Source of the DNA: Serpentinimonas raichei
GTDB taxonomy: Bacteria; Pseudomonadota; Gammaproteobacteria; Burkholderiales; Burkholderiaceae_C
Assembly: GCF_000828895.1 (NCBI RefSeq)
Contig: NZ_AP014568.1
Span: 1-64,000 of the forward strand
DNA length: 64,000 bases
Direction: 5' to 3'
Positions 1 to 64,000 of the stretch are shown here, one piece after another. Below the pieces are notes generated by a model that did not search any database, was not told the origin of the DNA, and worked only from the letters and a program-made list of their open reading frames with translations. A program made the translations under genes and the position numbers. Position 1 is the first letter of the stretch. Each line of letters starts with the position of its first letter.

Positions 1-1461
1 ATGTCCCTAGTCTTGATTCCGCCCGAAGTCTCGGAGCCTGCGGAGGCTTTGTGGTCGGCCTGTGTGCAGCGCCTGGCGCTCGAACTGCCGGCGCAGCAGT
101 TCAACACCTGGATCCGCCCCTTGGCGGCCCAGGTGTCGCAGACGGCCGACTCGGTCACGCTGCTGTTGCCAAGCCGCTTCAAGCTCGACTGCATCCGCAC
201 CCAGTACGCTGCCCGCATCGCCGCTGCCTTGCAGGCGGTGGCCGGGCGGCCGGTGGCGCTCGAGCTGGTGCTGGCCAGCCGCCCAAGCGCGCGCGCCACC
301 CTTGGCAAACCAGCGCCGGCCCGTGCCACACCGGCCGACGCGGCGGCGGATGCGCTCGGGCACGATGCCGAGGCTTGGACCATGGAGCCGGCTTCCAGTC
401 CCGTAGCCGCCAGCGCCGCCACGGCCAAGCGGGTTGAGCCGCTGCATCGGCTCAACAGCGGGCTGACTTTTGCCACCTTGGTCGAGGGCACGGCCAACCG
501 CATGGCGCGCGCGGCCGCCATGCACGTGGCGCACCATCCGGGCCAGCTCTACAACCCCTTGTTTATCTATGGTGGCGTGGGCTTGGGCAAAACGCACCTG
601 ATGCACGCCATCGGCAACCAGTTGCTGGCGGGGCGCTCAGCGGCCAAGGTGCTCTACGTCCACGCCGAACAGTTTGTGACGGACGTGGTCAAGTCGTACC
701 AGCGCAAAACTTTTGATGAGTTCAAGGCGCGCTACCACTCGTTGGACTTGCTGCTGATCGACGATGTGCAGTTCTTTGCCAACAAAGAGCGCACGCAGGA
801 GGAGTTTTTCAACGCCTTCGAGGCGCTGCTGGCCAAAAAAAGCCACATCGTCATGACCAGCGACACCTACCCCAAGGGGCTGGCCGACATCCACGAGCGG
901 CTGGTGTCGCGCTTCGATGCCGGCCTGACGGTGGCCATCGAGCCGCCCGAGCTCGAAATGCGGGTGGCCATTCTGATCAGCAAGGCCGAGGCCGAAGCGG
1001 CGGCGTTGCCCGAGGATGTGGCCTTTTTCGTGGCCAAGAACGTGCGCTCCAACGTGCGCGAGCTCGAAGGGGCGCTGCGCAAAATTCTGGCCTACTCGCG
1101 CTTCAACCACAAAGAGATTTCGATCGCGTTGGCGCGCGAGGCGCTGCGCGACTTGCTCAGCATCCAGAACCGCCAGATCTCGGTCGAGAACATTCAGAAA
1201 ACGGTGGCCGACTTTTACAAGATCAAGGTCGCCGACATGTACTCGCGCAAGCGGCCTGCCAACATCGCACGGCCACGCCAGATCGCCATGTTTCTGGCCA
1301 AGGAGCTGACGCAAAAGAGCCTGCCCGAAATCGGTGAGCTGTTTGGCGGGCGCGACCACACCACGGTGCTGCACGCGGTGCGCAAGATCGCCGCCGAGCG
1401 CCAGACCCTGAGCGAGCTCAACCAGCAGTTGCACGTGCTGGAGCAAACCCTCAAGGGCTAA
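1..1461 (+). CDS. dnaA: Chromosomal replication initiator DnaA
   Basis: Replication initiator that binds oriC and opens the duplex, acting with ATP in the cytoplasm. The 486-residue protein shows the N-terminal DnaB-interaction domain (1-85), a low-complexity Ala/Pro linker (about 95-145), an AAA+ core with Walker A GGVGLGKT (191-198) and Walker B LLLIDD (250-255), and a C-terminal helix-turn-helix with the DnaA signature around [15 protein letters not shown]. The ATG is base 1 of the window, so promoter and oriC must lie upstream, outside what is shown. The next genes are dnaN and gyrB, the classic origin order. Identification is secure. Confidence 0.98.
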
Positions 1462-1596
1462 ACCCTTACCAAGGCCCACCGATGCCCAGCGCCGTGCCCT
1501 TTAAACCTGCAACAATTCAGCCGATGGCCTGTGGCCGGCTGCCTGAGCCGCCGCACGGCTTCACCCTTTAACTGAACTCGAACCGAAAGCCCGCCC

Positions 1597-2703
1597 ATGA
1601 TCGTTGTGCAATCGACCCAAGACAAGCTGTTGGCCGCCCTGCAGGCGGTGTCGGGCATTGTGGAGCGCCGCCACACCATGCCGGTGCTGGCCAATGTGCT
1701 GCTGCGCAAAGTCGGGGGCTTGGTGGAGCTGACCACCAGCGACCTCGAAATCCAGATTCGCACCCAGGCCGAGCTTGGGGGCGACGAGGGCGCCTTTGCC
1801 ACCACGGTGGGCGCGCGCAAGCTGATCGACATTTTGCGCACCCTGCCGGCCGAACAAAAAGTCACGCTGGAGGCGCAGCAGTCCAAACTCATCCTAAAGG
1901 GCGGCAAATCACGCTTCACGCTGCAAACCCTGCCCGCCGAAGATTTTCCGCTGGTGCAGCAGGCCCCCAGCTTCGGCCCAACCTTCAGCGTGCCGCAAAA
2001 GGTGTTCAAGAGCTTGCTGGGCCAAGTCTCCTTTGCCATGGCGGTGCAAGACATCCGCTTCTACTTGAATGGCATTTTGTTCGTCGCCGAAGGCAAGACC
2101 CTGAGTCTGGTGGCCACCGACGGGCACCGGTTGGCCTTCTCCAGCGCCGCGCTCGAGGTCGAGGTGCCCAAACAAGAGGTGATCCTCCCACGCAAGACGG
2201 TGCTGGAGTTGCAGCGGCTGCTGTCGCAGGCCGAGGGCGAAGTCGAACTGCAATTTGCCTCCAACCAAGCCCGCTTCAGCTTTGGCGGCCTAGAGTTCAT
2301 CAGCAAGCTGGTGGAGGGCAAGTTCCCGGACTACCACCGCGTCATCCCGCGCCAGCACCCGCACGTGCTGTTGCTGGGTCGCCAGCCGCTGCTGGCCGCG
2401 CTGCAACGCGCCGCCCTCATGACCAGCGACAAGTTCAAGGGTGTGCGCCTAAGCCTGGAGCCCGGTGTGTTGCGGCTGGTGGCGCACAACGCCGAGCAGG
2501 AAGAGGCGCTGGACGAGCTCGACATCGAGTACCAGGGGCCCATGATCGAGATGGGCTTCAACGTCACCTACCTGATCGAGGGCTTGAGCAACATGGGCCA
2601 GGAGATGGTGCGCTTGGAGCTGGCCGATAACAACGCCTCGGCGCTGTTGACCATTCCCGAACACGAGAGCTACAAATACGTGGTGATGCCGATGCGCATC
2701 TGA
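1597..2703 (+). CDS. dnaN: DNA polymerase III beta subunit (sliding clamp)
   Basis: Ring-shaped processivity clamp that tethers polymerase III to DNA. The 368-residue length and the C-terminal end (HESYKYVVMPMRI) are those of the family, and the three clamp subdomains fill the whole protein. It follows dnaA after 135 bases, a spacer in which I saw no DnaA box or terminator, so co-transcription with dnaA is likely. gyrB follows 89 bases downstream. No unusual features. Confidence 0.98.
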   Translation: MIVVQSTQDKLLAALQAVSGIVERRHTMPVLANVLLRKVGGLVELTTSDLEIQIRTQAELGGDEGAFATTVGARKLIDILRTLPAEQKVTLEAQQSKLILKGGKSRFTLQTLPAEDFPLVQQAPSFGPTFSVPQKVFKSLLGQVSFAMAVQDIRFYLNGILFVAEGKTLSLVATDGHRLAFSSAALEVEVPKQEVILPRKTVLELQRLLSQAEGEVELQFASNQARFSFGGLEFISKLVEGKFPDYHRVIPRQHPHVLLLGRQPLLAALQRAALMTSDKFKGVRLSLEPGVLRLVAHNAEQEEALDELDIEYQGPMIEMGFNVTYLIEGLSNMGQEMVRLELADNNASALLTIPEHESYKYVVMPMRI

Positions 2704-2789
2704 GCCCCACGCCGCCGGCTGCGCTTGCTGCGCCTTTTGACCCCCAGCGCCCGCCTTTGTGCGGGCGGTGCGTTTGATGAGAGTTGTGA

Positions 2790-5429
<2,640 letters not shown>

Positions 5430-5435
5430 GGCAAT

Positions 5436-7358
5436 TCAGTCTCCTGTGACGCCGGGCCCGGTGGCGCCGTCGAAGCCCAATTGGGCCAGCAGCGGCAGGT
5501 CGTCGGCGCTCTCGACCCCTTGGGCAATGACCGTGATGCCCAGCGCATGCGCCATGGTGCACAGCCCGCGCAAAAATTCTTGGTTGCCTGGGTTTTGGCC
5601 TATGCCGCGCACGAAGCTGGGGTGCACCTTGATGTAGTCCAGCCCCAAGCCGGCCAGTTTGCCGTTGCTGGCAAACTGCTGGCCAAAGTATTCGATCCCA
5701 ACCCGGCAGCCCAGCACCTTGAGGCTGCGCACGAGGTCGCAAAAGGCATCGAACTGCTTGTACACCCCGTACTCCGGCACTTCAAACAAGAGCCGCGGGC
5801 ACAGTGGTGCAAAGCCCTGCAGCAGTTGCACCAATTGGTTGCGAAAGCCAAAATCGGCAATTGTTTCGGCCGACAGGTTGACCGCCACATCGCCGCTGAC
5901 TTGGCGCAGGTGTTCCAGCGCCAGTTGCACCACGCCCAAGTCGATGGGGGCGGTGAGGTTGAGGCTGGCGGCCATGGGCATGAAGTCGCCCGCGCTGAGC
6001 AACTGCCCTTCGCTGCCCAGCCGCAGGCGGATCATCCCCTCTTGGTGCAGGGGCTGCTTCGGGTCGCGTTGCACCACCGGGTAGAAAGCCAGGCTCAGCC
6101 GCCCGCCGTGCACCGCTTCGGTGAGCAGGGTGCGCCAGCGTTCGGCCGGCAGACTGAATTGACCCGCGTCTTCGCGTTCGTCGGCGTGCCAGCGGTTGGG
6201 GCCTTTGGTGCGCGCCAGCGCCAGCGCCTGATCGGCCCGCGTGAGCAAGTCGGGCAGGCTTTGCGGGCGCACATATCCCACCGCCGCCAAGTGGAACAGA
6301 TCGGGGAACTCGGGTTCCCAGTCGGGCAGCCAGTTGCGCCACAGGCGCTCGTAGAGCAGTTGCGCGGCTTCGGTCGGTGAGGCCAGTGTCGGGCAGACGA
6401 TGGCGAACTCGCCCCCCTTGATGCGTCCCGAGCGCTGGCCCGGATTTTCCTGGTCGCAGCCCTGCAACACGGAGCCGAGGGCACGCAGCAACTGGTCGGC
6501 GCGCTGGTGCCCAAACTTGGCGTTGAGCTCGTTGAGGTGGGCCAGCCGCACCAGCACCAAGGTGCCCGCAGAGCCGAACTGTTCGCCGCTGAGCGCCTCG
6601 CGCAGGTAGGACAAAAAGTGCTCCCGGTTCGCCAATCCGGTGACGGGATCGAGGTTGACGCGCTTGCTCAGAGCCTCGAGCCGGGTCGACTCGTCGGCAA
6701 ACATGGCTTGGATGCGGCCGGCCATGTCGTTCATGGCGCGGCTGACGGCGCGCAGCTCGGGCGTGCGCGGTTCGGGTTGGGTCAGGAAGCGGCGCTCCGA
6801 GATGGCCTGCGCCTGCTGCACCACCGCCCCGAGTGGGCGCGTGATGACGCGCAGCGCGTAGCTCCCCAGCAGGCCGGTGAAGAGGGCGCCCAACACAAAC
6901 CAGAGCAGCAAATCCAGCGTGCCTTGCCACAGATTTTTGTAGGCAAACTGCTCGTTGCTGGCCAGCACCACGGTGCCAAACTGGCGCCAGCCATCTTGCA
7001 CCTGGGCCCGGCCCGGTTCGGCTTCGAGCGGAATCAGTTGCGCAAACCAGCTTGGCGCCCCCACCACCTCGCCTTCAAACACCCGTTCCACCAGGGTTTC
7101 GCCGGTGGGGCTGACGATGCGGATGAAGCGGTAGTGACCGGCGTCGAACTGGGCCGAGACCAGCAGCTCCACCGTCATCGGGTCTTTGTCGAGCTGCGTC
7201 AGGGCCAGCGCCAGCGAGGTGGCGTTGTCGATGTTCTTGATCTGCAACTGCTGCTGCAAGTAGGCGCGCGCCGACAGCACGTTGACGATCAGGCTGCCGC
7301 CAAAGGCGATCGCCATCACCACGATGATGGCCAACCAGAGTTGCTTGACTAATGACAT
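5436..7358 (-). CDS. lapD: LapD-type c-di-GMP receptor with degenerate GGDEF and EAL domains
   Basis: Inner-membrane c-di-GMP sensor that, when bound to the nucleotide, sequesters the periplasmic protease LapG and so keeps a giant adhesin on the surface. The ATG at 7358 follows an AAGGGGAA Shine-Dalgarno and gives 640 residues: TM1 (7-29), a periplasmic segment with a conserved-looking Trp124, TM2 (150-170), HAMP, a GGDEF domain whose motif reads KGGEF (314-318), and an EAL domain with EGM (440-442) and IEYFG (555-559). Both enzymatic motifs are degenerate, as known for LapD, so a receptor rather than an enzyme is expected. lapG lies 40 bases upstream on the same strand. Confidence 0.9.
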   Translation of the reverse strand: MSLVKQLWLAIIVVMAIAFGGSLIVNVLSARAYLQQQLQIKNIDNATSLALALTQLDKDPMTVELLVSAQFDAGHYRFIRIVSPTGETLVERVFEGEVVGAPSWFAQLIPLEAEPGRAQVQDGWRQFGTVVLASNEQFAYKNLWQGTLDLLLWFVLGALFTGLLGSYALRVITRPLGAVVQQAQAISERRFLTQPEPRTPELRAVSRAMNDMAGRIQAMFADESTRLEALSKRVNLDPVTGLANREHFLSYLREALSGEQFGSAGTLVLVRLAHLNELNAKFGHQRADQLLRALGSVLQGCDQENPGQRSGRIKGGEFAIVCPTLASPTEAAQLLYERLWRNWLPDWEPEFPDLFHLAAVGYVRPQSLPDLLTRADQALALARTKGPNRWHADEREDAGQFSLPAERWRTLLTEAVHGGRLSLAFYPVVQRDPKQPLHQEGMIRLRLGSEGQLLSAGDFMPMAASLNLTAPIDLGVVQLALEHLRQVSGDVAVNLSAETIADFGFRNQLVQLLQGFAPLCPRLLFEVPEYGVYKQFDAFCDLVRSLKVLGCRVGIEYFGQQFASNGKLAGLGLDYIKVHPSFVRGIGQNPGNQEFLRGLCTMAHALGITVIAQGVESADDLPLLAQLGFDGATGPGVTGD

Positions 7359-7398
7359 GACGGTTCCCCTTGGGATGTAAACAGGAGCAGGCGGTGCT

Positions 7399-8076
7399 TC
7401 ACAGCCCCTCCCTGGACATGCGCTCGAGCACATCGCGCCAGCGCGACAGGCGCGCCGTCGAACTGGCGACTTGTTGCGTCTGCCCGGCCACCCACAGCCC
7501 TTCGCTGTTGAAGCTAAACAAGGGCGTGAGATCGGGGCGGCTCGAAGCGGGCCGAACGCTGGTGATGAGATTGTCCAAGATCAGTGGCTCGGCGAGCGGC
7601 GTTTCAAAAAAGCCCAGCACCATGTGTGCCTCGGTCAGGGCGCCAGCGGTGCGCGCGCGCACGTAGATCAGGCGCATCTGCTCGTTGGGCACACCCAGCA
7701 GCAGCAACGTAACGTATTTGGCAATCGAGTAGTCTTCGCAGTCGCCGCTGGCACGGCCCATGAATTCCAGCGGTGTGGCCCAGTAATCGGCTTGGCCCCA
7801 GACCGTGGGGTCGAGCGCAAAAACGATGCGGCGATTAAAGAAATTGTTCACCATTTGCAACTGGCGCTCGACCGGTTGCGTGCGCGCTTGCTCCATCATG
7901 CTGCGCCAAGCGGCCACGGTTTGCGCGGCCTGCGGGCCGAAGCGCTCTTGAGCCAGGCGCTGCTTGAGATCCAGATTGGGACTGGCCCAGCCCAAGCCCA
8001 AGCCTGCCAACACCAGCGCCCACACCAGAGCCAAGAGGGGCAGTCCCAGTGTTAGGGGGGTGCGTGAAAAGCGCAT
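7399..8076 (-). CDS. lapG: LapG-type periplasmic transglutaminase-like cysteine protease
   Basis: Calcium-dependent periplasmic protease that clips the N-terminus of LapA-type adhesins to release biofilm cells; LapD inhibits it. From the ATG at 8076 the protein has 225 residues with an N-terminal hydrophobic export segment (8-28) and the triad Cys113 (in GDCEDYS), His151 (in EAHMVLGF) and Asp168 (in LILDNL). An in-frame GTG five codons upstream (8091) is an alternative start; neither has a good Shine-Dalgarno. It precedes lapD in the same operon and is divergent from the TolC-OmpA gene. The adhesin substrate is not in this window. Confidence 0.9.
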   Translation of the reverse strand: MRFSRTPLTLGLPLLALVWALVLAGLGLGWASPNLDLKQRLAQERFGPQAAQTVAAWRSMMEQARTQPVERQLQMVNNFFNRRIVFALDPTVWGQADYWATPLEFMGRASGDCEDYSIAKYVTLLLLGVPNEQMRLIYVRARTAGALTEAHMVLGFFETPLAEPLILDNLITSVRPASSRPDLTPLFSFNSEGLWVAGQTQQVASSTARLSRWRDVLERMSREGL

Positions 8077-8210
8077 GAGCCAGATGGGCACGGGTGGTGG
8101 TGGGCGGAAAGAAGGAGGGCAGTATGTGGTTTTTGTGCGGCAGTCTAAAATGATCGAAGCAATACTTGAGCGCGTCGGGCGAGAATTGCTTTAAGATGCG
8201 CCCCTAGCAT

Positions 8211-8225
8211 AGCTCAAGTTGAGCT
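8211..8225. promoter_or_regulatory. 15-bp perfect palindrome in the lapG / TolC-OmpA divergent region
   Basis: AGCTCAAGTTGAGCT is a perfect inverted repeat (7+1+7) placed 66 bases before the TolC-OmpA start. A plausible -10 box, TAGCAT (8205-8210), sits immediately to its left, so the palindrome would cover the transcription start. Its size and symmetry suggest a dimeric repressor site. No regulator is identified. Confidence 0.4.
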
Positions 8226-8290
8226 GGCTACCTTTGTTCAAGTAAGTCTTGTGTCCCGGAAAGTCCGGTGTACCAAAGAAAGGTCCCATC

Positions 8291-10237
8291 ATGCAAACGT
8301 TCTCTCTCTCTGTGGTGGCGCTGGCCGCCTTGTTTGGTGTAGGCGGCCTGCAGGCCCAAGTGACGCCAGCTCAGCCTGCTCCCGCAGCACCGGCTGCTGC
8401 ACCGGCCCCAGCGGCCACAGCCGCGGCGGCCCTGCCCGCACCCATGATCGAGGCCGTGCGCCAAGCCATCCTGAGCAACCCCGAGGTGCAGGCGCGCTGG
8501 TACAACTTCACCGCCTCCCAAGCCGAGCGCGACGCCGGCATGGCCGGCTGGCGGCCACAGGTGGATTTGAATTACGGCGTGGGCCGCGAAACCAACCGCG
8601 CACCAGGCAACAACACCGGCTGGTACACCCGGCACGGCGGCTCGCTCACGCTCAACCAGATGCTGTTCGACGGCGGCTTTACCCGCAACGAGGTGCAGCG
8701 GCTCGAATACGCCGAGTTGGTGCGCTACTACGAGCTGATGGAGGTGGTCGAGAGCGTGGCGCTGGAAGCGGCGCGCGCCTACGTCGATGTGGCGCGCTAC
8801 TCGGCCCTGACCGAGGAGGCCAAGCAAAACTACGTCGAGCACCGCATTTTGTCGGGCCAGATCGAGGAGCGCGTCGGCGCGGGCGTGGGGCGGCGCGTCG
8901 ATGCCGACCAATCGACTGGGCGCTTGGCGCTGGCCGAATCCAACCTGCTGACCGAAATCAGCAACCTGCACGATGTGAGCGCACGCTTCCAGCGCATCAT
9001 GGGCACGCTGGCGCCCACAACCTTGCCACCGCTGCGCGAAGGGTTGCGTCTGCCGGGGGTGCCCGCCACCATGACCGACGCGCTGCGCCAGGGTCTACCC
9101 AACAGCCCGACCATCAATGCGGCGTTTGAGAATGTGCGCTCCAGTCGCAGCCAGATCGAAGCGCGTCAGTCCGCCTTCTGGCCGCGGGTGGATTTCCGCG
9201 TGCGCCAAAGCTGGGGCCGCGACCTCAACAACGTCCCCGGCCGCACCCGCGACACCGTGGCCGAGGTGGTGCTCAACTACAACCTGTACCGCGGTGGGGC
9301 CGATCAAGCGCGCGAACGCCAGGCGGTGGAGCAAAACGCCCAAGCGCGCCAGTTGCAAGAACTGGCCTGCCGCAACGTGCGTCAGACGCTCACCATCGCT
9401 TTCAACGATGTGCAGCGCCTGAACGAGCAACTGGGCTTTTTGAACCAGCACCGGCTCTCGACTGAGGTGGCGCGCGACGCCTACCGGCAGCAGTTCGACA
9501 TCGGCCAGCGCACCCTGCTCGATTTGCTGGACTCACAAAACGAGTACTTCGAAGCCAGCCGCGCCTTCCTCAATGCGCAGTACAACCAGTTCTTGGCGCA
9601 GGCGCGCACGTTGGCGGCGATGGGCCAATTGACGGCCGCGCTGGGCGTGAACCGGCCCGACCAGCCGACGCTGGAGCAGCTCGGCCAAGACCGCGGTGCC
9701 CTGCCGCCCGAAGAACTCTGCCCCTTCGAGGCCCCGGCGCTGCTGGTGGTGGACAAGGCGCGCGCGGTGGCCGAGGCCCCGGTGCGGGCGCGGCCGGTGC
9801 TGCCGGCGGCTGCCCCGGCCGCCGCTGTCGCCCCCGCCGCGGTTCAGGCCCCAGCACCGGCTCCGGTTGCCGCACCAGCCCCGCAGCAAATCACGTTTGC
9901 CGCCGATGCGCTGTTCGACTTTGACCGCGCCGTGCTGCGCCCCGATGGCCGCCAGCGCCTCGACGAGGTGGTCGCGCGCATCCGCGCCATCAACCTCGAC
10001 GTGGTGATCGCGGTTGGCCACACCGACAGCATGGGCAGCGAGGCGCACAACCAGCGCCTGTCGCTGCGCCGCGCCGAGGCGGTCAAAGCCTATCTGGTGA
10101 ACCAGGGCGTGTCGGCCGAGCGCATTCGCACCGAAGGGCGCGGCGAGGCCCAGCCGGTGGCCAGCAACGACACGGCTCAAGGTCGGGCGCAAAACCGCCG
10201 GGTCGACATCACGGTGGTGGAGCAGCCGCGGCGCTGA
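8291..10237 (+). CDS. TolC-family outer-membrane efflux protein fused to an OmpA peptidoglycan-binding domain
   Basis: Probable outer-membrane channel of a type I secretion system, LapE-like, carrying its own cell-wall anchor. From the ATG at 8291 it has 648 residues: signal peptide (1-22, cleavage after LQA), an Ala/Pro linker, two OEP/TolC repeats (about 45-470), a second Ala/Pro-rich linker (about 489-530), and a C-terminal OmpA domain (about 531-640) with the conserved GHTDS...NQRLSLRRAEAV pattern for peptidoglycan binding. It is divergent from lapG-lapD, which supports a role in adhesin export. The inner-membrane ABC and membrane-fusion partners are not in the window. Confidence 0.88.
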   Translation: MQTFSLSVVALAALFGVGGLQAQVTPAQPAPAAPAAAPAPAATAAAALPAPMIEAVRQAILSNPEVQARWYNFTASQAERDAGMAGWRPQVDLNYGVGRETNRAPGNNTGWYTRHGGSLTLNQMLFDGGFTRNEVQRLEYAELVRYYELMEVVESVALEAARAYVDVARYSALTEEAKQNYVEHRILSGQIEERVGAGVGRRVDADQSTGRLALAESNLLTEISNLHDVSARFQRIMGTLAPTTLPPLREGLRLPGVPATMTDALRQGLPNSPTINAAFENVRSSRSQIEARQSAFWPRVDFRVRQSWGRDLNNVPGRTRDTVAEVVLNYNLYRGGADQARERQAVEQNAQARQLQELACRNVRQTLTIAFNDVQRLNEQLGFLNQHRLSTEVARDAYRQQFDIGQRTLLDLLDSQNEYFEASRAFLNAQYNQFLAQARTLAAMGQLTAALGVNRPDQPTLEQLGQDRGALPPEELCPFEAPALLVVDKARAVAEAPVRARPVLPAAAPAAAVAPAAVQAPAPAPVAAPAPQQITFAADALFDFDRAVLRPDGRQRLDEVVARIRAINLDVVIAVGHTDSMGSEAHNQRLSLRRAEAVKAYLVNQGVSAERIRTEGRGEAQPVASNDTAQGRAQNRRVDITVVEQPRR

Positions 10238-10248
10238 TTCTTGCTGTC

Positions 10249-11238
10249 TCAAACCCCGGCCGCGCTGGCCTGCAAGTCGGCGTGGTAGGAGCTGCGCACC
10301 AGCGGGCCGACGGCAGCGTGGTCAAAGCCCATGGCTTGGGCCTGCTGCTCGAACATTTTGAAGGTGTCGGGGTGCACGTAGCGGCGCACCGGCAGGTGGT
10401 GGCTGCTGGGCGCAAGGTACTGGCCGATGGTGAGCATGCTCACGCCGTGGGCGCGCAGGTCTTGCATCACGGCCAAAATTTCTTCATCGGTTTCGCCCAA
10501 ACCCAGCATCAGCCCGCTTTTGGTGGGGATGTGCGGCTGGCGCGCCTTGAACTTTTGCAGCAACTGCAGGCTAAAGGCGTAGTCGCTGCCGGGGCGGGCT
10601 TCTTTGTAGAGGCGCGGCACGGTTTCCAGGTTGTGGTTCATCACATCGGGCGGGGCGGCGCACAAAATATCCAAGGCGCGCTCATCGCGACCGCGAAAAT
10701 CGGGTACCAGCACCTCGATCTGGGTCTGGGGCGACAAGGCGCGCGTGCGCGCTATGCAGGCCACGAAATGCGCCGCGCCGCCATCGCGCAAGTCGTCGCG
10801 GTCCACGCTGGTGATCACCACGTATTTGAGCCCCAGCGCGGCGATGGTGCGCGCCAGCTTGTCGGGCTCCTCGGCGTCGAGGGGGTCTGGTCGGCCATGC
10901 CCGACGTCGCAAAAGGGGCAGCGCCGGGTGCACTTGTCGCCCATGATCATGAAGGTCGCGGTGCCCTTGCCAAAGCACTCGCCGATGTTGGGGCAGGAGG
11001 CCTCCTCGCACACCGTGACCAGCTTCTGGCTGCGCAACACCTCTTTGATTTCATAAAAGCGGCTGCCCGGCGCGGCGGCCTTGACGCGTATCCAGTCGGG
11101 TTTTTTCAGCACCTCGGCGGGCACGATTTTGATCGGGATGCGCGCCGTTTTGGCCTGGCTCTTTTGCTTGGCGCTGGCGTCGTAGGCGGCCGGGCTGGCG
11201 GCGGCGGGGTCGGTGCTGAGGGGGGTGGAGGTGTTCAT
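10249..11238 (-). CDS. lipA: Lipoyl synthase
   Basis: Radical SAM enzyme that inserts two sulfurs into octanoyl chains on E2 and GcvH proteins. The 329-residue protein has both cluster motifs: the auxiliary [12 protein letters not shown] set and the radical [11 protein letters not shown] set. An N-terminal extension of about 50 residues precedes the core. It is the last gene of a minus-strand DUF493-lipB-lipA operon, 44 bases after lipB, and converges on the TolC-OmpA gene with 11 bases between stops. Confidence 0.96.
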
Positions 11239-11282
11239 GGGCGCATGTGAGGGGGTGCGGCGGAAAAGTGGGGCGGGGGGCT

Positions 11283-11975
11283 TTATTTGTACCCGAGCAA
11301 GTCCACCAGGTGGCGCAGCAGCAGCGGCTCCACCTCGGCCACCTCAACCGCTACCCCGATTGTAGATAGATCAACCGTTTGCAGCCCAGCGTAGCCGCAG
11401 GGGTTGATGCGGGCAAAGGGTTCCAGGTCCATCGCCACGTTCAAGGCCAGCCCGTGGTAGCTGCAGTGGCGGTGCACCTTGATGCCCAAGGCGGCGATCT
11501 TGCCCAAGCCCGCAAAGGGGTCGGAAGCCGGGCGTGGCCCGGTCAGGGCGGCGTGGTCAAAGGGGTCGGCTAGGCGCACATAAATACCCGGTGCGCCAGC
11601 GATGCGGTGCCCCGTGACACCCAACTGCGCCAGCGTGCGCAGCAGCGCCTCTTCGAGCCGGTGCACATACTGCTTCACGTACAAACCGGCGCGGCGCAAG
11701 TCCAGCAGCGGGTAGGCCACGAGCTGCCCCGGGCCGTGGTAGGTCACCTGGCCGCCGCGGTCGGACTGAAACACCGGGATGGCGCCCGGCTGCAGCAGGT
11801 GCGCGGCTTGGCCGGCCAGGCCTTGGGAGTAAACGGGGTGGTGCTGGCAGAGCCAGATTTCGTCGGCGCTATCGTGGCCGCGCTGCTGCGTGTAGGCGCG
11901 CATGGCCTCAAAGGTGGGCCCATAATCCACCTGCCCCAAGGGGCGCAGCAGCAAGCCGGGAAGTGCATCGGGCAT
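11283..11975 (-). CDS. lipB: Octanoyl-[acyl-carrier-protein]-protein N-octanoyltransferase
   Basis: Transfers octanoate from ACP to lipoyl domains, supplying the substrate of LipA. The 230-residue protein carries the family signature [12 protein letters not shown], the [18 protein letters not shown] block, the active-site Lys in [18 protein letters not shown] and the catalytic Cys in INPCGYAGL. Its ATG directly abuts the stop codon of the DUF493 gene, indicating translational coupling. Confidence 0.95.
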
Positions 11976-12245
11976 TTAGAGCACCACTTTAACGAGTGGG
12001 TGTGCGCTCAGGGCGCGGTAGAGCGCGTCAAGCTGCTCGCGGTTGTGCACCTGCACCGTGAGCGTCAAACCGAGGTAGTTGCCAGCCTTGCTCGGGCGTT
12101 GCTCCAAGGTGGCCGGGTCTAGCGCTGGGTCGAACTGCTGTGCCAGTTGCAGCATGGCCTCGACGAAGCCGGGCACGTTGTGCCCCATCACCTTGATCGG
12201 GAACTGGCAGGGGTATTCAATCAGCGAGTCGGATGGGGTGGGCAT
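11976..12245 (-). CDS. YbeD / DUF493 family protein
   Basis: Small 89-residue protein of the DUF493 (YbeD) family, recognised by the start DSLIEYPCQFPIKVMGH and the end ALSAHPLVKVVL. It forms a ferredoxin-like ACT-type fold in known members; its molecular function is not established, but it is very often next to lipB, as here. First gene of the lipoate operon, with no spacer before lipB. Confidence 0.85.
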   Translation of the reverse strand: MPTPSDSLIEYPCQFPIKVMGHNVPGFVEAMLQLAQQFDPALDPATLEQRPSKAGNYLGLTLTVQVHNREQLDALYRALSAHPLVKVVL

Positions 12246-12356
12246 GGCGGTATTATCGCGGCGCAGGACGGTGGGTGTGATGCGGGCGGGTGTGACTCAA
12301 ACATGACGCTTGCGTGAAATGCGTGCAAAAAACGGGAAGGGCTGCGGGTTTCTACG

Positions 12357-12362
12357 TATAAT
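12357..12362 (+). promoter_or_regulatory. -10 box of the atp operon promoter
   Basis: A perfect TATAAT lies 105 bases upstream of atpI in the spacer between the divergent lipoate and atp operons. No good -35 hexamer is present at 16-18 bases, so strength or activator dependence is uncertain. A start near 12369 would give a leader of about 98 nt. Confidence 0.5.
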
Positions 12363-12466
12363 GCGTTGGTTTTGAGGTTTCACCTGCGCGCAGCAATGCG
12401 GTGTTTTGGCGCCCCAAGTTTGTGCGCTGGCAGCTCGTCATCAATCAGTCGTTCGAGGTGTAGACC

Positions 12467-13003
12467 ATGCCCCACTCTTTGCGCGAGCCCGCAAGTGAGC
12501 GTGAGCGCTCCAAGGGCCCTGATGCAGAAGCTGCGGCCGAGTCTGAAGATTTCAAGCCCCTCACGGCCGAACAGGCGCGTGAGTGGCGGTCGCGCCAGCC
12601 GCAGACTTCGGTCTGGAGCGTGGTGCGCTGGCAGGTGGTGTTGTTGTTGCTGGCGACTGCGCTGACGGTGCCGCTGGCCTTTGTTTTGGGACAGCCGGTT
12701 TGGGTGGCGTCGGTGTTTTACGGCGGGCTGTGTGTGCTGCTGCCCACGGCGCTGATGGCGTATGGCGTGACGGCCAGCCGCGGTGCGCGCAAGCGCGCCG
12801 CCCAGCCGGGGCAGGGGTCGGCTTTGTTGGCCGGAATGTTTTTTTGGGAGGGGGTCAAGCTCGCGCTAGCCATCGCCATGTTGGTGTTGGCGCCGCGCCT
12901 GATCCCTGATTTGAGCTGGCTCGGCTTGCTGCTGGGTTTGGTGTTAGTGCTGAAGGCGTATTGGGTGGCGCATTGGCTGAGAAATCAGCCGTCTGCCCAG
13001 TAA
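12467..13003 (+). CDS. atpI: ATP synthase subunit I
   Basis: Membrane assembly factor encoded at the head of F-type ATPase operons, thought to help c-ring assembly. The 178-residue protein has a polar N-terminal segment of about 50 residues, then four hydrophobic helices. E. coli AtpI is shorter (about 126), so the polar head is a lineage extension. The ATG at 12467 is the first in frame and atpB starts 33 bases after its stop. Confidence 0.88.
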   Translation: MPHSLREPASERERSKGPDAEAAAESEDFKPLTAEQAREWRSRQPQTSVWSVVRWQVVLLLLATALTVPLAFVLGQPVWVASVFYGGLCVLLPTALMAYGVTASRGARKRAAQPGQGSALLAGMFFWEGVKLALAIAMLVLAPRLIPDLSWLGLLLGLVLVLKAYWVAHWLRNQPSAQ

Positions 13004-13036
13004 GAAAGTCGAACTTTTTGATCTAACGATTCAAAC

Positions 13037-13942
13037 ATGACAACAGAAATCCCTGGCCCAACGCCAAGTGAATACATAGTGCACCACTTGGGGCACTTGA
13101 CCAGCGACAAGCAGACCGAGCTGGTCGATTTTTCGGTCGTCAATATCGACTTGGTGGGTGTGAGCATTTTGCTCGGTGCTTTGGTGTGTTGGGTCTTGCA
13201 ACGCGTTGCCAAGCATGCCACCGCTGGTGTACCGGGGCGTTTCCAGGCCTTTTTCGAGCTGCTGGTTGAGATGGTGGACAATCAAGTCAAGGCCTTGATT
13301 CACAACCCGCAAAGCCGCAAAGTCATCGCTCCCATGGGGCTGGTGGTGTTTTGCTGGGTCTTCATGATGAACTTCATGGATCTGATCCCGGTTGATTTGT
13401 TTCCCTTCATCTGGGCTTACGGTATCCCATTTGTTCACGACCATACCGACGACGGCTTGCATGCTTTCTTTGGTATGCCTGATTACTTCAGTATTGTGCC
13501 TACGGCCGATATTTCAACAACCTTAGGTATCGCGTGCGCAGTTTTGCTCATGTGTTTGTATTACAATATCAAAATCAAGGGTTTGGGCGGATGGGCGCAT
13601 GAGCTTGTTTCGGCACCATTTGGCACCAGCAAAAACCCTGTCGTTGCTGTGCTGATGGCGCTGATTAACTTTCCCATGCAGATTGTCGAATACATTGCCA
13701 AAACCGTTTCACACGGCATGCGGTTGTTCGGCAACCTCTTTGCCGGCGAGTTGATATTCATGTTGATTGCGCTACTGGGTGGCTACGCGGCACTGACTTT
13801 ATTTGGCGGTGGGCTGTTCATTGCGCATTTGATTGCCGGATCTGCTTGGGCTATTTTCCACATTTTGATCATCACTTTGCAGGCATTCATTTTCATGACG
13901 TTGGCTATCATCTACCTTGGCCAGGCGCATGAGGCGCATTGA
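13037..13942 (+). CDS. atpB: ATP synthase Fo subunit a
   Basis: Stator subunit forming the proton half-channels against the c-ring. The 301-residue polytopic protein has the essential arginine in HGMRLFGNLFAGEL (about residue 228) and the final helices typical of subunit a. The second half of the gene is visibly poorer in GC than its neighbours, with many ATT, GTT and TTG codons. It is separated from atpE by 99 bases holding a pyrimidine pentamer repeat. Confidence 0.96.
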   Translation: MTTEIPGPTPSEYIVHHLGHLTSDKQTELVDFSVVNIDLVGVSILLGALVCWVLQRVAKHATAGVPGRFQAFFELLVEMVDNQVKALIHNPQSRKVIAPMGLVVFCWVFMMNFMDLIPVDLFPFIWAYGIPFVHDHTDDGLHAFFGMPDYFSIVPTADISTTLGIACAVLLMCLYYNIKIKGLGGWAHELVSAPFGTSKNPVVAVLMALINFPMQIVEYIAKTVSHGMRLFGNLFAGELIFMLIALLGGYAALTLFGGGLFIAHLIAGSAWAIFHILIITLQAFIFMTLAIIYLGQAHEAH

Positions 13943-13954
13943 GCCTAGGGATGA

Positions 13955-14290
<336 letters not shown>

Positions 14291-14395
14291 CGGTTGGCAT
14301 TTGTGGGTGTGGAACCGCAGGCCACGGGACTGCGGTGAAAATAATGCAGTGCGCGCAAGCGCTTTCAACCCGGTAAACCACTGAAAGGCGTTGCA

Positions 14396-14866
14396 ATGAA
14401 TCTCAATGCAACCATGTTTGCTCAGGCGATCGTCTTTGCGATCTTGGTCTGGTTCACAATGAAGTACGTTTGGCCGCCTTTGGCCAAGGTGCTTGATGAC
14501 CGTGCGCTTAAAATCGGCGAGGGCTTGGCCGCTGCCGAAAAAGCAAAGATCGAACTGACCATGGCCAGCAGGCGCGTCGAAGAAGAGCTGGGCAAGTCGC
14601 GCAGCGAGTCGGCCTCACGGCTGGCCGATGCCGAACGACGGGCGCAGCAGATCATCGAAGAGGCCAAGGCCCGAGCGACGGAGGAGGCGGTCAAAATTCG
14701 CGTCTCAGCCGAAACCGAGGCCGAGCAGTTTATCTTGAGGGCGCGTGAGCAGTTGCGCGAACAAGTGGCTGTGCTGGCGGTGCAGGGCGCGGAGCAAATC
14801 CTGCGCCGTGAAGTCAATGCCGGGGTGCACGCCGATTTGTTGGCACGCCTCAAGACCGAGCTTTGA
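14396..14866 (+). CDS. atpF: ATP synthase Fo subunit b
   Basis: Peripheral stalk subunit: one N-terminal membrane helix (about 6-26) followed by a long charged amphipathic helix, 156 residues in all, as in E. coli AtpF. It starts 105 bases after atpE and is followed after 19 bases by atpH. Composition returns to high GC within this gene. Confidence 0.95.
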
Positions 14867-14885
14867 TCCGCTCTTAGAGGACAAC

Positions 14886-15416
14886 ATGGCCGAACTCGCT
14901 ACCATTGCCCGCCCTTATTCATTGGCGCTGTACCAAGCTGCAGGGAATCAGGCCGAGAGCGCTGCGCAGTGGCTCGACGACCTGGCAGCCGTGGCTGCCA
15001 ACCCGCTGTTGCTGGAGTGGGCCTCCAGCCCCAAAGTCACGGCCGAGCAGGTACTCGACTTAATCGTGGGCTTATTCGAAGAGCCATTACCGGAGCTGGG
15101 GCGCAACTTTTTGCGCACCGTGATCGACAACGGCCGTCTGGCTGTGTTGCCCGAAATGGCGCTGCAGTTGCGCCAGCGCATCCACGCAGAGCGCGGCCGA
15201 GCCGATGCCTTGGTGCGCAGCGCTTACCCGCTCGATGCCGTTGCCTTGGCCGAGTTGGGGCAGGCGTTGGAGCAACGATTTGGGCGTCCGCTGCAGCTGA
15301 AGGTTGAATTGCAGCCAGAACTGATTGGTGGGGTGCGGGTGTCGGTGGGAGACGAAGTGCTCGACCTCTCCGTCCGAGCCCGTCTGGATCAAATGAAGGT
15401 GGCGCTGACGGCCTGA
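14886..15416 (+). CDS. atpH: ATP synthase F1 subunit delta
   Basis: Stalk subunit linking b to the top of F1. The start ATG at 14886 ([16 protein letters not shown]) gives the usual 176 residues and follows an AGAGGA Shine-Dalgarno; a longer in-frame reading from 14745 lies inside atpF and is rejected. The C-terminal [20 protein letters not shown] block is the family signature. Confidence 0.95.
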
Positions 15417-15457
15417 AAGCCGCCCCTGCGCCCGCACACACATAAAAGGATAGCGTC

Positions 15458-17014
<1,557 letters not shown>

Positions 17015-17046
17015 TGCGCTGCGGCGCAACCCGATAAGGAGCATCA

Positions 17047-17916
17047 ATGGCAGCCGGCAAGGAAATCCGCACCAAGATCAAATCGGTGGAAAACACCAAG
17101 AAGATCACCAAAGCCATGGAAATGGTGGCCGCCTCCAAAATGCGCAAGGCGCAAGAGCGCATGCGCATGGCGCGGCCCTACAGCGAGAAGGTGCGCCAGA
17201 TCGCCGTCAACCTCGGACGTGTCAACCCAGAGTACGAGCACCCGTTCATGCTCACGCACCCCGAAGCCAAGGTGGCTGGCTTGGTTGTCATCACGACCGA
17301 CAAGGGCCTGTGCGGCGGCATGAACACCAACGTGCTGCGCCTGGTGACCAACCAACTGCGTGAGGCGCAAAACCAAGGTTTGAGCACCGAGGTGGTGGCA
17401 ATCGGCAACAAGGGGCTGGGTTTTATGAATCGCATCGGTGCCAAGGTGGTGTCGCATGCGACCGCTCTGGGCGACACGCCGCACCTGGAAAAGCTCATCG
17501 GCCCGGTCAAGGTGATGCTCGACGCCTATATGCAAGGGCGGCTGAGTTCGGTGCAACTGTGTTACACGCGCTTTATCAACACCATGCGCCAAGAAGCGGT
17601 GGTGCAGCAGTTGTTGCCCCTGAAAGCCGAGACGCTCGAAACCGGTGCCCCAGGCTATGACTGGGACTATCTCTACGAGCCCGACGCGCAGACCGTGATC
17701 GACGAATTGCTGGTGCGCTACATCGAGTCGCAGGTCTATCAGGCGGTGGCCGAGAACATGGCTTCCGAGCAGTCGGCGCGCATGGTGGCCATGAAGGCCG
17801 CGACCGACAACGCGGGCAGCGTGATCAGCGAACTCAAGCTGATATACAACAAAACACGCCAAGCCGGCATCACCAAAGAACTGTCGGAAATTGTTGCGGG
17901 TGCGGCGGCCGTTTGA
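17047..17916 (+). CDS. atpG: ATP synthase F1 subunit gamma
   Basis: Central rotor shaft of F1. The 289-residue protein begins [32 protein letters not shown], an N-terminal helix typical of gamma, and ends with the matching C-terminal helix ([15 protein letters not shown]). An AAGGAG site precedes the ATG. Lies 32 bases after atpA. Confidence 0.97.
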
Positions 17917-17945
17917 GGCTGCCCTTCAAAGATTCAGAGCATTAA

Positions 17946-19388
<1,443 letters not shown>

Positions 19389-19404
19389 TGCGCTGCGCTG
19401 CATG

Positions 19405-19438
19405 GCCTGCACCGGGGTCAGCTTGACGGGGTGCAGGC
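19405..19438 (+). other. Intercistronic hairpin between atpD and atpC
   Basis: GCCTGCACC (19405-19413) pairs perfectly with GGTGCAGGC (19430-19438); inside, GTCA (19417-19420) pairs with TGAC (19424-19427) around a three-base loop. No T-tract follows, so simple termination is unlikely; mRNA processing, stabilisation or tuning of epsilon levels is possible. Confidence 0.6.
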
Positions 19439-19477
19439 ACGCAGCACCAAAGCCTAGACTTTAGCCAAGGAACACAG

Positions 19478-19894
19478 ATGAACACGATACAAGTCGAGGT
19501 GGTCAGCGCCGAAGAGTCGATTTTCAGTGGGCCGGCCAAATTCATTTCGATACCGGGCGAAATGGGCGATATGGGCATCCTGCCCGGACATGCACCCTTG
19601 ATCACGCGCATCAAACCCGGCGCGGTGCGGATCGAAAAGGCCGACGGCGATGAGGAATTCGTTTTCGTCGCCGGCGGCATCCTCGAGGTGCAGCCGCGCT
19701 TGGTCACGGTGTTGAGCGATACCGCGATCCGCGGCCACGACCTCGACGAAGCCAAGGCCAACGACGCGCGCAAGCACGCCGAAGAGGCGCTCAAAAACGC
19801 CAAGAGCGGCATCGATCTGGCCAAGGCCACGTCGGAGCTGGCCGTGATGGCGGCGCAGATCGCTGCGCTGCGCAAGTTCCGGCAAAAACGCTAA
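19478..19894 (+). CDS. atpC: ATP synthase F1 subunit epsilon
   Basis: Rotor and inhibitory subunit of F1. The 138-residue protein has the N-terminal beta-sandwich ([21 protein letters not shown]) and the C-terminal helix hairpin (about 88-135). Last gene of the atp operon; the downstream hydrolase follows after 32 bases on the same strand. Confidence 0.96.
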
Positions 19895-19926
19895 ACCCAG
19901 CGCGGTCGCTGGCCAGCGGCTCGGTG

Positions 19927-21006
19927 ATGGCTGCGGGCTGGACCTACCGTGCGCCGGTCTGGCTACCCGGCGGCCACGCGCAGACCCTTTGCACCGCCCT
20001 GTGGGGCCGCAGCCACCGCATCCCGCCGCTGAGCTTCAAGCGCCAGCGCTGGTTCACGCCCGACGACGATTTCATAGACGCCGACTGGTTGGAGCGATCA
20101 CCCAGCCTAGGCCTTGGCGCGGTGCAAGAGCGGAATCGCGCAGCAGATGACTTCAAGCCTCCAAGCAGGGCAGACGGCACCACGCTGGTGCTGTTCCATG
20201 GCCTTGAGGGCAGTTCGCGCAGCCACTACGCCAAAACCTTTGCTGCCGAGGCGCAGCGCCGTGGTTGGGTCTTTGTGCTGCCGCACTTCCGGGGCTGCTC
20301 CGGCCCGATCAACCTGGCCCCGCGCGCCTACCACAGCGGGGACCACGAAGAAATAGCTTGGATGCTGCGGCGCGTACGCGAGCACGTAGGGCCCGATTGC
20401 CAGTTGTATGCGGTGGGGGTTTCGCTGGGCGGCAACGCGCTGCTGCGCTGGGCTCAAGAGGCGGACCACTCGGTGGCCGGCGTCGCAGCTCTGGCCACCG
20501 TATCGGCTCCGCTCGACTTGACCGCCGCCGGCAATGTGATCGACAGCGGGTTCAACCGCTGGATCTATGCACAGATGTTCCTGCGCACCATGAAACGCAA
20601 GGCGCGCAGCAAGGGGCAGCAATTTCCTGGGTTATTCGACTTGCAGCGCGCCTTGGCTGCACGCACTTTGCGTGCGTTTGACGACGCCTTCACCGCGCCA
20701 TTGCACGGCTTTGCCGGGGTGGACGACTACTGGCAGCGCGCTTCAGCCAAGCCCAGATTGGCTGCCATTGAGTTGCCTACACTGCTGCTCAATGCCCGCA
20801 ACGACCCCTTGGTGCCAGCAAGCAGCCTGCCCCAAGCGGGCGAGGCGGGCCCTGCCGCGGGCCCTGCCGTAACACTGTGGCAACCCGAATCGGGTGGGCA
20901 TGTGGGTTTTCCGGGGGGCCTGCGCTGGGGGAACGGCGGTGCCCAATGGGATTTGCAAGCCATGCCTGCGGCCGTGTGCGCGTGGTTGGCGGCGCAGAGT
21001 GGCTAA
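19927..21006 (+). CDS. YheT-family alpha/beta hydrolase
   Basis: Predicted cytoplasmic alpha/beta hydrolase of the YheT/ABHD1-3 family (substrate unknown). The opening APVWLPGGHAQTL is the family hallmark; oxyanion-hole motif HGLEGSSRSHY, nucleophile Ser166 in GVSLGGN, acid in NARNDPLVP and catalytic His in ESGGHVGF are all present over 359 residues. A GTG codon directly precedes the ATG and could also serve. It follows atpC closely and may be read through from the atp operon; it converges on the cytochrome gene. Confidence 0.85.
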   Translation: MAAGWTYRAPVWLPGGHAQTLCTALWGRSHRIPPLSFKRQRWFTPDDDFIDADWLERSPSLGLGAVQERNRAADDFKPPSRADGTTLVLFHGLEGSSRSHYAKTFAAEAQRRGWVFVLPHFRGCSGPINLAPRAYHSGDHEEIAWMLRRVREHVGPDCQLYAVGVSLGGNALLRWAQEADHSVAGVAALATVSAPLDLTAAGNVIDSGFNRWIYAQMFLRTMKRKARSKGQQFPGLFDLQRALAARTLRAFDDAFTAPLHGFAGVDDYWQRASAKPRLAAIELPTLLLNARNDPLVPASSLPQAGEAGPAAGPAVTLWQPESGGHVGFPGGLRWGNGGAQWDLQAMPAAVCAWLAAQSG

Positions 21007-21052
21007 GGTGCTAGTGGCACCGCAGCCGCGCACACCGTGCTGGAGCCGACGC

Positions 21053-21562
21053 TTATTGTGCTGCGGCTTGCGGAGCCAGCGGCTCGGGGAAATTGCCACC
21101 GCTCGCGTTGGCCAGATAGACCACGGCGCGCTTGATCTCAAAGTCGCTAAATGCGCCACCGCCTTGGGCGCCCATGGCCCCCTTGCCTTGCAAAGTGGAG
21201 GTGATCAGGCGCTCCAGACCGGCTCCGATGCGGGGTGCCCAAGCGGCAGTGTCGCCAAACTTGGGTGCGCCCACCACACCCGCTGCATGGCAGGCCATGC
21301 AGGCCGACATATAAACCTGTTGACCGGTTTGCAATTCTCGCGTGGCCTCACGCAGAGCGACCGTGCCTACGCGCTGAATGCGCTCGGCAAGGGCACGCTC
21401 TTGCTCGGCCACGTTGACGGGTGGTGCAAAGGGCTTTTGCAAAACCAGCACCACCAGCAGGGTGGTCACGATCAACGGGATGACCACAGCCAGCAGGATC
21501 AACCAGCGCTTGAGGTTGAAAGCAGAAAGGGCGCCAGCGGGGGAGGATTTTGCGTCACTCAT
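21053..21562 (-). CDS. Membrane-anchored cytochrome c5-like protein
   Basis: Mono-haem c-type cytochrome, 169 residues. An N-terminal uncleaved-looking membrane helix (about 19-41) is followed by a periplasmic domain with haem site C88-M-A-C91-H92 and a likely axial Met130 in KGAMGAQGG. The layout matches the short cytochrome c5 family often used as electron carriers to oxidases. A TATAAT box on the minus strand (21633-21638) could serve as its promoter. It is divergent from the ParA-like gene. Confidence 0.85.
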   Translation of the reverse strand: MSDAKSSPAGALSAFNLKRWLILLAVVIPLIVTTLLVVLVLQKPFAPPVNVAEQERALAERIQRVGTVALREATRELQTGQQVYMSACMACHAAGVVGAPKFGDTAAWAPRIGAGLERLITSTLQGKGAMGAQGGGAFSDFEIKRAVVYLANASGGNFPEPLAPQAAAQ

Positions 21563-21730
21563 GGGGGGCCTTTGGTAGCGGAAAACGGCTCAAAACCACA
21601 GGAGTCCATGTGAGTGGGCTCCGACCGGCTCCATTATAAGCGGCGACAAGCAGAAAAATTCACCTCTGTCGGCCGCGTGGCGCGGCAGCGTTATGATGCT
21701 GCAAGCGCATCCGCGCACGAAAGCCGCAAC

Positions 21731-22495
21731 ATGCCACTGGTCGTATTCAATCAAAAAGGTGGGGTGGGCAAGTCCACCATCGCGTGCAACCTGGCCGCCA
21801 TCAGCGCCGCGCAGGGGCGGCGCACCTTGTTGATCGACCTCGACGTGCAGGGCAATTCGAGCCGCTACCTGCTCGGTGCCCAGCCCGCGACCCAAGCCGG
21901 TGGGGTGGCGGGTTTTTTCGAGCAGACGCTGAGCTACACCTTCAACCCCCTGCCGCCCACGCACTTCGTGCAGCGCACGCCTTTTGATGGGCTGGACCTG
22001 TTGGCCGCCAGCCCGACGCTGGATGAGTTGCAGCCCAAGTTGGAGGCGCGCCACAAGATCTACAAGCTGCGCGAGGCGCTGGCGCAACTGGGCCGCGAGT
22101 ACCAGCAGATCTACCTCGACACCCCACCAGCGCTCAACTTCTACACCCGCTCCGCGCTCATGGGGGCCAGCGGCTGCCTGATTCCTTTCGATTGCGACGA
22201 CTTCTCGCGCCAGGCGCTCTACACCCTGCTGGCCAATGTAGAAGAAATCCGCGCCGACCACAACGCGGCGTTGCAAGTTAAAGGCATCGTGGTGAACCAG
22301 TTCCAGCCGCGTGCCCGCCTGCCGCAGCAACTGGTGCAGGAGCTGATCGACGAAGGACTGCCGGTGTTGCAACCCTATCTGCAGGCTTCGGTCAAGGTGC
22401 GCGAGTCGCACCAGTTGGCGCGCCCGCTGATCCACCTAGAGCCCAAACACCCACTCACCCAGGCCCTGCTGGCGCTGCACCAGCGGCTGCTGTAG
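21731..22495 (+). CDS. Orphan ParA/MinD-family ATPase
   Basis: ParA-type deviant Walker ATPase, 254 residues from the ATG at 21731. Shows KGGVGKST (9-16), the LIDLDVQGNSSRYL switch and DTPPALNFYTRSAL. There is no ParB or parS-like partner next to it, so chromosome partition is unlikely; such orphans commonly position or regulate other cargo. Upstream in-frame codons from 21614 lack homologous character and are excluded. Function unassigned. Confidence 0.8.
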   Translation: MPLVVFNQKGGVGKSTIACNLAAISAAQGRRTLLIDLDVQGNSSRYLLGAQPATQAGGVAGFFEQTLSYTFNPLPPTHFVQRTPFDGLDLLAASPTLDELQPKLEARHKIYKLREALAQLGREYQQIYLDTPPALNFYTRSALMGASGCLIPFDCDDFSRQALYTLLANVEEIRADHNAALQVKGIVVNQFQPRARLPQQLVQELIDEGLPVLQPYLQASVKVRESHQLARPLIHLEPKHPLTQALLALHQRLL

Positions 22496-22643
22496 GCCCG
22501 AGCAGCGCGTGGCTGCCCCGCAGCGGGTGAGGCAGCGCCCCGGTTTATTCACGTTTTCCCTGTAACATGTTCAACTTTCGCGGATGAAAGTGCGGTCGCG
22601 CGCTTGCTACCATTCGCGCCTTTGCTTCTATAAGGTATTGAAT

Positions 22644-23738
22644 ATGTTGCTGCACATGGTTTTTTTCGTCGCCGGTCTGGTGGCGCTGGTCATGGGAGCC
22701 AGCGCGCTGGTGCGCGGGGCCTCCAAGCTGGCGCTGTCGGTGGGCATCTCGCCGTTGGTGGTGGGGCTGACCATCGTCGCCTTTGGCACCAGCGCGCCCG
22801 AAATGGCGGTCACGGTTGGGGCCACGCTGGAGGGGCAGTACGACATCGCGGTGGGCAACGTGATCGGCAGCAACATCTTCAACGTGCTGTTCATCCTCGG
22901 GGCCAGCGCACTGATCGTTCCGCTGGTGGTGCACACGCAGTTGATTCGCCAAGAGGTACCGATCATGATCGGGGCTTCGCTGCTGGTGCTGGCCTTCGGG
23001 ATGGATGGGGCCATCAGTTGGATCGACGGCGCGATTTTGTTTGGCCTGTTGCTGACCTACACCGCCTTTCTGGTGATTCAGTCGCGCCGCGCCACGGCGG
23101 CCGAATCGGCCGAGTTCGACGCCGAACTCAAACCCGCCACGGCCGCCGAATGGGACGGCAAGCTGCCGGTGCAAATCGTGCTGATTGCCATCGGGCTGGT
23201 GCTGCTGGTGCTGGGTTCGGGCTGGCTGGTGGATTCGTCCATTGCTTTTGCGCGCTTCTTTGGCGTGAGCGAGCTGATCATTGGCCTGACCATCGTCGCC
23301 GCCGGCACTTCGATGCCAGAAGTGGCCACGTCCATCACCGCCGCCCTCAAGGGCGAGCGCGACATCGCGGTGGGCAACGTGGTGGGCAGCAACACCTTCA
23401 ACCTGCTCGGGGTGGTGGGGCTGGGCGGCATGGTCTCGTTTGGCTCGGCCGGCTTGGTGGTCGCCGATGCCGTGCTGGCCTTCGACATCTGGATCATGCT
23501 GGCGGTGGCGCTGGCTTGCCTGCCGGTGTTTATCTCGGGGCGCGAGATCGCGCGCTGGGAAGGTGCGGTATTCCTAGGCTACTACGTGGCTTATGTGGCG
23601 TACCTGATTTTGGCGGCGCAACAGCACGCGGCCTTGCAGGGTTTTAGCATGGTGATGCTGGGCTTTGTGGTGCCGCTGACGATCGTCACGATGGTGGTGG
23701 TGATGCTGCGCCAGAAACCGCCGGCCAGCGCGGGTTGA
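22644..23738 (+). CDS. Calcium/sodium antiporter of the YrbG (CaCA) family
   Basis: Inner-membrane cation exchanger of 364 residues with two internally repeated halves, each holding the alpha-repeat motif: FGTSAPEMAVTVGA...DIAVGNVIGSNIFN and AGTSMPEVATSITA...DIAVGNVVGSNTFN. The ATG at 22644 begins directly with the first membrane helix. Upstream (22574-22591) is a small inverted repeat ACTTTC/GAAAGT of unknown meaning. Exact ion pair cannot be read from sequence. Confidence 0.88.
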   Translation: MLLHMVFFVAGLVALVMGASALVRGASKLALSVGISPLVVGLTIVAFGTSAPEMAVTVGATLEGQYDIAVGNVIGSNIFNVLFILGASALIVPLVVHTQLIRQEVPIMIGASLLVLAFGMDGAISWIDGAILFGLLLTYTAFLVIQSRRATAAESAEFDAELKPATAAEWDGKLPVQIVLIAIGLVLLVLGSGWLVDSSIAFARFFGVSELIIGLTIVAAGTSMPEVATSITAALKGERDIAVGNVVGSNTFNLLGVVGLGGMVSFGSAGLVVADAVLAFDIWIMLAVALACLPVFISGREIARWEGAVFLGYYVAYVAYLILAAQQHAALQGFSMVMLGFVVPLTIVTMVVVMLRQKPPASAG

Positions 23739-23785
23739 GGCGCAAGGGGTGCGCCGCTTTGCGCAGGTTCAGGATAGGCTGAGGG

Positions 23786-25912
23786 GTGGCTGAACCCGCC
23801 CCGCGCCCCAGCGCCCTGAGCGGGCCGCAAAAAGCGCTGCGCAAGCTCGGCCTGCTGCGCGCGATCGACTTGGCGCTGCACCTGCCACTGCGCTACGAAG
23901 ACCAAACCCGCATCACGCCCTTGGCGCAGGCGCAACCTGGGCAGGCGCTGCAGATCGAGGGCACGGTGTGCAGCACCGAGGTGCGCAGCGGTGGTAGGCG
24001 CCAGTTGCAGGTGCTGCTCGATGACGGCAGCGGCCGCTGCACCCTGTTGTTTTTCCATTTCAGCGGCGCGCAGCAAAAGGCGCTGGCTCCGGGTGTGCGC
24101 ATCCGCGCCCGGGGCGAGCTGCGCAGCGGCCTGTTTGGCCCTACGCTCTTGCACCCGCAGTGGCAGCGCGCCGAAGGCGAGTTGCCGCAGACGCTCACCC
24201 CCGTCTATCCGGCCAGTGCCGGGCTGCCGCAAGCCTATCTGCGCCGCGCCGTTGTGGGAGCGCTGGAGCGCGCCGACCTGAGCGAGACCGTGCCCGCCTT
24301 GGCTTGGGCCGACTGCCCTGGGCTGCAGCCCGAGCCCGAGCGGCTTGCAGCAGCGCCGCAGGGCAGTTTGCGCGCGGCCTTGCACTGCCTGCACCAGCCG
24401 CCGCCCGGGGTGGCGCTGGACAGCCTGGAGCAGCGCACACACCCGGCTTGGGTGCGCCTGAAGGCCGAAGAACTGCTGGCGCAGCAACTGGCGCAGTGGC
24501 AGGCGCGGCGCGAGCGCATGTTGCGCCTGGCCCCGGCTTTGCCGCCGCGCCCAGAGGGTTTGGCGGCGCAATTGCAAGCCGCTTTGCCGTTTGCGCTCAC
24601 AGCGGCCCAAGTCCGGGTGGGTGCCGAAATCGCCGCCGATCTGGCGCGCAGCACCCCCATGCACCGCCTACTGCAAGGCGATGTGGGCAGCGGCAAAACG
24701 GTGGTGGCGGCGCTGGCGGCGGCGCATGCCATCGACGCGGGCTGGCAGTGCGCCCTGATGGCGCCGACCGAAATTCTGGCCGAACAGCATTTTGGCAAAC
24801 TGGTGGGCTGGCTGGCTCCGTTGCTGGCCCCGCAGGGCTTGTGCGTGGCCTGGCTCACCGGCAGCCAAGGCAAGGCAGAGCGCGCCGCCATGCTGGAGGC
24901 GGTGCAACGGGGCACGGCGGCGCTGGTGGTGGGGACACACGCCGTGATCGGCGAGCAGGTGCGCTTTGCGCGCCTGGGGCTGGCGCTGATCGACGAGCAA
25001 CACCGCTTTGGCGTGGCGCAGCGGCTGGCCTTGCGCGAGAAAAACGCCGATTGCGAGCCGCACCTGCTGATGATGAGCGCGACCCCAATCCCGCGCACGC
25101 TGGCGATGAGCCATTTCGCCGACCTCGATGTCTCGACCCTAGACGAACTGCCGCCCGGGCGCAGCCCGATCCTGACCAAGCTGCTCGGCGCACATCGCCG
25201 CGACGAGTTGCTGGAGCGGCTGCGCGCGCAACTGGTGCAAGGGCGGCAAGCCTACTGGGTCTGCCCCCTGATCGAAGAAAGCGAAGCGCTCGATCTGCGC
25301 AACGCCCAGGCCACGGCAGCCGAACTGGAGGCGGCGCTGGCGGGCAGCAAAGGCCCCGACGGCGCGCCGCTGCAAGTCGGGCTGCTGCACGCGCGCCTGC
25401 CGGTGGCAGAAAAAAAAGCCGTGATGGCGCGCTTTTGCGCCGGGCAGATCGGGGTGCTGGTGAGCACCACGGTGATCGAGGTGGGGGTGGATGTGCCCAA
25501 CGCCACGCTGATGGTGATCGAACACGCCGAGCGCTTTGGCCTGAGCCAGTTGCACCAGTTGCGCGGCCGTGTCGGGCGTGGGGCGGCGGCATCGGTGTGT
25601 GTGTTGTTGTACGCGCCAGGTGAAAACGGCCGCCTGAGCGAGACGGCGCTCCTGCGCCTGCGCGCACTGGCCGAAACCCACGATGGCTTCGAGATTGCCC
25701 GGCGCGACTTGGAGATTCGCGGCCCCGGCGAGTTTTTGGGCGCGCGCCAATCGGGCCTGCCGCTGCTGCGCTTTGCCGACCTGGCCCACGACGCGCCGCT
25801 GCTGGAATGGGCGCGCACCTGGGCCCCGCGCCTGCTGGCCGAGCAGCCGCAAGCGGCGCAGGCCCACATCGAGCGCTGGTTGGGGGCAAAATCGGACTTT
25901 CACAAGGCTTGA
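23786..25912 (+). CDS. recG: ATP-dependent DNA helicase RecG
   Basis: Branch-migration helicase for stalled forks and recombination intermediates. The 708-residue protein has an N-terminal wedge/OB domain (about 55-130), helicase motif I GDVGSGKT near 297, motif II DEQH near 402, SATPIPRTLA, and the C-terminal QLRGRVGRG and ISLEIRGPGEFLG-like ends. The start is GTG, 47 bases after the antiporter. oxyR begins 13 bases after its stop, the usual betaproteobacterial order. Confidence 0.96.
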   Translation: MAEPAPRPSALSGPQKALRKLGLLRAIDLALHLPLRYEDQTRITPLAQAQPGQALQIEGTVCSTEVRSGGRRQLQVLLDDGSGRCTLLFFHFSGAQQKALAPGVRIRARGELRSGLFGPTLLHPQWQRAEGELPQTLTPVYPASAGLPQAYLRRAVVGALERADLSETVPALAWADCPGLQPEPERLAAAPQGSLRAALHCLHQPPPGVALDSLEQRTHPAWVRLKAEELLAQQLAQWQARRERMLRLAPALPPRPEGLAAQLQAALPFALTAAQVRVGAEIAADLARSTPMHRLLQGDVGSGKTVVAALAAAHAIDAGWQCALMAPTEILAEQHFGKLVGWLAPLLAPQGLCVAWLTGSQGKAERAAMLEAVQRGTAALVVGTHAVIGEQVRFARLGLALIDEQHRFGVAQRLALREKNADCEPHLLMMSATPIPRTLAMSHFADLDVSTLDELPPGRSPILTKLLGAHRRDELLERLRAQLVQGRQAYWVCPLIEESEALDLRNAQATAAELEAALAGSKGPDGAPLQVGLLHARLPVAEKKAVMARFCAGQIGVLVSTTVIEVGVDVPNATLMVIEHAERFGLSQLHQLRGRVGRGAAASVCVLLYAPGENGRLSETALLRLRALAETHDGFEIARRDLEIRGPGEFLGARQSGLPLLRFADLAHDAPLLEWARTWAPRLLAEQPQAAQAHIERWLGAKSDFHKA

Positions 25913-25925
25913 AGCCGGCACCGCC

Positions 25926-26888
25926 ATGACCCTGACCGAACTCAAATACATCGTCGCCGTGGCGCGCGAGCGCCACTTTGGCCGGGCCGCCGAGGCGTGC
26001 CACGTCTCCCAACCCACGCTGAGCGTGGCGATCAAAAAACTCGAAGAAGAGCTCGAACTCAAATTGTTCGAGCGCAGCGCCAGCGAAGTGAGCGTGACGC
26101 CACTGGGTGCTGAGGTGGTGCGGCAAGCGCAGGTGGTGCTGGAGCAGGCCGCGCTCATCAAAGAAATTGCCCAGCGCGGCCAAGACCCGCTGGCGGGGCC
26201 GCTGCGCCTGGGCGTGATCTACACCATCGGGCCCTATCTGCTGCCCGATTTGGTGCGCCGCGTGATCGAGCGCACGCCGCAAATGCCGCTGCTGCTGCAA
26301 GAAAACCTCACCGCCAAGCTGCTGGAGCAGTTGCGCATCGGCGAGCTCGACGCCGCCATTCTGGCCGAGCCCTTCCCCGACACCAACCTGGCCATCGCGC
26401 CACTGTACGACGAGCCCTTTTGGGTGGCCTTGCCGGTGCAGCACCCGCTGGCGCAGCACAGCAGCGTGAGCGCCGAGCAACTCAAACAAGAGACCATGCT
26501 GCTGCTCGGGGCCGGGCACTGCTTTCGCGACCACGTGCTCGAAGTCTGCCCAGAGTTTGCGCGCTACGCCAGCAACGCCGAAGGCATACGGCGCAGCTTT
26601 GAGGGCTCCTCGCTGGAAACCATCAAGCACATGGTGGCCGCAGGCATGGGCATCACGCTGGTGCCGCGCCTGAGTGTGCCGGCGGCGGCGCTGGCGGCGC
26701 AGGCCGGGGCCCCGTTGCCGCCCGACGGGGCGCCCTATGTGCGCTACCTGCCCTTTGCCGGTGCACCGCCCACCCGGCGCGTGGTGCTGGCTTGGCGGCG
26801 CAGCTTCACCCGCTACGAGGCCATCGCTGCCTTGCGCAACGCCATTTACGCCTGTGCCTTGCCCGGGGTGCAGCGCCTGACCCCATGA
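25926..26888 (+). CDS. oxyR: Hydrogen peroxide sensor OxyR
   Basis: LysR-type activator of peroxide defence. From the ATG at 25926 there are 320 residues: winged helix-turn-helix (1-60) and a sensor domain whose redox cysteines fall at Cys199 and Cys208 ([12 protein letters not shown]), the same positions and spacing as E. coli OxyR. Its stop overlaps the ubiA start (ATGA), so the two are translationally coupled. Confidence 0.95.
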
Positions 26889-27772
26889 ACGCCGCCGCCC
26901 CGGGTGCGCCGGGCCGGCTGGCGCTGTACCTGGACTTGATTCGCTGGGACCGCCCGGCCGGCTGGCTGCTGCTGCTCTGGCCCAGCCTGTCGGCGCTGTG
27001 GCTGGCGGCCGAGGGCTGGCCGGGCTGGCACCTGCTGGCGGTGTTCGTGCTGGGCACGATTTTGATGCGCAGCGCGGGTTGTTGCAGCAACGACGTGGCG
27101 GACCGCGAATTCGATCGCCACGTGCGGCGCACCGCGCAGCGGCCCGTGACCAGTGGGCGCGTGCAGCCGCGCGAGGCGCTGCTGTTGGGGGCGGGCTTGG
27201 CTTTTGCGGCCTTTTTGTTGGTGCTCACGACCACGGCGGCCGCGGTGGCGTGGTCGGTGCCGGCGCTGCTGCTGGCGCTGGCCTACCCCTATGCCAAGCG
27301 CTTTTTTGCCATGCCGCAGGCGGTGCTGGGGGTGGCGTTCAGCTTCGGCATCCCGATCGCCTACGCGGCGGCGCAAGGCAGCGTGCCGGCTTTGGCCTGG
27401 GCGCTGCTGCTGGCCAACCTGTTCTGGGTGCTGGCCTACGACACCGAGTACGCGATGGTGGACCGCGACGACGACTTGCGCATCGGCATCAAAACCTCGG
27501 CCATCACGCTCGGGCGCTACGACGTGGCGGCGGTGGCCGCCTTTTACCTGCTGCACCTGCTGCTCTGGGGTGCGCTGCTGTGGCCGCAGGTGGGCGGGCT
27601 CTGGTTTGGGCTGGCGCTGGGCTTGGCGCTGGCGCAGGTGGGCTGGCACCTGGGGCTGATCCGCAAACGCAGCCGCGACGGCTGCTTTCGCGCCTTCAAG
27701 CTCAACCACTGGTTGGGCTTTACCCTGTTTGCCGGGGTGGCGCTGGAGTATGCGTTGCGCAGCGGGGGCTGA
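26885..27772 (+). CDS. ubiA: 4-hydroxybenzoate polyprenyltransferase
   Basis: Membrane prenyltransferase that attaches the isoprenoid tail to 4-hydroxybenzoate, first committed step of ubiquinone synthesis. The 295-residue polytopic protein has both aspartate-rich motifs, NDVADREFD (about 69-77) and [14 protein letters not shown] (about 193). ATG overlaps the oxyR stop. It feeds the UbiD/UbiX and UbiUVT enzymes encoded at 41.8-46.7 kb. Confidence 0.95.
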
Positions 27773-27808
27773 CGCGGTTTCGCCGCAGCCCACTCAACTG
27801 GGTCAGAC

Positions 27809-27879
27809 CCAAGCGCCGCCGGGCCGCCCCAAGGCGCTTGGCACCCCCTCGGGGGGCAGCGCAGGCGCAGCGCCAAGCG
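27809..27879. repeat. Three-armed palindromic element between convergent ubiA and proC
   Basis: CCAAGCGCC (27809-27817) and GGCGCTTGG (27833-27841) are perfect complements, and CGCTTGGC (27835-27842) is also complementary to GCCAAGCG (27872-27879). The middle arm can therefore pair left or right. A CCCCCTCGGGGG core lies between the last two arms. It may act as a bidirectional terminator or be a REP-like element; similar C/G-block palindromes are, from memory, common between Comamonadaceae genes. Confidence 0.6.
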
Positions 27880-27885
27880 TGGGGG

Positions 27886-28812
27886 CTAGTTCCCAAACTC
27901 GTCGCCCATTTCGCGCGCGCGCCGGTGCGCCGCAGCGATCGCCGCCACGAAGGAGTCGGCCACTTGGGCCGCTTCCAGCGCACTCAGGGCGGCGTGGGTG
28001 GTGCCGCCTTTGGAGGTGACGCGCTGGCGCAGCACCTCGGGCGGCTCGCTGCTGCTTTGCGCCAGTTGCGCCGCGCCGACGAAGGTGCCGATCGCCAGCT
28101 CGGTGGCGGCTGCGGGGCTCAGACCCAGCTCGGTGCCGGCGCGGCGCATGGCTTCAAGAAAATAAAACACATAGGCCGGCCCGGAGCCCGACAGCGCCGT
28201 GACGGCGTCTAGGTCCGACTCTTGTGGCAGCCAGAGCGTGCGCCCGGTGCCCGCCAGCAGCGCCTGCACCTGCTCGCGCTCGGCCGCACTCACGCCCGCG
28301 CGAGCGTACAGGCCGGTCATGCCCAAGCCGACCAGCGCCGGGGTGTTGGGCATGGCGCGCACGATGCGCTCGCTGCCCAGCCAGCGCGCCATGCTCTCGG
28401 TGCGTATGCCTGCGGCCACACTCAGGTGCAGGGCATGGTCGGGCAGGTGCGCCGCAGACTCCAGCGCCGCTTGCTTGAAGACTTGGGGCTTGACGGCCCA
28501 GACCACCAGTGCCGTGGCTGGGGTGCCTGGCCGATCTGGGCTGGCTTGAGACGCCAAGGCGGCGCTGCGCGCCTCTGGGTAAACCGCCACGCCGGGGAAC
28601 TGCTGCACCAAGCGCACTCGCTGTTCGTCCCAAGGTTCGACGATCTGCAGCGCGGCTGCGGGGTGGCCTTGGCGCAGCAGGCCGCCGACGATGGCGCTGG
28701 CCATGTTGCCGCCGCCGATGAAAGTGATGCGGCCCGGCGCACCGGGGCTGGGTGGCAGGCTGTCCAGGCTGGGTAGAGGGGCTGTGCTGGTGGAGCTTGA
28801 GGGGCTGTTCAT
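27886..28812 (-). CDS. proC: Pyrroline-5-carboxylate reductase
   Basis: Last step of proline synthesis: NAD(P)H reduction of pyrroline-5-carboxylate. From the ATG at 28812 the protein has 308 residues with an unusual Ser/Pro-rich head of about 27 residues, then the Rossmann motif FIGGGNMASA (31-40), AVKPQ, and the dimer-domain signature SGSGPAYVFYFLEAM plus TSKGGTTHAAL near the end. Longer upstream reading shows no family sequence. Confidence 0.94.
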   Translation of the reverse strand: MNSPSSSTSTAPLPSLDSLPPSPGAPGRITFIGGGNMASAIVGGLLRQGHPAAALQIVEPWDEQRVRLVQQFPGVAVYPEARSAALASQASPDRPGTPATALVVWAVKPQVFKQAALESAAHLPDHALHLSVAAGIRTESMARWLGSERIVRAMPNTPALVGLGMTGLYARAGVSAAEREQVQALLAGTGRTLWLPQESDLDAVTALSGSGPAYVFYFLEAMRRAGTELGLSPAAATELAIGTFVGAAQLAQSSSEPPEVLRQRVTSKGGTTHAALSALEAAQVADSFVAAIAAAHRRAREMGDEFGN

Positions 28813-28927
28813 GCCGCCATTGTCGCGCATGGTTAAAGGTGCAAGCGGGCGCAATCTCGTGTGCCATCCTGGTCGATCCGCCCTCGATTCAGCCCCACCC
28901 CCAGCCCCAGCCGCCATCAAGCCGCCA

Positions 28928-30421
<1,494 letters not shown>

Positions 30422-30490
30422 GTGTGCCTCTTGGGTGTCGTGTGTGGGCTGTGGGCCGGCATGGCGTTCATCCATTTGACGCAAACACCG

Positions 30491-30517
30491 GTGACAATCG
30501 TGACCATTGTGACCCGC
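30491..30517. promoter_or_regulatory. Triple 9-bp GTGAC repeat in the glpK-glpD divergent region
   Basis: GTGACAATC, GTGACCATT and GTGACCCGC follow each other without gaps, giving GTGAC every nine bases. ACAAT and ATTGT also form an inverted repeat within it. Its place between divergent glycerol genes suggests an operator, but it does not match the E. coli GlpR consensus. Confidence 0.4.
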
Positions 30518-30633
30518 AGGGCCAGGCTTGGCCAGTGGGTGGCCGTGCTGCCCAAAAGGGCACACACCCGCTTGCAGCCTAGCGCGCAGACCGGACGCGG
30601 CACTGTAACAGCCCACCTACCCCGCCTCACCCC

Positions 30634-32256
30634 TTGAACTCCTCTGCCCCTCTGACCCGCCAGCAGTCTCTGGAACAGTTGCAGCGCCCCCACTTGTGGG
30701 ATTTGCTTGTCGTCGGCGGCGGAGCCACCGGCTTGGGCGTGGCGCTGGAGGCGGCGCAGCGCGGCTGGCGCGTGGCGCTGCTGGAATCGCACGACTTTGC
30801 CGGCGGCACCTCCTCGCGCTCGACCAAGCTGCTGCACGGCGGCGTGCGCTATCTGGCGCAAGGCAATCTGGCCCTGGTGCGCGAGGCGCTGGCCGAGCGC
30901 CAGGCGGTGCTGCACATCGCGCCGCATCTGGCGCAGCCGCTGCCCTTCGTGATGCCGTGCTACCGCCCCTGGCAAGCGCCTTTTTATGGGGCCGGGCTCA
31001 AGCTCTACGACTGGCTGGCGGGCAGCGCCGGCTTGGGCCGCACGCGCTGGCTGGGCCGCGAGCAGGCGCTTGCGGCGCTGCCGGGGGTGCAGGCCCAAGG
31101 GCTGCTGGGCGGCATCCAGTACTGGGATGCCCAGTTCGAAGACGCCCGGCTGGCGCTGGCGCTGGCGCGCAGCGCCGAAGCCGCCGGGGCGGTGTTGCTG
31201 AACTACGTGGAGGTGCAGCAGGTGCAGCGCGTTGCTGCCGCTGGTGCTGCGCAGGCCAACCAAGTGATGCAGGTGCAGGCGCTTGATCGCCACGGGGGAG
31301 GGCGGCTGCAACTGCAGGCGCGCTGCGTCGTCAATGCCACCGGGGTCTGGGTGGATGGGCTGCGCCAGACCCTGCAGCCCGAAGCCGCGCCACTGGTCCG
31401 GCCCAGCCAAGGGGTGCACCTGGTGGTGGCGCGCGATTTCCTGCCTAGGCAGCAGGCGCTGCTGGTGCCGCGCACCGCCGATGGCCGGGTCTTGTTCGCC
31501 GTGCCGTGGCTGGGCGCACTGGTGCTGGGCAGCACCGACACGCCGCGCGCCGATCTGCCACGCGAACCCGAGCCGTTCGAGGCCGAAATCGAATTCATCT
31601 TGCGCGAGGCTTCGTTGGCGCTGGCGCGTCCGGTGCGGCGCACCGATGTGAAGAGCGTCTGGGTCGGATTGCGGCCGCTGGTGGCGGCGGCGTCGGCCGG
31701 GGCCAACACCAAAACCCTGTCGCGCGAGCACCGCATCGTCGTCGATCGCTCAGGACTGGTCACAGTCACGGGGGGCAAGTGGACCACTTTCCGCGCCATG
31801 GCCAGCGATGTGCTGGCGCACTGCGTGGAGGCTGGCCTGCTGGCCCCGCGCCCCGCCTTGGCCAATCCGACTGCCCCCTTGTGCGGGGCCGTGGTTGCAG
31901 GAGCGGGTTCGGCTGCAACGCGGGTGCCGCAGCCCCTGCACCAGGCGCCGGGTTTGCATCTGTATGGCAACCACGCCGCCGCCGTGCAAGCCATGCCCGG
32001 TGCCGAGCGCATGCTGGGGCTGGGCCTGACCGAGGCCATGGTGCGCTACGCCGTGCGCCACGAGTGGGCGCTGACGGTAGAAGACGTGCTGGCGCGGCGC
32101 TGGCGCGCGCTGTTCCTAGACGCCGCCGCCGCCGAGGGCATGGCCGCAGCCGTGGCGCAAATCGTGCAAGACGAGCTGCAGCGCGCCGCTGCGCCCCACA
32201 CCGACCCCGAATTGCCCGCCTTTGTGGCGCTGGCGCAACGCTACCAGCTGCAGTAG
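30634..32256 (+). CDS. glpD: Aerobic glycerol-3-phosphate dehydrogenase
   Basis: Membrane-associated FAD enzyme that oxidises glycerol 3-phosphate to dihydroxyacetone phosphate and reduces ubiquinone. The 540-residue protein has the FAD loop VVGGGATGLG (26-35), TSSRSTKLLHGGVRYL and the C-terminal GlpD domain (YAVRHEWALTVEDVLARR). The start is TTG at 30634 without a convincing Shine-Dalgarno; no ATG or GTG start lies further upstream in frame. Somewhat longer than E. coli GlpD (501), partly through inserts near 195-215. Confidence 0.93.
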   Translation: MNSSAPLTRQQSLEQLQRPHLWDLLVVGGGATGLGVALEAAQRGWRVALLESHDFAGGTSSRSTKLLHGGVRYLAQGNLALVREALAERQAVLHIAPHLAQPLPFVMPCYRPWQAPFYGAGLKLYDWLAGSAGLGRTRWLGREQALAALPGVQAQGLLGGIQYWDAQFEDARLALALARSAEAAGAVLLNYVEVQQVQRVAAAGAAQANQVMQVQALDRHGGGRLQLQARCVVNATGVWVDGLRQTLQPEAAPLVRPSQGVHLVVARDFLPRQQALLVPRTADGRVLFAVPWLGALVLGSTDTPRADLPREPEPFEAEIEFILREASLALARPVRRTDVKSVWVGLRPLVAAASAGANTKTLSREHRIVVDRSGLVTVTGGKWTTFRAMASDVLAHCVEAGLLAPRPALANPTAPLCGAVVAGAGSAATRVPQPLHQAPGLHLYGNHAAAVQAMPGAERMLGLGLTEAMVRYAVRHEWALTVEDVLARRWRALFLDAAAAEGMAAAVAQIVQDELQRAAAPHTDPELPAFVALAQRYQLQ

Positions 32257-32337
32257 GGTGATGGCAGGGGGCAGCAAGGGGTGAGTCGAGCCCGGCCCCC
32301 AAAGCGCGGGCCCACCACAACAAAGTTCACATATTGC

Positions 32338-32366
32338 TTGACGGCCCTAGGTTCTTGTGTGACAAT
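32338..32366 (+). promoter_or_regulatory. Strong sigma-70 promoter of the spc ribosomal operon
   Basis: TTGACG (32338-32343) and GACAAT (32361-32366) are separated by exactly 17 bases. Predicted start near 32373 gives a leader of about 140 nt before rplN. Marks an independent promoter for the L14-first operon. Confidence 0.75.
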
Positions 32367-32372
32367 ACGCGG

Positions 32373-32393
32373 CTTCGCTAGAAAAAAGCGAAG
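32373..32393 (+). other. Hairpin at the 5' end of the rplN leader
   Basis: CTTCGCT (32373-32379) pairs perfectly with AGCGAAG (32387-32393) across an A-rich seven-base loop, right at the predicted transcript 5' end. A 5' stem of this kind can protect mRNA or form a ribosomal-protein target. Confidence 0.5.
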
Positions 32394-32471
32394 AATTCTT
32401 GCCCAGCGAAGCGGCTGCCTAGGTTTGGAAACTGGGGTGGTTGCAACGACGGGCCCAAGACTGATCGCCGC

Positions 32472-32486
32472 AGGCCGTTGGGGCCT
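32472..32486 (+). other. Second hairpin in the rplN leader
   Basis: AGGCC (32472-32476) pairs with GGCCT (32482-32486), loop GTTGG, 28 bases before the rplN ATG. Short, but GC-rich and close to the ribosome-binding region. Confidence 0.35.
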
Positions 32487-32514
32487 TCGGGATTCAAGTT
32501 GGGACTTAAATCAA

Positions 32515-32883
32515 ATGATCCAAACGCAATCTCGACTCGATGTTGCCGACAACACGGGTGCCAAGTCCGTGATGTGCATCAAGGTGCTCGGCGGCTCCAA
32601 GCGCCGTTACGCCAGTGTGGGCGACGTCATCAAAGTCAGCATCAAAGAAGCCGCGCCCCGTGGGCGCGTCAAAAAAGGCGAAATCTACAACGCCGTGGTG
32701 GTTCGCACCGCCAAAGGCTTGCGCCGCCCGGACGGGGCCTTGATCAAGTTCGACGGCAATGCCGCCGTGTTGCTCAACGCCAAGCTCGAGCCGATCGGCA
32801 CCCGCATCTTCGGACCGGTGACGCGCGAGTTGCGCACCGAAAAGTTCATGAAGATCGTTTCGCTGGCCCCGGAAGTCCTGTAA
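32515..32883 (+). CDS. rplN: 50S ribosomal protein L14
   Basis: Large-subunit protein, 122 residues from the ATG at 32515 ([23 protein letters not shown]), the canonical L14 start. Further in-frame sequence upstream runs through the promoter and is excluded. It is the first gene of the run here; rpsQ and the S10 operon do not precede it, glpD does. Confidence 0.98.
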
Positions 32884-32894
32884 GAGGTGTCGCA

Positions 32895-33215
32895 ATGAAC
32901 AAGATTCGCAAAGGCGACGAAGTCATCGTCATCGCTGGCCGAGACAAAGGCAAGCGCGGCAAAGTCACCCAGCGCGCGGACGAAACGCGGCTGCTGGTCG
33001 AGGGCGTGAACATCGTCAAGAAGCACGCCAAGCCCAACCCAATGAAGGGCATCACGGGCGGCATCATCGCCAAGACGATGTCGATCCATCAGTCCAACGT
33101 GGCCATTTTTAACCCAAGCACCGGCAAAGCCGACCGCGTGGGTATCAAGGTGCTCGAAGACGGCAACAAAGTGCGCGTCTTTAAGTCCAGTGGCGCAGAA
33201 ATCAAGGCGGCCTGA
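32895..33215 (+). CDS. rplX: 50S ribosomal protein L24
   Basis: Assembly-initiating large-subunit protein, 106 residues beginning [22 protein letters not shown], with the KOW motif in the first 40 residues. Starts 11 bases after rplN; rplE follows after 2 bases. Confidence 0.97.
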
Positions 33216-33217
33216 AC

Positions 33218-33757
33218 ATGACACGCTTTCAACAAATCTTTCGCGAGAAAATCGCGCCGGCGCTGCAAGAGCAGTTTGGCTTCGAGTCCGTGATGCAGGT
33301 TCCGCGCATCACCAAGATCACCCTCAACATGGGTGTGGGCGAGGCCGTGGCCGACAAAAAGGTGCTGGAAAACGCCGTCGGCGACCTGACCAAGATCTCT
33401 GGCCAAAAGCCGGTTGTGACCCGGGCCCGCAAGGCCATCGCCGGCTTCAAAATCCGCGAAGGCCAGCCGATCGGCTGCATGGTCACGCTGCGCGGCGCCC
33501 GCATGTACGAATTCCTCGACCGCTTCGTCACCGTGGCGCTGCCACGGGTGCGCGACTTTCGTGGCATTTCGGGCAAGGCGTTCGACGGCCGGGGTAACTA
33601 CAACATCGGCGTCAAAGAGCAGATCATTTTCCCGGAAATCGAATACGACAAGGTCGATGCCTTGCGTGGGCTGAACATCAGCATCACCACCACCGCCAAG
33701 AACGACGCCGAATGCAAGGCGTTGCTGGCCGGTTTCCGTTTCCCGTTCAAGAACTGA
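33218..33757 (+). CDS. rplE: 50S ribosomal protein L5
   Basis: 5S rRNA-binding protein of 179 residues with the signatures [15 protein letters not shown] and [18 protein letters not shown]. Two bases after rplX, so coupled translation is likely. Confidence 0.97.
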
Positions 33758-33765
33758 GGTGCTGC

Positions 33766-34071
33766 GTGGCCAAACAAGCTTTGCTCCAGCGTGAACTCAA
33801 GCGCGACCAATTGGTTGCCAAGTTTGCCAACAAGTACAACGAATTGAAGGCGATCTCCAAAGACGCCAAGCGCAGCGACGAAGAGCGCGACGCGGCCCGT
33901 CTGGCGCTGCAAAAACTGCCGCGCAATGCCAACCCAACGCGCCAGCGCAACCGCTGCGAAATCACCGGTCGTGCCCGTGGAACCTTCAAGCAGTTCGGCC
34001 TCGGCCGCATGAAGGTGCGCGAAATGGCGTTTGCCGGTGAAATCCCCGGCATCACCAAAGCCAGCTGGTAA
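33766..34071 (+). CDS. rpsN: 30S ribosomal protein S14 (long, zinc-free type)
   Basis: 101 residues from a GTG start at 33766 (then [10 protein letters not shown]). The C-terminus [34 protein letters not shown] is diagnostic; the CxxC zinc pairs of the short S14 form are absent. An ATG-free start matters: longer readings extend back into rplE. Confidence 0.96.
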
Positions 34072-34091
34072 GGCGTGAAGGAGTAAACATT

Positions 34092-34487
34092 ATGAGCATG
34101 AGTGACCCGATCGCCGATATGCTGACGCGCATTCGCAATGCGCAGATGGTGGAAAAGCCCACCGTGGCCATGCCAGCCTCCAAAGTCAAGGCCGCCATTG
34201 CGCAGGTCTTGAAAGACGAAGGCTACATCGACGGCTTCCAAATCAAGAGCCAAGACGGTAAGAACGAGCTCGTCATCGGCCTCAAGTACTACGCCGGGCG
34301 CCCGGTGATCGAGCGCATCGAGCGCGTCAGCCGCCCAGGCTTGCGCATCTACAAAGGCAGCAAAGCCATACCACAAGTCATGAACGGGCTGGGTGTGGCG
34401 ATCGTCACCACCCCGCAAGGCGTGATGACCGATCGCAAGGCGCGCGCTGTCGGTGTGGGTGGCGAAGTGTTGTGTTACGTCGCCTGA
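34092..34487 (+). CDS. rpsH: 30S ribosomal protein S8
   Basis: 16S rRNA-binding protein, 131 residues. AAGGAG precedes the ATG at 34092; a second ATG two codons later is less well spaced. Ends [11 protein letters not shown] as in the family. In E. coli S8 represses this operon by binding its mRNA at rplE; whether that holds here cannot be seen. Confidence 0.97.
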
Positions 34488-34511
34488 TGCGAGAACGAAG
34501 GAGTATCTGAG

Positions 34512-35045
34512 ATGTCTCGTGTAGGTAAATCACCGATCGCCATTCCGGCCGGGGTCGAAGTGGCGCTGCAGCCCGACGCCATCCGCGTCAAGGGCGCGCT
34601 GGGCGCACTGGCGTTGGCCCCCAACACCCAAGTCACGGTGCAGCAAGCCGATGGCAAGCTGACATTCGCTGCCGTGGGCGACAGCGCACAGGCCAAAGCC
34701 CTGTGCGGCACCATGCGCCAGTTGGTCAACAACATGGTGCTGGGCGTGAGCAAGGGTTTCGAGAAGAAGCTCTCGCTGGTGGGCGTGGGCTACAAAGCCG
34801 CCGCCAGCGGCAACAAGCTCAACCTGGCCGTGGGTTATTCGCACCCGGTCGATTTCGTGATGCCCGAAGGCGTTAGCGTGGCCACGCCGGCCGCAACCGA
34901 AATCGTCATCAAGGGCGCGGATCGCCAACGCGTGGGCCAGATCGCCGCCGAAATTCGCGCCGTGCGTCCGCCTGAGCCCTACAAAGGCAAGGGAATCCGC
35001 TACGCTGGCGAGAAGGTCGTCATCAAAGAGACCAAGAAGAAATAA
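34512..35045 (+). CDS. rplF: 50S ribosomal protein L6
   Basis: 177-residue protein with two related domains and the C-terminal signature [17 protein letters not shown]. Starts with AAGGAG spacing 24 bases after rpsH. Confidence 0.97.
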
Positions 35046-35056
35046 GGACAGCGATC

Positions 35057-35425
35057 ATGTTGACCAAAAAAGAACAGCGTTTGCGCCGTGCCCGCCAGAC
35101 CCGCATCCGCATTGCCCAGCAAGGCGCCCTGCGCCTGAGCGTGAACCGCAGCAACCTGCACATCTATGCCAACGTCATCTCCGAGGACGGCGCACGTGTG
35201 CTGGTTTCGGCCTCGACGCTGGAAGCCGAAGTGCGGGCTCAACTCGCCGCAGCCAGCGGCAACGGGGGCAACAAGGCGGCGGCCGAACTGGTCGGCCAGC
35301 GCATTGCGGCCAAGGCCAAAGCCGCCGGGATCGAGAAAGTCGCTTTCGACCGCTCCGGTTTTGCCTACCACGGCCGTGTCAAAGCCCTTGCAGAAGCCGC
35401 GCGTGCCGCCGGCCTGCAATTCTGA
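35057..35425 (+). CDS. rplR: 50S ribosomal protein L18
   Basis: 5S rRNA-binding protein of 122 residues with a basic N-terminus ([15 protein letters not shown]) and C-terminal [26 protein letters not shown]. Eleven bases after rplF. Confidence 0.97.
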
Positions 35426-35439
35426 TTGGGGATGATCAA

Positions 35440-35958
35440 ATGGCAAAGATGCTTGCGAATGTAAAAAGCGAGGCCAATGACGATGGCCTGCGCGAGAAGA
35501 TGATTGCGGTCAACCGCGTCACCAAGGTGGTCAAAGGCGGGCGCATCATGAGCTTTGCCGCCCTGACCGTGGTCGGCGACGGCGATGGCCGCGTTGGCAT
35601 GGGCAAAGGCAAGGCGCGTGAAGTGCCGGTGGCCGTGCAAAAAGCCATGGACGAGGCGCGCCGCAACCTGTTCAAGGTAGCGATCAAAAACGGCACCCTG
35701 CACCACGCGGTGCACGGCCAGCACGGCGCCTCCAGCGTCATGATGCTGCCGGCCAACAAGGGTACCGGCATCATCGCTGGCGGCCCCATGCGCGCCGTCT
35801 GCGAGGTTCTGGGTGTTACCGATGTGGTGGCCAAGAGCCACGGCTCGACCAACCCCTACAACCTGGTCCGCGCCACCCTCGACGCCCTGCAGCGCGCCAT
35901 GACGCCCTACGAAGTGGCGGCCAAGCGCGGCAAGTCGGTCGAAGAAATTCTGGCCTAA
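35440..35958 (+). CDS. rpsE: 30S ribosomal protein S5
   Basis: 172 residues with the S5 double-stranded RNA-binding fold ([38 protein letters not shown]) involved in decoding fidelity. Fourteen bases after rplR. Confidence 0.97.
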
Positions 35959-35972
35959 AAGGGAAAACCCCC

Positions 35973-36155
35973 ATGACTACCGCCAACACCCTCACCATCA
36001 AGCTGGTGCGCAGCCCAATCGGCTGCCGTGCAGACCACCGTGCTACCGTGCGCGGCTTGGGTCTGCGCAAAATCAACAGCGTCAGTGTGCTGCAAGACAC
36101 CCCCGCGGTGCGTGGCATGATCAACAAGATCAGCTACCTGCTGCAAGTGATCTGA
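35973..36155 (+). CDS. rpmD: 50S ribosomal protein L30
   Basis: 60-residue protein with the L30 pattern [26 protein letters not shown]. Sits between rpsE and rplO as in the canonical spc order. Confidence 0.95.
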
Positions 36156-36168
36156 ACGGATTTTGATT

Positions 36169-36603
36169 ATGGAACTCAATACCCTCAAGCCCGCTGCGGG
36201 CTCCAAATCCGCTCGGCGCCGCGTCGGTCGGGGCATCGGCTCCGGCTTGGGCAAAACCGCCGGCCGAGGCCACAAAGGCCAAAAATCGCGCGCCGGTGGA
36301 TACCACAAGGTCGGCTTTGAAGGCGGTCAGATGCCGCTGCAGCGCCGTTTGCCCAAGCGCGGCTTCAAATCGACCACGCTCAAGTTCAACGCCGAAGTCA
36401 CGCTGAGCGATCTGCAGGCACTGGGTGCCGCGCAAGTCGATCTGCTGCTGCTCAAGCAAGCGGGCCTCGTGCCCGAATTGGCGCGCAAGGTCAAGGTCAT
36501 CAAGACCGGTGAACTGACGCTGGCGGTGCAACTCAACCAGATCGGTGCCACAGCCGGCGCCAAGGCAGCCATCGAGGCCGCTGGCGGCTCGGTAGCGGCT
36601 TGA
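36169..36603 (+). CDS. rplO: 50S ribosomal protein L15
   Basis: 144 residues from the ATG at 36169 ([22 protein letters not shown]); a TTG two codons earlier is less likely. The glycine/arginine-rich N-terminal tail that threads into 23S rRNA is evident. Confidence 0.96.
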
Positions 36604-36652
36604 CGCCTGATCGCCTGAACGCCTAAATGTTTACCAAGCACGGAACCTAGCT

Positions 36653-37972
36653 GTGGCCAACAACGCTGCCTCTCTCGCCAAAACCGGGAAGTACGCCGAT
36701 TTGCGTCGGCGGCTGTTCTTTTTGCTGGGCGCACTGATCGTCTACCGCATCGGTGCGCACATTCCGGTGCCGGGCATCGACCCGGACCAACTGGCGCAGT
36801 TGTTCCAAGGCCAAGCGGGCAACATCCTGAACCTGTTCAACATGTTCACGGGTGGCTCGCTGCAGCGCTTTGCGGTGTTTGCGCTGGGCATCATGCCCTA
36901 CATTTCGGCGGCGATCATCATCCAGTTGCTCACCTACGTGGTGCCGTCGCTGATCGCGCTGCGCAAGGAAGGCGAGGCCGGCAAACGCAAGATTACCCAG
37001 TACACGCGCTACAGCACGTTGGCGCTGGCGATTTTCCAATCCTTCGGCATCGCGCTGGCGCTTGAGGGCATGCCCGGCATGGTGGTCGATCCCGGTTGGG
37101 CCTTTCGCTTCACCGCTGTGGTGAGCCTGGTGGCGGGCACCATGTTCCTGATGTGGTTGGGTGAGCAGATCACCGAACGCGGTGTGGGCAACGGCATTTC
37201 GATGCTGATCTTTGCCGGCATCGTGGCCGGGTTGCCGAGCGCCATGGGCGGCTTGACCGAGTTGGTGCGAACCGGTGCAATGGGCATTTTGTCTGCCCTC
37301 TTCATTCTGTTGCTGGTGGTGGCGGTGACCTACTTCGTGGTCTTTGTGGAGCGTGGCCAGCGCAAGGTGCTGGTCAACTACGCCCGGCGCCAGGTGGGCA
37401 ACAAGGTCTATGGAGGCCAGTCTTCGCACCTGCCGCTCAAGCTCAACATGGCCGGCGTGATTCCGCCCATCTTTGCTTCGTCCATCATCCTGTTGCCGGC
37501 CACTTTGGTGAGCTGGGTCAGCACCGGCGACGGCACAGCGTGGCTGCGCGATCTGGCGGGAGCGCTCTCACCGGGGCAGCCGATCTACATTGCCCTGTAC
37601 GCGGCGGCGATCATCTTCTTTTGTTTCTTCTACACCGCGCTGGTATTCAACAGCCGCGAGACGGCAGACAACCTGAAGAAGAGCGGCGCCTTCATACCGG
37701 GCATCCGGCCGGGTGACCAAACGGCGCGCCACATCGACAAAATCTTGGGGCGTCTGACCCTGGTGGGGGCGCTCTACATCACTGCGGTGTGCCTGCTGCC
37801 CGAGTTCCTGATCCTGTACTACAACGTGCCGTTCTATTTTGGGGGCACCTCGTTGCTGATCATCGTCATCGTCACCATGGACTTCTGGACCCAGGTGCAA
37901 AACTACATGATGTCGGAGCAGTACGAGTCTTTGCTCAAGAAATCCAATTTCAAGGGCGCCCCCGGGGTCTGA
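36653..37972 (+). CDS. secY: Preprotein translocase subunit SecY
   Basis: Channel-forming subunit of the Sec translocon in the inner membrane, 439 residues with ten membrane helices; signatures [20 protein letters not shown] (plug/TM2) and the C-terminal [29 protein letters not shown]. The start is GTG at 36653. Usual position between rplO and infA; infA begins one base after its stop. Confidence 0.97.
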
Positions 37973-37973
37973 T

Positions 37974-38192
37974 ATGTCCAAAGACGATGTGATTGAGATG
38001 CAAGGTGAGGTGGTGGAGAATTTGCCCAACGCCACCTTCCGCGTCAAACTGGAAAACGGCCACGTGGTGCTCGGGCATATTTCGGGCAAGATGCGCATGC
38101 ACTACATCCGCATCCTGCCCGGTGACAAGGTCAAGGTGGAGCTCACGCCCTATGACCTGTCGCGTGCGCGCATCGTGTTTCGCAGCAAATGA
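37974..38192 (+). CDS. infA: Translation initiation factor IF-1
   Basis: 72-residue S1-type OB-fold factor that occupies the ribosomal A site at initiation. [45 protein letters not shown] sequence is diagnostic. Directly follows secY. Confidence 0.97.
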
Positions 38193-38224
38193 GTTTTTTT
38201 CTGATTTTCGTTCTGGAGTAAGAC

Positions 38225-38338
38225 ATGAGAGTTTCGGCTTCGGTCAAAAAAATGTGCCGCAACTGCAAGATCATCCGTCGCCATGGAGTGGTGCGTGTCA
38301 TCTGCACCGACCCGCGACACAAACAGCGTCAAGGCTGA
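38225..38338 (+). CDS. rpmJ: 50S ribosomal protein L36
   Basis: Very small gene of 37 residues, start [20 protein letters not shown]. Zinc-ribbon ligands are visible as CxxC, a later Cys (VICTD) and His (PRHKQRQG), so this is the zinc-binding C+ form. It lies between infA and rpsM, its canonical place, with a TGGAGTAAG-type ribosome site upstream. Confidence 0.96.
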
Positions 38339-38357
38339 TTAAGTTTAGAGGACCATC

Positions 38358-38723
38358 ATGGCACGTATTGCTGGCATCAACATTCCGCCGCACAAGCACG
38401 CCGAAATCGGCTTGACGGCAATCTTTGGCATCGGGCGCACCCGCGCACGTCAGATCTGCGAGGCTTGCGGCATTGATTACGCCAAAAAGATCAAAGAGCT
38501 GAGCGACGCCGAGCTCGAAAAAGTGCGTGAAGCGGTGAACGCTTTCACCATCGAAGGCGATTTGCGCCGCGAAACCACGATGAACATCAAGCGCTTGATG
38601 GACATCGGCTGCTACCGCGGTTTCCGCCATCGCCGCGGCCTGCCTGTGCGCGGTCAGCGCACCAAGACCAACGCCCGCACCCGCAAGGGTCCGCGCAAGG
38701 CCGCTCAGTCGCTGAAAAAATAA
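38358..38723 (+). CDS. rpsM: 30S ribosomal protein S13
   Basis: Head protein contacting P-site tRNA, 121 residues, [30 protein letters not shown] with the C-terminal basic tail [13 protein letters not shown]. First gene of the alpha operon section. Confidence 0.97.
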
Positions 38724-38744
38724 TCCCCTACAAGGACAACCGCC

Positions 38745-39149
38745 ATGGCCAAGCCCCAAGCCTCCAACGCCGCTGCACGCGTGCGCAAAAAAGTTCGCAA
38801 GAACATCTCCGACGGCATTGCACACGTGCACGCCTCGTTCAACAACACCATCATCACCATCACCGACCGCCAAGGCAATTCCTTGTCGTGGGCCTCGTCG
38901 GGTGGGCAAGGCTTCAAGGGTTCGCGCAAATCGACCCCTTTTGCCGCGCAGGTGGCGTCCGAGGTGGCTGGCCGCGCCGCCATCGAGCAGGGCATCAAAA
39001 ACCTCGATGTCGAAATCAAGGGGCCTGGTCCAGGGCGCGAGTCTTCGGTTCGCGCCTTGGGTGCCTTGGGCATCCGCATCAACTCGATCGCTGACGTGAC
39101 CCCGGTGCCGCACAACGGCTGCCGCCCGCAGAAGCGCCGTCGCATTTAA
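38745..39149 (+). CDS. rpsK: 30S ribosomal protein S11
   Basis: Platform protein of 134 residues with [19 protein letters not shown] and the C-terminal [18 protein letters not shown]. Twenty-one bases after rpsM; followed by a 212-base gap with its own promoter. Confidence 0.97.
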
Positions 39150-39191
39150 TGGGTGCTTGACGCGGGTGATTGCCCAAAGCCTGTGGTCTGC

Positions 39192-39221
39192 TTGACTGCG
39201 GCTTAAGGCATGTGCTAGAAT
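39192..39221 (+). promoter_or_regulatory. Promoter in front of rpsD
   Basis: TTGACT (39192-39197) and TAGAAT (39216-39221) are 18 bases apart, and the -10 is preceded by TGC (extended -10). Predicted start near 39228 gives a leader of about 134 nt for an rpsD-rpoA-rplQ transcript. Confidence 0.75.
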
Positions 39222-39240
39222 GTCAGGCTCTATTTTAGGG

Positions 39241-39265
39241 GCCACTGCAACGCGTTTGCGGTGGC
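39241..39265 (+). other. Long hairpin in the rpsD leader
   Basis: GCCACTGCAA (39241-39250) pairs with TTGCGGTGGC (39256-39265) over ten pairs, one a wobble, with loop CGCGT. ATTTTCGTTT follows, giving a terminator-like outline close to the predicted transcript start. Candidate site for S4 feedback or a 5' stabilising stem. Confidence 0.55.
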
Positions 39266-39361
39266 ATTTTCGTTTCAAGCCCACCGCCGTTGCCCTGTTT
39301 GGGGCCGGCTCCCGCCACAGTCTGCAAGGCTGCTGGTGGCAGATAGATCAAGGAAATCCAC

Positions 39362-39985
39362 GTGGCACGTTACCTCGGCCCCAAGGCCAAACTTTCACGC
39401 CGTGAAGGCACCGACCTGTTGCTCAAGAGCGCGCGGCGCTCGATCAGCGACAAAGCCAAGTTCGACTCCAAGCCCGGCCAGCATGGCCGCACCTCGGGTC
39501 AGCGCACCTCCGATTTCGGCTTGCAGCTGCGCGAAAAGCAGAAGGTCAAGCGCATGTACGGGGTGTTGGAGCGCCAGTTCCGGCGCTACTTCGCTGAGGC
39601 CGACCGGCGCCGCGGCAACACCGGTGCCAACTTGCTGAGCCTGCTCGAGTCGCGCCTCGACAACGTGGTGTTTCGCATGGGCTTTGCCTCGACCCGCGCC
39701 GAAGCGCGCCAGTTGGTCTCGCACAAAGCGATTTTGATCAACGGCCAGAGCTGCAACATTCCGTCGGCGCTGGTGAAAGCCGGTGATGTGGTGGCGGTGC
39801 GCGAGAAGTCGCGTGCTCAAAACCGCATCAAAGAGGCGCTCGAGCTGGCCAAGCAGATCGGCTTCCCGGCATGGGTAGAGGTGGCGGTTGAAAAAGCCGA
39901 AGGCACCTTCAAGAAGTCCCCAGACCGCGACGAATTCGCCGCCGACATCAACGAATCGCTGATCGTCGAACTGTACTCGCGTTAA
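39362..39985 (+). CDS. rpsD: 30S ribosomal protein S4
   Basis: 16S rRNA assembly protein of 207 residues with the S4 RNA-binding domain ([35 protein letters not shown]). Known in E. coli to repress its own operon translationally. Here it has its own promoter and structured leader. Confidence 0.97.
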
Positions 39986-40016
39986 GCGGGTGCACAGGCA
40001 ACCAAACGAGCCCGCT

Positions 40017-40034
40017 CGCCACCTTCAGGTGGCG
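40017..40034 (+). other. Hairpin in the rpsD-rpoA spacer
   Basis: CGCCACC (40017-40023) and GGTGGCG (40028-40034) form a perfect seven-base stem with a TTCA loop, 65 bases before rpoA. A short T run (ATTTT) comes seven bases later, so it may be a weak terminator tuning rpoA. Confidence 0.4.
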
Positions 40035-40099
40035 GTCTGGATTTTGTGCTCCAGCAGCCTTATCGGTGTAACGAGCCGAGGGTATTGAAGGAAGTCCGA

Positions 40100-41086
40100 A
40101 TGCTGAACAATCTGCTTAAACCCAAGAACATCCAAGTCGAGCAAATCGCCCCCAACCGGGCCGAAGTGACGCTCGAGCCCTTTGAGCGGGGCTATGGCCA
40201 TACGCTGGGCAACGCCTTGCGCCGCGTATTGCTGTCTTCGATGGTGGGTCACGCCCCGACCGAAGTCACGATTTCGGGTGTCTTGCACGAGTTTTCCTCG
40301 ATCGATGGCGTGCAGGAAGATGCCGTCAATCTGCTGCTCAACCTCAAAGGGGTGGTGTTTAAGCTGCATGGTCGTGACGAGGTGACGCTGAGCCTGCGCA
40401 AAGAGGTCGAGGGTTTGGTGACGGCGGCCGATATCCAGACGCCCCACGACGTGGAAATTCTCAATCCGCAACACGCCATCGCCACCTTGAGCGCCGGCGC
40501 CAAGCTCGATATGCAGATCAAGGTTGAAAAAGGGCGCGGCTACGTGCCCGGCAACCTGCGCCGTGGCGACGACAGCACGCGCTCCATCGGGCGCATATTG
40601 CTCGATGCCTCGTTCTCGCCGGTCACGCGCGTCAGCTACGCGGTCGAGAATGCGCGCGTCGAGCAGCGCACCGACTTGGACAAGCTGGTGCTCGACATCG
40701 AAACCAACGGCGCCGTGGCGCCCGAGGAGGCGGTGCGTGCAGCGGCCAGGATTTTGGTCGAGCAGTTGGCTGTGTTTGCGCAGCTCGAGGGTGCCGAGGC
40801 GTTTGACTTTGGCAGTTCGCCAGCGCGCAACACGCAGCAGTTCGATCCGATTTTGTTGCGCCCGGTCGATGAGCTCGAGCTCACGGTGCGTTCGGCCAAT
40901 TGCCTCAAGGCCGAGAACATTTACTACATCGGTGACCTGATCCAGCGCACCGAAAACGAGCTGCTCAAAACCCCCAATTTGGGCCGCAAATCGCTCAATG
41001 AAATCAAGGAAGTGCTGGCTTCGCGCGGCTTGACGCTGGGCATGAAGCTGGAAAGTTGGCCGCCCGCTGGGCTGGACAAGCACTGA
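40100..41086 (+). CDS. rpoA: RNA polymerase alpha subunit
   Basis: Assembly and activator-contact subunit of RNA polymerase, 328 residues from the ATG at 40100 ([23 protein letters not shown]). N-terminal dimerisation domain with [18 protein letters not shown] and C-terminal DNA-binding domain ([31 protein letters not shown]). Eighteen preceding in-frame codons lie in the spacer hairpin tail and are left out. Confidence 0.97.
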
Positions 41087-41198
41087 GCCTCTCATCCGCT
41101 CCATTCCGGCCCATCCCGGCCCGATCCCTTCAATCACATCGCCCATGACCCCTCGCAGTACCTGATCCGGCTGCGGGCATACCAGAAAGGAAATCACC

Positions 41199-41606
41199 AT
41201 GCGTCACGGACACGGCCTTCGCAAACTCAACCGCACCACCAGCCACCGGCTGGCGATGCTGCGCAACATGATGAACTCGCTGCTCACGCACGAGGCGATT
41301 CAAACCACGCTGCCCAAGGCCAAGGAATTGCGCCGCGTGGTCGAACCCATGATCACCTTGGCCAAAGTGGCTACGGTGGCCAACCGCCGCTTGGCTTTTG
41401 ACCGCTTGCGCGACCGCGACGTGGTGGTGAAGCTGTTTGACGTGCTCGGCCCGCGCTTCAACGCCCGCCCGGGTGGCTACACGCGCATCCTGAAAACCGG
41501 TTTCCGTGTGGGTGACAACGCCCCCATGGCCCTGATCGAGCTGGTTGATCGCGGCGACGCGGTGCCAGCCAAAGAAGATTCGGCCGCTGCTGACAAAACC
41601 CAGTAA
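41199..41606 (+). CDS. rplQ: 50S ribosomal protein L17
   Basis: 135-residue protein, [24 protein letters not shown], last gene of the alpha operon. Its C-terminal tail is Ala/Asp-rich, and the last codons overlap the -35 box of the downstream initiator tRNA promoter. Confidence 0.97.
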
Positions 41607-41618
41607 GCGTGCTACAAT
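41590..41618 (+). promoter_or_regulatory. Initiator tRNA promoter overlapping the end of rplQ
   Basis: CTGACA (41590-41595) lies inside rplQ and TACAAT (41613-41618) just after its stop, spaced by 17 bases. The start would be about five bases before the tRNA 5' end. Confidence 0.7.
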
Positions 41619-41629
41619 AGCAGTCTTGA

Positions 41630-41706
<77 letters not shown>

Positions 41707-41712
41707 ATTAAG

Positions 41713-41746
41713 AAAGCTTGGTGCTGTAGTGGCACCAAGCTTTTTT
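41713..41746 (+). terminator. Rho-independent terminator after tRNA-fMet
   Basis: AAAGCTTGGTGC (41713-41724) pairs perfectly with GCACCAAGCTTT (41732-41743), loop TGTAGTG, and runs into a T tract. Ends both the tRNA and probably the whole ribosomal transcript; it also faces the convergent ubiD operon. Confidence 0.9.
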
Positions 41747-41793
41747 CTTGGCGTTTTGGATACGCCGCGCCGAGCTGTGGGGGCCACGACGCC

Positions 41794-43278
41794 TCACAAC
41801 CCCAGTTCGGCGGCCAAGGTGTCCATGCGCTGGCGCACGGCGGGGTCCATTTGGATGGTGCGCCCCCACTCGCGCTGCGTCTCGCCGGGCCACTTGTGGG
41901 TGGCGTCCAGCCCCATTTTGCTGCCTAGGCCGCTGACCGGGGAAGCAAAATCCAAATAGTCGATCGGTGTGCGCTCGACCGTCATGCAGTCGCGCGCCGG
42001 GTCCATGCGCGTTGTGATGGCCCAGATCACTTCGCGCCAGTCGCGCACGTCGATGTCCTCATCGACCACGACGATGAACTTGGTGTACATGAACTGGCGC
42101 AGGTGGCTCCAGATGCCCATCATCACGCGCCGGGCGTGACCGGCGTAGGCTTTGCGGATCGAGACCACCGCCAGCCGGTAGCTGCAGCCCTCGGGCGGCA
42201 GGTAAAAGTCCACCACTTCGGGCAAGGCGCGCTGCAACAGCGGCACGAACAGTTCGTTGAGCGCCAGCCCGAGCACCGAGGGTTCGTCGGGCGGCTTGCC
42301 GGTGTAGGTGGAGTGGTAGATCGGGTTGCTGCGCTGCGTCAGGCGCTCGACCGTGAAGACCGGGAATTCAGCCTGCTCGTTGTAGTAGCCGGTGTGGTCG
42401 CCATAGGGGCCTTCGAGTGCGTGCTGCCAGCCGCTGGGGTGGCCGGGGTCGGGCAGGATATGGCCTTCGAGCACGATTTCGGCGTGCGCCGGCACCCGCA
42501 GCGGCACACCCAGCGCCGCCGCCACTTCGGTGCGCGCGCCGCGCAGCAAGCCGGCGAACTGGTATTCAGACAAGTTGTCGGGCACCGGCGTGACGGCACC
42601 CAGAATGGTGGCCGGATCGGCCCCGATCGCCACTGCCACCGGGAACGGCTGGCCCGGGTGCAGGCGGCAGTGGTCGCGAAAATCGAGCGCGCCGCCGCGG
42701 TGCGCCAGCCAGCGCATGATGAGCCGGTTGCGCCCCAGCAGTTGCTGGCGGTAAATGCCTAGGTTCTGGCGCGGCTTGTGCGGCCCTTGCGTGATCACCA
42801 GGCCCCAAGTGAGCAGGGGAGCGACGTCGTCGGGCCAGCAGTGCTGGATCGGCAACCGACCGAGGTCCACGTCCGGACCTTCGAACACCACCTCTTGGCA
42901 GGGTGGGCGGCGCACTTCGCTCGGACGCATGTGCCACAAGCGGCGCGCCAAATCCCCCAAGCCAGCGACCTCCTTCAAGTTCCGTGGCGCTTCAGGCTCT
43001 TTCAGGCGCGCCAACAACTCGCCAAAGCGGCGCAGCTCGGGCACCGAATCCACCCCCATCGCACGCGCTACCCGCTGCGGGGTGCCAAACAGGTTGCCCA
43101 GCACCGGCAGGCTGTAGCCGGTGGGGTGTTCGAACAGCAGCGCCGGGCCGGCAGCGCGCAGCACGCGCTCGCACAGGGCCGTCATTTCCAGCTTGGGCGA
43201 AACCGGGGCGGCGATGCGGCGCAACTCCCCGGCTGCCTCGAGTTGCTGCATGAAGTCGCGCAGGTCGCGGTAAGGCAT
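41794..43278 (-). CDS. ubiD: 4-hydroxy-3-polyprenylbenzoate decarboxylase
   Basis: Prenylated-FMN-dependent decarboxylase of ubiquinone synthesis, 494 residues, full length. The family blocks [44 protein letters not shown] and [17 protein letters not shown] are clear. Last gene of the minus-strand ubi cluster, three bases after ubiX, which makes its cofactor. Confidence 0.95.
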
Positions 43279-43281
43279 GGC

Positions 43282-43878
43282 TCAAAGACCCTCTGCCAGC
43301 CCGGCCCAGCGCCGAGCCTGTGGCGCTGCCAAGTCCAGCAGATCGAGCACCCGCTCCAAGCTGCCATCGACCAGCTCTTCGATGCTGCGCGGGTGTTGGT
43401 AAAAAGCGGGCAGCGGCGGGCAGATGACGGCACCCATCTCGCTCAGGCGCACCATGTGGCGCAGGTGCCCCAGGTGCAGCGGCGACTCGCGCGCCAGCAG
43501 CAGCAGGGGCCGGCGCTCTTTGAGCATCACGTCGGCGGCGCGCACGATCAGGTTGTCGGCCAAGCTGAGCGCAATCGCCGCCAGCGTGCGCATCGAGCAG
43601 GGCGCCACCACCATGCCGTGGCAGCGAAAGGAGCCGCTGGCCACTGCGGCACCAATGTCGCCCACCTCGTGGCAATGGTGTGCCAGCGGGCGCAGCGCAT
43701 CGGGCCCAAGGTCGAGCTCGTGGCGCAAGGTGCGCCAGCCGGCATCCGAGACGATCAGATGGGTCTCGACTTGAGCGTTGGCGTGCAGCGCTTGCAGCAG
43801 CCGCCAGCCATAGATGGCGCCGCTGGCCCCGGTGATGGCCAGCAGCACCCGGCGCGGCGGTGCCTCGGGCGCGCTCAT
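43282..43878 (-). CDS. ubiX: Flavin prenyltransferase UbiX
   Basis: Transfers dimethylallyl phosphate to FMN to build the UbiD cofactor. The 198-residue flavoprotein shows LLAITGASGAIYGWRLLQAL, PCSMRTLAAIALSLADNL and the AVICPPLPAFYQHP region. Its ATG overlaps the stop of the upstream DGC gene (ATGA), so the two are coupled. Confidence 0.95.
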   Translation of the reverse strand: MSAPEAPPRRVLLAITGASGAIYGWRLLQALHANAQVETHLIVSDAGWRTLRHELDLGPDALRPLAHHCHEVGDIGAAVASGSFRCHGMVVAPCSMRTLAAIALSLADNLIVRAADVMLKERRPLLLLARESPLHLGHLRHMVRLSEMGAVICPPLPAFYQHPRSIEELVDGSLERVLDLLDLAAPQARRWAGLAEGL

Positions 43879-44279
43879 GGCGCAGCGGCCTCACCCTGCG
43901 GCGCTTCGGCCATCAGACGCAGATCGCGGCGCACACGGTACAGCACCGCTTCGGCCTGCTCGGGGTCGAAATCCTGGTGTTTGTGCTTGCGCACACCGTA
44001 GATTTGCAGTTGGTGGTGCTGATCGGGAGCAATGCCGTGGCGCCTCAAGGTGTTTTGCACACAGGCCAACGGGCAGCCATCGAGGGCGATGATCGGTCGC
44101 CCGGAAAGCGCCAACTTCAGCAGCGAAGGCACATCACCGCCGACGCCGGCGATGCAAGACATTTCGGCCAGCCCCGCCCGGTCGATGCGCACTGCCACCT
44201 GGTTGGCCAGTTGGGCCGCGCTGGAGCAGCCCGAGCAGGTGTAGATGATGGGTTTGCGCGAACGCGGGCTGTTTTCCAT
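43875..44279 (-). CDS. DGC-domain putative zinc-binding protein
   Basis: 134-residue soluble protein with cysteines typical of DGC-domain proteins: C15-x2-C18 (TCSGCS), C42 (SCIAGVGGD), and the name-giving D-G-C69 followed by C73 (DGCPLAC). Members are annotated as putative zinc-binding; the function is unknown. It lies between ubiT and ubiX with overlaps or tiny gaps on both sides, so it should act with the ubiquinone enzymes. Fe-S or zinc ligation is possible from the Cys set. Confidence 0.7.
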   Translation of the reverse strand: MENSPRSRKPIIYTCSGCSSAAQLANQVAVRIDRAGLAEMSCIAGVGGDVPSLLKLALSGRPIIALDGCPLACVQNTLRRHGIAPDQHHQLQIYGVRKHKHQDFDPEQAEAVLYRVRRDLRLMAEAPQGEAAAP

Positions 44280-44285
44280 GGGGAT

Positions 44286-44786
44286 TCAGTTCGTGGGTCG
44301 GGTGAAGGGAAAACGGCGCTGCACGCGCTGCAACAGCGCCGGCGGGCTCCAGTCGGCCGGGTTGAAAACCGGCCATTCGAGCGCATCGAGCGCGTTTTTG
44401 ATCACCAGACCGAGTTCGGTGTCGCCCTCCATGCGCAGGCGGCGGTTGAAAAACAGGGTGTCGGGGTCGTCGAGCCGCTGCGCCAGGCGCAGGAAGTCGT
44501 GCGCGTTGGCGCTCAGGGTCAGGTCGGGCACCCCGGCCGGGGTGCAGGGTTGAAACAGTCGGTCCTGCCAGCGCAGGTCGAACTGCAGCCCGGCGTCGCG
44601 CACGCCAATGCGGATGCGCTTGCCCTGCAGGCAGGCCGCCACATCGGGCGGCAACTGGCGCGCCAGCACCAGATTCAGCCCAGCCACCAGCAGCAGCGAG
44701 CCGGGGAAAGCGGGCAGGCGCGAGAGCACTACCGCCACCGGCGGCGGCAGGTCGTAGCGGTGTGCGGGTTGTTGCAGCAGGGTCAT
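44286..44786 (-). CDS. ubiT: UbiT: SCP2-domain lipid carrier for oxygen-independent ubiquinone synthesis
   Basis: 166-residue SCP2-type protein. The stretch DPDTLFFNRRLRMEGDTELG and KNALDALEW match E. coli UbiT almost residue for residue. UbiT binds ubiquinone precursors and is needed for the anaerobic pathway. ATG at 44786 is preferred; an alternative TTG at 44825 would overlap ubiV by eight bases. The gene directly follows ubiV and ubiU, its known partners. Confidence 0.9.
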   Translation of the reverse strand: MTLLQQPAHRYDLPPPVAVVLSRLPAFPGSLLLVAGLNLVLARQLPPDVAACLQGKRIRIGVRDAGLQFDLRWQDRLFQPCTPAGVPDLTLSANAHDFLRLAQRLDDPDTLFFNRRLRMEGDTELGLVIKNALDALEWPVFNPADWSPPALLQRVQRRFPFTRPTN

Positions 44787-44817
44787 GGGGCTGGTGGGTG
44801 CTAAGGAGGTGTGGGTT

Positions 44818-45747
44818 TCAGGCAATGGCTAGGGCAGATTCGACACGCTCCTGCCCCGCTCGCCCGTGCCAGTAGCCATTGCAGTCTGGCTGCGGCAGCA
44901 AGGGCAACAGGTGCGCGCGCGCCTGCGCGCCCGAGAGCGCACCGCGGCGCACCGCGTCGTAGAGCCCGAGGATGGCTGCCGTGTGCTGCGCCTGCGGGCC
45001 GATGCGCGCCACCTGCACGCCGAGGGCGATCACTTCGTCCCAGGCGTCGATCAGGCTGTATACGCGCGCCGACTGGGTCTGGATGCCGTTGAGCACTAGG
45101 AATTCGGCCTGCTCGCGCGTGCGCAGCAGCAGGCCGTCGGGGTAGTCGAGGCAGCGAAACTGGCAGTCGTCCTTGGGCAGGCGGTGGTGCCGGGCGGTGA
45201 AGCAACGGGCCGAATAGGCCAGCGCCAGCCGGCCATGCACCAGCAACTCGGTTTGCAGCCCCGGCGGGCGCTGGCGCTGCAACAGCGCCAGATCGGTGCG
45301 GGGCAGCTCCAGCGGTGCCACCCAGCGCTGCGCCCCGAGCTCGTCCAGCCACTGCAGCGCCGGGCCGTTGTAGAGGTTGAGGTGCGGCCCGGCAACGAAG
45401 GGCTGGCGCGCTGCCGTCAGCACCCCGACCGCGCCCATGTCGTTGGCCTCGACCAGAAACTCTCCGTTGCTCACCACCTTGTGCATGGCGGCGACGTCCG
45501 AGCCCGATTCGAGCAGCACCTGGGTCGAGAGCAACACCGTTTTGCCGGCCGCTTGCAGCCGCCGCCCTAGGTCGATCCAGTCCGATAGACGCAACTCGTG
45601 GCGGCGCGAGCAGGTGACTTCGCCCAGATAGACCAGATCGACCGCGCTGGCGGCGATTTCTTCATAAAAATCGAACACCGCCAGCCGCGGCCAGTAATAC
45701 GGCAGCGGGGCCAGGGCAAGCAGGATCGGGGCGGGCATGGCGCTCAT
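44818..45747 (-). CDS. ubiV: UbiV: U32-family Fe-S component of oxygen-independent hydroxylation
   Basis: 309-residue U32-family protein that with UbiU hydroxylates the quinone ring without oxygen. The four cluster cysteines are present: Cys46 (EVTCSRRHEL), Cys182, Cys195 and Cys199, with the last three spaced as in E. coli UbiV (x12, x3). The ATG at 45747 overlaps the ubiU stop (ATGA). Confidence 0.93.
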   Translation of the reverse strand: MSAMPAPILLALAPLPYYWPRLAVFDFYEEIAASAVDLVYLGEVTCSRRHELRLSDWIDLGRRLQAAGKTVLLSTQVLLESGSDVAAMHKVVSNGEFLVEANDMGAVGVLTAARQPFVAGPHLNLYNGPALQWLDELGAQRWVAPLELPRTDLALLQRQRPPGLQTELLVHGRLALAYSARCFTARHHRLPKDDCQFRCLDYPDGLLLRTREQAEFLVLNGIQTQSARVYSLIDAWDEVIALGVQVARIGPQAQHTAAILGLYDAVRRGALSGAQARAHLLPLLPQPDCNGYWHGRAGQERVESALAIA

Positions 45748-46742
45748 TTCCAAGCGCGCTGGTAGGCGCCCAGGGTGTGTTGTTGGCCTTCGGCGACCTG
45801 GTCCAGCGCCGCCATCCACTCGCCGCGCGGGGTGTAGTGCTGTGGCTGCGCCTGGCAGGCGTCGATGGCGGCGCGCCATACGGCAGTGACTTGCGCCACA
45901 TAGGCCGGGCTGCGCTGGCGGCCCTCGATCTTGATCGCGCGCACCCCCATCTGCAGCAGTTGCGGCAGCAGGCTCAGGGTGTTGAGGCTGGTCGGCTCTT
46001 CGATGGCGTAGTCGTTTTCCTGCTCGCCGACGTCGAAACGACCCTTGCACAGCGTCGGGTAACCGGCGTTTTCGTGCGCCGCAAAGCGGTCGATCAACAC
46101 CCCGCCCAAGCGCGCCTCCAGCCCGCGCGGCGTCTCTTGCCAGCGCACCGCCTTGGCGGGCGAGCACACGCCGTGGGTGTTGGGCGCTTCGCCGGTGGCG
46201 TAGGAAGACAGAGCGCAGCGCCCCTCGACCATCACGCACAGGCTGCCAAAGCCGAACACCTCGATTTCGACCGGGGTGCGCTGCACCACCTGGCGCACCT
46301 GCTCCAGCGACAGCACACGCGGCAACACGGCGCGCACCACGCCAAACTGGCGCTGGTAAAAATTGATCGCTTCGTGGTTGGTTGCCGACCCCTGCACCGA
46401 CAGATGCAGCCGCAAAGCCGGATGCTTGCGACACGCATAGCGCAGCAGGCCCGGGTCGGCCAAGATGACGGCATCGACGCCGAGCATCGCCGCCTGATCC
46501 AGCGCCTGTTGCCAGCGCTCGGGTTGCGCCGCCTGCGCGTAGGTGTTGATGGCCATGAATACTTGGCAGCCGCGCGCATGCGCATAAGCCACCCCAGCCG
46601 CCAGCGCGGTGGCGTCGAAGTTCAGGCCGGCGAAGTTGCGCGCATTGGTGGCGTCGCGCAGGCCCAAGTAGACCGCGTTGGCACCGTGGTTGACGGCTTC
46701 CTTGAGGGCGGGCAGGCTGCCAGCCGGGCAGATCAGATCCAT
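45744..46742 (-). CDS. ubiU: UbiU: U32-family Fe-S component of oxygen-independent hydroxylation
   Basis: 332-residue U32-family protein, heterodimer partner of UbiV. From the ATG at 46742 the cluster ligands fall at Cys169, Cys176, Cys193 and Cys232, the same numbers as E. coli UbiU. Signatures NARNFAGLNFD, SLCVMVEGRC and ENAGYPTLCKGR are conserved. No FNR/Anr site was found in the 59 bases before it, so it may be transcribed from upstream genes. Confidence 0.94.
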   Translation of the reverse strand: MDLICPAGSLPALKEAVNHGANAVYLGLRDATNARNFAGLNFDATALAAGVAYAHARGCQVFMAINTYAQAAQPERWQQALDQAAMLGVDAVILADPGLLRYACRKHPALRLHLSVQGSATNHEAINFYQRQFGVVRAVLPRVLSLEQVRQVVQRTPVEIEVFGFGSLCVMVEGRCALSSYATGEAPNTHGVCSPAKAVRWQETPRGLEARLGGVLIDRFAAHENAGYPTLCKGRFDVGEQENDYAIEEPTSLNTLSLLPQLLQMGVRAIKIEGRQRSPAYVAQVTAVWRAAIDACQAQPQHYTPRGEWMAALDQVAEGQQHTLGAYQRAWK

Positions 46743-46801
46743 CGGCGAATTATTCACCAAGGGTGCTGCAGCGGCAATAGTGCCAAAGGAGGGTAGCTCG
46801 A

Positions 46802-47956
46802 TCAGGCGGGCGGGCCGGACACCTCGCGCAAACCGATCTGCTCCAGCACCGCTTCCAGATGCGCCACGCTGCGCTGCGGGTGCAGCAGCTTGTCAAGCCC
46901 AAACAGCCCGATGCGAAAGGTGCTCCAATCGGCCGGCTCGTCGCACATCAGCGGCACCCCGGCGGCGCTTTGCACGCCCAAAGCGAGGAATTTCTTGCCG
47001 TTTTGCAGCTCCGGATCGCGCGTGTAGCTCACCACCACCCCGGGGGCTTGGAAGCCCGCTGCCGCCACGCTGCGCAGACCACGGCGCTCGAACGCATGGC
47101 GCACCAAGCGGCCGAGTTCGAGCTGCTGCTGGTGCACCCAATCAAAACCGTGGCTGCGGGTTTCGAACATGGCGTCGCGCAAGCGCACCAAGGCGTCGGT
47201 CGGCATGGTGCTGTGGTAGGTGTGGCCGCCTTTTTCGTAAGCCTCCATCACCTGCAGCCATTTTTTGAGGTCGCAGGCAAAGCTGGAGCTGCGCGTGGCC
47301 TCGATGGCGTGGCGCGCGCGCTCGCTTAGCACCACCATGGCGCAGGCGGGCGAGCTGCTCCAGCCTTTTTGCGGTGCGCTGATCAGCACATCGACTTCGC
47401 AGGCGGGCATATCCACCCACACCGCACCCGAGGCGATGCAATCGAGCACGAACAGGCCGCCCACCTCGTGCACCGCTTGGCCCACCGCTTGCAGATAGGC
47501 GTCGGGCAGCCGCATGCCGGCGGCGGTTTCCACGTGCGGGGCAAACACCAGCGCCGGGCGCTCGCGTGCGATGGTTTCTAGCACCTGGTCGAGCGGGCAC
47601 GGCACCCAAGGGGCCTCGGGGGCCTCACTCAAACGGCGCGCCTTGAGCACCTGCTCCTGCGCGGGAATGGCACCCATCTCGAAAATCTGCGACCAGCGGT
47701 AGCTGAACCAGCCGTTGCGCAGCACCAGCACCTTCTGCCCTGGGGCAAACTGGCGCGCCACCGCCTCCATGCCAAAGGTGCCGCTGCCGGGCACCAGCGC
47801 GGTGGCATGGCCGCGATAGACGGCTTTGAGCACGCCGGAGATGTCGCACATCACGTGCCGGAAGCGTTGCGACATGTGGTTGAGGGCGCGGTCGGTATAG
47901 ACGACCGAGAATTCGAGCAGGCCGTCGGGGTCCACGTGGGGCAGCAGGGCAGGCAT
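46802..47956 (-). CDS. Class V PLP-dependent aminotransferase (alanine-glyoxylate type)
   Basis: 384-residue fold-type I aminotransferase of the alanine-glyoxylate/serine-pyruvate group. PLP lysine is Lys197 in SAPQKGWSSSP, preceded by FVLDCIASGAVWVDM with the cofactor Asp; substrate-side ALVPGSGTFGMEA is typical. Exact substrate cannot be fixed from sequence. It precedes ubiU by 59 bases on the same strand and follows ybdK by 67. Confidence 0.82.
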   Translation of the reverse strand: MPALLPHVDPDGLLEFSVVYTDRALNHMSQRFRHVMCDISGVLKAVYRGHATALVPGSGTFGMEAVARQFAPGQKVLVLRNGWFSYRWSQIFEMGAIPAQEQVLKARRLSEAPEAPWVPCPLDQVLETIARERPALVFAPHVETAAGMRLPDAYLQAVGQAVHEVGGLFVLDCIASGAVWVDMPACEVDVLISAPQKGWSSSPACAMVVLSERARHAIEATRSSSFACDLKKWLQVMEAYEKGGHTYHSTMPTDALVRLRDAMFETRSHGFDWVHQQQLELGRLVRHAFERRGLRSVAAAGFQAPGVVVSYTRDPELQNGKKFLALGVQSAAGVPLMCDEPADWSTFRIGLFGLDKLLHPQRSVAHLEAVLEQIGLREVSGPPA

Positions 47957-48023
47957 GGTGGGGGCTTTCTGGGGTTTGAGGGGCGGCAGATCGGCACCCG
48001 CAGCGCGTGCGCCAAGAATCAGC

Positions 48024-49148
48024 TTAGCATGCTTGGGGCAAGGCCTCGACGGCGGCGCGCACCACGCTCTGCACGTTTGGGTTGGCGGCAAAGCAGCGGC
48101 GCAGGTAGCTGGCATGGTTGCCGTCGCGGGCGGCGGTGCGCTCGATTTCGTCCAGGGCCGGCTCGCAGCGCAGCTCTTGGGCGTGCGTTTGCAGCAGGCG
48201 CAGGGTGGCGAGCACGTCTTCGCGGATGCTGATCGGCTCGAGCTCGTGGGGTTTGACGATCACCCCGTCGAGCCCGAAGCGGCAGGCCTGAAAACGGTTG
48301 TAGGTATAGACCAGATAGTCGCTCTCCTGCGGCGCCGGTTCGGTGCGCATGAGCAGATGCCGACACAGCGCCTGCAAGTAGCCAGCCAGCGCGGCGGCGC
48401 GCTCCACCGTCAGCGGGGTGTCGCACACGCGCAATTCGATGGTGCCGTATTCGGGCTTGGGCCGAATGTCCCAGTAAAAATCCTTCATCGACTTGACCAC
48501 GCCGGTGCGCTCCATGTGCGTGAAGTAGCTCTGGCTAAACTGCTCCCAGTTCAGAATGAAAGGGGCGCGGCCACTAAGCGGAAAGGCGAACACCGAGTTC
48601 AGGCGCGCCGAATCGAACAGCGTGTCCACCCCCTGAGAAAAAGGCGAGGAGGCCGACAAGGCGATGAAATGCGGCACGTAGCGATTCAGCGCGTGCAGCA
48701 GGTACAAGGCTTCGTCGGCCGAGGCGCAGCCGATGTGGATGTGCTGCCCGAACACGGTGAACTGCTTGGCCAAGTAACCATACAGAACCGACAACTGCTC
48801 GAAGCGCGGCTTGGCAAAGATGCGCTGCTCGAACCAGCGCTGAAAAGGGTGCGTGCCACCGCCAGCCAAAGCGATGTTGAGCCGGTCGCAACCCTGCAGC
48901 AGGGTGTCGCGCATCTGGCGCAATTGGCCCAGCAAGGGCCCGTATTCGGTGTGCACCGATGTCGCGACCTCGACCATGCTTTGCGTCATCTCGGGCGTGA
49001 GGGTGCCGGGAAAGGGTTTGCGCGCCAGCAGGTGCAGCAGGTCGTCGGCGCTGCTGGAGAGGTCGTAGTCGAAGGTGTTGACCAGTTGCAGTTCCAGCTC
49101 CACCCCCATGCTGAGTGAGGCCGATTGCCCAAAGGCTTCAAGCGCCAT
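48024..49148 (-). CDS. YbdK-type carboxylate-amine ligase (GCS2 family)
   Basis: 374-residue ATP-grasp-like glutamate-cysteine ligase 2 family protein. MGVELELQLVN, GGGTHPFQRW, HIHIGCASADEALYL and GTIELRVCDTPLTVE are the family blocks. Members have weak gamma-glutamyl-cysteine ligase activity; the true substrate is unclear. Its first 11 bases overlap the end of the upstream antiporter, so the two are tightly coupled. Confidence 0.85.
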   Translation of the reverse strand: MALEAFGQSASLSMGVELELQLVNTFDYDLSSSADDLLHLLARKPFPGTLTPEMTQSMVEVATSVHTEYGPLLGQLRQMRDTLLQGCDRLNIALAGGGTHPFQRWFEQRIFAKPRFEQLSVLYGYLAKQFTVFGQHIHIGCASADEALYLLHALNRYVPHFIALSASSPFSQGVDTLFDSARLNSVFAFPLSGRAPFILNWEQFSQSYFTHMERTGVVKSMKDFYWDIRPKPEYGTIELRVCDTPLTVERAAALAGYLQALCRHLLMRTEPAPQESDYLVYTYNRFQACRFGLDGVIVKPHELEPISIREDVLATLRLLQTHAQELRCEPALDEIERTAARDGNHASYLRRCFAANPNVQSVVRAAVEALPQAC

Positions 49149-50418
49149 GGTTGTCCTTTCTGGCGATGGCAGCGGGCGCACGCGCCGGGTGGGTGAAGTC
49201 GGTTTCACGCGCTGCCACCAGGCTCCATTGCGCCACCCAGGGGCCAAACAGGCCTTGCAGCACCGTCAGCGCCGCCATGGCGGCGAAGGCCGCAGAGGCG
49301 GGCTCGAAACCGTACAGGCGCGTCTGCTCCAGCAGCAGCACGATGAAGGGCGACATCGGCGTCAGCGCCAGCCCGCACCACAGGCCCTTGCGCCAACTGA
49401 TGCCGCTCCAGTGCGCCAGCAACAGATTGCTCAGGGTTTTGGTCAGCAGGCGCAAGCCCAGCAGCACGGCGGCGATGGCCAGCGAGGTCCAGACGTCGGG
49501 CCAGTGGATGAGGGTGCCCACATAGACGAACAGAAACACCATCAGCAGTTCGCCGATCGAGCCAAAACCGCGTTGCGCCGTGCTGAGCTGGACCCGGCAC
49601 TCGCGCGCGGCGATGCCAAACACCAGCGCCACCAGGATCGGCGACAACATCAGGCCGTAGGCGAGCGTGGTCAGCAGCAGAACGGTGAGGGAAAACACCA
49701 CCGTCACGCTCTGGCTGTGCATGGCGAAATGGCGCAGCAGCCAAGGGATGGCCACCCCGGCGGCCGCGCCCAGCGCCGCCGACAGCCCCAAGGCATAGAT
49801 GCTGCCAAAGGCCGCCGCCGTCCAATCGCCGCTGGCGCGCAAGTGCCACATGCCCAGCACCAGCTTGACCAAGAACACCGCCACCAGGCAGTTGATGGCG
49901 CACAGGTGCATGACGCGCTCGGTCACCGGGCCAGAGCTGCGCGTGTCGGCGGCCACGCGCACCAGCACGGCCGGCGAGACCGATACCGCCAGCGCCGCCA
50001 GAATCAGGCGCACCTCCAGGCTGAGCCCGAACCAGCCGCTGGCCCAAAAGGCTGCGCCGAAGGTCAGGGCCGATTCGAATAAGCCCAGCACCAGCACCCA
50101 AGGGTTGTGGCGGAACCAGCGCAGATTGATGCGGTAGCCGAGCTCGAACAGCACGATCGCCAAGGCCAAGTTGGCCAGAAACGACAGGCCAAAAGTGGCG
50201 GCGCCCATGCCAAACCAATCGGCCCACCCAACCAGCAGGCCGAGCGCGAAGTAACTGGTCACGCGCGGCACCCGCCACAGCGCAAACAGCCGCTCACCCA
50301 GAAACCAAGCCAGCAACAGCGTCAGCGGCCAAGCGCTGGAATGCAGTATTTGATAGATATCAATCGTCAAAACCAGATCCTGTATGCGGTCGTTCCAGTC
50401 TAGCAGACCGATGCGCAT
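49138..50418 (-). CDS. CPA2-type cation:proton antiporter membrane domain
   Basis: 426-residue protein of about twelve membrane helices resembling the membrane half of KefB/KefC and related CPA2 exchangers; no C-terminal RCK/TrkA nucleotide-binding domain is present. The extended helix SVSPAVLVRVAADTRSSG carries motif-like Ser-Pro residues. Direction and ion (K+ or Na+) are unknown. Sits between a methyltransferase and the ybdK gene. Confidence 0.78.
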   Translation of the reverse strand: MRIGLLDWNDRIQDLVLTIDIYQILHSSAWPLTLLLAWFLGERLFALWRVPRVTSYFALGLLVGWADWFGMGAATFGLSFLANLALAIVLFELGYRINLRWFRHNPWVLVLGLFESALTFGAAFWASGWFGLSLEVRLILAALAVSVSPAVLVRVAADTRSSGPVTERVMHLCAINCLVAVFLVKLVLGMWHLRASGDWTAAAFGSIYALGLSAALGAAAGVAIPWLLRHFAMHSQSVTVVFSLTVLLLTTLAYGLMLSPILVALVFGIAARECRVQLSTAQRGFGSIGELLMVFLFVYVGTLIHWPDVWTSLAIAAVLLGLRLLTKTLSNLLLAHWSGISWRKGLWCGLALTPMSPFIVLLLEQTRLYGFEPASAAFAAMAALTVLQGLFGPWVAQWSLVAARETDFTHPARAPAAIARKDNHGA

Positions 50419-50421
50419 CCA

Positions 50422-51330
50422 TCAAGCGGCTGGGTCTGGAGGGGCAAAGCGCTGTTTTAACTCGGGCAGGCCCAAGGTGTGCAGCAGCTCCAGCAGGCGC
50501 TGGCGTGCACGCGGCTGCGGCGTGCCGACCTTGCGCGCCAAGATCAGCTCGTTTTTCATCGAGTGCTCCCAGCCCACCAGCTCGGTCACGGTGACGGCGT
50601 AGCCGTGCGCCTCCAGTTGCAGGCAGCGCAGCACGTTGGTGATGTGGCTGCCAAACTCGCGCGTGTGCAGCGGGCGCTGCCAGAGCGCCGAAAGGGGCGT
50701 ATGCGCCCAGCGGCTCCCCGCTTGCTCTGGCGCCTGCTCCCCTGGCGGCTGTGCCGCTTGCAGAGATTTGTGGCGGCGCAGCGCGGCAGCCACCTCGGCC
50801 TGGCAGCACGGCACCAGCACCAGGTGCTGCGCCTGGCGCGCCAGCGCGAAGGCGATGGCGTCGTCGGTGGCGGTGTCGCAGGCGTGCAGCGCCGTCACCA
50901 AGTCGGGCCGCAGCGCCAGCGCGGGGTGCTCGTGCGCCTGCTGCACCGTGGCGGCCAGAAATTCCATGCGCACAAAACCCAGCCGCTGCGCCAGCGCTTG
51001 GGCGCGCTGCACCAGTTCGGCACGGGCCTCGATGCCGATCACCCGGCCCGCGCTGCGCCCCTGCAAGAAGCGGTCGTAGAGCATGAAGCCCAAGTAGGAC
51101 TTGCCCGCGCCGTGGTCCACCAGCGTCACGTCGCCGCGCTGCTGCAGCGCCTGTTGCAGCAGCGGCTCGATGAACTGCAGCAGGTGATTGATCTGCTTGA
51201 GCTTGCGCCGGCTGTCTTGGTTGAGGCGGCCCTCGCGCGTGAGGATGTGCAGCTCCTGCAGCAGCGCAAGCGACTGGCCGGGGTGCAGCTCCAGGTCGGC
51301 GGCGCTGTTGGGTGGGGATTTGGCGGCCAC
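50422..51330 (-). CDS. Class I SAM-dependent methyltransferase (Methyltransf_32-like)
   Basis: About 302 residues, with a nucleotide-binding motif VDHGAGKSYLGFMLYD and an LVTALHACDTATDD motif typical of Methyltransf_32 proteins; LVLVPCCQAEVA may hold a catalytic Cys pair. The start is uncertain: GTG at 51330 or TTG at 51336, two bases after the aroG stop. Longer in-frame reading through the whole of aroG on this strand is an artefact. Substrate unknown. Confidence 0.75.
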   Translation of the reverse strand: MAAKSPPNSAADLELHPGQSLALLQELHILTREGRLNQDSRRKLKQINHLLQFIEPLLQQALQQRGDVTLVDHGAGKSYLGFMLYDRFLQGRSAGRVIGIEARAELVQRAQALAQRLGFVRMEFLAATVQQAHEHPALALRPDLVTALHACDTATDDAIAFALARQAQHLVLVPCCQAEVAAALRRHKSLQAAQPPGEQAPEQAGSRWAHTPLSALWQRPLHTREFGSHITNVLRCLQLEAHGYAVTVTELVGWEHSMKNELILARKVGTPQPRARQRLLELLHTLGLPELKQRFAPPDPAA

Positions 51331-51338
51331 CTTCAAGC

Positions 51339-52466
51339 TTACCGACCCAGCTCGCGCCGCGCCGCCACCGCCTCCGCCAGGCCTTGCAGCAACTGCTGCG
51401 AATCGTCCCAGGCGATGCAGGCGTCGGTGATGCTCTGGCCGTATTCGAGCGCCTGCGCCGAGTCTTTGCCGGGGGTGAATTTTTGCGCCCCGGCCTTGAG
51501 GTGGCTCTCGACCATGACGCCCATGATGCTGCGCGAGCCAGCCGCGATCTGGCCCCCGATGTCGGCCGCCACCGCGATCTGGCGCTGGTGTTGCTTGCTG
51601 CTGTTGGCGTGGCTGCAATCCACCATCAGGCGCGCCGGGATCTGCGCCGCTTGCAATTCGGCGCTGGCGGCGGCCACGCTGGCGGCGTCGTAGTTGGGGG
51701 TTTTGCCGCCGCGCAGAATCAGGTGGCAGTCCGGGTTGCCCTTGGTCTGCACGATCGCCACCTGGCCGTTTTTGTGCACCGACAAAAAGTGGTGTCCGCG
51801 CGCCGCCGCCAAAATCGCGTCGCTCGCAATGCGGATGTTGCCATCGGTGCCGTTCTTGAAGCCGATCGGCGCACTCAGGCCCGAGGCCAGCTCGCGGTGC
51901 ACCTGGCTCTCGGTGGTGCGCGCGCCAATGGCACCCCAACTGATCAGGTCGCCGATGTACTGCGGGCTGATCACATCCAAGAACTCGCTGCCTGCGGGCA
52001 GGCCGAGCCGGTTGATCTCGATCAGCAACTGGCGCGCAATGCGCAGCCCCTCGTCGATGCGAAAGCTGCCGTCGAGGTAGGGGTCGTTGATCAGGCCCTT
52101 CCAGCCCACGGTGGTGCGCGGTTTTTCGAAATACACCCGCATCACGATTTCTAGTGTGTCGCGGTGCTGCTCGCGCAGCGGCTGTAGGCGGCGCGCGTAG
52201 TCGAGCGCAGCGGCCGGGTCGTGGATCGAACACGGCCCGATCACCACCAGCAGCCGGTCGTCCTGCCCTTGCAGGATGCGGTGGATGTTGCGCCGGGTCT
52301 GGCCGATGAGTTGCTCCACCGCCGTGCCCCGGATCGGGAAAAAGCGGATCAGGTGTTCGGGGGGCGGCAGCACGGTGATGTCCTCGATGCGTTGGTCGTC
52401 GGTCTGACTGGTGCGGTCGATCGGGTGCGTGTGCCAGTAGTCGGCGGGGGCGGCGGCGTTGCTCAT
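51339..52466 (-). CDS. aroG: 3-deoxy-7-phosphoheptulonate (DAHP) synthase, AroG type
   Basis: First enzyme of the shikimate pathway, condensing PEP and erythrose 4-phosphate. From the ATG at 52466 it has 375 residues of the type I AroA class: VVIGPCSIHDPAAALDYARRL, MRVYFEKPRTTVGWKGLINDP, GFKNGTDGN and MVDCSHANSSKQ. It is preceded on the same strand by an aromatic-rich leader peptide and a terminator, so expression is most likely attenuated by aromatic amino acid supply. Confidence 0.96.
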   Translation of the reverse strand: MSNAAAPADYWHTHPIDRTSQTDDQRIEDITVLPPPEHLIRFFPIRGTAVEQLIGQTRRNIHRILQGQDDRLLVVIGPCSIHDPAAALDYARRLQPLREQHRDTLEIVMRVYFEKPRTTVGWKGLINDPYLDGSFRIDEGLRIARQLLIEINRLGLPAGSEFLDVISPQYIGDLISWGAIGARTTESQVHRELASGLSAPIGFKNGTDGNIRIASDAILAAARGHHFLSVHKNGQVAIVQTKGNPDCHLILRGGKTPNYDAASVAAASAELQAAQIPARLMVDCSHANSSKQHQRQIAVAADIGGQIAAGSRSIMGVMVESHLKAGAQKFTPGKDSAQALEYGQSITDACIAWDDSQQLLQGLAEAVAARRELGR

Positions 52467-52545
52467 AGTCAAACTCCACAAGGGTTGGGCTGGGTACGAA
52501 AGGGGCGGGCTGGGCTTGGGATCGAGGCTTGCTTGCGGCACGGGC

Positions 52546-52576
52546 AAAAAAAAACCGCCGGAGGGTTCCGACGGTT
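52546..52576 (-). terminator. Attenuator terminator in the aroG leader
   Basis: On the minus strand AACCGTCGG (52576-52568) pairs with CCGGCGGTT (52561-52553) with one wobble, loop of six, then nine T residues (52554-52546). It lies 80 bases before the aroG ATG. The competing segment CCGACGG (52632-52626) inside the leader peptide can pair with CCGTCGG of the 5' arm, forming an antiterminator. Confidence 0.88.
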
Positions 52577-52598
52577 CTTTGGGCGCCTGCGGCCTGCT

Positions 52599-52682
52599 TT
52601 AGGGGGCCACACTCATCGCTCTCTGCCGTCGGGTGACGCGTGAGAACCAAAAGCGGGCAAAATAAAAGCAGGCTGCTTGCAT
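52599..52682 (-). CDS. aroG leader peptide (aromatic attenuator)
   Basis: Twenty-seven-codon open frame, start MQAAC, in which residues 6-13 read FYFARFWF: six of eight are Phe, Tyr or Trp. It ends two dozen bases before the attenuator terminator of aroG. Codons 4-6 (GCCTGCTTT, 52673-52665) are perfectly complementary to AAAGCAGGC around the stop (52600-52592), and codons 17-19 contain the antiterminator arm CCGACGG. Ribosome stalling at the aromatic codons would leave CCGACGG free to break the terminator. No Shine-Dalgarno is seen; the -10 box is so close that the mRNA may be leaderless. Confidence 0.82.
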   Translation of the reverse strand: MQAACFYFARFWFSRVTRRQRAMSVAP

Positions 52683-52689
52683 GGGCGAC

Positions 52690-52695
52690 AATGTA
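52690..52695 (-). promoter_or_regulatory. Extended -10 box of the aroG leader transcript
   Basis: On the minus strand TACATT is preceded by TGC, an extended -10. The predicted start falls at or one base before the leader-peptide ATG (52682). No -35 hexamer is recognisable. Confidence 0.4.
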
Positions 52696-52807
52696 GCACA
52701 TTTGCAGCCAGCGCGGACTGCCGCAGCCCAAAACCAACTCCGGCCCCGCTGCCCCCACCCTGAGCCGCCACGCGCGGGCCCTAAAAGCGGGTAGAGTGTC
52801 AACCCTA

Positions 52808-54838
52808 ATGAGACCGAGCCCCCCAGACACGGCCGCCGCGCCCATGACCGCCTCCGGCTCCGGCTCCAACCCACACGCCCCTGACGGGGCAAACCCAGCG
52901 GCGGCAACGGCCCACGCGGCCGGGCCGCCAGCACCCGGCCCCGAACGCCAAGCCGACTGGTCGGCCCTGCGCCGCCTGCTGCCCTATCTGTGGCAGTACC
53001 GCTGGCGCGTGGCGGCGGCGCTGGCCTTCATGGTGGCGGCCAAGCTGGCCACGGTCTCGGTGCCGCTGCTGCTCCGGGAGCTGGTGGACACCCTGGCCCC
53101 GCCCGGCGGCCCCAACCGCCTCGGTCTGCCCGAAGCCGGGGTGGCGCTGGTGGTGCTGCCGCTGGGGCTGCTGCTGGCCTACGGCGCGCTGCGTTTTTGC
53201 ACCGCGCTCTTTACCGAGCTGCGCGAGCTCGTGTTTGCCAAGGCGACTGAAGGGGCCACGCGCGCCATCGCCTTGCAGGTGTTTGGCCATCTGCACGAGC
53301 TGAGCCTGCGCTTTCACTTGCAGCGCCAGACCGGCGGCCTGACGCGCGACATCGAGCGCGGCGTGCGCGGCGTGCAGTCGCTCATCTCCTACCTGCTCTA
53401 CAGCATCGTGCCCACGATCCTGGAAGTCACGCTGGTGCTGCTCCTGCTGGGTTTGAAGTTCGACCTCTGGTTCGTCTGGATCACGCTGGCGGCGCTGGTG
53501 CTGTACGTGTTTTTCACGGTGCGCGTGACCCAGTGGCGCATGGAGCTGCGCCGCCACATGAACGAGGCCGAATCGCTCAGCCAGAGCCGCGCCATCGACT
53601 CGCTGCTCAATTACGAGACCGTCAAATACTTTGGCAACGAAGCCTACGAGGCGCAGCGCTACGACCAGGCGCTGGAGGGGCTGCGCCACGCGCGCCTGCG
53701 CACCCAATCCACCCTGTCGCTGCTCAACGCTGGGCAGCAGCTCATCATCGCGGTGGCGCTGGTGGCCATGCTGTGGCGCGCCACCGAAGGCTTGCTGGCT
53801 GGGCGCATGACGCTGGGTGACTTGGTGATGATCAACGCCTTCATGATCCAGCTCTACATCCCGCTCAATTTTCTGGGCGTGCTGTACCGCGAAATCCGCC
53901 AGGGCCTGATTGATTTGGAGCGCCTGTTCGAGCTGCTCGACAGCCAGCGCGAGATCGCCGACCGGCCCGACGCAGTCGAGCTGCGGCTGGCGCGCGCGCC
54001 CGAAATCCGCTTCGAGGACGTGCATTTTGGCTACGAGCCCGAGCGCGAGATTTTGCGCGGCCTGAGCTTTACCATCCCGGCCGGGCAGACGGTGGCGGTG
54101 GTGGGGCCTTCGGGGGCCGGCAAATCGACGTTGGCGCGGCTGCTGTTCCGCTTTTACGAGGTGGGGCAGCCGGGCCGGGCTGCGGCGGATGGCACGCCAG
54201 CGGCGGGTGGGCGCATCAGCCTCGACGGGCAAGACCTGCGCAGCTTTACCCAAGCCAGCCTGCGCCGCGCCATCGGCATCGTGCCGCAAGACACGGTGCT
54301 GTTCAACGACAGCATCGAATACAACATCCGCTACGGCCGCCCCGATGCCGGGCCCGAGGCGGCGCGGCAGGCCGCGCAAGCGGCGCACATCCACGATTTC
54401 ATCACCGCGCTGCCGCAGGGCTACCAGACCCGGGTTGGCGAGCGCGGCCTCAAGCTCTCGGGCGGCGAGAAGCAGCGCGTGGCCATCGCCCGCACCCTGC
54501 TCAAAGACCCGCCGATCCTGATTTTCGACGAAGCCACCTCGGCGCTGGACTCGGCCAACGAGCGCGCCATCCAGGCCGAACTGCGCAGCGTGGCGCGCAA
54601 CAAAACCACGCTGGTGATCGCGCACCGGCTCTCGACCGTGGTCGATGCGCACCAGATTCTGGTGCTGGACCAGGGCCGCATTGTCGAACGCGGCCGCCAC
54701 GCCGAGTTGCTGGCGGCGGGTGGCCGCTACGCGCAGATGTGGGCGCTGCAGCACAATGGGGCTGGTGCGAGCAACCCCGCAGACCCGCATCCGCCCCCGC
54801 ACGAGCCCGGAGACGAGCATGGACACCAAATGGCTTGA
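52808..54838 (+). CDS. Atm1/ABCB7-type ABC exporter
   Basis: Homodimeric half-transporter, 676 residues from the ATG at 52808. A Pro/Ala-rich N-terminus (1-55) precedes six membrane helices with TRDIERGVRGVQSLISYLLYSIVPT and LLNYETVKYFGNEAYE, hallmarks of the Atm1/HMT1 group; the NBD has Walker A GPSGAGKST (about 433), LSGGEKQR (about 549) and Walker B LIFDEATSALD. Relatives export glutathione-linked metal or sulfur species. An in-frame GTG at 52796 is an alternative start. It ends inside the next gene. Confidence 0.9.
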   Translation: MRPSPPDTAAAPMTASGSGSNPHAPDGANPAAATAHAAGPPAPGPERQADWSALRRLLPYLWQYRWRVAAALAFMVAAKLATVSVPLLLRELVDTLAPPGGPNRLGLPEAGVALVVLPLGLLLAYGALRFCTALFTELRELVFAKATEGATRAIALQVFGHLHELSLRFHLQRQTGGLTRDIERGVRGVQSLISYLLYSIVPTILEVTLVLLLLGLKFDLWFVWITLAALVLYVFFTVRVTQWRMELRRHMNEAESLSQSRAIDSLLNYETVKYFGNEAYEAQRYDQALEGLRHARLRTQSTLSLLNAGQQLIIAVALVAMLWRATEGLLAGRMTLGDLVMINAFMIQLYIPLNFLGVLYREIRQGLIDLERLFELLDSQREIADRPDAVELRLARAPEIRFEDVHFGYEPEREILRGLSFTIPAGQTVAVVGPSGAGKSTLARLLFRFYEVGQPGRAAADGTPAAGGRISLDGQDLRSFTQASLRRAIGIVPQDTVLFNDSIEYNIRYGRPDAGPEAARQAAQAAHIHDFITALPQGYQTRVGERGLKLSGGEKQRVAIARTLLKDPPILIFDEATSALDSANERAIQAELRSVARNKTTLVIAHRLSTVVDAHQILVLDQGRIVERGRHAELLAAGGRYAQMWALQHNGAGASNPADPHPPPHEPGDEHGHQMA

Positions 54839-55772
54839 AGACTTCGTCAGCCTGGCCGAGACGCGCAGCTTCAGCCGCTCGGCCCAGTTGCGCCACGTCA
54901 CGCAGCCGGCTTTTTCGCGCCGCATCCAGTCGCTCGAAGCCTGGGCCGGCACCGACCTAGTGGACCGCAGCGCCTACCCCACGCGCCTGACCGCCGCCGG
55001 CCAGACCCTGTACGAGCAGGCACTCGAATCGCTGCAACAACTGCATGCCACCCGCGCCCTGCTGCGCGGCCACGGCCCGGCCGAACCCGACACGCTCGAC
55101 CTGGCGGTGCCGCACACGCTGGCCTTCACCTTTTTTCCGCTTTGGCTCTCGGGGCTGCGCAGCAGCCTAGGGCCGATCAAAAGCCGCCTGCACGCCTCCA
55201 ACGTCCACGACGCCGTGCTGCGGCTGCAAGAGGGGCACTGCGACCTGCTCATGACCTACCACCACCCGGCGCACCCGATCGCGCTCGACGCGGCGCGTTT
55301 CGAGTGGCTGGCGCTGGGGCAAGAAGTGCTGATCCCGTGCGCGCGCGCCGACGCCACCGGTCAGCCGCTGCACCGCCTCGACGCCGCCGCCACACAGCCG
55401 GTGCCCTTTCTGGCCTACGCCAGCGGGGCCTACCTGCGCCGCGTGGTGGACTGGACCCTGCGCCAGGTGGAGCCGCCGATGCGCCTGCAGCCGATCTTCG
55501 AGACCGATATGTCGGAAAGCCTCAAGGCCATGGCCATCGAAGGCCACGGCGCCGCCTTCCTGCCACGACGCGCGGTCGGGCGCGCGCTGCGCGATGGTCG
55601 GCTGGTGCCGGCCCATGGGGGCGACGAAACGCTCTGCGCCACGCTCGAGATACGGCTCTACCGCGAGCGCCCGAGCGCGGGCACGGGGGCCGCATCGGGG
55701 ACGCTCAAGGGCAAGGCGCTGGCGCGCCAGGTCTGGGAGCGGGTGGCGCAGCAGTGTGCCAGTGCCGCATGA
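54819..55772 (+). CDS. HypT-like LysR-family regulator
   Basis: 317-residue LysR regulator: N-terminal winged helix (about 4-62, [20 protein letters not shown] and [15 protein letters not shown]) and a substrate domain. Stretches such as [29 protein letters not shown] and [20 protein letters not shown] align by eye with E. coli HypT (YjiE), a hypochlorite sensor. The first 20 bases overlap the end of the Atm1 gene, an arrangement that implies a shared stress role. Confidence 0.8.
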
Positions 55773-55791
55773 GTGCGACAATCTCGGCACC

Positions 55792-56838
55792 ATGAGCGAC
55801 ATCCCACACACCCTCACGATCACCCGCCCCGACGACTGGCACCTGCACCTGCGCGACGGCAGCGCCCTGCAAGCCGTGCTCGGGCATTCGGCGGCGCAAT
55901 TTGCGCGCGCCATGATCATGCCCAACCTGAATCCGCCGGTGCGCACGCTCGACGACGCCAGCGCCTACCGCGAGCGCATTCTGGCCGCGCTGCCGCCGGG
56001 GTCGGATTTCCAGCCCTTGATGACGCTCTACCTCACCGACCACACCACGCCCGAGGAAATCGTGCGCGCCCAGGCCAGCGGCATCGTGCATGGGGTGGGC
56101 GAAGCCTTTTTGGCCGGTGCCACCACCAACTCGGCCTACGGGGTGAGCGACTTCGAGCGCTGCCACGAAGTCTTTGCCGCGATGCAGGAAGTCGGCCTGC
56201 CGCTGCTGCTGCACGGCGAGGTGACAGACCCGGCGGTGGATGTCTACGACCGTGAGCGCGTATTCATCGACCGGCACCTGGCCCCCATGGTCGCGCGCTA
56301 CCCGCGCCTGAAAGTGGTGCTGGAGCACATCACCACGCGCGAGGCGGTTGAGTTCGTCAGCGCCGCGCCGGCCCAAGTGGCCGCCACCATCACCGCGCAC
56401 CACCTGCTCTACAACCGCAACGCGCTCTTCACCGGCGGCTTGCGGCCACACTACTACTGCCTGCCGGTGCTCAAGCGCGAGCTGCACCGGCAAGCGCTGC
56501 TGCAGGCTGCCACCAGCGGCAACCCCAAATTCTTCCTCGGCACCGACAGCGCCCCGCACGCCGTGCTGCTCAAAGAGCACGCCAGCGGCTGCGCCGGTTG
56601 CTACACCGCCCACGCCGCGCTCGAGCTCTACGCCGAAGCCTTCGAGGCTGCCGGTGCGCTCGACAAATTGGAAGGTTTTGCCAGCTTTTACGGCCCAGAC
56701 TTTTACAGCCTGCCGCGCAACCCCGGCCGCGTGACGCTGCAGCGCCAGAGCTGGACCGTGCCCGAGCGCTACCCCTTCGGGCAGGCCGACCTCAAGCCCT
56801 TGCGCGCTGGCGAGGCGCTGGGCTGGCGCATGGTCTAG
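55792..56838 (+). CDS. pyrC: Dihydroorotase (PyrC), with altered carboxy-lysine site
   Basis: Pyrimidine-pathway enzyme cyclising carbamoyl aspartate. The 348-residue class II dihydroorotase keeps the metal ligands: HLHL near the start, LLLHGEV, EHITT and GTDSAPH, and substrate loop [12 protein letters not shown]. The usual AAKLYPxGATTNS segment, whose Lys is carboxylated to bridge the two zincs, reads [14 protein letters not shown] here, without any Lys and one residue longer. A Glu may replace it, or there may be a local double frameshift. Otherwise intact. Follows the LysR gene by 19 bases. Confidence 0.9.
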
Positions 56839-56964
56839 GGCCAGACAGCGGATCGGATCGGCATGCTTAAGAAAAAAACAAATCTATGCTGTTTGATTTT
56901 TGAATTTACCTGAACTCACTGCCGGGTTACGCTGCGGTTTTACTTAACTGCAGCCGCACCTATC

Positions 56965-57963
56965 ATGCAAAATCTGCTGGACCCGGCCATCCTGTTTTTT
57001 GTATTTGGCGTTTTTGTGGGGCTGGTGCGTTCCAACCTCGAAATCCCGCCGGCCATTTCCAAATTCCTCTCGCTCTATCTGCTGATGGCGATCGGGCTCA
57101 AGGGGGGCTTCGCCATGGCGGCCACGGGATTGACCTATGCCACCGCTGCGGCGCTGGGGGCGGCGGTGTTGATGGCCTTTCTGGTGCCCACGCTGGGCTA
57201 CGCGCTGCTCAAAAACCGCGTCTCGCGCTTCGACGCCGCTGCCGTAGCGGCCTCTTACGGCTCGGTGAGCGCGGTCACCTTCGTGGCCGGCACCCAGTAC
57301 CTCAAAAGCATTGGGATCGACTTTGGCGGCCACATGATGGTGGCGCTGGTGATCATGGAGTCGCCCGCCATCATCATGGCGGTGCTGCTGGCCAGCGCGG
57401 CGCGCCATGCCACGGCGCAACAGAGCGGCGCCATGGCGGGTGGCGGGCAGCGTGTTTCCGCCGCCGGTGTGCCGCCGCTGGGCAAAATCCTGCACGAATC
57501 CTTCACCGACGGCGCGCACCTGCTGTTGCTCGGTTCGCTGGCGATCGGCTTCTTGAGCGGCAGCGCCGGCGAGGCGATGATGAAGCCTTTCTCGGGCGAC
57601 CTGTTCAAAGGCATGCTGGCCTTCTTCCTGCTCGACATGGGGCTGATGGTGGCACGCAACTTCCAGCAAGCGCGCAAGGCCCCGTTGGTGCTGATCGGCT
57701 ACGCCAGCTTGGGGCCGGTGGCACACGCCAGCATCGCGCTCGGGTTGGCGTGGGTGCTCGGGCTGGGCTTGGGCGACACGGTCATGCTCATGATCCTATC
57801 GGCCAGTGCCTCCTACATCGTGGTGCCCGCGGTGTTGCGCTACGCCATCCCGGAGGCCAACCCGGCGCTCTACTTCGGCCTGAGCCTAGGCATCACCTTC
57901 CCGATCAACATCCTGATCGGCATCCCGCTCTACACCTTCATGGCGCAGCAGGTGATGGGCTGA
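56965..57963 (+). CDS. SbtA-family sodium-dependent bicarbonate permease
   Basis: 332-residue membrane protein of the Na+/bicarbonate symporter family: MQNLLDPAILFFVFGVFVGLVRSNLEIPPAISKFLSLYLL-type opening, SYGSVSAVTFVAG and the SASASYIVVPAVLRYAIPEANP block are diagnostic, with about ten helices. It would import bicarbonate for carbon fixation or anaplerosis. No SbtB (PII-like) regulator follows. The preceding 126 bases are AT-rich compared with neighbours and probably hold the promoter. Confidence 0.88.
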   Translation: MQNLLDPAILFFVFGVFVGLVRSNLEIPPAISKFLSLYLLMAIGLKGGFAMAATGLTYATAAALGAAVLMAFLVPTLGYALLKNRVSRFDAAAVAASYGSVSAVTFVAGTQYLKSIGIDFGGHMMVALVIMESPAIIMAVLLASAARHATAQQSGAMAGGGQRVSAAGVPPLGKILHESFTDGAHLLLLGSLAIGFLSGSAGEAMMKPFSGDLFKGMLAFFLLDMGLMVARNFQQARKAPLVLIGYASLGPVAHASIALGLAWVLGLGLGDTVMLMILSASASYIVVPAVLRYAIPEANPALYFGLSLGITFPINILIGIPLYTFMAQQVMG

Positions 57964-57980
57964 GGGAGGGGCTGAGGGGA

Positions 57981-60470
57981 TCAGCCGCACACCCCCACGT
58001 GCCCGCAGGCGGTGCAGTAGTCGCAGCCGTCGCGGCGGATCATGGCGTGGGCGCCGCACTCGGGGCATTTTTTGCCGGCCATCAGGCCCGGGCCAAGCAC
58101 CGCAGCGGGAGCGGCCGTCGGGGCCGATTCCGGCTCGGGCAGGCCCAGGCTGAGCTGATCGGCGCTGAGGGCGCGTTGGGCGCGCAGCGCCAGAATGTTC
58201 TGGATCGCGTAGGCGATCGCCGCCACTTCCGAGTCGTGCCACAGCGGCACCTGGGTGCCGTCTTCCTTGACTTTGTGGCCGTGGCGCACCGGGCCACGGT
58301 CCCAAGCCACTTTGCGCATGTCGCTCAGGGCCCGCTCTAGGAAGCCGCCACGCGCCGCCAGCGACAGCAGCCGCATGCTGGCCGTGATCCACTGCTGCGA
58401 TTCGCCGTATTGGCCCACCGGCATGAAGAACTCGATGGCGCGCTCCACATGGCCGGGGCCGTCGGGCCGGGGCAGCGGCAAAAAGGAGACGATCAGGTAC
58501 ACCCGCTTGTGGCCCTCGTGGGTCCAGTATTCGATTTTTTCAGCCACCGCGTCGAGCGCGCCTTTGGGGCGGCTCTCGATCACGCTGCGCATCGGGTCCG
58601 GGGCCGAGCCATTGCCGCTCGAAGCCGGGGCTGCGCTGGACGCTGCAGGGGCCGCTGCTTCTGGCATGGTTTCCAGCACCGCGCCCAGGATGCTGTTGGG
58701 CCGGTAGGTGGCCAGCCCCTTGAGGCCGGCGCGCCAAGCTTGCAGGTACAGGTCTTTGAAGTCGGCGTAGGGGTAATCGGCCGCCACGTTGACGGTTTTG
58801 GAAATCGCGGTGTCCACGTAGGGCTGCACCGCCTCCATCATGGCGATGTGGTCTTGGGCGCTCATTTCGAGCGCGCTGACGAAATAATCGGGCAGATTGC
58901 CGACGTCGTGGCCCAAGGCGCGGTACAGCCGCCAGGCGTGGTCTTGCACCTCGTACTGGCTGCGGCTGCCGTCGGCCTCGCGTTTTTTGCGCAGATAGGT
59001 CCAAGAAAAAGCCGGTTCGATGCCGTTGGAGGCGTTGTCGGCAAAGGCCAGGCTCACGGTGCCGGTGGGCGCGATCGACAGCAAGTGGCTGTTGCGGATG
59101 CCGTGGGCGCGGATGCTGGCCTGCAACTCGGGTGGCAGGCGGCTGGCGAAGGTGCCGGCCTCTAGGTAGCTGGCGGCGTCAAAGAGCGGAAAGGCACCTT
59201 TTTCGCGCGCCAGCTCGACCGAGGCGCGGTAGGCGGCGTCGCGCATGGTTTCGGCGATGCGTCGCGCCATTTCGCGCCCGGCGGCGCTGTCGTAACGCAG
59301 GCCGAGCAGCACCAGCGTGTCGCCTAGGCCGGTAAAACCCACGCCGATGCGCCGCTTGGCCTGCGACTCGCGGTGCTGCTGCGGCAGCGGCCAGTGGGTG
59401 AGTTCGAGCACGTTGTCGAGCGCGCGCACCTGCAGCGCCACGCTGTCGGCAAAGGCGGCGAAGTCGAACGCCGCCGCGCCGCCGTGGTTGAAGGGGTGGT
59501 GCACGAAGCGCGGCAGGATCACCGGCCCGAGGTCGCAGCAGCCGTAGGGCGGCAGCGGTTGTTCGCCACAGGGGTTGGTGGCGCAAATGGTTTCGAGCGC
59601 GCGCAGGTTGTTGTCGCGCTGGATTTGGTCCAGGAACAAAATGCCGGGTTCGGCAAAGTCGTAGGCCGAGCGCATGATGGCGTCCCACAGCGTGCGTGCG
59701 CGCGGGCGCTGATAGACCCACTGCCCGTCGGCGCGCTGCTTCGCCCCGGCGGCGATGTGCTCGGCGCCGGGGTGCGCCGGGTGCACCAGCTCCCACTCGC
59801 GGTCGTGCTGCACGGCATCGATGAAGGCGTCGCTCACTGCCACCGAGACGTTGAAATTGTTCCAGCGCCCGGGGCTGCGCTTGGCGGTGATGAATTCGAG
59901 CACATCGGGGTGGTCGATGCGCAGCACCCCCATCTGGGCCCCCCGGCGCGCCCCGGCGCTCTCGACGGTGGCGCAGGACTGGTCGAAGACATTGATGTAG
60001 CTGCACGGCCCGCTGGCGGTGGATGCCGTGCCCTTGACGCGCGCGCCCTTGGGCCGGATGCGGGAAAAATCGTAGCCCACACCGCCACCGCGGCGCATGG
60101 TTTCGGCGGCTTCGCGCAGCGCCTCGTAGATGCCGGGAAAGCCGGCCTCGTCCATGCCTTGGATGCAGTCGCCCACCGGCTGCACGAAGCAGTTGATGAG
60201 GGTGGCCTGGATGCCGCTGCCGGCCGCGCTCATGATGCGCCCGGCCCCAATGGCCCCAGCGGCCAGGTTGCGCCTGAAGCGCGCTTCCCACTGGGCGCGC
60301 TGCTCCGGTGCTTCCACGCTGGCCAGCGCACGCGCCAGGCGGTCGAACAGATCATCGGCGCTGCGCTCCTCGCCCTTGAGGTATTTTTCGCGCAGCACGT
60401 CGAGGCTGATGGGTTGCGGTGGGAGGTCGATCAGGGCTTGGGTTGCAGACAGCTCGCGGGGGTGGTTCAT
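57981..60470 (-). CDS. nrdJ: Adenosylcobalamin-dependent ribonucleotide reductase (class II)
   Basis: Reduces ribonucleotides using a B12-generated radical, so it works with or without oxygen. From the ATG at 60470 it has 829 residues: ISAAGSGIQATLINCFVQPVGDCIQG-type N-terminus, the active-site NPCGEQPLPPYGCCDLG, and a C-terminal zinc ribbon with Cys802, 805, 816, 819, 822 and 828. The start overlaps the stop of the upstream flavoprotein (ATGA); a TTG eight codons earlier is less likely. No B12 riboswitch was noticed. Confidence 0.94.
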   Translation of the reverse strand: MNHPRELSATQALIDLPPQPISLDVLREKYLKGEERSADDLFDRLARALASVEAPEQRAQWEARFRRNLAAGAIGAGRIMSAAGSGIQATLINCFVQPVGDCIQGMDEAGFPGIYEALREAAETMRRGGGVGYDFSRIRPKGARVKGTASTASGPCSYINVFDQSCATVESAGARRGAQMGVLRIDHPDVLEFITAKRSPGRWNNFNVSVAVSDAFIDAVQHDREWELVHPAHPGAEHIAAGAKQRADGQWVYQRPRARTLWDAIMRSAYDFAEPGILFLDQIQRDNNLRALETICATNPCGEQPLPPYGCCDLGPVILPRFVHHPFNHGGAAAFDFAAFADSVALQVRALDNVLELTHWPLPQQHRESQAKRRIGVGFTGLGDTLVLLGLRYDSAAGREMARRIAETMRDAAYRASVELAREKGAFPLFDAASYLEAGTFASRLPPELQASIRAHGIRNSHLLSIAPTGTVSLAFADNASNGIEPAFSWTYLRKKREADGSRSQYEVQDHAWRLYRALGHDVGNLPDYFVSALEMSAQDHIAMMEAVQPYVDTAISKTVNVAADYPYADFKDLYLQAWRAGLKGLATYRPNSILGAVLETMPEAAAPAASSAAPASSGNGSAPDPMRSVIESRPKGALDAVAEKIEYWTHEGHKRVYLIVSFLPLPRPDGPGHVERAIEFFMPVGQYGESQQWITASMRLLSLAARGGFLERALSDMRKVAWDRGPVRHGHKVKEDGTQVPLWHDSEVAAIAYAIQNILALRAQRALSADQLSLGLPEPESAPTAAPAAVLGPGLMAGKKCPECGAHAMIRRDGCDYCTACGHVGVCG

Positions 60471-61720
60471 GTTGGATTGAGTTCGCTCTGCCAAGCGGCT
60501 TTGGGGTCGATGGGTACGCCTTCGCGCACGCCTTCGATCAGCCAGCGCATGAGGTCCAGCACTGGGCGAATCTGGTCGCCAAAGGGCAGTGGACCGGCAC
60601 CGCGGAAAAACAGGCCGCGCTGGCTGTCGCCCTCAAGCGCATGGCCGAGCTGTTGGTCGATGCAGAATTGTCCCATATCGGCCTTGCCGTCGCGCAGGCC
60701 GCAGTGGGCCAGGCAGTCGAAGCCCATATTGCAATAGCCTTTGGCGTGCGCCACCGCTTTGAGCTTGGGCTCGACGCGCAGGTATTTGGCCAGCCAGTGG
60801 TTGCGCACCCCGCGCGCGGGCAGGCCGGCCACGCTGATGAACTCGGCCAGATCGCCGGGCCGCGCCCGCGCCAGGACTTGCTTGAAGCTGAGCGCGGCAT
60901 CGCACTCTTGGGTTACGGCAAAGGCGGTGCCCAGTTGCACCGCGTCCGCCCCCAGCCCTTGCAGGCGCAGGATGTCGGCGCGCTCATAGACGCCACCGGC
61001 AGCGATCAGGGGCAGGGCGCGCTCGATCCCGGCCGAGCGCAAAAAGGCGCGCACGGCGGGCAGCACCTGCTCGAAGTCGAAGCGCGTGTCGTTCAGGTCG
61101 GCTACCTTGGCCGCGCCCAGGTGCCCACCGGCCCAGCGCGGGTGCTCGATCACGATGGCGTCGGGCAGGCGGCCTTTTTTCTCCCACTTGCGCACCAGCA
61201 CCTGCACCCCGCGCGCGTCTGAGAGGATGGGAATGAGCGCGGTTTTGGGATGATCTTGCGCCAGCTCGGGCAAGTCCAGCGGCAGGCCAGCCCCCGCCAC
61301 CAGCGCGTCGATGCCGCAGGCCAGCGCCTCGCGCACATGCGCCACGTAGGCGCTCAGGGCCTTCATCACGTTGAGGGCCAGCAGGCCGTGGCCTTGGGCG
61401 CGTGCGCGCGCCTGGCGGATTTCGCGCCGCAGCGCCTCTAGGTTGGCGGCGTCGATGAGGGCGCGCGACTTTGGGTCTTTCACGTCCAGGTGCTCGGTCT
61501 GCTCCATCAGGTCTGGGTGGTGGCGGCGCAGATCGACCGAGGACAGGGTGCCCACCGCCCCGAGCGCGGCCACACTGCCAGCCAAGCCCGAGGCCGACAC
61601 CCCCACCCCCATGCCGCCTTGCACCACCGGCAACAGGGTGCGGCCAGCCAAGCGCAAAGGTTGCAGACCGCTTTCGGCGAGCCAGCTCGAAACGGAGGGG
61701 ATGTGATTGAGTAGGCTCAT
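60467..61720 (-). CDS. Nitronate monooxygenase-like TIM-barrel flavoprotein
   Basis: 417-residue FMN enzyme of the nitronate monooxygenase / FabK-like family: VVQGGMGVGVSASGLAGSVAALGAVGTLSSVD at the start, then AGAGLPLDLPEL and the phosphate-binding IAAGGVYERADILRLQGLGADAVQLGTAF. A Cys-rich patch near the end (YCNMGFDCLAHCGLRDG) is unusual for simple members and may bind a metal or cluster. Translationally coupled to nrdJ through ATGA. Confidence 0.82.
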   Translation of the reverse strand: MSLLNHIPSVSSWLAESGLQPLRLAGRTLLPVVQGGMGVGVSASGLAGSVAALGAVGTLSSVDLRRHHPDLMEQTEHLDVKDPKSRALIDAANLEALRREIRQARARAQGHGLLALNVMKALSAYVAHVREALACGIDALVAGAGLPLDLPELAQDHPKTALIPILSDARGVQVLVRKWEKKGRLPDAIVIEHPRWAGGHLGAAKVADLNDTRFDFEQVLPAVRAFLRSAGIERALPLIAAGGVYERADILRLQGLGADAVQLGTAFAVTQECDAALSFKQVLARARPGDLAEFISVAGLPARGVRNHWLAKYLRVEPKLKAVAHAKGYCNMGFDCLAHCGLRDGKADMGQFCIDQQLGHALEGDSQRGLFFRGAGPLPFGDQIRPVLDLMRWLIEGVREGVPIDPKAAWQSELNPT

Positions 61721-61801
61721 CGGGAAACTCCGGGCCGCATGGTAGGAAGGCAGATAGCAAGGCGCTGCCGAGTCGCCTGCACGCTTTGCGTTGCCCCCAT
61801 G

Positions 61802-61922
61802 TTACTGCACCCACGGCGTGGCCGCGGCTTCGTGCAGGCTCATGTTGCCCAAGATGGCCGGCTCTGCGAGCGCCCGTCAGCGCACGGTTCCTTGGGCAGT
61901 TTGAAGTAGCTCAGCACGGTTT
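61802..61922 (-). pseudogene. Coding-like fragments downstream of the NarK-type gene
   Basis: The 190-base spacer has two protein-like pieces on the minus strand in different frames. The first (about 61922-61866) reads TVLSYFKLPKEPCADGRSQ and recalls the N-terminus of NarG; the second (about 61870-61802) reads AEPAILGNMSLHEAAATPWVQ and then a TAA stop. They may be scars of a deleted nar gene set. Weak evidence. Confidence 0.25.
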
Positions 61923-63293
61923 CTCGGCACCGCGACGCCAGTAGTACCAGTAGTTCAGCGCGATACCGACGGCGTACAGGCCGGCAAAGAACCACAGCGC
62001 TGCGTTGGGGCTGCCGGTTATTGCGAACGAGTGGCCGAAGATGATCGGCACGAAAAATCCCAGCAGCAGCACCGACGCTGCGGCTGCGAAGCCCAACACC
62101 GGGCCACCTTGTTTGGGGTCAAAGCTCATGACGATCTGCTTGAACACGCTGGCGTTGCCGATACCCGCGCCAAGGAAAATGCCAAGCAGCAAGATGAAAA
62201 ACAGCGTGAACTGATCACCCGAGGTCGGTGCGGTCAGGAAGGTAAGCCCAATGGCCGAGCTGCCCATCATCAGGAACACCAGCATCGTCATGTTTGATCC
62301 GCCCAACTTGTCGGACAGGACGCCGCCGATCGACCGGGCCAGTGCGCCCACCAGCGGGCCGATCCAGGCATAGGCCAGCGGGTCGGGGGCGTTGGGCAGT
62401 TGGCCGAATACCTCACTGATCAGCAACGGGGTCGAGGCAGCAAAGCCGGAGAAGGTGCCGAACGTGAAGGTGTAGAGGAGGGTCTGAATCCAGGTGTGTT
62501 TGAGCTTGACGATTTGGAACTGTTCCACGAAGGAGCCGCGCAAGGGGTGGTTCTTCATGCCAAAGAGCACCAGCACGGCTGTAATCAGCGTCGGGATCAG
62601 CCAGATATAGACTGCGTTTTGCGGGTACATCTGGATTTCGCGCACGGCTGCTTGGGTGTGCGGGTCGGTAACCTTAAAGACCAGCGCGTCGCCAGCAATC
62701 GCGCCGAATAGGCCGACGCTGACGGCCATGGGCACGAGGAACTGTGCGGTCGATACCCCCAAGTTGCCAAAGCCGACGGTGAAGCCCAGCGCGGTGCCGC
62801 CGATGCGCTTGGGGAACCACAGGCTGATGTTGGCCGCAGTGGACGACATCTGCCCGCCTGCGCACAAGCCGGCGACGCCGGACCAGAACAGCAGCGTCGC
62901 GAACGACGTGGTCGGATCCTGCACCGCATGACCGATGCCAAAGATCGGGATCAGCAGCGCCAGCGTGAAGATGAAGGTGGTCCACATGCCTCCGATCTTG
63001 AGCACCAGGAAGGTGTGCGGGAAGCGCGCCAGCGCACCCATCAGCAGCGCCATCGCTGGCAGCCAGAAGCGCTGGTCGACGGTGAGTTCAAAACCCAAGC
63101 CCGGCAGACGCACCACCAGCGCGCTCCAAGTAAACCAGACTGCGAAAGCCAAGTGCAACGCAAGAGCGGCGATGATCAGGGTGCGGATCGCTTGCCACTT
63201 GTGGCAGGCCCAAAAAACGGGGTCTTCAGGCCGCCACTCGGCGACGTCGGTCCATGCAGTCGGCTTCTGCGGGGCACCGGGTCGGTGGTTCAT
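61911..63293 (-). CDS. NarK-type MFS nitrate/nitrite transporter
   Basis: 460-residue, twelve-helix major facilitator. Both nitrate-signature motifs are visible, GFGNLGVSTAQF and GAGIGNASVFKQI, as are the substrate arginines in RFPHTFLVLKIG and RSIGGVLSDKLG. The ATG at 63293 has an AGGAG site. Downstream of fdsD on the same strand by 171 bases with a large hairpin between; no nitrate reductase is in view, so a role in formate-nitrate exchange or nitrite export is open. Confidence 0.85.
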   Translation of the reverse strand: MNHRPGAPQKPTAWTDVAEWRPEDPVFWACHKWQAIRTLIIAALALHLAFAVWFTWSALVVRLPGLGFELTVDQRFWLPAMALLMGALARFPHTFLVLKIGGMWTTFIFTLALLIPIFGIGHAVQDPTTSFATLLFWSGVAGLCAGGQMSSTAANISLWFPKRIGGTALGFTVGFGNLGVSTAQFLVPMAVSVGLFGAIAGDALVFKVTDPHTQAAVREIQMYPQNAVYIWLIPTLITAVLVLFGMKNHPLRGSFVEQFQIVKLKHTWIQTLLYTFTFGTFSGFAASTPLLISEVFGQLPNAPDPLAYAWIGPLVGALARSIGGVLSDKLGGSNMTMLVFLMMGSSAIGLTFLTAPTSGDQFTLFFILLLGIFLGAGIGNASVFKQIVMSFDPKQGGPVLGFAAAASVLLLGFFVPIIFGHSFAITGSPNAALWFFAGLYAVGIALNYWYYWRRGAEKPC

Positions 63294-63399
63294 GCACTCT
63301 CCTGCTTGGTCTCGGGCTGGGTGCAGAGCCTGCGCATCCGCTTGCTGGCCACATGCTGCCGTGGGCGCTGCGGCTGCTGCGCTGGTATGGGCGTCCGCG

Positions 63400-63439
63400 C
63401 TTGGACGGGCGGCCGGGTTGAGCGGCCGTCCCATCCAAG
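63400..63439 (-). repeat. Large hairpin between fdsD and the NarK-type gene
   Basis: CTTGGA (63400-63405) pairs with TCCAAG (63434-63439), CGGG with CCCA (one wobble) and CGGCCG (63410-63415) with CGGCCG (63423-63428), giving a 16-pair stem with a single bulge and a seven-base loop. No T tract follows in either direction. It begins 26 bases after the fdsD stop. Confidence 0.7.
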
Positions 63440-63464
63440 CCCAAACGCCTTCAGCCAGAGGGCC

Positions 63465-63767
63465 TCAAGCCTTGGGCGGCCCGTAGTAGCTTTTTTTTGC
63501 CGCAGCCTCGTCTTGCAGCAGGCGCGCGCCGGCCACCACTTGGGGCGCTAGGCCGTGGGCGCCGGCTTCGATGTGCGCCAGCAGCGCCGCGCGCATGCGC
63601 GGCTCCCAGTAGCTACGCAGGTGGTTGCGCACGCCCTCGGCGGCGCGCTCGGGCGGGTAGGGGGCAAAGAAATCGCCGATCTGCCCGGCCATGGTCAGCA
63701 GGCGCTCGAGCTCCATCACGGCCGGCTCGGCGCTGGGTGGGGCGTGGAGGTGCGCGGGGCTGCTCAT
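63465..63767 (-). CDS. fdsD: Formate dehydrogenase delta subunit
   Basis: 100-residue FdsD-family protein needed for assembly or activity of NAD-dependent molybdenum formate dehydrogenase. MAGQIGDFFAPYPPERAAEGVRNHL and SYWEPRMRAALLAHI are the family pattern. ATG overlaps the fdsA stop (ATGA), the expected end of an fdsGBACD operon whose other genes lie beyond the window. Confidence 0.9.
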   Translation of the reverse strand: MSSPAHLHAPPSAEPAVMELERLLTMAGQIGDFFAPYPPERAAEGVRNHLRSYWEPRMRAALLAHIEAGAHGLAPQVVAGARLLQDEAAAKKSYYGPPKA

Positions 63768-64000
63768 GCCAGCACCTCGCTGGCTTGGGTGCTGGCAGCG
63801 CTCACGCCCGCCGGCGCGGCGACGCGCAGCACCTCGACCGCCGTGACCTTGTACTCGGGGCAGTTGGTGGCCCAGTCGGAGCGGTCTGAGGTGAGCGCGT
63901 TGACGCGCGACTCGGCGTGGTGGAAGGTGGTATAGACCACGCCCGGGTTGACGCGCTGCGAATACACCGCCTTGAGCTGCGTGCTGCCAAAGCGGCTGCT
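63764..64000 (-). CDS. fdsA: Formate dehydrogenase alpha subunit, C-terminal end (partial)
   Basis: The last 78 residues of a molybdopterin oxidoreductase; the 5' part is outside the window. STQLKAVYSQRVNPGVVYTTFHHAESRVNALTSD belongs to the C-terminal molybdopterin-dinucleotide-binding domain and PEYKVTAVEV is the usual end. With the overlapping fdsD this is the catalytic alpha subunit of an NAD-linked formate dehydrogenase. Confidence 0.85.
   Translation of the reverse strand, partial: SSRFGSTQLKAVYSQRVNPGVVYTTFHHAESRVNALTSDRSDWATNCPEYKVTAVEVLRVAAPAGVSAASTQASEVLA

Follow-up and report, generated by a model that had tools for sequence, protein, structure and literature searches.

A predicted ribosome-mediated attenuator with aromatic control codons in front of aroG in Serpentinimonas raichei and related proteobacteria

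The analysed window, a stretch of 64,000 nucleotides of Serpentinimonas raichei DNA, encodes on its minus strand a 3-deoxy-7-phosphoheptulonate (DAHP) synthase of 375 aa (aroG, 51339..52466). Its product matches PF00793 (5.6e-95) and belongs to the type I DAHP synthases according to TIGR00034 (536.3 bits, cut-off 173.2), in line with the original naming of the gene; the score with the AroG equivalog model NF006723 (547.5) was slightly under the cut-off of 568. The aroG ATG at 52466 is preceded by the Shine-Dalgarno sequence GGAG (52474..52477, minus strand) and lies 79 nt beyond the end, at 52546, of a T tract that closes the leader region described below. A methyltransferase frame (PF13679, 50422-51333) lies downstream of aroG in the same orientation; it may share the aroG transcript and hence its attenuation. 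A divergent ABC transporter frame (PF00664 and PF00005, 52796-54838, plus strand) begins 113 nt away from the leader ATG, and this gap may therefore hold two promoters. The genome also encodes a second DAHP synthase (G000:C1:2568512-2569558), 59% identical to the first, and inspection of its locus revealed no such leader.

The putative attenuator spans positions 52682 to 52546 of the minus strand. It opens with a leader ORF of 27 codons (ATG at 52682 to TAA at 52599), which has no Shine-Dalgarno sequence and whose 27-residue product is MQAACFYFARFWFSRVTRRQRAMSVAP. The run Phe Tyr Phe Ala Arg Phe Trp Phe that had been reported at residues 6-13 is present base by base (52644..52667, minus strand), and the aromatic enrichment found at this place across 62 leaders (see below) marks these as the control codons. 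When all 2436 start-to-stop readings with a length of 10-60 codons were compared over the two strands of the window, this ORF, with its two possible start codons, was the sole one with six aromatics in eight residues. Codons for the end products of the pathway are concentrated in a short leader ORF, as is characteristic of attenuators, and this arrangement is conserved in relatives.

The leader ORF is followed by an intrinsic terminator with nine T residues, in agreement with the original prediction. Direct reading gives a hairpin of 14 pairs (52580-52549, minus strand), the outer of which use the T tract (52554-52546). A consensus terminator scan of the window did not report it, which we attribute to the stem running into the T tract and leaving the tail short of T. 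The 5' arm of the terminator, region 3 (CCGUCGG, 52568..52574), pairs with region 4 (CCGGCGG, 52555..52561). It is equally the full complement of region 2 (CCGACGG, 52626..52632), an arm located inside the leader ORF, so the alternative pairing claimed earlier does exist. The resulting antiterminator excludes the terminator, as expected of an attenuator, and is supported by covariation.

In the fold predicted without a ribosome, the leader RNA consists of one long rod and the terminator. The 137-nt leader has a folding energy of -67.3 kcal/mol, compared with a mean of -42.1 (sd 3.87) for dinucleotide shuffles (z -6.5; none of 200 as good). The inner hairpin of the rod, GUUCUC..CGUC-ACCC-GACG..GAGAGC, is built from the 5' arms GUUCUC (52642..52647) and CGUC (52635..52638) and the 3' arm GAGAGC (52618..52623). 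It occupies part of region 2, since CGUC pairs with GACG (52630-52627) in the antiterminator arm. In the outer helix, GCCTGCTTT (52673-52665) base-pairs with AAAGCAGGC (52600-52592), which overlaps the stop codon. This helix is the protector of the original prediction (GCCUGCUUU at 52665..52673 with AAAGCAGGC); the pairing is present, but it is merely the outer part of the long rod and is not conserved across relatives.

An extended -10 element (TGC TACATT, pattern TGnTAnnnT; 52690..52698, minus strand) ends 7 nt before the leader AUG, which predicts a transcription start at the AUG itself. The leader ORF is therefore probably leaderless, its transcript starting at the AUG or within a base or two of it, a probable feature that the original prediction had missed. 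No promoter with both hexamers was found before the leader by a consensus scan of the window.

A scan of named genomes gave at least 591 aroG loci, and the conservation of these elements was followed in the 80 that scored best, of which 79 were testable (L020, at a contig edge, was left out). An aromatic leader precedes aroG in 62 of the 79, and 61 also possess the terminator and the antiterminator arm. The exception, L080, has an aromatic leader and a strong hairpin without GGCGG/CCGCC arms and was excluded from the arm counts. The loci with a leader include those of Comamonadaceae genera, Burkholderia, Caballeronia, Paraburkholderia, Massilia, Rugamonas, one Cupriavidus copy and one Xanthomonas. 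The remaining 17 loci, including Polynucleobacter, two Cupriavidus copies and several distant records, lack the leader; among them is counted L071, whose aromatic ORF without a terminator was judged spurious. A pattern search recognized terminator arms and T tract in 61 of the 62 aromatic-leader relatives (L080 excepted) and in 59 of a further 60 leaders, L137 being the one in which they were recognized by reading. A stricter first terminator finder had reported none in 21 of 63 leaders, in which reading revealed hairpins with longer loops or bulges, except in L071. The window and the 61 relatives with all parts make up the 62 leaders analysed below.

Conservation of the leader codons in relatives had been proposed as a check, and it bears the prediction out: Phe and Tyr are present in all 62 leaders. 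Trp, and with it the full set of three aromatics, is present in 47 of the 62; in the second set, Phe and Tyr are found in 60/60 and all three in 44/60. Across the 62 leaders, aromatic residues make up a fraction of 0.53-0.98 at the positions 12 to 5 codons ahead of the region 2 core and of 0.31 at 4 codons before it. This fraction is at most 0.16 further upstream than 12 codons and at most 0.03 downstream, except for 3/13 at one late position. Where Trp is present, it mostly occupies the positions 5-6 codons ahead of region 2, at which it makes up 39 of 124 residues. Between the end of the last aromatic codon and the region 2 core there are 8-18 nt, so that a ribosome at this codon would cover the sequence up to region 2. 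The C-termini of the peptides differ in reading frame by lineage (PGGRE, PLADRE, AVE) while the nucleotides GGCGG are kept, which points to selection on the RNA arm and not on the end of the peptide. The window (52599-52632) and one congener carry an additional base next to the antiterminator arm, which shifts the frame of the leader (L143 and L141 were compared); in the other congener, without the extra base, the leader reads MQAARFYFASFWFSRVTDGRER and its stop lies 10 nt past the arm.

The promoter position is also shared by many of these loci. In 35 of the 62 leaders, TGnTAnnnT ends 6-9 nt ahead of the ATG, where mononucleotide shuffles would lead one to expect 0.29 such cases; in the further set, 40 of 60 leaders have it at a distance of 3-9 nt. 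A Shine-Dalgarno sequence of at least 4 bases precedes 1 of the 62 leader ORFs versus 52 of 58 placeable aroG starts. The further set is less clean, with a Shine-Dalgarno sequence before 7 of 60 leader ORFs. Burkholderia and Oxalobacteraceae loci have no -10 at this position, many of them carrying TA-rich boxes about 25-45 nt upstream, so leaderlessness looks lineage-specific.

Pairing of the 2:3 core was observed in 55-56 of 56 distinct sequences, partly by construction, because the arms had been located by the core pattern. As the core patterns served as the search anchor, the informative cells are those outside the core. The pair flanking the core (C-G, U-A or A-U) is formed in 47 of 56 sequences versus 36.1 after partner shuffling, and none of 500 shuffles was as good. 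Sliding the partner by one base reduced the paired cells from 424 of 560 to 209 and 216. Beyond this pair, little or no excess of pairing remains; at the next two positions, 20 of 500 shuffles did as well. Within the core, the usual arm pair is GGCGG/CCGCC, and CCGACGG/CCGUCGG of the window is a compensated variant, with A-U at a position where all 55 other sequences have G-C. L137, which comes from a different genus of the family, has its A-U pair one core position away (CCCAGCGG/CCGCUGGG). Each of the two A-U swaps leaves a U-G pair in the terminator.

In 56 of 62 leaders, the 2:3 helix proved stronger than in synonymous recodings of the leader, with a mean z of -1.37, although the window's own helix was no stronger than its recodings (z +0.2). 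The inner hairpin (1:2) gave a weak signal (mean z -0.25, below 0 in 43 of 62). It was considered as a universal protector, since it appears in many single folds, and was rejected on this weak signal and on the result of RNAalifold, which predicted no pair on the MAFFT alignment. When arms were swapped between loci, the own pair beat the swap mean in 47/62 (2:3), 43/62 (1:2) and 46/62 (1:spacer), a modest preference that is confounded by relatedness.

A sequence-only model of the leader was used for genome searches in samples of the order, the phylum and close relatives, which overlap. Matches were obtained in 40 of 60 relatives at E <=0.01, a sample that includes the genome itself and two congeners, and in 35 of the 36 genomes sampled from the window's family at the same threshold. 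At E <=0.001, the model matched 60 of 399 order genomes and 34 of 398 phylum genomes. Each matching genome in these samples yielded one match. All 63 distinct loci opened for the best matches, drawn from these overlapping results (60 order, 40 relatives, 34 phylum), have a DAHP synthase directly downstream. Outside the window's own family the distribution is patchy, with 339 of the 399 order genomes unmatched at E <=0.001; filters were stricter in this search, and some of these genomes match more weakly in the relatives search.

Eight matches of the phylum sample belong to a single genus outside the window's class, whose genomes measure 6.7-8.8 Mb. A related leader of the MITVATNYFWYFSYDSSLAAGGSRSI type precedes a DAHP synthase there (L145, L146 and L148), and the element thus reaches beyond the window's class. 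In L145, a TATATG box was read 7 nt before the leader ATG. In Cupriavidus, the aroG copies L030 and L036 (75% and 74% identical to that of the window) have no leader and L070 (64%) has one; isozymes may be divided into attenuated and non-attenuated forms.

Rfam 15 contains no family that matches the leader at its gathering cut-off, and the whole window yields just a tRNA. Likewise, no match over the cut-off was obtained in 20 loci (19 aroG loci with a leader and one of the paralogue). One candidate, ncS01 (RF02865), is described in the excerpted source as a biofilm sRNA of Burkholderia cenocepacia (PMC5688073). The leader matched it weakly over its full length (22.6 bits, E 0.13; gathering cut-off 58), and its identity with this family was ruled out by scores and locus context. 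In the 20 loci, Burkholderia aroG leaders included, ncS01 did not reach the gathering score, and in 5 of them no match to it was listed at E <=5. It passed the cut-off in 3 of 300 genomes of the order, the window's own not among them, and the ncS01 loci gave no match to aroG at E <=1. In these loci (L083-L085) the sRNA lies in the gap upstream of an ORF that presumably encodes an amino-acid ABC transporter binding protein, which it resembles.

The effect of a ribosome was modelled with a fixed footprint covering the 18 nt before and the 12 nt after the first A-site base, on RNA extending up to region 4; the resulting probabilities are equilibrium estimates, and static folds of this kind are crude. 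In the window, the predicted probability of the 2:3 pairing, P(2:3), is 0.00 without a ribosome and 0.03 with a ribosome at the stop codon. It rises to 1.0 with codons 11-13 in the A site and is 0.02-0.43 for codons 6-8. By this model, codons 11-13 (Phe-Trp-Phe) would matter most for antitermination in the window. At least one stall position with P(2:3) >0.5 was predicted in all 62 leaders and in 57 of 59 of the second set; a stall at the last aromatic codon itself sufficed in just 47 of 62. Once region 4 is included, the terminator persists in the minimum-energy fold of every window state computed, and antitermination must therefore win kinetically.

Folding of the 62 leaders revealed no protector conserved across relatives. 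The sequence upstream of region 3 beats its shuffles at z < -2 in just 10 of 62 leaders, the window's rod reaching z -4.8. A strong rod characterizes the window's genus: two congeners fold alike (-62.4 and -54.8), one of them with outer arms that are altered yet still pair. The stop codon of the window lies 24 nt past region 2, a greater distance than in 49 of the 62 leaders, which makes direct masking by a terminating ribosome doubtful there. Termination in the window and in the congener with the same 24-nt distance probably leans on the rod and not on masking.

Taken together, these features support the original proposal of ribosome-mediated attenuation before aroG, since leader codons, arms and terminator are all conserved, with compensatory changes. 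With a probability of roughly 0.87, we read the element from its sequence as a classical transcription attenuator that would couple DAHP synthase, with which the shikimate pathway begins, to charged tRNA-Phe, tRNA-Tyr and tRNA-Trp. Sequence, complementarity and conservation are observed directly, and the leaderless start, the ribosome stall and the starvation response are inferred. Transcription would begin at or next to the leader AUG, with a ribosome trailing the polymerase. When aromatics are plentiful, the ribosome would reach the stop codon and region 2 would stay in the inner hairpin or under the ribosome, so that region 3 would pair with region 4 and transcription would end in the T tract at 52546. 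When they are short, the ribosome would pause at the control codons, in the window chiefly 11-13, and open the 5' side of the rod. Region 2 (CCGACGG) could then capture region 3 (CCGUCGG) ahead of the synthesis of region 4, which would block the terminator and allow transcription of aroG. If the leader were not translated, the long rod would hide region 2 and termination would be expected.

This last step may differ between lineages. In many relatives, the 2:3 pairing could be the default state, blocked solely by a ribosome at the leader stop, in which case the element would read both the aromatic supply and the initiation of an ORF that is leaderless or has no Shine-Dalgarno sequence. Folding without a ribosome produced the 2:3 pairing in 35 of 62 leaders and 27 of 59 of the second set, with P 1.00 in the Burkholderia, Caballeronia and Paraburkholderia loci L045, L046, L048, L050, L051, L053, L054, L057, L059 and L064. 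In addition, region 2 ends at most 17 nt before the stop in 49 of 62 leaders, and 61 of the 62 leader ORFs have no Shine-Dalgarno sequence of 4 bases or more. The window itself, however, terminates by default (P 0.00, rod z -4.8), and the same crude static folds let 28 of 62 leaders form 2:3 even with a ribosome at the stop. We regard termination that depends on translation in this way as possible and less likely than the classical attenuator. Because the leader ORF has no Shine-Dalgarno sequence, failed initiation might also cause read-through in lineages without a protector, the element then reading translation capacity. The fuller picture of a leaderless Phe/Tyr/Trp attenuator in several proteobacterial lineages, in which a lack of any single one of the three would release DAHP synthase (OR logic weighted by codon position), with this read-through where the protector is missing, is put forward tentatively.

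The presence of Phe and Tyr codons in every leader of both sets, and of Trp codons in about three quarters of them, would also fit a sensor that is effectively specific for Phe and Tyr, or for Phe alone, with the Trp codons incidental. Trp is mostly placed at the last control positions, near the most effective stall site of the window, which speaks against this narrower specificity; we consider it rather unlikely, and joint sensing of Phe, Tyr and Trp plausible from the codons. A functional product acting in trans, either the terminated leader as an sRNA or its peptide as a small protein, has a precedent in rnTrpL/peTrpL of Sinorhizobium, where the trpE(G) attenuator gives rise to a trans-acting sRNA, which starts with the ATG, and a peptide (excerpts of PMC7298713). 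For the aroG leader such a product is improbable, as the peptide ends change frame while GGCGG stays, and an added role of this kind would be compatible with attenuation.

On these sequence-level features, the aroG leader appears to be a real and widespread member of the ribosome-mediated attenuators. It would give many betaproteobacteria a specific means of controlling the step at which aromatic synthesis begins, and the same control would be present in at least one Xanthomonas and in one genus of another class of the phylum. Short terminated transcripts mapped before aroG in these species may be attenuator products and not independent sRNAs.

Comparative attenuator surveys (Vitreschak 2004; Lopatovskaya 2010) could already predict the aroG leader. 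In the literature searched, which lay outside these two surveys and was partly represented by excerpts, no aromatic attenuator of aroG in Betaproteobacteria was found, nor a betaproteobacterial leader with the three aromatics or its leaderless promoter. The betaproteobacterial entry in the part of PMC1173090 consulted concerns another gene cluster, gyrA-serC-aroQ/pheA-tyrA of Bordetella. The same source (Table 7, Merino database) lists putative attenuators before aroAI-alpha/tyrA in two Vibrio species. These resemble the aroG leader as predicted attenuation at a DAHP synthase operon in another proteobacterial group; they differ in being tyrA-associated. In Acholeplasma, the uORFC-13-1 motif before aroF (3-deoxy-7-phosphoheptulonate synthase) has been proposed as a uORF attenuator (excerpts of PMC8632094). 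It shares with the aroG leader the DAHP synthase gene and Phe codon(s) beside an apparent intrinsic terminator, a likeness of described arrangement. It differs in its 24 representatives from Acholeplasma and environmental DNA, its ribosome binding site and its content of at least one Phe codon. With the Acholeplasma Phe uORF and the Vibrio predictions in print, the idea of a DAHP synthase attenuator is not new.

The closest classical counterparts are the pheA and trpE leaders of E. coli, in which an intrinsic terminator and a mutually exclusive antiterminator are combined, as they are here. They are described as ribosome-mediated attenuators with consecutive Phe or Trp codons in their leaders (excerpts of PMC11878033), and the aroG leader resembles them in its short ORF with runs of end-product codons ahead of a gene of the same pathway. 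Unlike them, it would control the common entry enzyme, combines the codons of all three aromatics in one leader, places the antiterminator arm inside the ORF and has no Shine-Dalgarno sequence. In E. coli, control at this first step is different: in the same excerpts, aroG is repressed by TyrR and the sRNA GcvB, and attenuators are named for pheA and trpE. The predicted leaderless start has its parallel in trpL of Sinorhizobium meliloti, whose leader RNA has its 5' end at the ATG of the leader ORF (excerpts of PMC7298713). Both would thus carry a leaderless leader peptide, in S. meliloti sensing Trp before trpE(G) and here preceding aroG.
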